From NCBI GenBank assembly GCA_947568835.1, contig OX387608.1:9772001-9836000 (forward strand): a stretch of 64,000 nucleotides of DNA. The letters are read 5' to 3'. Each line of letters opens with the position of its first letter. Position 1 is the stretch's first letter. A program made the position numbers and the translations under genes. The DNA comes from Protonemura montana (taxonomy: Eukaryota > Arthropoda > Insecta > Plecoptera > Nemouridae). The notes under the pieces are model-generated. The model was not told the origin of the DNA. It made no database searches and saw only the letters and a list, made by a program, of their open reading frames with translations. Positions 1 through 64,000 of the stretch are shown one piece after another.

Positions 1-81
1 GAAGACTAAGATTTAGTAAAAAACCTTTATCTACATCAGATAAATAAGAACAAATTGTGTTATTATGCTAGTTTTTTCCAA

Positions 82-425
82 TGTTTGCTTCCGAGATGTG
101 CCACACCGAAGTTAAGCAAAACTGTGCAGGGTCAGTTATTGGATGGGTGACCATCGTACACATGACCAGTCCTGTTCGGGAGAGAGGTTGAAGGGATAAA
201 AGTTAGAACAAATTAATTCGCCTTGCTTATCAACCTCTCGACAGCATGGATTTATGATGGAATCCTGCTGTTTGCGTTTTACAGTCCTTTGGAAGGGACG
301 TTAAGCCGGTGGTCCCCTTTGTGCTCTTCGACAGGACGAGGCTACGTGCCCGCAACAGGTTTCCTCTCCTCACTTAGGGGCAAGGTTACGTTTATCATTA
401 TCATCATCATCATCATCATCATCAT
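82..425 (+). repeat. 5S-rRNA-derived SINE (SINE3-like), copy 1
   Basis: The head (about 87-190) matches the internal Pol III promoter of 5S rRNA: a GAAGTTAAGCAA block like the 5S A box and TTGGATGGGTGACC like the C box. It is followed by the family body (CAACCTCTCGACAGCATGG, then TAAGCCGGTGGTCCCCTT and CTTCGACAGGA). The same body recurs at 7046, 23508, 37885, 52245 and 59350. The copy ends in an (ATC)n microsatellite at about 396-425. The start is damaged, so it is probably old and inactive. Confidence 0.8.
396..425. repeat. (ATC)n microsatellite
   Basis: A run of ATC/TCA triplets lies directly 3' of the 5S-derived SINE and is probably its expanded tail. The histidine, isoleucine or methionine runs it gives in conceptual translations are artefacts. 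Confidence 0.9.
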
Positions 426-2665
426 CCACTTATTCATCGATGCCATTGAACCAGTACTGCAGGGCCCGCAGAAGGCCCTGTAGGCTGGAGCCCTGTAGGC
501 TGGGGGCCTACAGAACAGAGATAACTCTACAACTATGCTACGTTCATCTTTTTGCAGTGTTAGCAATATGATATTCTTAATTATCTTCGTCGTAACACCG
601 TCGCTTGCACGAGGGCGCAAGAAAAAAATTAGAAGAAATGGAATTAGAAAAAAATAAATTGCCAAGTATTTTGAAACATAAATATATACTTTAATAACAT
701 GTGAAGGTCAAACAACTTCGAAAACATCTTGCTGTTCTGTCCATGTGGCCACGTAATACGGCATGGTGTAAAAAATTTGACCAAGCGAGTGGCAGCCCTG
801 TGCAAATGAACATCCTACTTTTCAATGCCTCAGATGTCGTGTTCGTGGTATCGCTGTAAGCCGTATCTAGTTTGTCTCGATGGAAATTACTGTCTAGCCA
901 ATTTTCTATAATGACGATGTGTGTGATTATGTAGTGACGACTTAAGACATTAGGCAAAAGTGAATTAAAAATTCTGTAATAATACGGCTTATTAATTTCG
1001 AACGTAACTTTTTCCTTGACCATCTCTCAGTTCATTTTGCTTGCTCTTACGCGTGCTAATATTGTATTAGCATAATTCTTATATTATATTGCTTTATAAT
1101 TATTACGATGACGAGATTTATACAATTTTTTCTTTTTATGTATCACATGCAACACATGTATATTACAGTCAAATAAATTAAACCTTGGACTCGAAAAACG
1201 TTTAAAAATGTTGCGATTTTTTATTATAAATGACGCACAGTTTTTACAGCGGGCCCTGTGTCATTGACCTAATGGCGTCGGATGTTTAATTATATTCCTC
1301 TCTGTGGTTTAATTGAGTAAAACACAAAAAAGGTTAAGGAAAAGGTTCAAGCGGAACAGATTAAAAGAAAAACGTTTAATACCCAAAACGTTATCATATG
1401 TTTTGACCATGATTAATCTACCTGTAACTGAAACCACGATGCAAAAAAAGGTGACATAATGTCCAACAAAATAACAACAAAAACAATCGAATGCCTACGC
1501 AATCATTCATGCTGACCAATAAGGTTACATCACAGACCTTGATCTTGAGACTTGAATAAGAATAATTGTGAAAAAGCACACAACAATGTTTTAATTCAAG
1601 TGTGTTGCAATTCAAAAAGTCGCTCACCTTGATTAAGTTTTATTCGTTCGTCGATTCGGAGTATTTTTTATTTATTACCATAACCTACAGGTTATGTGAA
1701 GATAGGCATCTACATGTCTAGCACGTTCTGAGATCAGGCCACCAAGATTGTCTGAGCCCCGGTGCTAACAGCACCTGATAACCAGAAAATTGCAATCGCC
1801 GGTGAGAGTAAAACGGGGTTAACCACGAATTACCGTATTACGGAAATTGCATCCGAGATGCACTCATGGTTTGAAAAGGAAAAGTAATGAGATCTGACAG
1901 TCACAGGCGAATGCAAAAGAAGGAAACTCGGGAAAGAAAGTTATCTACCTAATTATTATTGTAGGGTTTAGCGGCAAGTCAGCTACTAGGCTATTTGTGC
2001 CGAATTATCTATCTAAGAATGTGAGTAATACACTGACATATTATTTAAATTGCAAATGTTTGCAATAGATAAATAAATAATGCAATCATAAAAAAAAAGG
2101 GGGAATACAATATTTATTAACGTATCGGGGCTTGAGGCTGTTATATATTTTAAACGGCTTTTAAAACCGCCATAAAAAAGCAGAATGTAATTGATATAGA
2201 TTTTTTTTTTTCATTTTTTTTTTGTTCAACTGTCTGTAAGGTATTCCACTCTTGAAGGAGAGTGATTTTTCAAATCAGGTCCACTGAAAACAGGACATGG
2301 GGCTAAATTTAAGGAATGCGTAACAAAACGTTGCAAAATTTACTTGCTTTACAGAGAAACAAGGAATTCTCATTGAACGTTCGTGCAATGCATCTTTATA
2401 TTGCTTCCTTACTGTTGCTCGAACCAATGTCAAGGGCTGATTGATTAGTTGAAGGCCATAACTGGTCGTATAGCGTCTGTGAGTGGGTGAGTTTGTAAGT
2501 GAATGATGATAATTGAAGAGCCTAACACCATTAGACGTGATTACACACAGGGTCCGTAGTCGAAAGCGTGCGTCGTTAAACACCACAAATCAATAAGACT
2601 GGTTCTAGCCCCACGTGTGGCGCCAGAGGGTAGGAGAAACTGGAAAGGCACCGATTGAGTCTCAC
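426..2665. other. Non-coding stretch left of the ABCG Walker A exon
   Basis: It presumably belongs to an intron of the minus-strand ABCG gene, whose later exons must lie before position 1; I found no exon encoding the Q-loop or signature motif here. It holds SINE tail fragments near 1210-1275 (minus) and 2470-2592 (plus). A degenerate copy of the hairpin-SINE leader motif (TTGCAAATGTTTGCAA) lies near 2048. Confidence 0.5.
2470..2592 (+). repeat. 3' tail fragment of the 5S-derived SINE
   Basis: The segment ends in GTGCGTCGTTAAACACCAC, preceded by ACACAGGGTCCGTAGTCGAA. It matches the tail of the full copy at 59350-59700 (ACACAGGATCCGTTGTCAAA, then GTGCGTCGTTAAAC). The 5S-like head is missing. 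Confidence 0.6.
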
Positions 2666-2786
2666 CTGTAGCCGGAAATAGCGTTTAGCAGGCTGCTCTT
2701 GCCCGCCCCCGAAGGACCCATGATGGCCGATAACTGGCCGGGTCGGAAACGTCCGCTCACATTCCTCAGGATCGTTTTTGGTCGCC
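2666..2786 (-). CDS. ABCG exon 2 (Walker A)
   Basis: 121 bp. The acceptor GATCTGCAG precedes 2786; the donor GTGAGA follows 2666. It encodes the strand leading to Walker A and [17 protein letters not shown]. The phases (two bases in, two bases out) fit the start exon at 9836-9896. Confidence 0.92.
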
Positions 2787-5700
2787 CTGCAGATCACAAG
2801 TACTTGGTTATGTAAGGGAAATTTCATGTAATTCTGGTTTTAATTTTTATAGATGAGGGCAGGTTACGATTAGTATTAATTTGAATGCCAGGTTGGAATT
2901 CCTATACAAACACATTTATGTCAGATTTTTTAATTCTTCTACTCCATTGTTGGCGCTATAGTAACGTAACAAAAATGTGACGGTGACATAAATAATTGCA
3001 TCGACCCAAATCATTGTCAAGACAGTAAGCTGAAGATTGGGTGTCGTAACAGTGACACGGAGTTGGGATGAGGGTGTCACTTCTTGATTTTTGGTACTTC
3101 AAGGACTACTGGAACGATGAACAAATCCCCGATTTTAGACCTTAAAATATGTTTTTTTTTATCCTAATGCGGTTGAATTCTTTAAAGATTTTGGGGCCGC
3201 AATTTTACTTTATCTTACCGAGACCGAAATCGCATTGCAGCGAAGTCAATGATATTATGGTACTCAAGACAGAGTGCAATTCAAATGCATGCCCTCAGCT
3301 GTCAGTGAAGGTTTATACGCAATTTTAATTTATAGCTGTTCTGTAATAGTATTCAATTTTACGGCATGAATGGTAAAAATGGAATATGTACAGAAACGCG
3401 TTAATTGTCCGATGAAAGTGAAAAACCTTTTTTAATTACGAGCCTGCACGCTATTGTCGTAACATATTGTTGTGTAAATACACAATTAAAGCATTGCTAT
3501 TGCTGTATCTTGTTATCTAATATTTCATTAATTAGGTAATAAGGTTAGTTAGAAACGATTGTTTAGAAAGAAAATAATGATTTTACAGTTCACGCACTTG
3601 ATTTTTTTTCACTTCTTTTGAATTACATTGTTTATGGACTGCTATAATTGAACATACGAAGTCCGGTAGGTGTACATCCTTTTACGCCGATTAATCAATA
3701 TAACTGTAACGTTTAATTTTTATTAAATATGCTTTGCAATATGGCTTCGTTTGAACCTAATATGCTAACTTTGGAAGAGGAGTAACAGAAAGTACTATCT
3801 CTTCTTTTTGAATATAAACAAATTAAAAAATATTTAGCTATAACATTTTCAGGGTCAGAACCATTAAAAAAAAAAATGCCAACGCACAGCCTTTCAGCTC
3901 TTGTTGCGAATTGCAAGGCTGTTTGTCCAAATTTGTATTGTGAGCTCTTATTTCCTGATAATTATATAGTAATTAATATAAGGAAATGTCATTCAACATG
4001 ATTGTAATGGGAACCTATGCATTTATCCTATCTGGTCAACAAACCCAGTATAAAAGCAAAAAAAAAAAGGGAAATAGACGATAAAAGACACTGTAGGGAA
4101 CTCTTTTATATCCCATGATCGATAATGTTGGGGTAATAAAGAAATATAATAATTAAGCTAGAAATAGTTGATTCAAAACCACGGACCTAAAATAACTACG
4201 CAGGACGTGCATCTCTGTGTACCAATGAATGAGTTATGCCAACGGAAGTTGAATGTAATCGAGGGGCAACCCGGAATATTTCAGCAATCTTCCTTCTTTA
4301 AAAAATAATAAACAACAATAATTAGAGCTAGTTTTAGAATGAAATCTTATTTAAATTGCAAACGCTTGCAATGCGCGGGGTATTTTATTATTATCAACAC
4401 TATAACCGTCTCAAAAATTGATGCCCAAACGCGGATTGAACATACTGGTGGAGATCGGGGTTCGAGTCCGCGTTTGGGCATCAATTTTTGAGACGGTTAT
4501 AGTGTTGATAATAATAATTAAACAAAAAAGAGCTAGTTTTAATTGTGAAATAGCAGGTAGCCACAAGATATCGAACTACGAGTGCAGGAAACATAGAATA
4601 TGACCGCCTCGCAATCCAACCGGAAATGCGTAACTAACTATATTAGCCGTCATTCAATCGCGTTGTAAATCCTGCAAAAGGAGGCTTAAACATCGTTCTT
4701 CTGTTTTTCTCTGGGCAGCAAAATAGAAGAACTAGGTTCCAGTCTCTTTGGTCCTGCAGTTTTAGGTCCTTGGTAAAACAAAATCATTGATTTCAAAGTG
4801 GCTAAGGTTCGGCTTTACTAAAATATCAACTCATAATTATAGTGTTTGTTGAAACTGTTGCTATGGTGACTTTCAAGCACATGCAGTGAAATTCAGATGT
4901 TTCTGTGAGCGAGAGGTCCAAATTATAGTTGAACATTTTGGTAAAACTCAACCTAAGTAATCTATAATTACTGATCAGCATACACCGAGTCGTTTATCGT
5001 TACCTATATGGTGATGCGTGATAGTGAATGCAAGTTGAACAAGTCATCGTAGATGCATAAATCTGCATAATTAAAGGCACGCACGTGATGCAAGTTTTTA
5101 TATGAATCAGGTTTTAAGTGGTTCGCACGTGTAGAAACAACGCTTTACTTAATAAAAAAAAATCGGTGATAACCATCGGTATTTTCAATCTACGATAGCG
5201 CTAAATCTGATTTAAATTTCAAACGCTTGGAATACCACCCTCTCAAAAATTGATTCCCGTTTTGGCATCAATTTTTTGAGAGGGTGGTAGTGTTCCTAAT
5301 AAGAAAATACAATAGCACTAATGTCAAACAATTCTCGAGAAAAATTTCCACCAAATGGCTACTTTACTGACAAAAATGGAGTATGCTGCTAGGGGTTTTT
5401 CGAGTGTTAAGACACTGCATTTTAATTTATCTCGCAGATTACTCGCATTTGAAACTGATTCACACATAATCGATATTTATTAATGCTAACCTCACTATTG
5501 AGTTACATAAATCGATATTTTAAGTCGTAATTATTTAATTGAATTGAGGTTTGTCAAAAATTACGGCCGCAAGCGCCATCGGGTGGCGCCTACCGTTATC
5601 ACGTGTTACCGGCTCGAATTGTTACACTAACGCTGGCCCTCTTACTGTGCCAATAAACTCTAACACAAATCCGACAGATTGTTATCAATCTGTAAATGGT

Positions 5701-8700
5701 CAATGGTAAATGGTCAATTAAGAATAAATAAAATATTATTATTATTATAATTATTATTATTATATAATTCTCTTGCAAATGATGCGAATAAAATTAACGT
5801 GAGATGCTCGTGAGAAATTAAAAAAAAAAAAAATGAGAATGGGGTAATATAATATTGGTATATATCAGGAAAAGTCGTGGCCAACGGCATGCAAGCAGAT
5901 ATAATTTCAATATAATAAACTCTTGCATCAATTGGCAAGGTGTCATTACTTGGTAATTATAACGTTGATGGCAGCTGTCACGCAAATTGCTCTAATCGCA
6001 TGATGGTTTACTGGCAATTGTTTTGACGTTAAGCGATAATGTGATGCAAAACAAAAGAACAAGATTCCGTGCTCCTAAATTGACAAATAATGATTACTTA
6101 CACTCTTGATTGCCGTAAGATATTTATATATTTTTATAATAAGTATTTATTATCATTAAGGGGTGTTAATTGCATATTTAATATGACATAAGTAAATTTT
6201 TTATTCAACCATGGATATGCTTACCTCATAAACGTCATAACCTCTCTTTTCTGAAAAGGACAGCAAAAAAATCGAACCTTCTCTGTAACATTGAGGTTAC
6301 GTATACTCCATTCGTAAATATATATTTTTTATTTTGATTATTTAGGTAATAGTCATTACACATTCAAAGCATGTTTATATTTGGAAAGTAAACATGATCG
6401 CCACCTGGTTGTTGATATGTGGTATTTTGAAGCATAAAGTATTCAAGCATCATCGGCATCACAGGTAAAATATTAAAATTTTGTTCGCAAACCCCGGCCT
6501 TCAGTAGTTGCGGCAGATTTTGGTTCTGAAGTGTGCATTATGCAAGGTGCATGTCTCTCTTCCGGGACATTTTGATGTTCACCATTGGATTTTATTGCAT
6601 TTTTAAGTGCGCCTTTTATTGATTGCAAAAGTTATATCAATAAAGTACTACTAAAAATTGTGTAAAATTATCCGAAAATTACGATTGCGGAAATGATTGA
6701 CTGAGGGCACTTTCTCGCGACTTTCAACTAATTGGAATGATTGATTTTTTGGAAAAATATAATTTCGGTTATGCAATGAAGCTCGATCTGACTTACGGTT
6801 AACACCAGTGTTTGATCAATAATTATTCCACAAGACAGTCTCTTAAAACTGTACCCTCCATGGTGTACCAAAAGTCGTTCACAAAAACTTGAAAATATTT
6901 CCACTTAATTGCGTATTTCCACTTACTCCCACTTAATTTACCTGTTCAAACACCTTTTCACAAACGGCAAGTCTCATTAAGTCGTTAAATTGGGTTCAAT
7001 TTATAATTATTTGGAAGTAATTTATCATGTGTACACATTCATATCATGTTGTCGTGTTGGAAACACCGGTTCTCATGAGATAACGAAAGTTAAGCAACAC
7101 TGCGCTAAGACATGCATTGAATGGGTGACCATCATACACATGACTTATTCTGTTCGGGATAGAGTTTGGACTTTGGAGGGATGAAAGTTAGTAGAACAAC
7201 TTCATTCGCTGTGCTTATCAACCTCTCGACAGCATGGATTTGTGGAGGAATCCTGCTGTTTGAGTTGTACCGTCCTTCAGAAGGCACTTTAAGCCGATTG
7301 ACCTGTAACTATGTGACATATGGGTATGATTTGAAAACTTATAAATCGGAGCTGTCTTTATTTGCTATATTTGAAAGCCACTGCAGAAAAAGTTACTTTT
7401 TAAAAATAGCATACAAGTTATACTAGCAATACAGTTTTATAAAATCGACAAATACTTAACTGTAGAAGGGTTATTAAAATTTACGAAAACTGACGCATTT
7501 GAAGAAAAAAACTAAAAAAAACAGTCTTTTATTGTAAAAATATTCTAAATAGTACAAGCCTATAAAGCCTCGTGCCTATATCTCAAAAAGACTTTAAAAA
7601 TTGTTTAGTATGTAATTTTGATGATTATAACTACTAGAAAAATAAACTACACGCCTGGTCATTGTCAAGCTGCTAAGTGAAGTGGACTTAAATTAATGGT
7701 AATTGTCAACCATACGTAAGACTTGAATTCGAAAACGTTGCATGACACCAACATTACTAGGTAGTGAGTACAAATTTAAATTTCTTCCCCATGTATCCAT
7801 AATGTGTACGTTCTCTGTTGCACAATGCAAGCATGACCTCAGTATGGAATCCTATTTGGACTTGAACTCAACTAAAAATACTTAATGAAGCGAAATAACT
7901 AGTACTTTTCCTTGACCTTAAAGCGAAAAATGCAGTCGAGAGCGACCACTTTGCACCGGAATTAATTAAAGAGTCTTTGCTGGCTATCGGCTAATATGCC
8001 ATTGACAATCTTTTGCACTGCATGCTTGCAGTAAGACGGGTTTTTTTTCACTGTCTTCTAGACTCTAATTAAACTGCATTTTTATGGTTTTAAGGTTTCA
8101 AAAAAATCAAGTCAACCGAACGGTTTGGCGTGTTGGAAACACCGGTTCTCATGAGATCACCGAAGTTAAACAACACTGCGCTGAGCCAGGTATTGGATGG
8201 GTGACCATCATAAACATGACCAGTTCTGATCGGGTCCAATACCTGATCTAGGGCAGTGATGCTTATTTTCGGTGATCTCACGAGAACCGGTGTTTCCAGC
8301 ACGCCAAACCGTTTGGTGTCTGTGTGGGTCACAGTTCCATGCCCATTCAGTAAACGTTGGGAGCTGTTGTTCATTGTGTCCACATGCTCTATTATTTTGG
8401 CAATGTCACGTACAAGTAGGAACACAATGGCCGAATAGTTTGAAGGCGAAAGCTGAAGATTTGTGTGACAATTGTTTGGTAATCGATTATGACAATTGAT
8501 TCTCTGTAGCACTTCATGTTAACGATATACTATTACGAAATTGGAATCAATTCAATTTCCTGTATGTGTGCGTGTGTATTTCGTGTGTGTTCGTCAATTT
8601 CGTGTACACATTACTACTACGGATTTGTGGCTTATCGCTTTGACGGATGAGCGTTAATTATGATATTTAAAAGTTTTTCAATACAAAACAGTATTTTTTC

Positions 8701-9896
8701 TCAAGATATTATAAACCTTTTTTAAGAGTGCCCCAAATAAATGTGCTAGATTCTGTAAAAATTTGGTAAATACATGGATTAGAATAAATTTTCGGTTGAA
8801 TAAGACGTAATAACTGCTATAAATGTGGATTATTTTCAACGAAACACAGGAAAATATTTTAATTTGTCACGACTTTTTGTCACAAAGGAAATTACTGTAA
8901 CAATGTCACTGTCAGAGATTGCTATTTTCTCGCTCATTGTTACCAAAAGAGTTGCTTTAAAAAAACGCTATGAATATATTCAAGTGTGATACTTAATGAT
9001 ATCAATAAAAATGGCAACATCAATGTTATGAAAGTTATTTTGTAGATTCACTTCTTATCTATTCTTATCTAACCTAGCGAAAAGTAAGCGAGAGCAATTA
9101 AAAAAGTAGTTGCACGTGGAACGTGCCACAATAAGTAAGACTTAAGTCAAAGCGCGATCAAAATTATGTCCAGGGACCGCAAAAAATTGCACTTTAGATA
9201 TTTGTGCTATTTCTAGATATTTAGATCTAGATATTTCTGTATAAACTAAAAAAAACATAGTCATTTTTTTAACTGATAGTAAGCCAATATCATACTTGCA
9301 ATTCAATATATACCAGAAAGTAACGCTGCCAACAGCTTAGGAGATTGGGACAAGATTATAAATAGTCGAAAAAAAATGTCACGGTACAGAAAGTTGCAAC
9401 TTTTTATGAGTTTTCAAAGCTCGACATAGAAAAAAAACGACAAAACGTATGATTTTATTTTTGGTAAATCCTAAAACTATAGAGAAAATGTTGGGTAAAT
9501 GAGATAAATTTATGGCCGGAAGACAATAAGTAAGTGAAAAATTGAAAGTTTGCAATTCAAACGTGATTGCGTCTGTTTATTACGTTGTAATTGCCTATAA
9601 AACCACTAAATAAGCAAATATATATGTGAACCATATAAATGAACCAACTGGGAAGAGCTACAATTTTTTAATTTTTTTGTAAATTTTGATTAGTTATCTT
9701 CTGTAGATTTTGCTGATAAACGCTCAAAAGTCTAATGCTGTTAAAAAAAAACACCGTTTCACCAAAGTGCCGAAAAATTTCGTTGCCACGCTCATTCATC
9801 CAAAACTAAATAATAATAGCAATTTATTAACATACCTTTCGATTTCCATCTTGGTCCTGGAATAGTGAAGCTCAAATCTTTAAATTCAACGTCCAT
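2666..9896 (-). CDS. ABCG-family half transporter, 5' part (two coding exons, continues off the left edge)
   Basis: Two minus-strand exons join in phase: 9836-9896 (start exon, ends phase 1) and 2666-2786 (starts by completing a Gly codon, ends phase 2), with GT-AG borders. The product begins [17 protein letters not shown], the first beta strand of an ABCG nucleotide-binding domain. After the junction come [20 protein letters not shown] and the Walker A motif GPSGAGKSS, then LLNAISGY. The VEFKDLS start, the KTIL repeat and this Walker A are typical of the ABCG1/ABCG4/White group, which exports sterols, lipids or pigment precursors. Family members usually have 30-100 residues before this point; here the ATG sits almost on the domain, so another first exon could exist. 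Q-loop, signature, Walker B and membrane segments are not in the window. ABCG subfamily is confident; the exact member is not. Confidence 0.88.
4337..4528 (+). mobile_element. Hairpin SINE with tRNA-like core, copy 1, with 13-bp target-site duplication
   Basis: The element is flanked by perfect direct repeats AGAGCTAGTTTTA (4324-4336 and 4529-4541), the mark of LINE-type retrotransposition. It starts with a leader containing TTGCAAACGCTTGCAATGCG. Two arms of about 50 bp follow in inverted orientation (about 4385-4434 and 4471-4519), reading TTATTATTATCAACAC outward. The loop side carries GGTTCGAGTCC, a Pol III B box, and acceptor-stem-like TGCCCAA/TTGGGCA. The 3' end is ATAATAATAATTAA. Near-perfect arms suggest a young insertion. 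Confidence 0.8.
5205..5311 (+). mobile_element. Hairpin SINE, short copy 2
   Basis: It has the same leader (TTTCAAACGCTTGGAAT) and an inverted repeat (TACCACCCTCTCAAAAATTG against CAATTTTTTGAGAGGGTGGT) around a short loop containing the TTTTGGCA half of the acceptor stem. Flanks ATAGCGCTAA (5195-5204) and ATAGCACTAA (5312-5321) look like a target-site duplication with one change. The right flank is also the terminal repeat of the adjoining MITE, so the SINE seems to have landed in that MITE. Confidence 0.65.
5312..5665 (+). repeat. MITE (CGCCATCGGGTGG family), copy 1
   Basis: The family body includes GACAAAAATGG, CTCGCAGATTACTCGCATTT, ATTTATTAATGCTAACCTC, GCAAGCGCCATCGGGTGGC and GTTACCGGCTCG. 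Better-preserved copies show terminal inverted repeats of about 50 bp (GAGTTTATAGGTATAGTC, then AGCGCTAATGTTAAAC). No coding capacity. Confidence 0.75.
7046..7303 (+). repeat. 5S-rRNA-derived SINE, copy 2 (3' truncated)
   Basis: The head has ACACCGGTTCTCATGAGAT, GTTAAGCAACACTGCGC and TGAATGGGTGACCATCATAC. The body has ATCAACCTCTCGACAGCATG and GGAGGAATCCTGCTGTTTG. It breaks off soon after TTTAAGCCG. Confidence 0.8.
8118..8317. repeat. Fold-back made of two inverted 5S-like SINE heads
   Basis: The left arm (about 8118-8198, plus) reads CGGTTTGGCGTGTTGGAAAC through the 5S-like A-box and C-box blocks. The right arm (about 8233-8317) is its reverse complement and ends in CACGCCAAACCGTTTGG. The arms are separated by about 35 bp that include the start of the SINE body (CATGACCAGTTCTGATCGGG). 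ORFs across it on both strands are by-products of the palindrome. Confidence 0.8.
9836..9896 (-). CDS. ABCG exon 1 with start codon
   Basis: The ATG at 9896-9894 is preceded by GAAGAAA, giving a good initiation context (A at -3, G at +4). It encodes 20 residues, [20 protein letters not shown], plus one base. The donor AAAG|GTATGT is strong and the phase matches exon 2. Confidence 0.85.
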
Positions 9897-10420
9897 TTTC
9901 TTCTTTCTGCAGTTCGACAAAGTCTGTCACTTCACTAGCCACCTTCTATGCTATAGTCTTCGATCGTTACAACAATCGATTACGTCGCATTACGAACTGA
10001 ACATTGCACTTCCACTCGCGTGATTAAAACCAACAATAAAATTTCGCAAAAACAACGCACATAGAGAAATTCAAAGCGCAATCGTTTCGAAAATCATTCA
10101 ACCCACACGATAAGATTTCACCATAATTATTGAAACCAAAAAAAAAATCAAGAAATACAAATCCGACGACGCGGAAACACAAGCTTTGTTTCCCAGCTAG
10201 CAAAAATTCGTGCTGTGCTCGATGAAGTGTAGCTTGGCGGACCGTCTAATATGTTGGTCACCATCCGAGGAAGACGTTCAACGGCGAGGTCCATTCGCGA
10301 ACTGGCTTCGACATCGCAATCGGCAATTCACCAGGGACCTCGGACTAGCGCTCTTCTCGCTTCTCGAATACACCTCTATAAAACACACAGACTAAACAAT
10401 AGAACGCTTGGCAAAAAAAA
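9897..10420 (-). promoter_or_regulatory. Probable 5'UTR and promoter of the ABCG gene
   Basis: The sequence just upstream of the ABCG ATG becomes more GC-rich at about 10200-10400. A TATA-like CTCTATAAAACACAC lies on the plus strand near 10373; its complement is TTTTATAG on the minus strand. Short ORFs of about 60-75 codons occur here on the plus strand but resemble nothing known. Promoter assignment is by position only. Confidence 0.35.
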
Positions 10421-10926
10421 AATTGTAGCGTGCACGCGGTCACATGAGAAAATCTACTTTCCTTGTCATTATTAACACATCGGAGGAAGATTTAAAAAAA
10501 ATAAACGAAATAGATTCACTTAATGTAACTTTACCTAATGCCTGCTCAAGTCTGTAATTAAAAGACGACTGGCGATACGGTTACGCTTGGATACCTTCTA
10601 TCACGTGCTTTCCGTGATTAGTATTTTTAATTAGAACTGTGGGTAATGTTAAAGCAGGAAACAATTCCCACTTCCCAGGTGACATGCCCGGATGCGCGAG
10701 TATCGCATAATTTAGTTAAATAATTGTCAGTTTTGTTTCAAAACGACCTATATTGTACCTAGAGTTGTTGCAATGGGACGGTGTATTATAAATGACTTTG
10801 ACAATTGGACGGATTATTGCATTTGTCATTTCCGTATAGGCGGACCAATGTCAGGGGTAAAACAAATACAATTTTATTTGACTTTTCAGCTTTGATCAGA
10901 TCGATTCGTGACGAAATAATTCAATT

Positions 10927-11058
10927 TATACTCGTTTCGAGTGCCCCGCACTGCGCGTTTAGGTGTGCTGATGACGAAATCTCGACGCCGGCGTAATCGC
11001 GATGTCGTCATCAATTCAGATTCATCGCGCTTGGTGCGTAACACTTGAAACGAGCATA
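10927..11058. repeat. Imperfect inverted repeat (small fold-back)
   Basis: The outer arms TATACTCGTTTCGAGTG (10927-10943) and CACTTGAAACGAGCATA (11042-11058) are inverted. Inner segments GATGACGA and TCGTCATC also pair. It may be a degenerate MITE; no relative was found in the window. Confidence 0.5.
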
Positions 11059-11670
11059 CAAGATTTCTGGCTTCACATAGGAAGTGGTTTTACCACTTAA
11101 AAGATGAAAAAATCGTGAAACTGAATCTGAATCCTTTTAGAAATTTTTGCAGCTTCGCTCCTAGCTTCCATTAATAATCTACTGTTGTTGTTTTGAAGCT
11201 ATGTTGTCGTGTAAAAATTAACATAATTCGCCAGACATCGTATTAATATTCTGATTCGTTCCTTTCGTCCTGACCAAAGACTATACTGACCTTCAGCTAG
11301 TGTGTGCGTGTGTCAGAGACGTCGTCCCATATTTCGGGTAATTCCGTTCTCACCGCGGCAGCATGTTTGACATGTCTAATCTATAATAATAATCACTATG
11401 ATTTCTGATTGGCATTCAGAGTTTGCTGTTCCGGTAGCCGCAATTATTTTTTAACGATTTAGCGACATTTTACAACCGCCAATTGCTATAGATGCGTAAA
11501 GATGCATCTCAGAGGTGATCACAAAATGCTGAAAAATTACTGAGGTGATGAGAAAGTTTGGAACACGTTGACGTTCAATTCTTCACTCTGTTTTTTTAAC
11601 TCTGGGTGCTGTATAATAAACGTTCAATGGTTTAATTAACAGATGTATGGTGAAATTTATTAAATAATCA

Positions 11671-11685
11671 GGGGGGGGGGGGGGG
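11671..11685. repeat. Poly-G run (15 nt)
   Basis: Homopolymer run of G. A similar 12-G run occurs at 44776-44787 and an 11-C run at 27817-27827. Confidence 0.95.
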
Positions 11686-12619
11686 AGGCGTTACTAGGGC
11701 CGAGGAAACAAATGGCATTAAACCAAATCAATACGAATTTCGGTAAGACTGTGGAACATATTCGACACTGGTTTAGAAAAACAAAATTCAATATTAAACT
11801 GTACTTTCAAAGTTTTGATGATTGGTAGTTCATTTATTTCGGTTTGAATTGACCAAAATCTCAACTTCTAAATGCAATGTTAGTTGAAACTATTGCCATG
11901 ACGACTTTCAATCGCATGCAATGAAATTCAGATGTTTCTGTGAGCTTGAGGTCCAAGTTATAGTTGACAATTTTGGTCAAACCCGACGTTAGCGTTCAAA
12001 AACCCAGTTTGAAGGTAGCTTTTTTTAAAGTGCACCTGAATGGCGAATATTTTTCAGTAAGATGCCAGTACTAAAGAAGTTGCATTGTAGCAACTCGAAT
12101 AAATTCGAAAATTTTAAATTCAATTAATCGAATAAATTTAAAATAAGAATGGATCTCGGCGGGGAATGCGGATAGCAAAACGCGAATAGACACTCAACAA
12201 GGATGCGATTAAAACCTAATGATTTAAAACTTACGATTAGTCCGTGTGCGACTTCACGGTACAAGAAATAAACTCAAACAAAACTCAGTCTAGACCTGAG
12301 CTTAATTGACCTTTTCATTGGTAAATATTATAGATTGGGCGAGGGGAGGGGGGCTGTAGATAAGATAAGATATTCGGGTATCGTCTCCACCGATTTCGGT
12401 AATCTTTACCGATTCCACTCTATATTGTATTGAATCTATATTTGTCCGTAATCACAGGGCTTACATTCGAAGAGTAAAAGGATGTGGATTCGTCAAAATA
12501 AAAAATACATTATGATTACAAATTACAAATAAATTGCAAAAAACAAAGACTATGAGTAAAACTAAAATACAAAGATAGACATGTGAATACTAAAGTAACA
12601 ACAATAACACCTTTGTCCG

Positions 12620-13412
12620 ATCATTCATGTCTAATTTATAAAATTTGTCAAGATTACCTTTGTATAATAACAATTGAAAAATCAGTTATTGTAGCAACAT
12701 TGTCAGGAAGGTTGCTAAAAAGTTTAATACCAAGATAAAATACACTGTCTTTAAAACAAATTTAATCTATTTTTGGGAATACAAAGTTTTGTGCAATTTC
12801 TGGTTCCATATGAGTGTTCGTCTGAATGTTTCATAAAACGATGCTTTTCTTCAAAAATGCAGAACAGTGATTCTAAGATTAAAACGCTAGATAAGGTCAT
12901 AATGCTTTCTCAGATGAATAGTTTTCTGCAAGATTTTCTTTTTTTTTATTTGCTTATTATTCTAATAGCATTTTTTTGAAGTTTAAAACCGCTTTTTAAA
13001 ACCGAGCCAATAATACCCCAAGCTGTGATTCCATAAGAGGCCTTAGAATGAAAATAATAAGAGTAATATACTTCTTTAAGTTTAGTTTTTGTAATCATAT
13101 TTCTTAATTTAAAAAGAGCACAGCAAGAAGTCCTTAGTTGATTACACAAATACTTTTCGTGCTGAAAATAGCAGCGGGCCTAAAATTGATCCTTGTGGGA
13201 CACCTGTATTCGTTATAGACCATGATGAATGTATTTTTTCTCCGGATATATGATCATTCAATTCTACAAATCGCTGGCGTTAACTATAAGATAGGATTTG
13301 AGCCATGGATTCGCGACTCCACGAATTCCACACGCATAAAGTTTCCTCAACAGTATATGGTGGTCAACGCAGTCAAAAGCCTTTGATAGATCACACGATA
13401 AACCAATAGTCA
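12620..13412 (-). mobile_element. Relic of a non-LTR retrotransposon (Jockey/CR1-like LINE), reverse transcriptase C-terminal part
   Basis: Minus-strand translation near 13412-13290 gives DLSKAFDCVDHHILLRKLY, the classic RT motif. In another frame at about 13240-13160 it gives GVPQGSILGPLLF. A frameshift separates these two. Just downstream the sequence jumps to KLRNMITKTKLKEVYYSYYF and SYGITAWG (about 13120-13030), so the segment with the catalytic YADD motif is deleted. The C-terminal tail continues in broken frames: HSYGTRN near 12810, then a stretch resembling LGIKLFSNLPDNVATI. Several stops and shifts mark it as dead. Confidence 0.82.
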
Positions 13413-14159
13413 TCCGGGCTCAGAATGTTTGCGATATTCGATCACAAGAAAAATGTGAAAATCAAACCCTAGTTTGGTTATTTGGCGGTGCTACCATGGG
13501 GCTAAATTATACGACCGGTAGAATTATCTAACTCCGAGCTTGGCTGTCATTTTTTAACAATGCTAGAGTTGTGCCACGGATATTACGGAAGTGCTAAGAC
13601 GAAGCATTATAAAGAAGGCATATTGGGTTTTATTTAACTATCATGGTGGCTCTTTAACAATCTTTAGTTAAAAATTTAACTGCCAGTTAAGGAATAATCT
13701 CTATGGTCACAGCCAATGAGATACTGCTATTTGCATCCCAGCCCCAGGAGGAGAAAGCAATCAATCGTATGAAGCGTTACTGAAGTCAGAGCCAGTTAAA
13801 ATTGTGCTGCTACTTTTGGTAGGGGTGGTGCTATTGTGGTGCTAGTAAGCACTGTGCTACTCACATACTATACTAGGGTCACCAAATGACCGCTCTAGGT
13901 AAGGCCCCAGGTCCGAGTTCCGCGTAAAATTCCTAAATCAAGAAAAAAATGTAAGTGTAGTTTAACAGGTATTTTTTAAAATCCCACTTATACAAATTGC
14001 TTGGGTCGCGAAACACGAACCTAAAAGCGTGAAACCAGAGGATAGAAAGAAATCCAGTTAGTGAGAAAGGGCAGATTTTGGAGAAAAGGGATCCAAAAGA
14101 CCTCTGTGTTAATCTTATGAGGGAAAATATTTTAATTTTATCCAAATTTGAGAGATAAA

Positions 14160-14310
14160 CTGAAAATTTACATTCTCGTTTAGGTAAGCCACAAAACTTA
14201 CCAACAGCAGACTACTTAGGTCCAAAAATATTCAATCAACTTTGCGAAGAAATGAGAGAAATTGCCACTTTCAAAGACATTCTGGGCATTCCAGACATTC
14301 TGGGATAGTT
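14160..14310 (+). mobile_element. Possible LINE C-terminal scrap
   Basis: A plus frame reads LPTADYLGPKIFNQLCEEMR followed by EIATFKDIL. This resembles the tail common in CR1/Jockey RT proteins (about GPKLWNxLPxEIRxxxSFxxFK). It is short and isolated, and no RT motif adjoins it. Confidence 0.3.
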
Positions 14311-14654
14311 CATACTCCATAAACCACCTCTCCTTACCCCACCTCTAACATGACTCCCAGTCAAGCCGTAAATGGGATTCGAGCTTTTATGGCTTCTTAA
14401 TAACAAAAAAAAAAAAATTAGGTAATCGATAGCTTACTTGAAGTAAAATTAGCGCGCATCCTTGGTGTCGTAATCTTTTAAAGGTCACATGCGCTTATTA
14501 TAACAATCATGGAAATGAATCAATAGAAAATGTTGTAACCCAAATTGCATCCTTGAGAAAGAATCATATCAGTTTCTCAAGAAATTTTGGCCAAAACGTG
14601 GGTTGATGGTAATGGAGGGACGAACAAGCGTTTTAGATTTAATTTGAAACCTTA

Positions 14655-14975
14655 GAAGTTAAACTGTCTTCGCGATAAATACCCTCCAAATAACTTCTTT
14701 ACCGACAAAAATAGAGGATGCTGCCAGGTGGAGTCACCGTCGTGTTGAGCGTTGAGAAATTTCGCAGAGTACACGCATTTGAGAATGATTTACGTTCAAT
14801 TAATCTTTATTAACGCCAGTCTAACGATTGGTATTTATAGATATTTTGAATGGTAATTATTTAATTGTAGAGGTTTTTTGACTGCCGCAAGTGCCATCGG
14901 GTGGCAGCTACCGTTACCAAGTATTGCCAGCTTGTTTGCAAAGCAGAAATTTAACATAACGCGAAGCCTCTAACT
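14655..14975 (+). repeat. MITE (CGCCATCGGGTGG family), copy 2
   Basis: Starts near TTAAACTGTCTTCGCG and includes GACAAAAATAGAGGATGCTG, GTGCCATCGGGTGGCAGCTA and ATTGCCAGCTTGTTTGC. A piece between the second and third blocks has been lost compared with the copy at 43224-43592. Confidence 0.75.
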
Positions 14976-15512
14976 AACTGGAAAGCGGAAACCAAATAAT
15001 ACTACAGGTGCATAGGCTCAATTCAGATCTTAATGTTGTTAAAGGATTGAAATTTAACCCTAAAAAAGACTGACAAAATCCTTACCAGATAACGTTAAGG
15101 CTATTGTAGCGGGAGCTTACTCATGTCTGTTCCGTCGTAGAAATTATATCTTACTGAATTCAACTAATCTGTGTGTCTCATAAAACTATTGGCAAGTTAA
15201 AATCGTTGTAAAAAAGTCTTTTTAAGGCTTATTTAAATGTTTAAAAAAAATCTGAGTTTGCGTAGCACTTGTGGATCGAAATCTGGTCAGTCCACTAACA
15301 CTACATACAAAAATGCACGAGTCAATTATTTTGATAAGCCTAATTTCGTTGTTGTATCCAGTGCAAAAGCATTTTTTAGAACACATTTACCAAATAATTT
15401 CCAAAAAATATGCACTTAGGGAGATTTTTAAGTTGATTGAGTATTTCATACGCAAATACATAAATAAATAATAAATAAATAATTAAAATTTGTATTATGT
15501 TCCCTGAATCAC

Positions 15513-15869
15513 CTAGGGGGAAAAATAGGAGCCCACTAAATCCCCCTGCAGCGATATTTCTTCATCTGAAACGTGCGCACCGTAACGGTTAGGCGGCGGG
15601 GTAATACAACATTTGCCGAAACGGGTAAAAAGATAATTTTCCGACCCGAAGTGTAGAAGATTCGATTCCTTCAAGTCGAGCGTGATAGCGATTATTGGAC
15701 GCCGATTGCAGATCACGTCAAGTGCAGACACCGCGTAGATCGACAGGGTCATTAACATCACAACACATTGACGTCGGCGTCGGCGTCGGTGACGTCGGTT
15801 TTGTACCGATCTCTGGGGGTAAGACATTTCACTTTCGTCGTCTGACGTTCTCGTTGAGATACGCACCAT
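15513..15869 (-). other. Unrecognised ORF in a GC-richer island
   Basis: A minus-strand frame from an ATG near 15869 runs about 118 codons. It contains an arginine run (HRRRRRRQ), one hydrophobic stretch (CVVMLMTLSIYAVSALDVI) and a Cys pair. The arginine run comes from a GTCGGC-type microsatellite on the opposite strand at about 15770-15790. No family match comes to mind, and ORFs this long are expected by chance in 64 kb. Weak evidence for a gene. Confidence 0.15.
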
Positions 15870-18800
15870 CTGTCTATTCAAAGAGTATTAATCCGACCTC
15901 TTGATTGAAAGGTTATGCTAAATACTAGGTCATTTGATAGGTTTACCTGTCCATGCTGATTTATCGGGGCCATTTGAAGTGACCTGACATGGCCACATTA
16001 AGTAAATTCACATTATACGATATAAACGACATTCAATACTTCAGAAAGAACGAACATCCTTCAACGCGATTAAGTGCTTTAGCGAAGCGTTAAACCTAAG
16101 CAAACATTTTCTCTTATTTATGTCTCCAACAGAAACGCGTGTCACCGGCGAACTGAAAATATTTTTTTACAAAATATTGATATTTTTAGACATTTACGCG
16201 TTTTTTTGCTAGACAGGCATATTTTTTTCTTGCGGTTTTCTTTTGATTCTGTAGTAGTGATCTGATCAAACTAATCATATTGAACCAGAAAATAAAATTT
16301 ACCAGACCCATTCCGAAATCACCACGAAATCTACTGTTACAGAAGAAATTTCACTAGGAGTTACTGGGCTTTTTCCATCTAGTCGATTCCATTGAAAGAC
16401 TACAGGAGCTAGTAAATTTAAAACATTTCATAAACTATCTACTGTCCCAGTACTTACCATGATCACTTTTAACTGGAACGAGTAATTTCGAAGAGATTAA
16501 TGAACACTCATTTATTATTTCACTTAGTTGAAACATATCGTTGATTTGTCAGGAGTCATATTTGTTTTTCATTGGTATCACGGCCATCCCATGTTGCAAG
16601 CACGTTAGTTTATGTTGACTCATGCTGCAGCCACTTATAAAATCATGTCAATTTATGATCGAGTATATACGCGTGTGAGTTATGACGTGTTAATCATACA
16701 CTATAATAGTTTCTTTAAGTCATTAAGCTATCAAACATTATTTAATTAGTTATTAATCATTTTCTCATCATAAACTTGACATTGCGTGATTTTATGCATC
16801 CTGTGTAAGATGGTTCAGCGTCTAGGGGTGTAACTTAAAAACCGATAAAAGAAAATATGATTCTATCTAGATCATTTGAAATGGGTTTAAAAAAAGTTAA
16901 CCTTTGCCCTGCATTGGGCAGTTCGTCAATGCGTTTGGCCAAACAATGGTTCTCACAAAAATATGAAAAAATGTCGTTTGCCTGGGACTTAAGACATACT
17001 TTAAGTTCAATACGAATACAAATGCATTTGAATAATTTCATTTGCATTCATTGAATAATTTCGTTTGAATTTTATTATTTCAAAAAAACGAGATATAGGT
17101 TATTCATCCAACTAATCGCTCATCCTTCATCGTGAAAGAACAGAATATTGTGTAAGCCGAGATTCGCAACTCATGCATTGAAAGTTAGTACCTACACTTT
17201 TATCAGTAGCTACAAGTCTTGAACTAAATTATGCTAATCTACGCTTTTTCTTGAGGAAGAGCGTGCTAGGAAAGAGGAAAAAAAATACATGCATTACCTA
17301 CAACCACCATTAAAAATTGGATACCTCATGTAAAAATATTTTAATTAACGTCAAATGATTTTAATAACATACACTTTTGTTGCGAAAAAGCCATGTAACG
17401 CCTACATACTTCCCTCAGCTTCTATGGTACAAAAGATCTCGAATGTCATCATGACATAACCTTGCACGGTACTTCACTGACGCCTCCAGTAAAGGCATTT
17501 AGCACGACACCGAAATTAAAAATCCATGGCAATTTTTAAAACACGCGGGATACCTTCTGTCTTTCTGAATTTGCAAATCACTGCAAGGATTTCTGCAAGG
17601 ATTCTAAGAAATTACTTTAAGTAAATCGCTTTGATGCATTCGCGTATTTCCATCATGAACGTCTTAAGAGTTAGACTGACCTTAGTTATGGGCGGTATAT
17701 TTGGTTGGCTGCCCCAGTGTACACTAGGGGACATACATGTTCGATTGGGCATGTGACTCTGTCCCAGTGCAGATTTCAAGGCACTGGCAGATTTGCTTGC
17801 TCTCGGGTCACTCCCGATGAACTTTCCTTGCTCCGAGAATTTTGACTGTGGAATAGGGAAATCTCTTTAAATTTGAAACTATTTTTTTTTGTGAGAAAAT
17901 AATGAACACGTATTTTTTTATTTTCTTCTAAATCCAATTTTGAATAAAATATACCTGTTTAAAATGTTTGCGTTTGAATTTCGTACGAAAACGAGTGTCG
18001 CCTTTTTTTATGACATGAAGTGAAATCTGACGTCGAAATCTGAAAACAGAAGCGAACGCGAAGGATACCACAAAATGACGTCTGAACTACCTGTAGTTAA
18101 TCACAGCCCGTTTTCATCCCGCCACGAGAATTCATATTTTAGCCATTCTTAAAACAAATATAAATAGAAAAGTTATGATCGGATAATAACGGCACATGGA
18201 TACACAATGATAATAATTAAATAATAATCTAAAGGAGATTTCTCTATTGGAAAACAAATGAACGCACTGACAGCTAGAGATTCCGTGTTTGGTTGGGAGT
18301 GCTCTCTTCCGGAGCTGGTGCAGACCAGGTGGAAAACATGCCGTCATAGAGCAAGCAAAGCCAGTCTATAACAGAGTTAGTTAATCCATAAAAATTCAAG
18401 CAACACATCGAATTTAAAGAGTCGAATTAATTGTACCAGTTGTCGAAAGTGTGTTCCATTGTTGTCGAAATCACTTTTCTTTAAACGTGTATTCAGAAAG
18501 TTTTATTCAAAAACAGTTGCCAGAGTGGACATGTGTCTAGCTTGCAAAAAGTATCACTGTCAGAAAATTATCGTTTGTGTTAACGTATTGTTTATAAGTT
18601 ATTAGTACATCGATGGTTAGTATCAACAACCTCAAAAGAAAAACATAAGTTGCAGTGTCTCTACAGATTGATTGTCAATAATGGTCTCCAGTGAACAAAC
18701 TTTATGTTGTCCCATTGTTGACTTCGATTTGAATTCGAGTTTCGAACTCGATTTCAGTGCTTCTATTGTCGCTTGTCGATTGTTATCTGTCGTGTGTTTT

Positions 18801-18904
18801 GTTATCATTCTTGTGCTCCACGAATCCACTGAACGAAACGTTGCTGTTCTCAGCCAGATTTGTCTCAAATCGTTTACATTTCAATACTTTTCGGAAGATA
18901 AGAA

Positions 18905-18949
18905 ATGGCACGAAGCTGCTGCTTGAAAGTTTGGAGTTACGAACAAGAT
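18905..18949 (+). CDS. TRFH-like gene exon 1 (start exon)
   Basis: Encodes MARSCCLKVWSYEQD. The donor GAT|GTAAGT is strong and ends in phase 0, matching exon 2, which opens MKLIEHEEKYFH. Longer open frames over the same bases (from 18681 and 18733) end in the wrong phase or hit a stop. Confidence 0.75.
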
Positions 18950-21900
18950 GTAAGTAATCATTATGCGTTTATCTTTTTGGGTTTGGGGCTCTTTCAGCCA
19001 TGTTGATGTAACATGCATAATGACACTATAACACGAACATTAACCCTTAAAAACCAGATCGTTGCAAAGTTTTTGCTATATCAATGTCTCGAATACCAAC
19101 AGTTGTGATCATTTTATTATTATCAACACTAAAACCATCTCGAAAATCGAGATTGGGCATCAATTTTTGAGATGGTTGTAGTGTTGATAATAATAAAATA
19201 ACCCGCGCATTGCAAGCGTTTGCAATTTAAATAAGATAACATCCGTGTTGTGATCATATTCTTTCAAATTCAAGACAGTTTATGCCTCAAAGCTTGGTTG
19301 CAAACTTGAAATAGATGAAGTTACGTTCTCTGATTGCATTCGAAACAATCGATCAGTTTTGTTTTTCTTTTCAGATGAAACTGATAGAACACGAAGAGAA
19401 ATATTTTCATATTCTTCACGCGGATTTCATGAAAAGAGCAGATGTTTTCAAAGTTCATGCCAAAAGAGTGTACAAATCTTTGAATGTCTTGTGGTATTCT
19501 GGTAAAAGAATGACCGCTGGTGACTCGAGAAGAGCTAAATGTCTTGATACCGTGGCTCGAATATCGGTGAACTGGATGTATACCGATCAATTACTGCGCA
19601 AAGAGATCGAGGGATTGGGTTTGCTCAGTCGAAGTGTGCCTAGTAAGTGTCAGTAATTTGACAAATTGTTTTTTTAATTACTTCAGACACAGTTGTGTAA
19701 ATATTTTAAAGTTGATTTTTTCTACAAAATTTATTAGCTTTAGATATTTGCTGATATTAGTTACAATTATAGCTGCCTTTGAAATTAGAAGCAATATTTT
19801 TAATCCGGTAGGAGACGGTCTGAATCCCTTTTTCTCAAAAAACTAACTTCTTTCTCTTTGAAAATATAGATTTAAAATCTATATTAGATTTATATTAGAT
19901 TTTAAATCGATCACTTCTACACCACTTTACATATTATTGTTGAGCAACTAGTCCTCAACTGTTATTAACATAAAAAACAGCATCTTTGTTGCTACCTATA
20001 GTTGATAGTAAAAAAACTTTACTGAGATTCAAGAGGGCCACACTGCATTGCTCTAAACATTGTTTCAATTGTTAAGGTCAAAGATGAGGTCCTTAATTTA
20101 TTTTCTCTTCTCTGCAGATAAAGTATCTTTAAGTCAGCTTCTGGTCAATATGATGGCCAGAGTTAGCGCCGTTGATGCTCAAATAAACTCCAACATGATT
20201 TGGGACGCAGATTGTGCGTCGAAGCTAAAAGGAGCCTTCAAGGAGGTGAACGACTTTTATAATTTTCAAAATTTCCCTGTGTATAAACGAGTAAAAACAT
20301 AACATGGTTCTATTACGGAAGCCCGATATCCTGGTTGTGAATTTCCTTTCATCATATATACCCTAACGTCCGACTACAACTTCAGAATTTTCATCAGATC
20401 ATCCCACGGGCCAAGCGACTGGTAGACGCCGACTGGATTGTTCGTTACTACTTTTTCTTCGAGAAAGCCAACAAGATCCTTTTGGAAAACGAACAACAGA
20501 TCAACGCGTACTTCCGTGCAACGTTGGGTGGCACACCAGAAGACTTTCCCATCGACTCCAGCTTTCCACGCGATCAAGCCAAGCCTCCACACGAGATAGC
20601 GTTCAGCCACGTGGCCCAGATAATCTCCAATCGCTTTTTGGACGCCGACCCGGCACCTCCAGAAGTCTTAGACCTGTCGCTTGCCAAGTCTGTGGGCGTC
20701 CCCACCGCCGAAATTAACAACCGCCCGGAGGGCCCAAACTACGACGAACTTCCCCAGCTGCTCGCGAAGACGATCGCCGAAGCACCCGACAACGTCGCGC
20801 TCGCTATAGAGAGGGTCGTCGCCAAGTTTAGTCAGGCCGACGAGCCGGAGTGCGTCGACTTAACCGAGTCACCGCCCCAGGTAAATGTCCCTTGCCAAAA
20901 GCGACTGGCCGGCCAAGAGCAGGGGACCCAGTGTACATCAGCAAAAATCGTGCGGCGGCGGCTGCCGATTGGGAAAGCAACAGCGCCACCTGCTAAAGGG
21001 GTCGTTAAAAATCCGGTGCATCCGTCGAGCAAGCCAGCGAAATCGGCGGCACCCTGCTTGCCCGTGACTGAAACCGAGCCGATGGTGGCAACACCCACAT
21101 CTGAAGGCGTCGCCGACCTCCCGAACGAGTCTGATAGATCGACGGTGGGAGCGCCCGTGCCTTGCTCGAGCGTGCAGCGATTCCTGTACGTAAGCACGCC
21201 GAAACCGAGCGCGAACGTGGCTGATCTCGCAGCGAATGAGCTGCGACTGGGGTTTGGTGGCGAGGGTGCGGTGAACACCAAGGGGGCGCTGTTTGAACGG
21301 TTGTATCGGCCGGACGGTGTCCACCAGCGCAAGGAGTTCGACGCTTTGTTGCCAGAGCGCGCCACCGGCGCAGAAGCATCCAGCTTTGAGTGTAAAAGTA
21401 GCGACCATCTGGTTCCTTTAACGCAGCGAACTGGTGTCGTGAAGACGTTGAGGGCCGTCAAGGTTTCGGGCGTCGTGAATGTGGGCGCGAAGAGGAAGTT
21501 TCTGGAGGTTAACGAGCCAGTAGAGGTTACGAAACCGGGAAAAGTTGTCAAAATCGTTGATAAAACGAGCGAGCTCAAGTTTGCCGGCAATGTGGCGGAG
21601 GTAAGGAGGCGTTTCGTGGCCAATGGCCGCCAGCCGTTCAAAGAGATACGCCCGGCTCTACCAAATACGGAGGTTGTCGACGCTGGAAAGCGTAGCGACG
21701 CTTCGCATTTCCCGCCATCTGCCGATGGTATCAGGATGCCGAAGATGGACTTCCGTTTTAAGCCGTACAAATTGGAGTTGCTCAGGAATGACTCCTCGAT
21801 GCCGAATATGTTGGGGAAGGCGGCTGCGACGGGCGGTGAGTTGGAGGCAGCGACCAAGAAGTATGACTTTCGTGCAAGGGCTAGGGACGGCCGCGACGGG

Positions 21901-21987
21901 AACGATGTGAAAATGGAGGAGCACGGGTTGATGGGACCGACAATTAAGATGAGGAAGGATTTGTTTAGCAAACAAGCTCCGAAGTAG
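18905..21987 (+). CDS. Protein with N-terminal TRFH-like domain (possible TRF/TIN2-type telomere protein), about 680 aa, four exons
   Basis: Exons 18905-18949, 19375-19642, 20118-20245 and 20386-21987 join in phase (0, 1, 0) and end at TAG. The start ATG has an ideal context (AGAAATGG). Residues about 90-240 show the helical pattern of the TRFH fold. SLSQLLVNMMARVSAV aligns with TVSRLLRVMQCLSRI of human TRF2. AKRLVDADWIV plus FEKANKIL aligns with SRKLVKEAAVI plus FEKASKIL. HEIAFSHVAQIISNRFLDA aligns with the C-terminal helices after the NFSY segment of TRF2. Residues 240-680 are Pro/Ala/Val/Lys-rich, charged and probably disordered. TRF1 and TRF2 end in a Myb/telobox domain; none is seen, so the layout is nearer TIN2. 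Exon 3 could instead end at 20290, adding 15 residues. The gene is near-certain; the TRFH assignment rests on recalled sequence and is moderate. Confidence 0.72.
19113..19246 (-). mobile_element. Hairpin SINE, copy 3, with 11-bp target-site duplication
   Basis: Lies in intron 1 of the TRFH-like gene. It is flanked by perfect repeats GTTGTGATCAT (19102-19112 and 19247-19257). On the minus strand it starts with the leader TTGCAAACGCTTGCAATGCG, then the inverted arms (TTATTATTATCAACACTA outward) around a tiny core with ATTGGGCATC. The tRNA-like core is shorter than in copy 1, leaving almost only the hairpin. Confidence 0.8.
19375..19642 (+). CDS. TRFH-like gene exon 2
   Basis: The acceptor TTTCTTTTCAG precedes 19375; the donor A|GTAAGT follows 19642. 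268 bp, ending phase 1. It carries helical, charged sequence up to DQLLRKEIEGLGLLSRSVP, which corresponds in position to TRFH helix 2. Confidence 0.85.
20118..20245 (+). CDS. TRFH-like gene exon 3
   Basis: The acceptor CTCTTCTCTGCAG precedes 20118. The preferred donor GAG|GTGAAC (20246) gives phase 0; a second in-frame donor CGA|GTAAAA after 20290 would add 15 residues. The shorter form fits TRFH helix spacing better. Encodes KVSLSQLLVNMMARVSAV and SKLKGAFKE. Confidence 0.8.
20386..21987 (+). CDS. TRFH-like gene exon 4 (large terminal exon)
   Basis: The acceptor CTACAACTTCAG precedes 20386. The frame is open for 533 codons to the TAG at 21985. Codon third positions are strongly G/C, so long antisense and frame-shifted ORFs appear over the same bases; these are shadows. 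It encodes the C-terminal half of the TRFH-like fold, then the long low-complexity region. Confidence 0.95.
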   Translation, partial: NFHQIIPRAKRLVDADWIVRYYFFFEKANKILLENEQQINAYFRATLGGTPEDFPIDSSFPRDQAKPPHEIAFSHVAQIISNRFLDADPAPPEVLDLSLAKSVGVPTAEINNRPEGPNYDELPQLLAKTIAEAPDNVALAIERVVAKFSQADEPECVDLTESPPQVNVPCQKRLAGQEQGTQCTSAKIVRRRLPIGKATAPPAKGVVKNPVHPSSKPAKSAAPCLPVTETEPMVATPTSEGVADLPNESDRSTVGAPVPCSSVQRFLYVSTPKPSANVADLAANELRLGFGGEGAVNTKGALFERLYRPDGVHQRKEFDALLPERATGAEASSFECKSSDHLVPLTQRTGVVKTLRAVKVSGVVNVGAKRKFLEVNEPVEVTKPGKVVKIVDKTSELKFAGNVAEVRRRFVANGRQPFKEIRPALPNTEVVDAGKRSDASHFPPSADGIRMPKMDFRFKPYKLELLRNDSSMPNMLGKAAATGGELEAATKKYDFRARARDGRDGNDVKMEEHGLMGPTIKMRKDLFSKQAPK

Positions 21988-22332
21988 ACGGAGAAATGTT
22001 TGCGTGAGATGACTACATGTATGTCCTCATATGCTCGTCTCAGGGAGCCATGTTGGTATTATGTGACTAGGTTTTGTGATTTCAAGTTTTCTCAAAGTGA
22101 CAATGGTAATTATTTAAATGATATATAGTTTTCCAAAAAAAAGTGATAATAATAATTAAAATGTGTCGTGTAGTTGACTGGTACTGAACCTCCTCTCACT
22201 GTATTACAATATTTGAAAACAAATACAGACGTTTCTAATGCATTGTAGGATTTTTGGTTTATTTTGTTTTTTCCACTCATATGAGCTGAAATCATGGTAA
22301 GCGTTGCAGCAAGCAACCGCTATTACCTTTGT

Positions 22333-22338
22333 AATAAA
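22333..22338 (+). promoter_or_regulatory. Polyadenylation signal AATAAA of the TRFH-like gene
   Basis: Canonical hexamer about 345 bp after the TAG at 21987. It is the first clear signal downstream on the plus strand. Confidence 0.6.
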
Positions 22339-23507
22339 TAACTAAAGGTAGCCTAAAAATGCAGGTGACTTTGTTCTTAAAGTTTTCAAGTGGCAACTAG
22401 GAGGGTCATTGTTTGATTCGTGTTTATCTTGTCAGATATGTCAACATTTTAACCCACTTCTACTCAACCATGCACGTTATGTTGCCTACTCTCACATATC
22501 TACCCTCACCCATTCCCATCAGATTGCAATGAAATATATAAAGAATCCCAATCAATCAATTCTGACAGCGTACATGTTTCGGAGGTAAATATTGACTCCT
22601 TCAAATTCAAAGCACCATAGTTCTAAAATTCACCTGAGTTTTTCAAAAGGAACACTTCTATCTGACTTACCTTCCTCTACTTCTTGGTATTTTTGCACTG
22701 TAACAATTTTTATACGTTTCAGCTGATAAAGAATGTGTGCATATCAATGAGGCCTATGGCTGGCATACTACCTATGACCTATCTTCCCTCTCTTCTAGGT
22801 ACTATAAGCTGGTTAAAGCAATTTAGACAATGCCTTGTCATTTAGTTCACTCAAGCAGACGAGCCTTAAGGATTATATGTTGCCCACAACTTTTTACATC
22901 ACAAACTTAATCGGTTTAACTGTACCCTACCTTCCGCCCAGCAATGGCTTTTGTTCTCTAAGGCATGCCGTTCATATTTTCTCAGTTCGCTGCTCAGGTG
23001 GAAAATTCATTGAAGCCTAGCAGCCAAATAGTCAGGTCAAAAGATACTGTTGAACTATAAACTCCAGAACACTTCTAAGTTGTCTGGTTGTAAAATGTTT
23101 GTTGAGCAGGTGTCAGGTAATTGCCTTCTCAATTTGTATGAATTCCTCGTGGATATTGCGTCTCATCGTACAGAAAGTTCGTACTTTATCGAATAGTTGT
23201 GTTGTATATCGAAAGTATTGATGGAAGTTTGAACAGAAGTTCATGAAACATTTCTGGCTTTGAATTCATCTAGGAAGGTTTCAAGTTCAATGGCTAAGCA
23301 GTAGCTAATAACGTTTCGGATCGGAGGAAAGCTATTTGTTTCTGTGATCCTTAAATTCGTTCAGCGTTGCTTCCAAATTAAACTTTTCCAGCCAAAGCAG
23401 CGAAACTATTTCATCCAACTGTTGGAAAAATGCAATGAGATTGAAAAACTTCGTTTCATCTTGAGAAGGTTGGTTGGAAAATATAGGATGATTGATTGTT
23501 TTGTGGG

Positions 23508-23872
23508 GTTTAACGACGCACTGTTTTGACAACGTGGTACTGGTCTTCTGGCGTCGGTGAATGAGTGTTTGATGACGAAGATGATAATTAACGTAACCTA
23601 GCTTAGAAGGAAAAAGGGGAAACCCTGTGGTGGCAGGTAGCCTATTCCTGTCGAAGAGCACCAAGGGGACCACCGGCTTAACCCTTCTGAAGGTCAATAC
23701 AACGCGAACAACAGGATTTTAACTTAAATCCATGCTGTCGAGAGGTTGATAAGCAAGTCGAAAGCAATTGCTGTTTTAACTTTCATCTCTCCAACCTCTC
23801 TCCCGAAAACTGGCCATGTGTATGATGTTCACCCATCTAATACCTGACTCAGTGCAGTGCAGTATTGCCAAG
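23508..23872 (-). repeat. 5S-rRNA-derived SINE, copy 3 (nearly full length)
   Basis: Read on the minus strand: C-box-like block (TAGATGGGTGAAC), CAACCTCTCGACAGCATGG, AAGCCGGTGGTCCCCTTGGT, TTCGACAGGAATAGGCTAC, ending in GTGCGTCGTTAAAC. Part of the 5S-like head is missing. Confidence 0.8.
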
Positions 23873-25674
23873 CTTTATCAATTTATTTTAAGCTCTGAGA
23901 GCTTCTGGCTAACTGAAACTTCTGAATTTCTCTGCTTATGGTTGAAAGTCGCCACATAGCGACTTGGCGACATGGCGAAATGCCACGCGGCAATTGTTGA
24001 AAATGCCTCTTTAACTTGTTGTGAAAATGGTAACATCTTTTCCTAGAATCTCCAACAGTATCAAATTTCAGACATCAAGTTCAAAGTGACTCTTATAACA
24101 TGCTCTACGACGAGCGATTCGAAAAAATACTTTTAGCCTTTTCGCATTTCACTTTTATAAACGCCATTTCTTCTTCATAATTACACGCTACACCTTCAAT
24201 ACCAAGCTACCGACAATAAACTTGGAAAAAGGTTGATCAATTTTTATTTTATAGCTATTGAGTCTAAGGTGCACACATGCGAGCAAGGATAAAACCAAGT
24301 TGTAAAAATCCATTTGGTGGACCAGAAGAATTTAGTATCAAAGCAATAAAAAGTTAGTAGGCCGGAAAAGATGTATATATGGCGAAAGGGGCAGAAGGGT
24401 TATATCAGCAATTTTCACCCGAACTTTTCGGCCATCCCCCTTGCATCTAAGGCCGGTGCTTATTTAGTTTTCCGGTCGTATAGCGGCAAAAGTAGAGGAG
24501 AGAGAAAATAGTGTGTGCGTGTGTCTGTGAGTGAAGAAAAGTATAACAGTCAAAGAAAATGTCATGAGCCAAAGCATTCTTGAAATGCCTGAAGTGTAGT
24601 ATAAAGCCTATTGTAGCGTTAGCGTATGCCCCTTTTCATTGGAGTTTAGTAATGTTCATTCGACTTCTGCTTTCGGAAATAGGTATATAGCCCAGTACGT
24701 ATCCTGCGGACGGGGTAAAAGAGCTCTTAGATCAATGGGCTAGGTAATCAAGTTGAGACCAAATATTTACTTTCAGTTGGTCTTTCGGTCTTGACTGGGG
24801 CGCACAGTAGTGTTTTTGTACGGCTAACATTTGCAATAAGGAACGGCTCTAATCAAAATAAGCGAAACTCTACGTTACGTTTCACGCGCTGGGCTGTATA
24901 ACATCAAAAGGTTTCTTTTCCGAACGACAAGTCCTAAACTTGCCGGGGTTACGTGTTACTTAATTAAAACACCTATCTATGTATACATCCAGATTCCGGG
25001 GGATCACAGAAGCGAACGCGTTGGCCCGAAATTGACGCACGTAAAAAAACGAATTCTCTGATGTGAAAAACCCTCACGAACGGAAATTTCTTGACTATAA
25101 GACATTAGAATTTCCCGTAGAATTTTGCGCGTACAGAGAGACTTAAGACGCTTGAAATGTTGACAATAATAAAATTTCCGACGTCGTACTCGTGGTATAG
25201 GAAATGTTTTTTCTTTTCTTTTTCTATTTCGATGTCAGTCGATTTCTTTACTTTCGCTCGAGTTGGCACCGAAATGCCTTTAGGGCTGGCTCAAGAATGC
25301 TGCCTCTATACTGCGTCTAATTCATTGTCTAGCTGGCTGCGATGGAACTTTATCGAGGTGGCTGCATCAGCGTGTGGTCGCCTCGGTCAGAGAGAGGCAG
25401 GGGAAGTCACTTGGAACTCTGCAAGAATTTTCGGAGGTTGCCCAGAAATATTTTCCATGTTGGCTAGTCTCAAAACGGCTGTTAAGTGGGCAGCAATTAG
25501 ACGTTTCCTAATGGGTTTTGTGCAGGGAAGTAAGAGAGAGGTTTGGTAACCGTTAAATATTCGTGAACTCATGTCCAGTCTTGGAACCAGCTTCCAAAAC
25601 ACAATTTATAGAACTTACTTTTATTGGACTTCATTGGGTTTCAGAAAAATTTTAAAGGCGTTTTGCTGAGAAAA

Positions 25675-25915
25675 CGAGCCGGCAATGTGTGGAATGGTAG
25701 TTTCCACTAGATGGCACCCTAGGCATTTCTTTTTAATTAAGTTCTCCATTTAAATAAATACAATTAAATGATGAAAAGCATCAAGAAAGATAATAATTCA
25801 ACGTGAGCCAGTCTCAAATGCGAGTCTCAAACTCACAACGACGGTGATTGAAACATTATTATTATTATTATTATTCCACCTAGCAGTATCCATAATTTTT
25901 TCGATAAAGTTATCA
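25675..25915 (-). repeat. MITE (CGCCATCGGGTGG family), copy 3, eroded
   Basis: Minus-strand blocks match the family (ACCGTCGTTGTGAG, TTGAGACTGGCTCACGTTG, ATGCCACCATGTG-type central block). An ATT microsatellite has expanded inside it at about 25856-25876. Confidence 0.5.
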
Positions 25916-26977
25916 TTTGCTAGTCATTAAAGTTGAAAGAAAGTTGAAAGAAAGTAGTACGGTGCCTACTGATCAACATAAAAATAGCATTTTTTGTCTC
26001 CAATTTAAATTTGAGTCAGATCGATTCTTTAAATCTTTTGCTGCAATCACCGCTCTTCTCCCATTGTTTGTATTACTTCGTCCATATCCAGGAGCCACGA
26101 AACAGAAATAAAAACAGACATCTGAACTTTGCTAAACATTTGGGGGAACATACTTCGTTAAAGACGACTGTCATAAGTTGGCATCGTTCATAGTAAAAGT
26201 TTGAAACAAAGCAGGAAGTGGTAATCACAGTTCTTAATCGACGTGGCACTGTTTCTATAAAACTAAGAAGAAAATTTCATTACATGAGCTTAGCGAGCGC
26301 GACAAGTGAAGCAAATGCTGGTAGGCATCCAATAAATAAGTTTTGGTTTATTTATTGCCATTGCTTGCTTGCTTTTTTATGTCAAATGACTAAATCGATA
26401 TTGATGAAGCATTCATTCGAGATTTCCTTAAACTCAGATTTTCACCGCTTTTGAAAATTTGTCTTCAACATGAATGGAAAATATAATATTCATCCTTCAA
26501 TGCGACTCGGCTTGCATTGCCAGTCATTGAAAACAACGGGAATACAATTAATTTCCAGCATCTTGGACTCTGACCAACTCCAGAGAAATACCAAAGATCT
26601 AAACGACTTGGATCCATACGATGCCCTCATCCCTTTATGGCCCAGCGAACCATCCTAACGACCCTAGCCATCGACACGTGCACGAGCACGTGGGTACTTA
26701 ACGTGAACCCGTGTAATTGCCAGTGATGGGCAAACGTGCCGTCTTTTGCGGTGTCCACCGGGGCTTGATGGTCTCGAAGGTCTACAGTGAAAAACCAAGG
26801 AAAATACTTCCTGCTTCTTAAGAGCAAAATCTCAGTTTTGATTTTTAGATTTTTAGATTTTTTCTCTTTTTTCTCTTTTTTTTTAATTTCAACCAAAATC
26901 AACCAAAATTGATAGATTTATTGATATGACTGATATACCAAAGGTCCAAATACTGAATTCAAATTGTTTCTTTCTAG

Positions 26978-27069
26978 CAACAGATGTGAACTACCATGGT
27001 TGATGAAACTGACGCCGGAGTTGCGGCCGTCTTAAGAGTTCCAGTTACCGAGAACAGATCACCTTACAG
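26978..27069 (+). other. Candidate start exon of an unknown plus-strand gene
   Basis: A pyrimidine-rich acceptor (GTTTCTTTCTAG) precedes 26978. An ATG at 26996 sits in a perfect context (CTACCATGG). The frame MVDETDAGVAAVLRVPVTEN ends at TTACAG|GTAAAA in phase 2. The composition is coding-like, but I found no convincing next exon; a weak possibility begins near 29234 or 29238. Confidence 0.25.
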
Positions 27070-27185
27070 GTAAAACAGGCTAACTATCATATGCCCCGCT
27101 TTATCAGTAAAAAAAATCCGATTTTCACTCAGGCCCTACTACCACAGTGCTAAAGTTAAGGTAACATCGCGAAAAATGGCATTGG

Positions 27186-27460
27186 GCAACCATAGGACAA
27201 CATTGCCGACAAAAATGGAGGATGCAACTAGAGTCGCCATCGTTTCGAGTTTTTAGAAATTCAATTTCGTTATTTCTCGTAGATTTTTCATTTGACACTG
27301 ATTTACGCTATTATCTTTACTAATACTAACTTTCACAACTGATACCGATGTATTGATATTTTGAGTCATAATTATTAAAATGAAAAGGTTTGTTAAAAAG
27401 AACGACCGCAAACGTCATCGGGTGGCACCTATCGTTTGGTAACGGTAGGTGCCACACAAT
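27186..27460 (+). repeat. MITE (CGCCATCGGGTGG family), copy 4
   Basis: Includes GACAAAAATGGAGGATGC, TTTCGTTATTTCTCGTAGAT, TATTGATATTTTGAGTCAT and CGTCATCGGGTGGCACCTA. The central palindrome is duplicated in reverse: GGTGGCACCTATCGTTTGG is followed by AACGGTAGGTGCCAC. Confidence 0.75.
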
Positions 27461-30400
27461 GGAGCATGCGACCGATATCCGTCTACAGTCAAATTATTTT
27501 AGGATATACAAATATAGCATAAGAAGCAAAATGTATAACATCCTCCGCGAGCATGAAAGGCTGTGACATTTTCTGCCAGGAAGAAGCCAATATGACTTGA
27601 ATTTCATCTGAGCCAGACATCCACGCATTCAGCCCGTCAGCCTCACGCACAATAACGTGCGTGCGGCATTTCGGGCCGCATGGAAATCAGAATGCTTCCC
27701 GTGCGTCGATGGAAATTCCACGTACTTTCGTCGCCTGAAGCCCGTCGATCGACGCGCTATGCGTGAGTGCCCTTGTAACCCGGCGAATACAAAACAAAAC
27801 CTGTAGCTGTACGACGCCCCCCCCCCCTTTACACTTGCGTCGCATCTGCCGGGACGCTCGTCCGGATGATTGGAGTCCAAAGGTAGATCAATACACTCGA
27901 AGGAATTTGTTTACGTTCGTTTTTCGAGAGTGTTTTATAAATAGGCGTTAATACTCGCCGTTCATGTTAAGATGGTGATATTCTTGTAATCTGAAAAAAC
28001 ATCTATATGTACAAAATATATACTGTAACCTAGACGATGTCTACTGTTTTAACCATGAAGCAGTATCAAATAAGAGCATTAATTACTATACTTATTTAGA
28101 TTTTTCCTGGAATTATAGAGCTGCTGGTATTTAAACAGAGACATTGTCATGAAATTGTCGTTATCACAGACACGATCAATTATTTGACTCCTGGTTTTAT
28201 ACATTTTTTCTCTGTAGTTGGGTCAGGAAAATTACATATGTGAATTGGCAGTTTTATTTGATTTTGCCTTGGTGTTTTGCACGGGAAATTAATTGTTGTA
28301 ACGGGAATTAAACGCTTAGCGGCTAGACTCCGAAGGGAGAAGTTGGATACAATTCTCGGTTTTATAAGTAGTGCAAACAATCTTTGGGATTTTACGAGTT
28401 AATGTTTGCTGTGTTGAAAAATGTGTTTCTGTGCTATTTTGAACCTGTCGAACCTGAAAGTAACTAACTGTTCAACTGTGGATGGTCAACTTTCACATAA
28501 AAACACACCGCTCCACTTGTCGCAACCCTGCAAAAAAACTTAAATGGCTTCCCGTGATTGTTTAAAGTACAATTTTGAATACCAAGGACACTGTGCCCTT
28601 GGTCTCGGTCGCTAAACCAATGGGAAAGAGTCACGCTGTCAAGATCTCTTCAACTCTAAAAATCGCCAACAAATCAACAAAACAAGCACGTGCACGTGCA
28701 CGCGCATATCATTCTTTTAAAACCAAGCAGCCATTAATTTCCTTTCAAAGCTGTCCATCCACTTTCAAAACCTGGCTCGTGGTGATCCGATTTTCACGAC
28801 ATTTCCCGACAGCGCAGCTAAACGAACTTGCAACCGTTGAAATGTTAAATAGTTACATGATTCGAATTGGATTTATGTTCCCGGACCTTTCATGAACTTG
28901 GCTTCATTCAGTCATTCTGACAATATAAATATTGTATCACCAATAAATAATAATGCGCATTCAAATCCAATTGCAGCGTTCTCAAAATCAAGTTTTTTTT
29001 TATGATTTTTAGATACAATTTTACTTTTTGAAAACATATTCCTGTTCGATGGTTCTCATTTTAACCTAAAAATTATAGCTACATTTCTAGTTTTAAAGTA
29101 TAAGTTCATTAATTTGCTAAAATTTGCCTTTTCTCGATCGATATTAAGCATGGCGGCCGTGGATTGAATTAAGGACTTTGTATTATTGTACGAGCCGCTC
29201 GAACAAATGAGTGTGAATCTATTGTTCCTGCAGCCAGGGTCCCTGTTATTGTCCGGCAGTATCGTACCGCGATGCTCGACTGGTTTATGGGTCTAATCTG
29301 ACCGTTGGCAGGAGGGAGTCAAATGCGTTCGGGTGATAGGGGTTGTGCAGCACCATCCACAAGTGGAAGTAATGAAACGTGACATTGAATTGACAACATC
29401 TAGACTGCGGACAATAAAGATGATAGTGTGGGCAGGAGAGTTGAAACGATAAAAATAATGTGATGGGGCAAAGAGAAATATTTCAAAGTGGTTCTGAGTT
29501 TCATATTTTTTGTGATTTTTTGGCGTTTTTTTCTGTATTTTTCTTCTTTTGCAGACGGGTAATAAAATGAAAAATATTGGTTTGATGAGAAAAACTGTTT
29601 TGTGTTTCGGTCTCCGGTTTTTGCTGTTTGTTTTTAGTTGATTTGACCTCAAATTAAGGTTAATTTGATCAAGAATTCTTATTTCTTGAGTATTATTTTC
29701 ATCATTGTTCATGTTTTCAGTAAGATGTAATCAAACGGTAATATCTCTACTAAACATTCGGATAATCAAATAAGAGGAGCTAGGTACGAGACACTATATG
29801 CAATATTAAAGTGTGTTTAAAAAACTCAGGTACACCGATTTAAAACACAGAGCATTTGTTCATGCATTTAAATATGTCAATACTTACCATTGAAACATGT
29901 TTGCTGTCGAAATTGATTGATTGGGTTGCGTTGTCGAATATTTCTCCTACCGAGGATAAGCCCAGTGCGTTTAGGTTTTTGAAAAGGTCGCTGGCGTGAA
30001 GGGGTATTGGCAAAACAACTTAGATGGTCGAGTCAAGACAGGCTGAAAAAATATGACACCTAACGAATAAAAACTTAAAACTAATGCATCCGAGTTTTTG
30101 GAATACATTTTACAGTACTGTACACTGATAAATATCACGAACAAATTTTTTATTGCAAAATGATGAAATTAACAGCAAAGTACTTTAAGCATTAGTGAAA
30201 ACCATATATATATGTAGAAATTAAATAACTAATCCGATCAAATTATTGGGCTTTACATTTTCATAACTAGTTGTTTAGGCTCAGCAAAACATGGAATTCA
30301 TATATGGAAATGTAATCCATTTAGTTATTGATTTTGTTCAATTAAACACAAAGACATATGACAACCATAGAGTACGCTAAGCTTGTATCAAAGCCAGTGA

Positions 30401-31654
30401 GGTTTAATTTTTAAACACGAACTTTTCCACTGGCACATTAGTGATAAAAAAAATTATAAAACACTCATAATGCGATAGAGAACAATTTTTTGAGAACAAT
30501 GCAAAGTCTTTTGTTTTTGATAACGATCTAGGTAACTGTGAGTGCTTTTAAATCCTGCAATGAGAAAATGAGTACTCTCATGATGCGAGAACAAGTCTTC
30601 GCTTAGGTCTAGGTACCTGTGTACTTGATGTAGGTTGAAGTACGCTCTTGAGCGAGTGCTGGAAATAATAATCTGCAAGGAAATGGGGCTTACAAATAAT
30701 TTGCACTTATTGGCAAGAGCAATGTAGGTATGATTATTTCTACCTGTGTATGATTGTTTTCTTTTGTTTATTAACTCGAAATGCTCTAAAGTAACACGAT
30801 TTTGACATTAAGTCGGAAATGTTTCATAGATATTACAAACGATTTAAAGACACTGGGAAGGTGAAAAGAATGCTTTGGAACGTTTCGTTAAAAATTTGAG
30901 TTAAATCTGATTTATCACTTGATTACTTATTTAAAACTCAATAGGTTCGTCAATTCACATTGTCGTATAATCTTATGTATCTAGATTTTTTTACACCTTT
31001 AGTTGAGCAACATTTTTCTTTTAAATTATTTAATTTGGTTACACTCATATTAACTTTGTTTTAAAGTTCCGTTCCTAAATTGGAAATATTTCTTTTAGAA
31101 ATTACACTTCGAGGAGCATTTTCAAATGTCTACAAATCGCCCAGTTATGTTCGGCGCGATTTGAATCTCTTTCATTTTACTGTTTCACTGAAATCGTACA
31201 AAAAACTAGTGATATTTACATACGAACTTTCATCTCGAGTATTTCAATTTTCACAAATGTCTCTGTGCATTTTCAGCACAGCAATGCAGATACCAGTCCA
31301 TTTCTTTGAAAGCTAATCAATTCCAATATTGAAAAGAAAAATTATTCTCTATAATTAAAAAAAAAAACACATTGAGGAACTTCTTATCAAAGTTTCCATC
31401 CTCACTTATCAACTTACAAACGAGCACACGCACTCTCTCAATGAAAATACACTCGAACGACATTCGCAAATTGCACACGCACTTTAAACATGTCACCGAT
31501 TACGTCCCAAAACAACGACAGTAACGTTAAGTGGTACAGATAGATGGGAAAAAGACCACCAGCCAATAAAAAAAAAAATTATAAAGTGTCAGCAAAATTT
31601 GTTCAGACTTTTCAGCTTCGGAAAGATAGATGATAGAAGAAAATAATAATATAT

Positions 31655-31780
31655 GTGCCTGTCTTAAGCGCTCCGTCCCGGGGTTCTAGTCCCCGGTAGG
31701 GCAAAACATTTTTAGAGATTATTAATTTTCTTAATAATCAAATATTCTACCGATTGCAAGCGTTTGAAATTAAAATTTTA
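31655..31780 (-). repeat. Hairpin-SINE relic, copy 4
   Basis: On the plus strand a 3' tRNA half (CCCGGGGTTCTAGTCCCCGG, then TAGGGCA) is followed by AT-rich sequence and GATTGCAAGCGTTTGAAATT, the reverse complement of the family leader. The arms are eroded. Confidence 0.55.
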
Positions 31781-31845
31781 CTATTCTGCTTGTCCCCTGG
31801 CTTTTTTTTATCCCTCACAGTTTACGCCATTCAAGTTTGCTGTGG

Positions 31846-31851
31846 TTTATT
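31846..31851 (-). promoter_or_regulatory. Possible polyadenylation signal of the dipeptidase gene
   Basis: AATAAA on the minus strand about 370 bp after the stop codon at 32220. The assignment is by position. Confidence 0.35.
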
Positions 31852-32219
31852 TGGACTCAGGTCTAAAATTATCATAGCTTACGCTAAAAATTGATGCATA
31901 TGATTGGATGTGATCACGGGAATAAGTTTTTAATCGCCAGATATATTTGTAACAGGACATTACTGTATCTTATTCCATTCATATCAAGATAAATATAACA
32001 AAAAACTGGAACGCAATACATACCTAGCTTTATCTTTAACGTTGTTTTGGGCGTAATCCAAATGTAACGATGCTCAAAACCACTTCACGCACACGTATAG
32101 AACGCGCCGGTATTGTAGCATACCCTATGCTGGTCGAGCTGATAAAGGTGCTGACGAATTTGCTGATTGAAAAATTCGCTGAATTGAGAAGTCGGGCGTG
32201 AGTCGTTTGACGCCTCCTA

Positions 32220-32348
32220 TCACAATAGCTCGGTCTCGCGGTCGTGGGAGGCGATGTCGAACGAGCAGGGTGAACGTTCGCCGGTCTCTGGCTCGGGGAA
32301 GAACTCCTCGGAGGGTAGGATGCCCGCCGTACGCATTTCATCGCGAAC
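32220..32348 (-). CDS. Dipeptidase last coding exon
   Basis: The acceptor CTCTCTTTAG precedes 32348. The exon starts in phase 0 and encodes [20 protein letters not shown], then [10 protein letters not shown], with TGA at 32222-32220. It is separated from the previous exon by a 7.9-kb intron. The late Cys corresponds to the GSCRTHYG segment of vertebrate DPEP. Confidence 0.85.
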   Translation of the reverse strand, partial: VRDEMRTAGILPSEEFFPEPETGERSPCSFDIASHDRETELL

Positions 32349-35300
32349 CTAAAGAGAGAATCAAACGGGGGTTTGAAAATCATTGTTATAAGTTTATCGG
32401 TATTGATTGCTAAATATTGTCAGTTCAACAGCTTTTAGTAGTTAAACCATTTTACCAGTGAGTTTATAGGTATATTAAGAGAGCCAGTGTTAATATTAAG
32501 CTTTCTGTTGGGCGTACGAGCTGGGAACACCGTGGTAACGGTAGGTTCCAACCGATGGCGCTTGAGGCCGTCCTTTCAAACAAACTTTTATAATTAAATA
32601 ACTACGACTAAAAATATCGTTATATGTATATTAATAGTTGAGGTTAGCACTAGTCAAGATGAATTGAGTGTAAACCAGTCTCAAATGCAAGTAATCTGCA
32701 AGAAATAACGAAATTAAATTTATTATCACTCGAAAGCTGAAAGCTTCAGTAGCATGATTTAAGTTTTGTATCGTGCATATTACTTTTGACACAAAAATTA
32801 TTTTGCACAAATGAACTTTCAATGATTCAAGAAAATACAAAATTAAATACAAAATAAATGTTTATTTTAATTGGCAGCCCGTGTGTAGCTGTAACCGTAA
32901 CCCCGAGCAGTTTTATTGTCTAAACGAGATGCAAATAAAACTCAGCATTAAAATACAATATAGGTAATTGGAAATTGCTGTCGTCGAATTGCACAGCACA
33001 CACGGCAGATAAAGTGCATAAACAATGAAAACCAATACCGAATAGACCATGCTTTAATTATTACTAGCTGTTTGCAAGCTTTCTGCTTTCTTATCACCTT
33101 TGGAGTGCATTTTGGAATAGAGTCTCACCCATAAATCATTGCATTGCACAACACGTTCAGATAAGAGCTGGACATAACCCAGTTTTTGGGGAAAAAGCTT
33201 GACCATTTCGCTTGCCCTAAAGCTGGCCGCGCTTGGTAGATAAAGTTTGCTTCGAAGCACGCTGAAATAAAATGTAATGGGAAGTAAAAGTAGTCTTAAA
33301 TAACAGACTACACAGCCGTTGGGGAGAGCGAAGAAAATCCTATTTAACCCCGGAAAATGTCGGCGAAAACCAATGGAGAAAATTTCGTTACACAGGTGTG
33401 TGGAAATAACATGATAAGCTATAACCTGTTATGTCTAACAATCTTTTTGTTGTTTAAAAACATTTACAGCTCACGGCTTTACACGTTTTCCAAAGGAAGA
33501 AAATAATTTGGAAATATCGCACCGTATACAATATGTTTGCTTGTAAATATAAATGAAAATTGTTAGCGTTAACTTGTTAACATAATAACAATATTGTTAT
33601 TATGTTAACATGTACGAAACTATACAAATTAATTATTTTTTAAATTATTTTTTCTTTCCCTAGGTACATGTAGTTTCAGTAGTTATTGCTAACTAGTTCA
33701 GTTGTTTACACTCTCCCATAAACATATTTTGATTTAAAATCAAAGGATTAAAAACTCCATCTATTCCATGAGCACAAATTTCTATCACTCCAAGCAACCC
33801 ATTCTCCAATTTGTATAAAAAAGCCCTCTTTTGATGCCGTCCTTCCAACGCCATCTAAAAAGAGTCTCCCCCATTGACACCCAGTCCTTTCACACACAAC
33901 CAACACCCAGTTTCTCCAACACCATCTTCCCAAACAACCAACAGAGAGAGACACCGCGTGTAAGAGATAGTAGTTTATTTACAAATTTCCCCCGAAACCC
34001 GTGCTATGGAGAGAGATAAACAACACGGATCGCCGCGCAAGGAGGACTCAGAATAAAGTGTAGAGAATAAGGGAAAAGCTTTCCGTCCGTCTTAACGGAT
34101 GAGCTAACAAAACTACCCTTTAACTAATTACGCCAGCCTTTTCCTAAACACAGGACATTACGCTAGACGATCCACTATCTGGTCTTTCTCTTTCTCGCTT
34201 GTTTCTCGTTCTTGGAGTTTGCTCGTTTCGGGATCAGTGGAGGAACATGGTTTCGCTTGACGGCGTAGCTTAAGTTTTGGGAAGCTACAGTGGCGACGCC
34301 GTGCATCGTTGAGCGGAGTGGTGTAGACTCGTTCTAGTGCACCCATCGTTGTAATTAGAAAAGCGCTGGGAGATTTATTCAAAATGACTTGGCACTCAGC
34401 ATGTTTTTTTTTTGTTTTTTTTTGGCAAAGTTGGTCGAACTTATCAAGGTATTTTGTAAGCGGATTTTATACATTTTGTAACTCAGCTTTTCTGAAAACG
34501 CAAATAAAAGAAACAAATTGAGTTTCACCGCTTGTGATGTAAATCCGACATTGCAATTAAGTGAAAATAGAGAAATGCGAGCGTTATGTCCACATTTTCA
34601 ACGTTTTACTACCGAATCAGTGACATTTAGACTCAGAAGTACATTCTATGAGAGGGAAATCATCATACCATACATTTAAACGTATTATTATTGCCCGATT
34701 AAACCATATTTGTATTAATAATTTTACAATTGCCAAATTATAGTAATCCAACTTTATTAATCTGGGGCCGCATCAACAAAGCAGAGCTGAAGCTTAACCT
34801 CTATAAATTTGAGAGTTAAGTTGTTATAACCACAGTAACAACCCCTGAAAATCAGGAAACACAATCTGTAATTGGCGGATCATCTTTAAACGCCGAGAAT
34901 TAACTTAATTCTGCTTCGAGTATCTGGCTCCTGAACTGCTTAATCAGGAGTAAAAGCTCGTCTGATTTCGTAGCAAAAAATAACCACATATTATGGAACC
35001 AAAAACCTTTTTCTATTCGCTTTTTTAAAGAGGTCAAGTATGTTTTCAAATCGCTTCAAGAGTTGATATAATCAAACTTTTCAAAACTCACTGCCTCTTT
35101 CGACGTGTCCGCTTCCTCTTTTTCTTCTTTTTCACTTCTGTTCGTCGTCAGTTTTATTGTGAAGCGTTCCTGTAAAGAATCGGCGACGCTCAAAGTTCAA
35201 AGGAACCGAATCTATCTCGCAGGATAAAATGCATCTAAAGTGTGATTAGACGTATCAGATGAATACCATCGAGATTTGTCAAAGTGATCGTGCTCACTAG

Positions 35301-38300
35301 CACGTGGAATGAGGACACTTTTTGTCAATTTCTGTTTTTTTTCTTTGCAATTTTCCTTAAGAAAATACCACCCTGGAAAGAGAGACAGTTGGAATGTCTT
35401 TTTACAGTTTTTTTTGTTCCTTTTTCGACCAACCTATTTTCCTTCATAACAGAGAAATGAAAATTGCTTCATATTCTTTCGTCTCTCTTTTCACCAGATG
35501 AAATTCTTTGCCTGCTCGTAATAAATCGGCTAAGATATTACCGGCTATTGTTGTAGTTGAATTGCTGCGATCCATTAATACGTTTCACATAACATGCTTT
35601 CCGATAAATCACTTTCGAAAGATTTATCATGCCGTTGATCAGATATTTCTCTCCGTGCAATTCGGTGTCCTAGTTTGAAAAATGCACGTGGCTGTTTGTA
35701 AAATGTCACTTCCCATTTTATTACCTTCACGCTCAGTGAAGCAGACATTGCATCATGCTGTTTTACAGTGTCGTTGCAGCCCGTTGATTAAACCGTCTCC
35801 TTTCATTGGACGTATTTCATTACCAACATCCATACTCAAAGTGACGTTACCAAAAAAAAAACTTAAAAAAAAAAACAGCTATTTAATTTGCTGTTTCCAA
35901 AAAATAACCAACACGAGAGCAGCAACAAGCTATAGTAACATTCCTTTACAATTTAACATCTTCTCATCGCACATATAAACGTTCAATTTAATTTAAATCA
36001 AGCTCACTCCATTCAAAATGTAATTAATAACTAAACCAACCCAATACTTCGAAGGTTACCAATCAAGAATATACGTCAGCTCTGACATAGGTTTATAACA
36101 TTCCTTCTATTTCCTTTAGAACTGAACTTCCGGTTCTACACATAACGCGCATGTCACTCGCAGAGTCATACCAGGAATCATTTACAAAACAGGAAATGAA
36201 AGACTCGTCTTCAGATTTCCATCCCATATGCGGCACCAGAATTTGCGCAGTCATTTCAGTACATTGCTATGACAACACACATCAAAACAACGCGCACATT
36301 GCAAATTTGACAATAGATGTTTGATGTTACATTCAAATGCATATGTTTTCGTGAAAACGCTTCTGGATTCATCATCTTAAATAGATTTCTGTGATTGAGC
36401 GTAGCTAGATATATTTAGAATGTGCTATGAAGGAGAACGAGATTGTTCTTGGGGCGTCTCGTAAACAATGAAGTAAGTTGGTGAAGTGCTCGAACAGCCA
36501 ATTTCAATCTTGTTTCTTCTGTTTTCTGGTTACACACATGGGTTTACCACAATAGGGGCAAAGATAGTTTCTGAAATATGTTTGAAACCTATCATGTGAT
36601 ATGGGATTTCTTGGGAATATATAGCGTTTATTGGGGACTCACGCGAGAAAAGATAAAAACCTTTCTTTGATTTCGTTTTGTGTAGCAAATAGCTTTCAGC
36701 GGTATCCATTGTACCTTATCTAGAGCACAGAAGCAGCTTAAACTTGTCAAAGGACCTGTCTTGTCCTGTTGTCATGACACGTATCCAGGATTTGTTTGGG
36801 ATATCGTTGGAAATTGTTGAAAATCGAGGAAAAACCTGCAAATATGATACTCGCAACTTGCAATTGGAATAATAATTTTATGTGCCAAAGTTTTGAACGT
36901 AGATTACGCTAGAGGAGATGAATTGAAATTATTCTGATAACCATTAAGACATTTATTCCGCTGTACACTTCAAGGGCTATCACGACTGTAAAAAGTGCCG
37001 AGTTTGATCTGCGGGCTGCGTTCAGGGGTCAGGTGGAGGTGCCGAGTTTGCTATGTGGGCTGCGTTCAGGGGTCAGGTGGAGGTGCCGAGTTTGCTCGGC
37101 GGGCTGCGTTTAGGGGTGAAGTGGAGGCGCCGAGTTTGATCTACGGACTGCGTTCAGGAGGTCGATCTGAATTTCAGACGTGATTACTCTCGATCGCTGA
37201 GAATTTCACGTGGTAGTTGTCGAGAATAAATAGTTCGGAATACGAATGTGTCCTTTTTTTAACTTCTAAATGAGAAAGAATCAGTGGAAAATTAACCATG
37301 CTAATTTAAAAAGTGTTAAATTAGGATAAGGTTGCCAAACACTGGCAAAAAGCACGTGCTAGACAATCGTATAAAAAATAAGATTTCCATAAATTTCCCA
37401 ACAGCGATGAGGGTATTTATGCACCTTCAAAACCTGAAAACGTTAGCAATCCACAACCCATTAACAGCTTATACACTTTTTAAACAGACTTTTCGTTCTG
37501 ATTACAAACCGTCTGAAGTGTATTGAGCCGGTATTTTAATCTCGCCGAGCTAATAATAGATTTGCATTGAAGAAGACGGTGTGATTTGGCACCGGCCCTA
37601 GTAACCCAAGACTACTTACAGATAGAGTTCAGCTAGGAATGAAAGCTGGCAGGCTTGGTGCGGAAAATTACCCCGTCTTTTCATCTTGCTAGCTGCGGAT
37701 TTAATCGAGTCGGATCTGACAGAGACAACTTTGTTGCTCCCTCTCGTGAGGCGGTAAGATGCTGGTCTCAGATAGAGAGACGCTGGATGGCACAGGAGTG
37801 GCTAGCTCTTATGCATGGCCAAGATAGATTGCAAATAATGTAGAGAAAATAACTTATCGGTCTGTTTAAAACAAAAAATATATTTGCACTGCACTGGGTC
37901 AGATATTAGATAGGTGACCAACATAGACATGCCCAGTTCTGTTCGGGAGATAGGTTGGAGGGATTGAAGTTTCAAAATTGCTCGCCTTGCTAATTAACTT
38001 ATCGACAGCATGGAATTGTGGAGGAATCCTGCTGTCCTTCGGCCTTCCTTCTAGGCAAGATAATGTGCATCACCATTCTCATTAACATACACTCATTCAC
38101 CAACACCAACAGACGTGTGCCACAGAGCCCGCTGTCAAAACAATGCCTCGTTTAACACTCAATACATTTTTTTCCACTAATACCTAACTTACAAGCGCTT
38201 ATAACACTTGCCATTAGTAACAAGGCATGAAAATTGTTTTCCATCACGCTACACAAGCACGGTAATGTCAACTGAAGTTTTATATCCTCTACTATATCGT

Positions 38301-41300
38301 TTGTGGGTTTTTTATCTTGTTCATCGCGTAAAATAACTTATTTTCTTAAAAATATTTATTGTTTCTTTCAATTCAAGTTGAAGATCGTTATAAAACCACT
38401 GGGAATACTTTAAGTCAGTGTTATATTATTCTGTCTTTGCAAAAATAACCTAACAATAACTAATATATCGAAAAAAATAGAAGTCACCCAGAGGTACCTG
38501 TAATTTCGAGGATTAAGTAATTAAATATCATCGCAGGCTAAACGCAGTTGATACATACTTTCAATGTTTCGATCAACAATACAAACATATTGATATTTTA
38601 AGCGGTAATAATTTAATAGCATAGTTTTGTTAAAAATGACACCCGCACGCATTATTGGGTGGCCACAATCATTACCACGTTTTTCCGGCTAGTTTGCTCC
38701 GAAGAAAGTGAACTTTCTTTTGACTTACTATCCACCCAATGTTCAAACCTTACCATTGACTCAGCTATACAATCTGTCCCTACAACCACTCTCTCCCTAC
38801 TACAACTCTCCAGTCTCAACGCGAAGAAAATCACATGCGAAACGGCGCACGCGTCGGCTTGGGCTGAAGATAAATTCTGCGTGTCTTGGATCAAAGTGAA
38901 TTAGCCATGAATTGAGCAACGCCAGTGCGTAAGGTTGTGATTGGGGGTGGGGGGCGTTTTGCGAAACTTGTGCGTGAGTTAGCGCCACACGCACAAAGTA
39001 ATCGCTCGTAATTGGACGTTGCTTTCATGTATATGTGAGTGTATTTAGTTTGAAGGGGTGGGGGATGTTTGCGTTGAACATGCCTTGAATTTCCGATAGG
39101 GGGTCTCGGAATGATTAGAGAGGTTTTTTAGGTTACTTTAAGGTATTAAGAGAAGGCGTGGTTTTACTGTTTGATTGCAGTGTAGCAGTTGTTAATTGTT
39201 AAATTGATATAAAACGTTCTTGTTTGGCGTTGAAAAGCGCGTCAGCCATTTTGATATTTTGGCCTTTTAGATACGCGAAGGGAATCCGCGGAGGGACGAT
39301 GTATAAGATTTTGATAGCAATTTTAATCTGATAATAAACGGTTCCCCATGATCTCAAACGACGATTGTGAAAATAAATACGCATTTTTCGCTAAAGTAAT
39401 GAAGTTTATAATTTCAAATATTTTCCAAAAAGCTCTATCTGGTACCTCTATTTACATGTTAAAGTAAAAATTTCACAAGAAAATACATTTTTATTCTGCT
39501 TAGTATTAACCATTGACTAAAGTCAGTGCCTTTCTTATTACATTGAGCTTATAGGTAACTTTCTGCTGAGTAAACTAGTCGGTACCACGAAGTAACGGTA
39601 GGTGCCACCTGATGGTGCGTGTGGTCATCCTTCTTAACAAACCTTTTCAATAAAATGATCACTACTCAAAATGTCGATACATGAATATCAATTGTAAAGT
39701 TTAGCACTAATAAAGATAAACCGAGCGTGAACCAGTCTCAAATGCAAGTAATCTGCGCGAAATGGTGACTCCATTTGGTAGCATTCTCGATTTTTGTTGG
39801 TAAAGTAGGTTTTTTTTCCATGTTTCGTAAATGTAGTTTAACATTAGCGTAGGCCCTCTAACTATACCTATACACTTAATGGTAGGTCAGTTATAACAAA
39901 TTGACATATTTTTAATTTGCTACTATTTCTGACTATAGTTCTGGTTAAGCAGAAAGCATTTTTATCTAAATTTTCAGCTATTATTGACATAACTTTACTA
40001 CAGGAATATTTGCAAATGAAACACAAAAAAACCCAATACACGAAATCAATGCAATCACAATAAACCGACGTCTCTAAATCCCATCCCGTGGCAAAAGAGC
40101 AAAAGTTCTGAACAAAAGACCGAACTCACGAGCTGAAACTTAAACAATTTAACACCAAAAAAAAGGGTCTTCGCAGAAAACGACTACCTTTGAAGCAAGC
40201 ACCATCATCGTCTCAATCCTCACCCCACCGGGGTACTCAGACCTAAGTGGACCAATTACCTAATCGATTCACTAAGGCGACGCAATGCGACTCACCTTCT
40301 CCACTTTAGCGAAGACACGTAGCAGATTCAGTCCAGCCACCTTCTTGAGATCGCCGATCGTCCAAAGACCACTCCTTAGCAACTCGGCGAACAGTTCAGG
40401 ATACATAGACACGTCCTCGAGACCTCGTGGTGTCCTGCAATCGCCAACCATGATTACACGGCGTCCAAACTTTCCGTTAACGAGACTATTTTCAAGTTTT
40501 GGACAACAGCAACTATGCCAATTTCCGGGGATGTATAAGGGCGACAAGGGATTCGCATGAGGCTCCGGGTAACGACGACTTTAAGCTTGGAGCATGAACA
40601 AAATTATAGTAGCTTGGAAATAAATTGGTTGGGTAGTAATAAATGTCGTAACTATGTTATGGTTTAGTCGATATGTTATGTTGGTTACGACTCCGGACTA
40701 ACTTTAGTGCTCGATGGTGCTTTTTTGGGGTTATGTGGCAGCTGGAAAATTGTCTCTCTATATATATTTTTTTACTGTACCTGTTGATTCCGTCAAAGTC
40801 ACCGCCTACACCGATGTGGTCGACTCCTATGAGGTTTCGGATGTAGCTTATGTGCTCTGGAAAAAATAAAACGAACGGATATATAATGAGAAATTTAATT
40901 GGAAAGAAAGCTTGGCCAGTTGAATAGTGGATTAGTTTTATTCAGTGAAATAATTCTTATTAGCTAGCTTAAGCTAGCTAACCCAAGCTTTAAGAGAAGC
41001 GAAAAGCGCCCACGCTTTTGTGTACCAGTTTTTTATCCGTGGCGTAAAACGCAAATTCTAATAAGAAATCCAACGAGGCTTTTCACAGAAATCACTTTTA
41101 TACATAAAAAAAAACAAAAAAAAGTCGTTACCGACAAATTATGTTCGTATAACCACACACATTCAATTTTCCGCTGGCAATAAAATTACTCATCCAGATA
41201 ACATCACCTCATAAAGTGTAAATTCTCATAATTTACCGCAGCTACCGCGCGTATATTCAGGCGCGCTCGTAGCCCACACCAGGCACTTTGCATTAACGTG

Positions 41301-44300
41301 CAGCCCAGTGCCTACCCAAGTGATGGAGGCGCCGAGTTTTATCATTTCTTGTACACCTGTGCATCCAATATGGCAGTGGCGTGCCACCAAAAAATAACAT
41401 GCCAGGCGTGGAATGTGTTCTTCAACTTTGCTAGATGTGTATTTTATTAAAATTGTATACGTAGACATTCCTTTTGACACATTGCGTTGTTGCAATTAAA
41501 AACTATTTATTATTAATATAATTATTGTACTCAATTTTTTATAATATAGTCATTTTCGTTTCCAAATTTGCAAACTGAAATTACTCTAAAGCATGGAAGG
41601 TTCAATGGTAGATTCAATTTTTGGTAGCCATGGAGATGCTGAGATCACCTAACAGAGCTTCTCAAATCTGCTGTCTTATGTTACCACGGGTATATCATGG
41701 CCCAGCATAGGAGGTTCAGTGGTAGATTCAACGTTTGGTAGCCATGGAGATGTTGAGATCGCCTGACAGAGCTTCTCAATTCTGCTATCTTATGTTACCA
41801 CGGGTATAGCATGGCCTAGCATGGGAGGTTCAATGGTAGATTCAACGTTTGGTAGCCATGGAGATGCTGAGATCGCCTGACAGAGCTTCTCAATTCTGCT
41901 GTCTTATGTTACCACGGGCATGATCTTGCTCATCAACTTCTTGGCTACATCAGGGGGTATTATTTGTAATGTACCAATTTTTCTAAACTTGTTTTGGAGC
42001 GACTTAAAAAACAGAAATAATAAAAAATAAAAAACTGTGGTGTTACCGATATATTTCGACAAGAGCTGTCTTTTAGTGATAACACTGAGTTTTTCTCTTA
42101 GGCTAAACACGTTTCACTGTCGTAATTTATGTCATATACCATTTATTGACGCCTTAATTCAAATGCATGTTAGGATTTTTAATATTTAATGCACTTTTAA
42201 GACAGTTTTTGTAAAAAGGTTCATGTAGCTTGCAAGGTTGTTTTAATGCTTGTTGCTAACATTGATTGGTTTTTACCGAAACAAATTACGCCAATGGAAC
42301 CTATCATACTTGTGACAATATTGAAAAGCCAGGAATCAATCACATATGGAAGAAAACAACTGTCGCAACTAGTTTTAAAAGTGTAAAGACAACAATAGAA
42401 ATGAAATACAATGTAGATCGACATAAAAAAAAGTCCAAATACTAAAACAATGTCCCAATAAAGTCGGCAATCAAACCAATTCCATAGAAAACCGAAAACA
42501 ACTTTACAGAAACAACAGAAACCATCCAGTAAATTCCCCAAACATCACTGAAAGCGTCACCCCTTCGTAACGGTGAGCGAAACAACGCGGTTTAGCCCTC
42601 TTTATTCCCTACACCACACAGCAGACATGCTGTCAACAGACACTGGCAACCAACCCGCATTTCACCACTGGAATTTCGGTGGGGTGCTCGTTTCGAGCGT
42701 AGTAGAGAGCAAGGGGTTAGCGCTACTACAGCCGACAATGTGGATGGAGTTTATGGAGTAGCGTCGTTGCGTGGGCGGTAGCGAACAATGTCATTATGAG
42801 TTTTATAGCGGAACGCGCTTAAAAAAAAGGAAGCGAATGGCTCGGCTATAACACTCTTTTATAGGGTAACCGGCGTCGACCGCAAGTTGGCGATATATAC
42901 GTGGACTACGGATGAATTGGCCAAAATCTATATAAATAGAAAGGCGAGTGAACATATGGGTATAGCTAAATTGCATTTTTTACTATTTTCATGTGACTTT
43001 TTTGAGGACTTTCTATTTATATTCATAATATCAAGCATGAGTGACACACTGTCTTGTTTTCATGGCTTCTGCACGGTGAAATGGTTTCGAGAAGTGTGAT
43101 ATGGAGAAGGTGATTCGTTGAAGTACACTTTACACTTGGACCTGGCTCCTCCATGCTGAATTTCCCAAGAGTGGTAAAGTTTGATGCTGTAGCCGTTGGC
43201 GTAGAACCGTACTAACAGTAACATGGTGCAAATGTTTAACTGTCTTCGCGAAAAGTGACCGCAAAATTACTACTTTACAGCGACAAAAATGGATGATGCT
43301 GCTAGAGAGAGTCACCGCCGTTTCGAGTGTTAAAAAATTTAATTTCAGTAATTTCTCGCAGATTACTCACATTTGATACTGGTTTACACTCAATTAATAT
43401 TTATATATTTAAATTGCAACGATTGATAAACATTTATCAATATTTTAAGTCGTTAATATAATTGTAAGTATAAAAAAAACGGCATCAAGCAACCTACTGT
43501 CACCAAGTGTTGCCGGCTTGTTTGCTCAGCAGAAAGTTTAACATTAGCGCTGGTCCTCTGGCTATACTTATAAACTCAATGACATAACCATGTAATGCAA
43601 TTTCACACACGCAACGTTGTTTTATATATTTGATAAGGCGAGTAACGTCATGCGGTGGAGTAATGTGCGTAATGATAAATACAATACAGACGCAATGATA
43701 CGGGAAAAATCTGAGCTGCGAAAGGGGTTAGCATTTCTCCACGTCACACTCGACAAAAAGGATGTATATTTTTCATACGCATTTTTTTTACGACTCTCTC
43801 TTGGAAGCATAACGTTGACTAATGAATCATTTATCTGACACAATGTGGGTTCTGAGTTTTTTTTCCTGCATGTGAACGCGTCTTTTTGTATTTCGCTACT
43901 GTGCAGAACTCGCTGAGATTTTCTAGTTCATTCCACTACTGGAATTGAACTGCATTTAAATGCAGCCACGAAATCTATGTGTAATTACGATTGCCGTTTG
44001 TTTTGTCGTTTTTTTAATGGTCGCTGGCCATTTAAATCAGTTTTAAATTAAAAAAACCTCTTCTTTTTTCTTCATTTAAATACGAATAAAATAAATATTA
44101 AACGAGTGATATTTTAATTAAATTCTAATTAAACGTCACGCTTTCATTGGAGCATAAAAAGACAATACTAAGACATTTTTTAATCAACTGTATGCTATCA
44201 AGATCACTCCGTGTATTTTTTCTCCGGTCGAATTTGATATAATTTTGATTCCCATAGAAATCTAGTCTTGAATCCCAGGTGACGGGTGATTCGTTTCGAT

Positions 44301-47300
44301 AGCTTTTTAAGATATCCTTTCAATATATTACGGCTACGATTCAATCCTCCATTTTCCGATGGCTACTGGAATTGAGTATGAATGATAGGTTTTTTTTTGT
44401 ACTACCTATACCAACCATTCAGTCGAACGAAAGATCTCTTACATCGGCCATTCACGAGCGACTGATTGATTTCTTGAGGGGGGAAAACCATTTCTTACAG
44501 CTCTTGCATCTAAATTAAAAGACTTGCCTTCATCAGCTTCCAGCCCACAATCTTTCGGGCGCAGATGGAAAGTAAGAATTGTATTTCAAGAATATTTTCT
44601 TAATCTCACCTGCTACGTCTGCAACGGTTGCCTTCGGACCACATTTCACAAAATAGTTGTAAAATGTTACCATCACCAACCCACCGTTCCACGCCTTGAA
44701 CAAAGAAAGAAAAACACAAATTAAGTCACAAATAATTTGAAAATATAAACTAGCTTTGGTGGCTACTGAACGGAAGGGGGGGGGGGGTCCCTAAGTTTTT
44801 TTTTTTGACTTGAACTTTAAACAGCGCTTAGCCAAATAGACTTCAATTTTTACCAGCAAGCTGGATCCTATGCTCTATCCAAGTATTCAGGATTTTTGGG
44901 AGACCATGGTCACAAAATGAGAGTGGAAATGTGGGATGTTGTTGAGTGCTGTTTTTTTTTTTATCATGCGCCCAAACAGATGGTCGAAAATCACTGGTGT
45001 ACCTGACTGCTACTTTACGGAAACGATACAAATTATACTTAGACTTTTGGGAAAATCTTGTTGTAAACTATAATATACTTTAATATTACCTCAAATGGAC
45101 TGCATTGAAAACACAACTTAAACAAGAAAATGCAATCTCAAGCGCCAGATTAAAAGCGCAAGGTGATCAATGACACTGAAATTCCCTTTGTCGCTATGCT
45201 TGTGCTTGTCCATATGCTTACTGCTATGTCAATTGTGGGTAGATCTTTAAATTAAATAAACACTTGTGTAGAGATTCAAGATTTCTGTCTTTAATATTCG
45301 GTTGCTGTTGACTGCTATCTTATATTAAGCCGGCAATAAGACTAAGACAGTGATGACGACTGAGAACGAAAAAGCGGGTAAAGAAGTGAAATTTTGACTG
45401 CGTCTAAAAGCTATTAGCAGTTGCTAACAACGAGCGTCGTAAACAGTATTTATAAATAACGGTGCAGCGCAGTGGATCCTTTCAGGAAATTGTACTGGCA
45501 AAACAATATGTTTTACACAATAGAATGTCGATTCAAATATTCAAACACAGGTACAAAAAATGTGACTGTTACAAGGAAATTAAATTTTCTGGTAATTGAG
45601 AAATCGATTAACCGGAGTTGTACTTTTCAGAACGAATTAAATAAATATTATGCAAAAAGTGTGGTGGTTACGAATAATACCAGCATGTTTATAACAGGAA
45701 TTCAAACGAAATGGTACTTTTTCGATGACATTTTAATGGACATAGCTTTCTCCATTTCGATGCAATTTTCCTGCGCTAGAATTGGGTTGAGAGTAAACTT
45801 AACAACTCGGAACTAACTGTCTTCATTTGTCTTCTCCAACCAAGTGCGTATAACAGTGCGTCGTTAAACCGTAAAACAATGAAACTAAAACATGGGATTT
45901 AATAAGTTTGTCATCGTCAGTCTACTTCACACAGTATAATTTTAACAAAAGCATAGACGAGACCATGAATAGAGTTTCTAGCAAATGCGATTGAGTGCCG
46001 GCGAGAAAAATACTATTCTGTGCCAAAACTGGAGCAAATATTTGCTGAGATTTACATGCAAAGTTCTATGACATTAAGTACCATGGTAAAAAAAATTAAA
46101 AAAGCATTGACGCTGTTTTCGATGGAATAAATGTACAGTGTTACAAAGGACAAATTTACAATTTAAATAAAAAATAAAACGAGTATTTTATGAATTTTAT
46201 TATCATTTCCTTTCATAGGTCATATACGCAACGCCGTACTCCCACAATGCTTCGGGTTCAACCGTCATTTTAAATGTCAAGAAATTTAATTTCGTTAATT
46301 CGCAGATAACTCGTAACTGAGACTGGTTTACGTTCAATTAATAGTAATTAATGTTAAATGTAAAAATGTGTAAACATGTTTTGATATTTTGAGTCGTAAT
46401 TAATTAATTTTTAGGAGTTTGTGAATAAGTACGGCCGCAAGTGGCATCGGGTGGCACATCCATTATCAGGTATTGCCGGCTCTTTTGATTTGCAGAATGT
46501 TTAGCATTTACACTGGCTCTTTGACTATACCTATAAACTCAATGGTATCACCAAAAAATGCATAATTAATGTACATGTTTGTTTAACGTACATATATTAT
46601 CTGGAAAATATGCCCTTAAAGAGATTATTTTTAATCTGAGAAGTAAAGGAGGTTGTTGAAATAGTTTATGCCAACCCCAATTAAAGAATAAAAATAGGAC
46701 TTTTTTGCCTGGATCCCCCAGAAAAAGAAAATGGATGTGATACAACCACCTTGAGATTGCAGCTAAAATTTTGACTGTGTGTACGAGACTCGAGACGTGT
46801 GGTACTTAAATTCAAGCTGAAATCTTCATCCCTATTTAACTGTCGCAGCAGTTAAACGCAGCACTTGGCTTTCGTGAAATTACCTGGCGGATAAGTATAG
46901 GGAGAAAAAGTCATGAAAATTCGCAAGTCATTTCTTGTTGGATAATGAGTTTTTTTTTTTGGGTATATCGACAATCTTTGCAACGCTGATGCTGGAATAA
47001 TGCATGCTTATTGCCACGCTAGACAAGGATCGGTAATCACATACTTAAGACAGAAGTTAAAACGAAGATTACTTTAAAAATGCATGTGAGACTACTTTTA
47101 AAACGTATCATATATGACTAGGTTTATGAAAATTTTGCAGATTGCTTATCAAATTCTATGAAAAATAGAATAAATAAGTGTTACTTGCACGCAAATTCTT
47201 GGAAAAAAATTGAAAATTTACTTCTGTTTTTTTTTTACTAGAATTGAAATTTGTACAATTATTTCCTAGTTAAAATCATAATTGAAAAGATATTTATCTG

Positions 47301-50300
47301 ACTATTTACGATTGATCGGGCTCTTCTGGGAAAGTATTGAACACCAAGAAAAACATTTCTAGTTCCACTAAAAGTTATTATCAAATTGATTCAATAGTTT
47401 CTTGGGAGAGTCTATAAAAACAGACATTCACCTGGGCTCACGCTACAGTACTAATTTTTATGTGATTATATAAATGATATACATTAAATTGTTTAAATGT
47501 GCTTGTAGCAGAATTTAGATTTCATATTGTGAAATGCGTATTGAGCGCTTAAGAAAGTGCCAGTGTGATAAAACAGCATTTATCTTTCTCTTCTATAAAA
47601 CTCATCTCAAAGAGAGATAATATAGAACCTGAAAATCTACATAGATCAAATCTGTTTTCACGACTTTATTTTCACGTGTTTCTGAGTCACTAATAAAAAA
47701 AGGTACTCAAACAAATTATTGTGCGGGAAATTTGTGGAAAACTCCGTAAAACAACCCTTTTGTTGTCGCCTGCGGTTTCCAAGAAGTAATAGGGTTTTTA
47801 TTACATCTACGATAGTAATGTTGAGATAATACCAACTTTTCAGACTAACTTATCTAATTCCAAATAAAATTATTGTTTTTAATGGTGTTAAAACAAGTAA
47901 AAAACTTTGCCAGTGTTTCAACGCCGAAACCTCACGAGTAAATACAATTTTTATAGCGATAATTTGTTATTTTGTACCCTAAAGCACAACGATTTCAGAA
48001 ATAAGTCTTATTACAATCAGACAAATAGTGTCAATGAAACCAATGTCCATGTAAGTCGGTATGCGGAGCCAAATATGATAAAAAAATTTAAGAAACTGGT
48101 TTGGTGAAGTGGTTCAGAGCCGTGGGTGAATGTTGTGGCGAGTATCGGATTTGATCTGTTGTGATTGACTTGTGGTCCTAAAAAGGACCTAAAAAGTCTG
48201 TAGACTTTTTAAGTCTAAGATACCTAAAAAGAGACCTAAAAAGTCTTAGACTTAAAAAGTCTAAAGACCTTTTAGGTCTTTTTAGGTCCTTTTTAGGACC
48301 ACAAGTCTATCACAACAGAGCAAATCCGATACTCACCACAACATTAAAGAAACTGTCTCTCGATATTTTAATTTTAATCATCGATTAAACAGTAAACGGT
48401 CTGTTAGCTCTCTACATGACTTACCAAGTCTCTGAGGATATCGTCGGGCACGTTTCTCGATGAGTTGCACAAGGTGTAGACCGAGGAGTGAGAGAAAATG
48501 ACCGGCGCTTTGCTTGCAGCTAGAGCATCACGCATTGTGTGTACTGACGCATGACTCAGGTCTACCATCATGCCGATGCGATTCATTTCACCAACCACGG
48601 CCTGGAAAACAAGAAAAATTCGCGTTTAACGACGTTCATTACACAGACTAGTTTAGTATTTGAAATATATATCAATACAGTCCATGCGTTGTTTTATGTT
48701 TAAAAAAATATTTGTTTTTTAGTGGGACGTTATATTATTAACAGGTCGTTAAAAAACAAAAAAATAATTCTGATTGGGGGTTGCTAAGCAAATAAAAAAA
48801 GTGAAAAGTGACATGTTATATGTTTGGCAAAAGCAAATCAAAATATTTTTTTGTTTGCTTACGGTCTGTTAATAACTTAACGTGACATAAAAAAGCGGCA
48901 TTTAGAAAACAGTTAATATTTTAAGGTCTACAGGAAAACGAGATAAAGATTTTTTTTTTCATTTGCGCATTTTTCACATTTTTTCACGTTATTAATTCAA
49001 TTGCTTCGTGGCTCATGGTTTCGAGAACACGTATTCACTAAAAGTCACATAAACTACTGCGGTATTCGTATCACGAGCCTGTCGCAAGAAGAGATGAAAC
49101 ATTTTTGCTGTTTAACGACGCGTTTTTATGGTGTTAAAGAGAGCTCATCTTACCAACCATCTTTGTAAGTTCATTTCAGTCGTCACAGAGCAAAGGGGAG
49201 AGAAAATTAAGCGTGTGACCTGTGTAACGACGCATTTTATGGTGTTTAATGACGTCTGTCATGATGCTGTAGCAAATTTCGCAAAGACTTAAAGTGCGGG
49301 ACGAAATTGCCATACTTTTGCTGCGTAACGACGCATTTTTACAGCGTTTGAGGACATTCATCATGGCGATGATTTCTGTTGTCACAGTTCAGAGAGAAAG
49401 GCAATTTTCCTGTTATATATGAGGGTACGCAGCAGCTTTAAAGCCAGAATGACTGCTGTATGTATTTATTTAAAAAAAAAACACACAGACACAGTTTCTC
49501 GCTCATAGGATAATCAGATTCAACGGCCCCGTGGATTTATATAAAAACCATTACAATTGGCGACTAGAGAAGGGATACATTCTTTTCAAGGTCAAATAGG
49601 TAAAAATTTACGGCTTGTTTTTCAGAAGTGCGTGAAGGACACTTTTTCCTATTATAATTTTTTATTTTATGGTAACAGCCAATCAGAAGATGTTTTCTTT
49701 GTTTGTTAACGATCCTTTAATTATTTGGCTTGTCACTGAAAAACCGGCAGTGAATTAAACTGCATTTTTACATTAAATCTAGCAACTTTACTTTATCAGA
49801 TCAAAATAAACAAGACGATCTAAAACACAGCTCTATTTCCAAACCAGATTTACCTAGATAGTTATAATTGATTTCTGAGTCTATAGTGAAAATAGATATG
49901 GTCAAGAACTTGGAAGTCAAAGGGGGGAAAGCGGACAACCGTTAGTGGTAAAATTAACGACTGGCTCCCAAACTTCCCGCCTGACGATCAACTTGGGCTA
50001 TAGCCGACGTCGACAATAGCAGAGATCTCGTTCTCGTAGGTGGAGAGAGTAACAGCATACGTGAACACCTTACGCGGTCTAGCTTTGTGGTTTTCACCCC
50101 CTGACCTATGGGGATGTTAGGACGCGCGTCAGCCCGTTTTAATCTAGATGCATTGCGTGCCCACTTTGGGGATTACACGGCGCACGCGCACGTTGAGGAG
50201 TCGGCGAGTAAAGTACAAAGGTTTTTGTCCGGTGAGTGATCATTTTTCATTTGGTTAAAATGCGGCGTGATTTGAGTGAACGGTTATAAAAGTAAAAGTC

Positions 50301-53300
50301 TGTTTTGAAATTAGAGTTTTGATTTTTTTTTTTTTTTGGTAATGTAGAAAAAAAGAGGTCTTTTTTAGTTACTTTTTAGTTGAGTAGAATGATAACGATG
50401 ACGACATACAGACATACGAAGTTTTAAGATCCGAGATAATAAATAATTTTTAGTGTACGGTTAATGCCTTGACCTTAGCCTTTTTCGAATAATTTTGTAC
50501 TTTTTGTCTGACCATGATATGTAACACTGACAGTTGGTCAGTCACATTTGAAGTCCCATCAATTTGACACTTTCCAGAACCAAGTTCTCGCCCTAAAATC
50601 AAGAAAGCAGGCTTTCAAGGGCTGAACCTATATTAAATTACCAACTCCAACACACCTAACACCAATCTCGCTTTGACTTGAAATTCGACAAGCGGGTAAA
50701 TTCTATTCAAATGCTACCTAGCCTTCCGGAGAAACAGCTGACTAAGATGTCTTAGTGGAGCCACTTAGCATACGGCTGCAAATCCTCTTGTAGGCGTACT
50801 AGGAGTTGATTATTCTGAGGTCTATACACTGATTACCCGGGGATTAGAATGTTTTCATTATCTTACCTTGCCAAAGTCGGTGAGACCGCCGTGTTCAGGA
50901 TATTTTGCCCTGTGCTCCACTGAAGACGAGTCCGCCCTAAGGGAAAAAAAATACAGACAGTGAACATAATTAATTGGTAATCTATGTAAAAGCCTGTAAT
51001 TAAATGAATAAAAAAGGGTGTTTCTTGTTTTGAAATTTTTCTAGAGAATGGTTCGCGTATGCATGCGAAGAAATTTTAATTATGGTGTACATCTTGGTTT
51101 TCAATTACGTGGTAGGTAAATGGAGGGAAATTACGCCCGAGAAATATTTCATATGGCAGAAAGAAAAGCGAAAACTCGCATTTTTATTTTTGAATCTAAA
51201 TGGAAAACCAAGGTAAACATTAAAAAGAGGAAGCAATGAATGGTCTTTATCTAACATTTCTTTGCATAATTTGAGTTTTTTCTATTAGGGTTTTTTTTTA
51301 ATTAAAAATATAAAGTAATTAGAAGGGGACCCAATGAAGAATGTTGATATGACAATACTAACATTTCATTTTTGTTTGCTTTTGGATACGCGGAAATTTC
51401 TTTACATACCAACAAGAGATTCACATTGGCTCTTTCCTTTTAATGAGCAACGCTTAGTAAGCAATACGAATTGATCAATACATATTGACCAATCCATACT
51501 GCTAAATACTTACCAACACGACTTACCGAGCAATACTTAATGATCAACAAACTGAGCAACACTTTCAAACAATACATACCAAGCAATACTTCCAAGCAAT
51601 ACTTACTGAAATACATCTGAGCAAACTTACACATCTATAGATTTCACTCACATGACACCTGTGATTTAACGGTTTTCCCAAGCACAATCATATACTGTAA
51701 AGCGCATCAATCTCTCAAGCACACTTACCAAGGAGTATTGCAAGTGTGTGTCAAGGTCATGTAACGCACTCCAAGGTCATAGAGCACCCTGAGCACTGCC
51801 AGACTGTTTCCGATGCTGTGGCCACCCTCGACGCCTATCAGACTGGCGATCCTGTTGCCATTATGCGCTTCCAGGATCTCTGTCAGGATAACAAGGACAC
51901 AAAGGTTACAAACATTGCATTGGTTGTTTTCAGAGACAGCTGATGGATCCCTACTTTGGCCGCATTCTGCTTAATCGAGGGTTGGTCGCAGGTAAGCAAC
52001 GGTATTTGATTGATTTCTGGTTTTCATGGGCTCTTTTCAATAAAATAGCAGCTTTTATATTCCATATTCACTAATAAAAGGATAAAAACCACATTTTTCC
52101 TCAAAACCTAAAATCCTACAAGAAAAAGAAACAACAGAAAAGAATTTTAGCTTAGTTTAAAAAAAAATATGTTCAACACAATTAACATTAGCACAACAAT
52201 TAATAAATGTCACTGAATAAAGGTGACATCAGTGACCAATCAAGTGACAATTAGGACAATGGCGATGATGGTGGACCTCAACTAGCCCGTGGAGAGGATG
52301 GGGCCTTGTAGCCTATTCCTATAGAAGAATACCCATAAGACCACTGGTCTTAACGTCACTTCTACAGAGTGAAAAATAACTACAAAAAAAAGATTTCTAT
52401 ACAAATCCATGCTGTCGAGAGGTTGCAATAACGCAATGATAACCTAATGGTGATCCAAATAAAAGTCACCACTACTTTCGACTAATTGGGTTTATTTCCC
52501 GCTGTGTTTGGGACGGTTGGACTTTGGCCATATTTCCGTGCGATCGCTACAAATGAAAACTTTCAATGAGCCAACGCAGCGGAATGCGGCGCGGAATCCG
52601 CTAGGGGTTAACGATTTTTTTGGCGGCATCGATGCGGGAATATTCGAACCTTTGTGATGCTAGCGGTTTTTATTAAGAGTGATTTTTGCTTGCTTCAAAG
52701 AGTGGAACTATTGTGAGGTTTTCGAAGGTGCTAAAAAATTATAAATTCTAATACTTTTAGAAGGTTTTCAATTTTCTGTGAGGTTTTGGCAGTTTTATTG
52801 GGAAAATAAACATTTTTCAATATTTTCGTATGAAGGTTTGAGGAACCCTGCAAGAAATATTACTGAAAGTTAAAGGTAAAGGTATTATTACATAACAAAA
52901 ATAGGTTTCACCACTGAAAGATGTTTCCTAGTTTTGCATTTGGAGATAGCCTAAAACAAATGTTTATCGCAACAACCCCGAGAAAATAATGATCAAGTTG
53001 ACCTTTTTTTGGCTCGAGTGTTTAAAAATAACATAGCTTAAAAGGATATCAGTTAAGGATTTGGAATTCCGTAGCAATTTGTACAGTTTAGAATGCTTGA
53101 TAAAAATACTTATTCTTAAACTAAAGTTCGTAATAGAACCCTAGAGTTTGTTAACCATAGAGGTAACATGCACTGCGGCTAAAATAGATAAATTTTTTGC
53201 AATTTCAGTGACCGCTAGGTACAATTTTATACGCGGGCATCGACTATTTTGTATGCCAATGTTAAAAAAAAATTAAATGTTTGTAGCCTCTAATGTTACT

Positions 53301-56300
53301 TAATTATCTGTAATCTAGAGGTTTTTTCACGAGTAATTTAACTTGACCACTAAAGTAAGGTATAATTTAGTTTCAAGTTGAATGTGCAAGTGCTGTTAAT
53401 GAAAGTAACGGTAGTTTAAAACATGGATTTTTCTTATAAACAATTGATTTCAAACAATTTAGTTGTAACACAAGCCCGACCTGTATTCAACTAAAACGAA
53501 CAAATAATTTTAAACTCACGAGCTCTGAATGACGTGATATGTCATTGATATGGCACTCGATATCGAAATTATTCGATTTTAGACCGATAAAATGGCGTAA
53601 TCTAATTTGCTTCAATTGATAGTGCACATCAAGCAAAAATAAACGACAGATAATATAATTCGATGTTACCGATGCTCACACAGGAGTGAAATTAATAATT
53701 TTCACGTTGTAATTATTTTGTGAAAACGCTGACACTATAGGAAAATTCGTTGTTTTAAAAACGGGAACGAAATTTCCGTGTAATTGTGTGTAAAGTATTG
53801 AATGGAAGCCAATTTAACTTTGTTTCCGGCGTCCGGCGCTACTCCCTGAAGCCTCTCGACGAGATGACAAACGAGCATCTCAAAGCAATGCTCTTGCTGC
53901 GACGAGGAGACAAGAAAAACTTTTCAAAACTATCCTTCCATCGACTAATCCCCCTCGTAAACAAAAGTTAAAAAAAAAATAAACGCAAACACGAAATGAA
54001 ACATTTCTTTGTTTATCCGAACAGGAAAAAAAGTTCCTCATAAAATATAATACCATTTCGTTCATCTAATTTATTTCACGCAAAAAACCATACCATCATA
54101 ATTAACAATTATCTACTGCACAGAGTTTTATGCCAAACAATAACAAATATTTTCTTTTTTTCCCTCTACACTGCCTTGCAACAAAGCAAATTCATAGCTA
54201 GTGAGATCATTTCGATGATACCTTCAGCTCGACTCAAGTATGACCAGCTACACACTTTTCATCCTGTTTGCCAATATCATTGAGTTTATAGGTAACGTCA
54301 GAGGGCTATAGTTAGTGTTAAACTTACTGCTGAGCAAACGAGCCGGCGACAAGTGGTAACACGTGCCACCCGATGGCGCTTGCAGCCGTCATTTTTAATA
54401 AACCTCCAATGACTCAACTCACAAACAACTCAAAAAAGCTAATCAAAAATGTGAGTAATTTGCGAGAAATAATCAACTGAAATTTCTTAACACTCGAAAC
54501 GACGGTGACTCCACCTAGAAGTAGTCTTCCATTTTTGTCGGTTAAGAAGTAATTTAGCGGATTTTTTTGCAAAGATAGCTTAAAATTAGTGCGTAGAAAG
54601 CATGCATGCACTTTTAAATAGGACGCGTACATTTTTCAATTCATACAAGTTAAAATTATATGTTTTTTCCTGACATTCATGTTCCTGACATTAAATAAAA
54701 TAATAGTATATCACGAATCGTAGTATAAAGGTAAACATATACAATAATAATAATGACGATCATACAGTTATTAGTAGGTACAATATACATGAGTGGGCAT
54801 TACAATTGCTTTCTGTCACGGCTAAAATATTCGTCAATGGAGTATCACAAGTATTGAGTGAGGTATACTTTCGCCAAGCTGTTAAAATCTTTAACAGAGG
54901 ATTGTTTGATGTTGTTAGGGAAGTGGCCAAGAATCGTGGCTGATATGTATTGCGGATTATTGTTCGACAATTGGAGGTTGTTTACTGAGATTTTTTTTTT
55001 TTTTTAATTTTATTTTTTTTGGTGATTGTGAGTGGATTCAATAGGAATGAATAACGACGGATACATTTTGACAAAACGGGCAGCTTCTAGACTAAAAATG
55101 CTAGTGACAGTGAGTATTTTTAAGAAAATACACAGTTCTCGGCGGGGGTGTCGCCATGGGGCACCTGCCATCCTCCGTACGATTAGCATTTGAAGAAGTA
55201 GGAGTCTTCTGGTGTTTTCTTAAAGAATAAGCTGACAGTATCAAAGTTAATTAAATTGAAAATAATTTATAAAACACTATTTTGGCACGTTTTCTTTTTT
55301 TTTTTTTTTTATTTAATGAGTGTTTCTAACCACTTTTTTACAATATTTTACAATTCCAGTTTGAAAACGTCCTGTTAATTAAGTAACTGTTGGTTAAGAT
55401 GAAAAATGAAAATATAAGTATCTGATTGGCTGTAACCATGGAGATAAGTCTTTAACTGGCATTCATATTTTTAACTGGCAATTTTTAAGCTTAAGTCTAA
55501 CTATTACTAAATAAATTTAATACATAGCAGTTGAATATAGCCAGTGCTCTTGTAGGAGAAAGTACGCTAATTAGTTTGGTTAAAGTTTAACTTCTCATAA
55601 TATCTCCCACTAACAGCTGCATTAATCAAAGTTTAAACTAACCCTAATTAAAATGAAGTGTTATCAAGTTACACCATCTTTTCTTCAACTTGTTGCACAT
55701 ACTCTCGCTGTCTCCTAAACGCATCCCGCAGAGCAAACTCGGCACTTCCACCCTAAAATTGTGTAAGCCAGGAATTTTGTTATTTTTGGAAAGTCAGGGA
55801 ATATTTTCTCAAGCACGTGTTGCTGTTGTTCGTTTTTACTGTATCTTGATTTAAGACTTAAGATTTATATTTATATAAAACCATGTGGGTGGAAATTGCT
55901 GTCAGCAAATTTACATAGGGTAAAAAACTGTAGTTGCAAATTTTGAAAAAAAAAAAAACAGAAAATTGCGTTTGTGAATATTAACGATTGTTGCCTCTAT
56001 TTTCAGGAAAATTTACTCATCAATTTTAACAATCCTTACTTTGTCCATTGTATTTATGCAAAATACATATTAAAAAATGAATATATATTATAGATAAAAT
56101 ACATCAATCACCTAAAAAAAAGCCACAATACTAATTCAAACATGGCTTCCACATAACGTCCATTTACCTTCCTCCTCTGCCCTATCACCGCCCTATCACC
56201 GCCCTATCACCGCCCTATACCGCCCTATACCGCCCTATACCGTGACTATGTAGCGAAATAATGACCATCACACTAACGCGTTGGCTGTCAGGTCAAATGT

Positions 56301-59300
56301 GATAACAAGAGAGTCGGCCGATTACGCTTGTAATTGCAATGCCAGTGCTAATTACGCACGCCGACAACGTCGACACATGCCCCGTACCGTTCAATTACAT
56401 CGGTCAAGCCTGCGCGTAGACCGAGTGGCCGGCACAGTGGCGCCCCCTATATAAATAAGCTAGGGTATTCGAAATAGTTAAAATATTGGACGTTTTAGTT
56501 GAATGTCCTAAATATTGATAAACAAAGTGGTTCCCTATATAAGAATTTTCTAAAACCTCAGATAAAATAGGAGCTAAATTAACAAAAGCTATTTGAAATG
56601 GGTTTTGAATGCTAAGTAAAGGAGTAAGTGTCCTTTACTTAGCATTCAAAACCCATTTCAAATAGTTTTTGTTAAAACTAGTGCTAAGGATAAATCAAGT
56701 AGACATGAGTCTAAAAACCATCAAAAGGAGTTAAATTGATTGTCATGGCAACAGCCAATCACGTGTAGTGAAATCCAGCTGTTTCTGTGAGCTAGAAGCT
56801 TAACTCGGATTTGAAAAATATCGTAATACCGGCCGAAGAGCTCTTTTTCAAAGTCCACTAAATAAGCTTCTATTTTAATCTAATTATACGGTTTTATATT
56901 TAATTGGACTTTGTAAAAATATCCTTCTCTTAAATATTTACGTTTTTTGTCACCGAAGTTACTGAGTAAATATATTTTCATGAACATTAGGTATGCTTTT
57001 AGAAACACTCGGTTATTCATTGAGTGCACCTCAGTAATTAGAGTTGGGATAAATGCGTTTTTTAAAGATATAATACAAATTACATATTTTCATGAAAAGC
57101 TATAAGGTTTGCTTTTAGGAGCACTCAATTATTCAACGAGTGCACCTCAGTAATTACAGTTGAGATAAATGCGCTTTTTTCAGATAAAATATAAATTAAA
57201 TCACAGCTTACAAGTAGTAATTGTGTGTCTCGTGCAGCAACGAATAAGTTTATTAGAAAACTAGACCGTTTTTCACTCAACGACAGTACCATTTTAATTA
57301 CAACTTGCCGAACGTAAAGTCAGCACAAAAAAAGGAATGAAAAAATTTCGCAAAGCTCGAGGACATTGTTTGAGCTAGCAGGATTGAAGAAAGGTTCTTT
57401 TAACAAATTTTTTTTTAATAGACTTACTTTTTGAAGTTGATAAATTGCATGGATGTTAATCATATCTGTTGCCTTAGCGCATAATTATTGCTAACCAGTG
57501 GAATCACACTACCATTGATATAATTTAATATTATCTTGTCGAAAATAAAAGCTATGTGACTAATTTACTTACAAAAATGGTGAATACTGCTAGATGGAGT
57601 CATTGTCGCTTCGAGTTTTGAACTATTTAGTTTAATTATATCTTGCAGACTACTCATATTTAAGACTGATTTATGCTGAATCAATATTCATTAATGCTAG
57701 AATGGACGATTGATATACAAGTATCGATATTTTGAGTCATAATTATTTTATAGTTAAGGTTTGTAAAAAAAGGACGGACGCAAGCGCCATCGGGTGGGAC
57801 ATTCCGTTACCTAGTTTTACCGGCTTGTTAGCTCAGAGCAGAAATGTTAACATTGCAGCTGGCTCTCTAAAAATACCTGTAAACTCAATTATATAATTTA
57901 CTGTAGCAGGGACTGGCCAAGCTATATATAACACGTGATGACACCCAAGGCCTAACCGCAAATTAGCTGCTAATTTAATTACAATTATGTTCACTCATGG
58001 TTGTAATCGTAGGGATCAAGTTCTGACGCTATGTTTATTGCAGCTTAATTAAAAGCGCTTGCAAGGTTCAATTTGCATTCAATCCATTAATCTTAAACTT
58101 TATGTACTTGTTTAAAACTAAATTAAACATGTACGAAATTATGTGAAATCTGATTTAAATTGCAAACGCTTGTAATGCGCGGGCACTTAAATCCTCTCTA
58201 CAATGATGTGTCCAAGTAGCTCAATGGGTTAGAGCAAGACCCGCGATAGGTGGAGATCGGGGTTCAAGTTCCCGTTTGGGTGTCATATTTTGAGAGGATA
58301 TAAAATGTAAGAAATTAATGGCTTGTACTCAAGATTTAGATTATTTGTTACCATCGACCATAATTAAATTAAATTTGAAGCAATATTGTTAAAATTAAAA
58401 TAAACTTGCATAATATAATGTTTAAAACTGTAAGCCAAATTTCAAAAACCCAACATTTACTTTAGGGTCGGTTTTTAACTGTCAACTACTTTTCAAATTT
58501 GGGTAAAACTATTAAAAACATGTCCTACTAAATAAGGATTAAAATTTCATGAATGTGGCCACAAAATCCGGTGCCAAAAGCGTTTTAAAAGTTGTATTAG
58601 TTTTCGAAAAACAATTCTCGGTGCGGTACGCCACCACGTTGTTCCTCATCATGGAACCCCGTGCTCGAGAACAACTTGGGTAATTGATGTGTGTGTGTAG
58701 GGGTGTGTGTGTGGGGGTGAATTGATTAGACAGACATAATAATATGATATGAGCGTTACCCTGACCGGACGGGGTGTGTTGATTCGTACATCACGGGACT
58801 GTTACATTACGTGCCGGCCAACAATGGAACGCGTCCGGGATTGTTTCGAGAACACCGAACGGTTGTTTTGTACCTTGATTGTTAATGATTAATTCTGAGA
58901 ATTATTTTATAGCTTTCAGGCGATACAGTTGGTAAACAACGATGAGTAATGATTTGAGAATATTTTATGAGCGTTTTTTTTTTGGCTACGCTACTTTTTT
59001 AATTCGTGCTCGGACATAAATTTGTTTGAAAACTTTTTTTTGGTTGGGTGAGTTTTCATCTAAAAATAATTTTTAACACAACCTATCTGTCATTATGTGG
59101 GAGATGTCTGTTAGTTCATGTCAGGTTGCTTTTAGGAAGGCTTCTTTCCGTGTCACTCAAATACGTGCATGTCTACACACAACGACGGTCCCAAAAATCA
59201 GTCCAGTTTAACAGATTTTATCCATTACTCTTTCCGGTAAAATCCCATACACCCAATGAAAGATATGATTATTTTTCAAATCTCTTCTAAAATTATATCT

Positions 59301-62300
59301 GTATTTAATTTCACTTTTGATGTATTTAATGACATACTCCTTTGCTTTTGACTTGGCGCGTTGGTCACACCGGTTCTCGTCAAAGCACTAAAGCTAAGCC
59401 ACACTGTGCTCGATCAACTATTGGATAGGTAACCATTAACGCAACCAGTATTGTAAGAAAGTACAAATCTAAGTTAATTCGCATTGCTAATCAACCCCTT
59501 GACAGCATGAATTTGTGAAGGAATCTTATTATCCTTCGGAAGGTACGCTTAGCCGTTGGTCCCCTTAGTGTCTTCGACAGGAGTAGACTAATGCCGGGTT
59601 TCTCCTCCCCTTCTCATCATCAACCAATTACCCCTCTACTCCATGAGACACAGGATCCGTTGTCAAAACAGTGCGTCGTTAAACTCAACAAATCAAATCA
59701 AAATAGTAACATACCAGTGAAAGGGCGTAAACCCTAACCCTAATTTTCAAAACTTTTCATGGGACATTTTATCCGACTTAAGGTATCCTTCCTAGGAAGA
59801 AATGCATCTTATAAAAGCTAGGAAATGTCTTACCGTTAGCCGACGAGGCGAACTGTAGATGTTGTGAGTACTTGTCAATCAATCTTTTAATTAAGTCTAT
59901 CTGCTCGAGCGTCAGCTGTACAGCGTTCAGGTGTTGAGATTCACACGGTACGTACGCCGCCCAAAACTGGAACAGAGACACAGAAGTGAATTACGTGTTG
60001 GGAGGAAAACAACCGACTCTGTTGCCAGGTGGTGTTGATTCAATCAACCTTTTTCCTACGCAATTTTTGCGCTCGGTGTACAAATTGGCTACAGTCTAGA
60101 CAGTGAAAGACGATACCAGCACAAGACTGTCCCCCAGCATTGCTATAGTCTAGCCCGTGAGAGAAGATACCTGCACAAGGACTGCCCCCCAGCATTGCTA
60201 TAGTCTAGCCCGTGAGAGAAGATACCTGCACAAGGTCTGTCCCCCAGCATTGCTACAGTCTAGCCCGTGAGAGAAGATACCGGCACAAGGACTGCCCCAG
60301 CATTGCTACAGTCTAGCCCGTGACAGAAGATGCCGGCCCAAAAATTGCCCCCTGCATTGCTACCAAATCATGAATGTAATTGCAGGTATTATTTTAGCCG
60401 TGGAATTTCAAAATACTTGCTATAAATGCAAAATAATTTCAATTAATGGCCGCCAAATGACAACTTCATAACCAAAACGGAAAATATCTCTAGGTTAACA
60501 TTTATTTCTTTGTATCGTAGGTTACTCGCATTTGATACTGTTTAACCCTTAAATAATATTTATTAATGATAGCCTTAACGATTGGTAGGTATGCATTCAC
60601 CGATATTTTAAGTCGAAAATATTAAATTGTGGAGGTTTGTTTAAAAAGACAGCCACAAACGCTATCTAGTGCTACCTACCGTTACCACATGTTGCCGGCT
60701 CATTTGCTCAGCAGAACGATTAACATGATCGTTGCTTAACATTAACACTGGGTCTCTGACAGTATCCATAAACCTGATAATTGTAACGATTGCAAAGCGC
60801 GTGTAATTTACGGGAGTGTAATTCACTTGAAAACTGACAAAAGTTATCGTATTTTATTTAAATACACTTTAAAACACCAACTTGCTTGCTTTTAACATGA
60901 CATGCGCTCATTTCGGCGATTCTGCACAAACGTTAATTGCAAAATAAGTGTCTCTCATGCTATACGTTTATCTCGAACACCGAAGCGTACACATTGCCCC
61001 CACGATTTCCGCCAACGACGTGCCCCAAAACACAATCCCGTGGCGCGACGCTACAAAAGAAGAGGCACGGAATAATTGGAGCGAAGTGTAATTTAAAACG
61101 ATTTCGCGCGCGAACGCCAAAAAGAAAAAATAAATAAAAAGCGAACAGCAGCAAACACAGAGAATGTGAAAATATCCATGCAACACCACACGTTTGCTAG
61201 GTTTACATTTAGTTTTGTTTCTGAAGAACACCAATAAACCACGCCATGGAAGGGGGTTAAAAAAAAGGGTTTCTTAGTTTAAGTGCAGACTCTTTTCCTT
61301 TGGAATTGCAAAACGTGATGTTTTTATGGCCGTGCCGTCTATATATAGTTGCTAGCGATACGTGGATAGATGCTAGTACCTTTGCCAGTGGCGTCGTGTT
61401 CTACTCGTTGAATGAGGAGAATACAAGAGTAAAATTGTTATGTATTGTGTAGGTACTCGTGTCTACTTTGTATACCCTTCTCAATAGTTTTGAAAATATT
61501 TTTAAAATTGGGTTGTGTGACGAGTAAAAAAAGTCTTTATTTATGAGCATTATTTCGCCTATAATTTTCCTGATATTTTTTGGCTCATGTTTTATTTATT
61601 AGCTTTAATTAGTGAATTAGGCCTTTGAATGCACTATGATAAAATCAACAAATGTTTCCCTAAATTTCGAACTGTTTTTTTTTTGTAAAAGTAAAAATAA
61701 CAGAAAGCCAGAAAAGCGAGTGAACTTTTTGAAGGACTTAAAAATCCAGTTAAAATACTTTTTTTTCAATGGCTGTGTCATTCATTATTCATCAATAGCA
61801 GGCACCTTAAGAGCTGCCATCTAGTGTAACTAATCCTTACAACTTTGATCCCTCAAGAATTTGAGTTGCTATAAAAAAACAAATCCATTCGAAGCAATAA
61901 AGCGGACTACAATGCTGCGACAAATAAACATTCGACACGTCTCGAATAGAAAATAATAAAAATCTTAACAATAAAATATTATGTTATTACATTGTCGAAA
62001 AAGCCTGAACAAATGTTTACCTGAAAGTTTTCACATTACGAAAATGTAATTATATAATAATCCTATCGAGTCTACTGGGCAGAGAAACCCCGTCACGTCG
62101 CCACTTTTACAAGCCACATCGTCGATAAACTCTTCCGGAAGTTTCGATTATTTCCCGAGCTAGCGTTGACTCCCACGAGCAATCCAGTCACTTCGAGTGT
62201 CAGTTGGCTTTGGGAGTACCATGGCAATAAGGGCGTTGGTACACCGGTGATTTTCAGCCCCCCTGGCGAAGGATTTCTAGATGGAGCCACTGGGCTTATA

Positions 62301-64000
62301 CAGGTAATGAAATAGGTGAAATAGTGAACAAAAACAAAGTCTACGATTATTTTTTAAAATTTCTATTATGACATGTGAGCCTGTGGATCATTTATAGCAA
62401 TCCCAAATTGCTGATTTTGCTTTTTTTTTCTCGAAGCGCTGTATAATCTTCTTGTACGGGTTTCATCGACAGGTGTGTTTTAATCGGTTTTAACTGTTAA
62501 AACTGCGTTACACTGTGTTAAACCTGAAGGTTAAATTCCATTAAAAAATGTCCCCAATTGTGGAAGTTTACATCAAAAATATAAATAAACTATAGGTGGT
62601 CTGCGAACACTCGCGTGCATTGACCACTACATAACTGGGCTCACTAATTACTACTCAAAATATCGATACACGTCTACCAATTGTTAAGATGAAAGAATAA
62701 ATGAGCGTTAATTCTGATAAAATGCAAGTATTCTGCAAAAAACTAATAAAAGGAAATTTATTTCCTTTGGAACGACGATGACTCCAGCTCAGACGAATCT
62801 AATTTTGGTGATTAATAATTGGTCGGTGATTTAAATGAAGACAGTTTAAAATTATGAGCTTACGCGAGAACGACTTGACCTATAAACCAAATTAAACACT
62901 AAAATATTATCAGGCAAAATTCTGAGCGGCCAAAATGGATATTTATGTTTTGAAAAAAAAAACTCGAAATGACAGAGCACTTAAAGTTATTACGTTGTAC
63001 TCGCAGGCATGTAAATTAATTAAAATTAACATAACTTTGCGTTCAAATGTTCATACATTATTTCCATAAGGAATGGCTAGCGAAATGGGCGACCACATGG
63101 CTCTTTATTGCACCATTTACCCACATGAGAGCAATTTTAGTGGAAATTCTAATAATATCAAATATTATTGTTAGGACTAGCAAAATGAAACATACGTTTC
63201 GCTGTGCGTACCGTATTTCTGGTAAATGTATTTGGTGATGCTTTTAAACTAGGTTTTAAATGCTAAGTGAAGAAAAACTAAATTTCCCAACGTTTCTCAA
63301 CTTGTTCCTGTTACTTTTTCAAGGGTAAGAGCAGTCATGACAATTATCCGAAAAGAAAAGAACCACAGAACCTAGTTCAGGCATCCTTAAAGCATCTAAC
63401 TAAAATAATCTAGGTTAAAAATTTAAAAAGTAACATAGTTTTTATTTTCGAGAAATAACCCGTATAGGGTAGGAGGAAAATCAATTTATTTAAAAATCGA
63501 CAGCTATCCAAATATATAGTTGACCATTAAGGTCTAGCTTACTGATCTATATTTTTAATACAATTTCTTTTTAATAATATTTATGATCATGGTTATGGTA
63601 ATTATGAAGTGTTGTTATACAAATGGTGCTGCAAGATGCAAATTGATGATTTAAGAACGGCATGAAGTATTGAATCTAATATTGAGAGCGAGATGAGCGT
63701 CGTTGATAGTAATTTAATATGGTTACAAATAAAAAGGGTATATGGTGGTGTCCTTTAAGCAATACGGTAAGGGTATTTTTAAGAAACACTTTTTGGGATA
63801 GGGTCATTGCTCCTGGTAAGCGGTATACTTTCTCACTAACTCACCTGTCCACCGACCATGCCTTGCTTGAGTCTAAGCAGGTCCGTATGCGACCACGGGC
63901 TCTTCGACCACGGGGTGATCGACTTAAGGTCAGCGTTGAAGTTGAATTCACGCAATTGGTTGTGCACGAACTTCCTTATGTTCCACGGCAGGTCGTTGTG
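32220..64000 (-). CDS. Membrane dipeptidase (renal dipeptidase/DPEP family, peptidase M19), 9 exons, 5' end beyond the window
   Basis: Nine minus-strand exons (63845-64000, 59834-59966, 51729-51879, 50867-50936, 48425-48601, 44610-44694, 40781-40856, 40296-40434, 32220-32348) join in phase to 371 residues and a TGA. The family hydrolyses dipeptides, including leukotriene D4 and cystinyl-bis-glycine, with two zinc ions outside the cell. Every key residue is present (numbered from the window edge): His1 and Asp3 in HNDLPW, bridging Glu114 in GVEGGH, His141 in [10 protein letters not shown], His187 in DLSHAS, His208 in FSHSS, Arg219 in SRNVPDD, Asp277/Asp279 in GGDFDG. Cys60/Cys143 and Cys215/Cys247 match the disulfides of human DPEP1. 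The C-terminus ([17 protein letters not shown]) keeps a late Cys but shows no hydrophobic GPI-anchor tail. The signal peptide and first 20-40 residues lie beyond 64000. It looks intact and active; the paralogue within the family is unassigned. Confidence 0.95.
32460..32720 (-). repeat. MITE (CGCCATCGGGTGG family), copy 5
   Basis: Begins with terminal repeat TGAGTTTATAGGTATATTA and contains CGTGGTAACGGTAGGTTCCA, CCGATGGCGCTTG and CAGTCTCAAATGCAAGTAAT (minus orientation). The far end is truncated. Confidence 0.75.
33575..33610. repeat. 36-bp perfect palindrome
   Basis: TGTTAACATAATAACAAT is followed directly by its reverse complement with no spacer. Confidence 0.9.
36997..37166. repeat. 44-bp tandem repeat, about 4 copies
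   Basis: Units start GCCGAGTTTG at 36997, 37041, 37085 and 37129. Each contains GGGCTGCGTTCAGGGGTCAG with small changes. The spacing is exactly 44 bp and the array is GC-rich against an AT-rich flank. Confidence 0.92.
37885..38165 (+). repeat. 5S-rRNA-derived SINE, copy 4
   Basis: C-box-like TTAGATAGGTGACCAACATA, GTTCTGTTCGGGAGATAGG, ATCGACAGCATGGAATTGTG and the tail (GTCAAAACAATGCCTCGTTT) are in order. The 5' half of the head and part of the body are lost. Confidence 0.75.
38535..38705 (+). repeat. MITE (CGCCATCGGGTGG family), copy 6, degenerate
   Basis: Only CATATTGATATTTTAAGCGG, GCACGCATTATTGGGTGGCC and TTCCGGCTAGTTTGCTC are recognisable. Confidence 0.45.
39541..39886 (-). repeat. MITE (CGCCATCGGGTGG family), copy 7, both ends present
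   Basis: The left end CATTGAGCTTATAGGTAAC and the right end TTAACATTAGCGTAGGCCCT, then CTATACCTATACACTTAATG, are inverted copies of each other. This copy shows that the family has terminal inverted repeats. The body contains TAACGGTAGGTGCCACCTGA. Confidence 0.8.
40296..40434 (-). CDS. Dipeptidase exon 8
   Basis: 139 bp between TTGCAG and GTGAGT. It completes an Arg codon and encodes [19 protein letters not shown] and [12 protein letters not shown], the conserved helices after the GGDFDG motif in DPEP proteins. Confidence 0.95.
40781..40856 (-). CDS. Dipeptidase exon 7
   Basis: 76 bp; acceptor TTTTTCCAG, donor AG|GTACAG. Encodes [20 protein letters not shown] then DGIN, containing the catalytic GGDFDG loop. 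Confidence 0.95.
41591..41921. repeat. 114-bp tandem repeat, about 2.9 copies
   Basis: Units start near GCATGGAAGGTTCAATGG at 41591, 41705 and 41819. They share GGTAGATTCAACGTTTGGTA, GCCATGGAGATG and CTTATGTTACCACGGGTAT with few differences, so the array is fairly recent. Confidence 0.92.
43224..43592 (+). repeat. MITE (CGCCATCGGGTGG family), copy 8
   Basis: Well-preserved ends: TTTAACTGTCTTCGCGAAAA at the left, AGTTTAACATTAGCGCTGGT and CTATACTTATAAACTCAATG at the right. The central CATCGGGTGG block is partly deleted. Confidence 0.8.
44610..44694 (-). CDS. Dipeptidase exon 6
   Basis: 85 bp; acceptor TTTGTTCAAG, donor G|GTGAGA. Encodes [18 protein letters not shown] then [10 protein letters not shown], matching the VMVNFYN strand and disulfide Cys of DPEP. 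It ends phase 1, as exon 7 requires. Confidence 0.93.
46245..46552 (+). repeat. MITE (CGCCATCGGGTGG family), copy 9
   Basis: Contains TTCGTTAATTCGCAGATAAC, TGATATTTTGAGTCGTAATT, GTGGCATCGGGTGGCACATC and the right end GACTATACCTATAAACTCAA. Confidence 0.78.
48129..48345. mobile_element. Fold-back element (about 217 bp, long inverted arms)
   Basis: The left arm starts AATGTTGTGGCGAGTATCGG and the right arm ends CCGATACTCACCACAACATT. Arms of roughly 80-100 bp meet in a core made of repeated CCTAAAAAG/CTTTTTAGG units. Terminal repeats and the lack of an ORF suggest a non-autonomous DNA element. No clear target-site duplication was seen. Confidence 0.7.
48425..48601 (-). CDS. Dipeptidase exon 5
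   Basis: 177 bp, phase 0 to 0; acceptor TTGTTTTCCAG, donor GTAAGT. Encodes [20 protein letters not shown] and [20 protein letters not shown]: two zinc-ligand histidines and the substrate-binding Arg. Confidence 0.97.
49107..49410. repeat. Diverged tandem repeat, about 3 units of 100-114 bp
   Basis: AACGACGC followed by TTTTTATGGTGTT-like sequence recurs at about 49114, 49226 and 49327. The blocks GTCGTCACAGAGCAAAGGGG and GTTGTCACAGTTCAGAGAGA lie at corresponding places. The core resembles the inverted tail of the 5S-derived SINE (GTTTAACGACGCAC). Confidence 0.6.
50867..50936 (-). CDS. Dipeptidase exon 4
   Basis: 70 bp; acceptor CCCTTAG, donor AAG|GTAAGA. Completes the Trp of TCNTPW and encodes [20 protein letters not shown] then FGK, the variable linker before the DLSH strand. 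Confidence 0.93.
51729..51879 (-). CDS. Dipeptidase exon 3
   Basis: 151 bp; acceptor TCCTGACAG, donor TG|GTAAGT. Encodes [20 protein letters not shown] and [16 protein letters not shown]: the bridging Glu and substrate-pocket His. A second AG two bases downstream would break the frame. Confidence 0.96.
52245..52440 (-). repeat. 5S-rRNA-derived SINE, copy 5 (3' part only)
   Basis: Minus-strand CAACCTCTCGACAGCATGG, GTTAAGACCAGTGGTCTTAT-like and TTCTATAGGAATAGGCTACA blocks. The 5S-like head is absent. Confidence 0.7.
53786..53971. other. Coding-like GC-richer island, identity unknown
   Basis: The plus frame gives [20 protein letters not shown] and [16 protein letters not shown] with G/C-rich third positions, ending at a TAA. 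The minus strand instead offers a pyrimidine-rich acceptor (CTTGTCTCCTCGTCGCAG) before [21 protein letters not shown] recognise neither. It could be a decayed retrocopy or a small nested exon. Confidence 0.2.
54280..54605 (-). repeat. MITE (CGCCATCGGGTGG family), copy 10
   Basis: Left end CATTGAGTTTATAGGTAACG, then AGTGTTAAACTTACTGCTGA, ACACGTGCCACCCGATGGCG and CACTCGAAACGACGGTGACT. Minus orientation; one of the cleaner copies. Confidence 0.82.
56179..56242. repeat. Minisatellite CCCTATCACCG / CCCTATACCG
   Basis: About three 11-bp units CCCTATCACCG are followed by three 10-bp units CCCTATACCG. Confidence 0.9.
56581..56673. repeat. 93-bp near-perfect inverted repeat
   Basis: Arms of about 42 bp (GAAATGGGTTTTGAATGCTA then AGTAAAGGA, against TCCTTTACTTAGCATTCAAA then ACCCATTTC) surround a loop of about 8 bp. 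Only one or two differences are visible, so it is recent or under gene conversion. A scrap of the same motif (GGTTTTAAATGCTAAGTGAA) occurs near 63250. Confidence 0.9.
56971..57199. repeat. Tandem duplication of about 113 bp
   Basis: Two units each contain ATATTTTCATGAA, GCTTTTAGRARCACTC, GAGTGCACCTCAGTAATTA and GATAAATGCGYTTTTTT. Confidence 0.85.
57562..57895 (+). repeat. MITE (CGCCATCGGGTGG family), copy 11
   Basis: Contains TTACTTACAAAAATGG, GATATTTTGAGTCATAATTA, GCAAGCGCCATCGGGTGGGA and ACATTGCAGCTGGCTCTCTA; ends AAACTCAATTA. Confidence 0.8.
58145..58308 (+). mobile_element. Hairpin SINE, copy 5, with the most complete tRNA-like core
   Basis: Leader TTGCAAACGCTTGTAATGCG. The core at about 58211-58288 carries an A box (TAGCTCAATGGGTTAGAGC) and a B box (GGTTCAAGTTC). 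The acceptor-stem halves pair imperfectly. The short outer arms ATCCTCTC and GAGAGGAT pair. Imperfect flanking repeats (GTACGAAATTATG and GTAAGAAATTAATG) suggest an older insertion. Confidence 0.75.
59350..59700 (+). repeat. 5S-rRNA-derived SINE, copy 6 (full length)
   Basis: Complete order: GCGTTGGTCACACCGGTTCT head with AAAGCTAAGCCACACTGTG, ATTGGATAGGTAACC (C box), GACAGCATGAATTTGTGAAG, GGTCCCCTTAGTGTCTTCGA, GGGTTTCTCC and tail GTCAAAACAGTGCGTCGTTA followed by A-rich CAAATCAAATCAAA. Best reference copy in the window, though point-mutated. Confidence 0.85.
59834..59966 (-). CDS. Dipeptidase exon 2
   Basis: 133 bp; acceptor GTTCCAG, donor AACG|GTAAGA. Encodes [20 protein letters not shown] and [20 protein letters not shown]; the PCxxQ Cys and TLEQxD helix are typical of the family. 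Confidence 0.95.
60088..60363. repeat. 54-57-bp tandem repeat, about 5 copies
   Basis: Units share AGTCTAGCCCGTGAGAGAAG, ATACCTGCACAAGG and CCCCAGCATTGCTA, starting at about 60091, 60145, 60200, 60255 and 60309. The first and last units are the most diverged. Confidence 0.92.
60430..60778 (+). repeat. MITE (CGCCATCGGGTGG family), copy 12
   Basis: Contains TCGTAGGTTACTCGCATTTG, GATATTTTAAGTCG, ACGCTATCTAGTGCTACCTA, CCACATGTTGCCGGCTCATT and ends near CTGACAGTATCCATAAACCT. Confidence 0.75.
62064..62306 (+). other. Coding-like open frame ending at a splice donor, identity unknown
   Basis: A plus frame is open for about 81 codons (with [20 protein letters not shown] and [19 protein letters not shown]) and ends ATACAG|GTAATG. 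GC is near 50% against an AT-rich flank. There is no ATG at its start, so it would be an internal exon; possible acceptors are weak. Chance cannot be excluded. Confidence 0.2.
62640..62890 (-). repeat. MITE (CGCCATCGGGTGG family), copy 13
   Basis: Contains ACTACTCAAAATATCGATAC, AAATGCAAGTATTCTGC, GAACGACGATGACTCCAGCT and, at the right end, GAAGACAGTTTAAAATTATG then TTGACCTATAAACC, the terminal inverted repeat. The central block is missing. Confidence 0.7.
63845..64000 (-). CDS. Dipeptidase exon 1 in window (5' end cut by the window edge)
   Basis: Encodes [20 protein letters not shown] and [16 protein letters not shown], ending at CAG|GTGAGT in phase 0. The HxD zinc ligands are the first residues visible; the upstream GT/VDGH-type start lies beyond 64000. 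Confidence 0.95.

What the first reader, a model, noticed from the sequence alone, without database searches (positions are those of the whole stretch)
4324..4541. A SINE that is itself a giant hairpin closing on a tRNA-like core
Copy 1 has a perfect 13-bp target-site duplication, a leader with TTGCAAACGCTTGCAATGCG, and about 50-bp inverted arms that extend a tRNA-like acceptor stem (TGCCCAA/TTGGGCA) around a B box. SINEs normally lack such terminal symmetry. Here the transcript would fold into one long stem and the DNA into a cruciform, mixing MITE-like shape with retrotransposon-type insertion.
Basis: partly seen in the sequence, partly recalled or inferred. Interest (0 to 1): 0.72.

Follow-up and report, generated by a model that had tools for sequence, protein, structure and literature searches.

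The report
SINE hairpins made anew each insertion
A short mobile element with a transfer-RNA-like core is inserted here as a DNA hairpin, and in the relatives sampled from the same genome the hairpin seems to have been formed separately at each insertion rather than inherited, which is unusual for this kind of element.

Summary
Window 4337-4528 is a 192-nt element between perfect 13-bp target-site duplications, with 51-nt arms that are 100% complementary around a 31-nt centre. It belongs to a large family: the 20-nt leader occurs 3401 times exactly in the 258-Mb host genome, control 0. Ends are nearly fixed (leader at one end, AATAATAAAA at the other), duplications are variable (9-15 bp), and the unit holds a tRNA-like core. 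The reading changes: the hairpin is not an inherited shape. The left arm is the antisense of the right, tRNA-containing part, and 99 of 100 copies with both parts have a different junction. Junctions carry microhomology or, often, locally copied filler. Right arms often end one base before the T-loop A58. I think each hairpin is born at insertion, as two opposite-strand reverse transcripts of a 331-nt unit joined in the middle, like LINE-1 twin priming but as the rule. A count made to find the same stop in left arms did not find it, so a strand-to-strand template switch, or a hairpin RNA, stays open. New variant of a known kind.

The parts
4324..4336 (+). left target-site duplication, 13 bp
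4337..4384 (+). leader (unit positions about U5-U52), with a 7-bp stem ATTGCAA/TTGCAAT
4385..4435 (+). left arm: antisense of the tRNA-containing unit (about U53-U103)
4436..4466 (+). centre between the perfect arms: join of the left part and the right part (right part from about U126)
4459..4469 (+). B box GGTTCGAGTCC (T-loop; A58 equivalent at 4465 by my numbering)
4467..4517 (+). right arm: tRNA-sense 3' part and tail
4518..4528 (+). A-rich 3' end next to the duplication
4529..4541 (+). right target-site duplication, 13 bp
19113..19246 (-). second copy: same leader, shorter hairpin with another centre; duplication ATGATCACAAC
58142..58304 (+). relative: leader joined to an almost complete tRNA-like core (58210-58282, Rfam tRNA 32.7 bits), little hairpin; duplication ATGTACGAAATTA / ATGTAAGAAATTA

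Best explanation
A tRNA-derived SINE (331-nt unit) moved by target-primed reverse transcription, in which both ends of the staggered target break are normally used as primers. One reverse transcript starts at the A-rich site U54-U51 of the tRNA-sense strand and runs into the tRNA-like region, often stopping one base before A58. The other starts at the unit boundary U1 (the 'leader', which on this view is the RNA's 3' tail with its small stem) and runs the same way on a second RNA copy. The two cDNA ends are then joined in the middle by microhomology or short, locally copied filler, which makes a hairpin with a new centre at each insertion. Shown: nearly fixed ends, duplications, distinct centres, arms from opposite strands of one unit, junction microhomology and filler, right-arm stop. 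Inferred: RNA polarity and ends, two-sided priming, m1A58 as the cause of the stop, the joining step.
For: Distinct junctions in 99 of 100 copies (69 of 70 in the contig-C1 and right-end samples, 28 of 28 in the similarity sample); the one coincidence (L052, L121) lies in 21 bp of homology. Duplications: 81 of 145 placements score 10 or more against 15 of 145 controls; 63 of 93 copies tried have an exact duplication of 9-15 bp (9 is the floor of the rule), median 12, with A-rich starts (A 0.70 and 0.52 at the first two bases, background 0.30). Overlap of 0-21 nt, median 3, mean 4.4, in 25 no-filler junctions; 17 of 26 fillers of 8 nt or more are locally templated or self-repeating (p 0.05 each, uncorrected). 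Right-arm ends pile up at U103-105: 14 of 41 in U86-130. Exact-prefix counts of all arms fall 9.9%, 17.7%, 9.8% at steps 103-104, 104-105, 105-106 (2446, 2204, 1814, 1637). One-sided products exist: L033 (leader side only, 14-bp duplication) and, read by eye, L133 (right side only). Passages of PMC13174262 name twin priming as the likely source of opposite-orientation segments, tRNA pieces among them.
Against: A count of left arms only, made to find the same stop, did not: 132, 126, 117 copies at U104, U105, U106, losses 4.5% then 7.1%, although 6 of 39 sampled left ends in U86-130 are at U104. Left and right end points are linked in the C1 plus right-end samples (Spearman 0.38, p 0.002; within 20 nt 43% against 28% permuted, p 0.0008), which a strand switch predicts at least as well; in the similarity sample they are not (Spearman -0.37, p 0.06). 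In LINE-1 twin priming as I recall it the two segments do not overlap; here they usually do, so two RNAs or strand displacement are needed. In the C1 sample 14 of 59 right ends carry more than the four templated A's. Few one-sided insertions were seen. The insertion sites do not show the L1 motif. No partner LINE was looked for.
Confidence: 0.42

Rival explanations
1. Template switch between complementary strands: reverse transcription starts on tRNA-sense RNA at the A-rich end, stalls, and the same enzyme jumps to an antisense (leader-strand) RNA of the family, finishing at its 5' end U1.
For: Stop at U103-105 strong in right arms, present in the count of all arms and not seen in the count of left arms; linked end points; arms of one copy share subfamily but often differ, with left TC/right AC in 10 of 74 and the reverse in 0 (8 of the 10 are in the similarity sample, which is biased); the left arm can be longer than the right, which rules out simple snap-back of one cDNA.
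Against: Needs an antisense RNA with a 5' end at U1; I recognised no promoter for it by eye. Right-only insertions should be common, and few were seen. L033 (leader side only, no A-rich end, 14-bp duplication) would have to start elsewhere.
Confidence: 0.25
2. One long hairpin RNA from palindromic source loci (leader strand first, tRNA strand second); the reverse transcriptase skips the tip of the hairpin at a different place each time.
For: One leader end and one A-rich end in the copies with duplications; copies with more than one unit on a side exist (L011, L085, L104, L120); end points linked.
Against: No intact long palindromic source was seen among the stretches read, but these are short (264 to about 3200 nt) and a small part of the family. 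The T-loop stop would need the tRNA part to be folded and modified although it pairs with the other arm. L033 and L133 are one-sided.
Confidence: 0.17
3. Whole palindromes are inserted and their centres are later cut and rejoined at the DNA level (centre-break revision).
For: Microhomology and templated filler look like end joining; long DNA palindromes are known to be unstable (own knowledge).
Against: Some centres are very tight (L123: arms to U101 and U100 with 1 nt between), not what I would expect revision to leave; both arms are the same DNA, yet the excess of ends before U105 is seen in right arms and not in the left-arm count.
Confidence: 0.06
4. The hairpin is inherited: a hairpin master copies itself and centres drift by later mutation.
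For: Rare variants shared by both arms beyond arm type (11 against 5.8 permuted, p 0.0013).
Against: 99 of 100 copies have different junctions although many duplications are intact.
Confidence: 0.04

Closest known systems
LINE-1 twin-primed (5'-inverted) insertions
   Same: Inverted segment beside one duplication, direct segment with A-rich end beside the other, microhomology at the inner join. In PMC2912911 (passages) 639 of 2068 human- and chimpanzee-specific L1 insertions are 5'-inverted.
   Different: Here the element is a SINE, the inverted form is the usual one in the sample, the outer ends are nearly fixed, and the two segments mostly overlap and form a hairpin. The same paper reports one 5'-inverted Alu insertion.
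tRNA/LINE-1 chimeric insertions (PMC13174262, passages)
   Same: tRNA pieces mostly in opposite orientation, with twin priming suggested there; duplications of 9-19 bp in the eight cases checked.
   Different: 21 loci there; here one family with thousands of exact leader matches, and no LINE sequence noticed in the inserts.
tRNA-derived SINEs
   Same: tRNA-like core with B box, short, variable duplications, A-rich end.
   Different: tRNA part not at the 5' end, opposite-strand leader, hairpin, copy-specific centre.
MITEs and foldback elements
   Same: Hairpin shape of single copies.
   Different: Leader at one end only in copies with duplications; duplications of 9-15 bp instead of a fixed length.

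Membership tests
tRNA-derived SINE | tRNA-like region with Pol III boxes | tested here: met
   B box exact at 4459-4469; tRNA-like core in the sister copy 58210-58282, 32.7 bits against a cut-off of 29; the window copy itself lacks the A-box half (15 bits)
tRNA-derived SINE | variable-length target-site duplications | tested here: met
   63 of 93 copies with 9-15 bp exact; 81 of 145 placements against 15 of 145 controls
tRNA-derived SINE | A-rich or simple 3' end | tested here: met
   right ends at AATAAT plus A's; in the C1 sample a run of 4 or more A's in 31 of 59, shorter in 9, no AATAAT-A run found in 19
tRNA-derived SINE | transcribed by Pol III | not testable with these tools
   a TTTTT run lies just 3' of the tRNA-like part, so a plain Pol III transcript might end there
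tRNA-derived SINE | mobilised by a partner LINE sharing its 3' tail | not tested
   no LINE was searched for
Twin-primed insertion | opposite-orientation segments between duplications, join with microhomology | tested here: met
Twin-primed insertion | non-overlapping segments of one RNA (recalled) | tested here: not met
   11 of 70 C1 and right-end copies have at most 12 bp of overlap, 59 have more
Twin-primed insertion | L1-type TT/AAAA target | tested here: not met
   A-rich start of the duplication, but A-rich, not T-rich, bases before it, in 63 copies
MITE | terminal inverted repeats and fixed-length duplication | tested here: not met
   leader at one end only in copies with duplications; 9-15 bp

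The most novel reading that the evidence does not exclude
A SINE family for which two-sided priming is the normal insertion route, so that each of perhaps thousands of copies is an independent record of where reverse transcription stopped, including an in-vivo footprint of a modified base (m1A58-like) in the SINE RNA.
Probability: 0.3. Interest if true: 0.78.

Novelty: new variant of a known kind. Interest (0 to 1): 0.6.

Why it matters
Inverted SINE insertions look rare elsewhere (one 5'-inverted Alu in PMC2912911, passages). A family in which they predominate would give a natural library of insertion joins, of use for finding out how two cDNA ends are joined at a target break and whether SINE RNA carries tRNA modifications. 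It also seeds a genome with hairpins that could feed small-RNA pathways.

Tried and rejected
Snap-back of one cDNA: rejected, because the left arm is often longer than the right and carries the leader, which a cDNA starting at U51 does not hold. Known RNA families: mir-5984 and mir-219 matches are below their gathering scores and probably reflect any long hairpin. Inheritance of the hairpin: disfavoured by distinct junctions. Same stop in left arms: looked for and not confirmed. Age test by duplications: the raw mismatch of duplications, 62 of 867, is inflated by their A-rich ends; in the 20 copies with perfect duplications arms still differ at 37 of 703 positions, against 109 of 2106 in all 60, so arms probably differed at birth, but this is no proof. 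T-to-A at U105 (8 of 118 arms) fits misreading of m1A but may be an inherited variant. Literature: seven searches. Searches (phrases such as palindromic SINE, foldback SINE; three stretches of the leader) returned no paper; in the listings of the others I saw no title or abstract start that describes this family; two searches listed 10 of 50 and 15 of 20 papers. Three papers were opened: passages of PMC13174262 and PMC2912911, abstract and section list of PMC4787781. The host was not identified.

Rows dropped before counts: one search left out internal units of tandems (recognised by the upstream end of the unit) and eight placements by hand (L002-155, L026-485, L109+1197, L118+1384, L020+1516, L025+2187, L043-1500, L032+1500); L086 was counted as without right arm although it has a short one, and L051 is there twice. 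One search dropped second-strand duplicates of L011, L020 and L035 and copies with an arm end below U86. still held those duplicates. The U104 position was picked after seeing the right ends; the control could by chance draw the copy itself.

Full report
What is there. At 4337-4528 a 192-nt element lies between perfect 13-bp duplications; its arms (4385-4435, 4467-4517) are 51 nt and fully complementary, and its RNA would fold at -104.3 kcal/mol (z -16.6). The window lies in a genome of 258,480,905 bases in 34 contigs, a eukaryote by size and content that I did not identify. The leader occurs 1725 + 1676 times exactly, the reversed control 0.

The family. I read 160 loci: 30 by similarity to the window copy, 30 at exact leader sites on contig C1, 60 stretches at further C1 sites, and 40 stretches at exact right-end sites; a few hold the same place twice. 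The unit is 331 nt; some copies have two units in tandem at a spacing of 331-333 (L038; L074, L105, L120). Call the leader strand L and the tRNA-sense strand R, with U1 the first leader base. A typical copy is duplication, L from U1 to a, centre, R from b down to about U51, A's, duplication.

Distinct centres. Of 122 first-leader placements 100 have a right arm: 59 of the C1 sample, 11 of the right-end sample, 28 of the similarity sample, 2 more from the window; the 22 without are all in the C1 sample. Of the 100, 99 junctions are distinct. The window copy and its two sister copies differ too. In the C1 and right-end samples left and right end points are linked: median distance 29.5 against 47.3 permuted (p 0.0014), within 20 nt 43% against 28% (p 0.0008), Spearman 0.38 (64 single-unit copies, p 0.002). 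The similarity sample, which is biased, shows no such link (Spearman -0.37, p 0.06).

How the centre is joined. In 25 junctions without filler the overlap is 0-21 nt, median 3, mean 4.4; chance would give about 0.67 by my reckoning. Of 26 fillers of 8 nt or more, 14 match the flanks beyond shuffles at p 0.05, 9 repeat themselves, 17 do either (not corrected for the number of tests). L131 repeats GTCCGCGTTTG three times.

The stop before A58. Right ends b are at U103-105 in 14 of 41 cases within U86-130 (Poisson p 1.2e-6 against uniform), left ends a in 7 of 39 (p 0.017), 6 of them at U104 (the position was picked after seeing the right ends). In the tRNA strand U105 is the T-loop A58 by my numbering; U104 is the base that would be copied last before it. 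Exact-prefix counts over all arms lose 9.9%, 17.7% and 9.8% at successive steps (2446, 2204, 1814, 1637); substitution at U104, U105 and U106 in 118 read-through arms is 4.2%, 8.5% and 7.6%, so an excess of losses remains after U103 and U104. Counts tied to the leader, that is left arms only, lose 4.5% and 7.1% (132, 126, 117): no excess. These are young, exact copies and the numbers are small, but the result speaks against an equal stop on both sides. That m1A arrests and misleads reverse transcriptases is from the abstract of PMC4787781; that this A is methylated here is inference.

Arms. In 74 copies the two outer arms share non-consensus bases more than permuted (38 against 14.3, p 0.0003), also within arm types (11 against 5.8, p 0.0013), yet differ at 1.96 of at most 36 positions on average; left TC with right AC occurs 10 times, the reverse 0, 8 of the 10 in the biased similarity sample. 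In the 20 copies with perfect duplications arms differ at 37 of 703 positions. So both arms come from the same subfamily as a rule but probably not from one molecule.

Insertion. 63 of 93 copies tried have exact duplications of 9-15 bp, median 12; they start with A (0.70, 0.52), and bases -4 to -2 before them are A-rich (0.57-0.75), which fits a T-rich primer on the AAAA at U54-51 but not the L1 site TT/AAAA. Among 22 placements without a called right arm, six have a duplication score of 10 or more (L033, L051, L054, L060, L084, L086); 300 swapped controls reach at most 9. L086 has a short right arm; L051 has an altered left end; L051, L054 and L060 end near U56-67 beside A's or T's and could be early jumps; L084 has a long AT-rich filler. 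L033 ends in the tRNA part without A's, which points to priming at the U1 end: one clear case.

Judgement. That hairpins form anew at insertion I hold at about 0.85. Which of two-sided priming, strand switch or hairpin RNA is at work stays open; I put two-sided priming first because it needs one RNA polarity, explains one-sided products, and has a precedent suggested for tRNA pieces (PMC13174262 passages). The left-arm count is its weakest point.

Noticed in passing
window 8115-8317: 5S rRNA match (61.2 bits) followed by its own inverted copy: arms 8115-8197 and 8235-8317, 83 nt, 86% complementary. The 5S part is found at many places (40 scored of 4759 candidates), often with a second partial copy downstream; possibly a 5S-derived SINE.
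   Followed up: partly
L032, L126, L151, L153, L155, L157: Runs of a unit of about 52 bp, the first part of the tRNA-like core repeated head to tail inside copies of this family (read by eye).
   Followed up: no
window 20482-21987: 501-aa open frame in a 2-kb stretch of 53% G+C, where the other 2-kb steps of the window lie between 32% and 41%.
   Followed up: no
window 31670-31790 (-): Diverged leader-like motif (3 mismatches) next to an antisense tRNA-like stretch; perhaps another, older family.
   Followed up: no
right-arm ends near U193-204: Second cluster of right-arm ends some 30-40 nt upstream of the tRNA-like part, four of them at U202 (L048, L104, L110, L160); perhaps an RNA 5' end.
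   Followed up: partly
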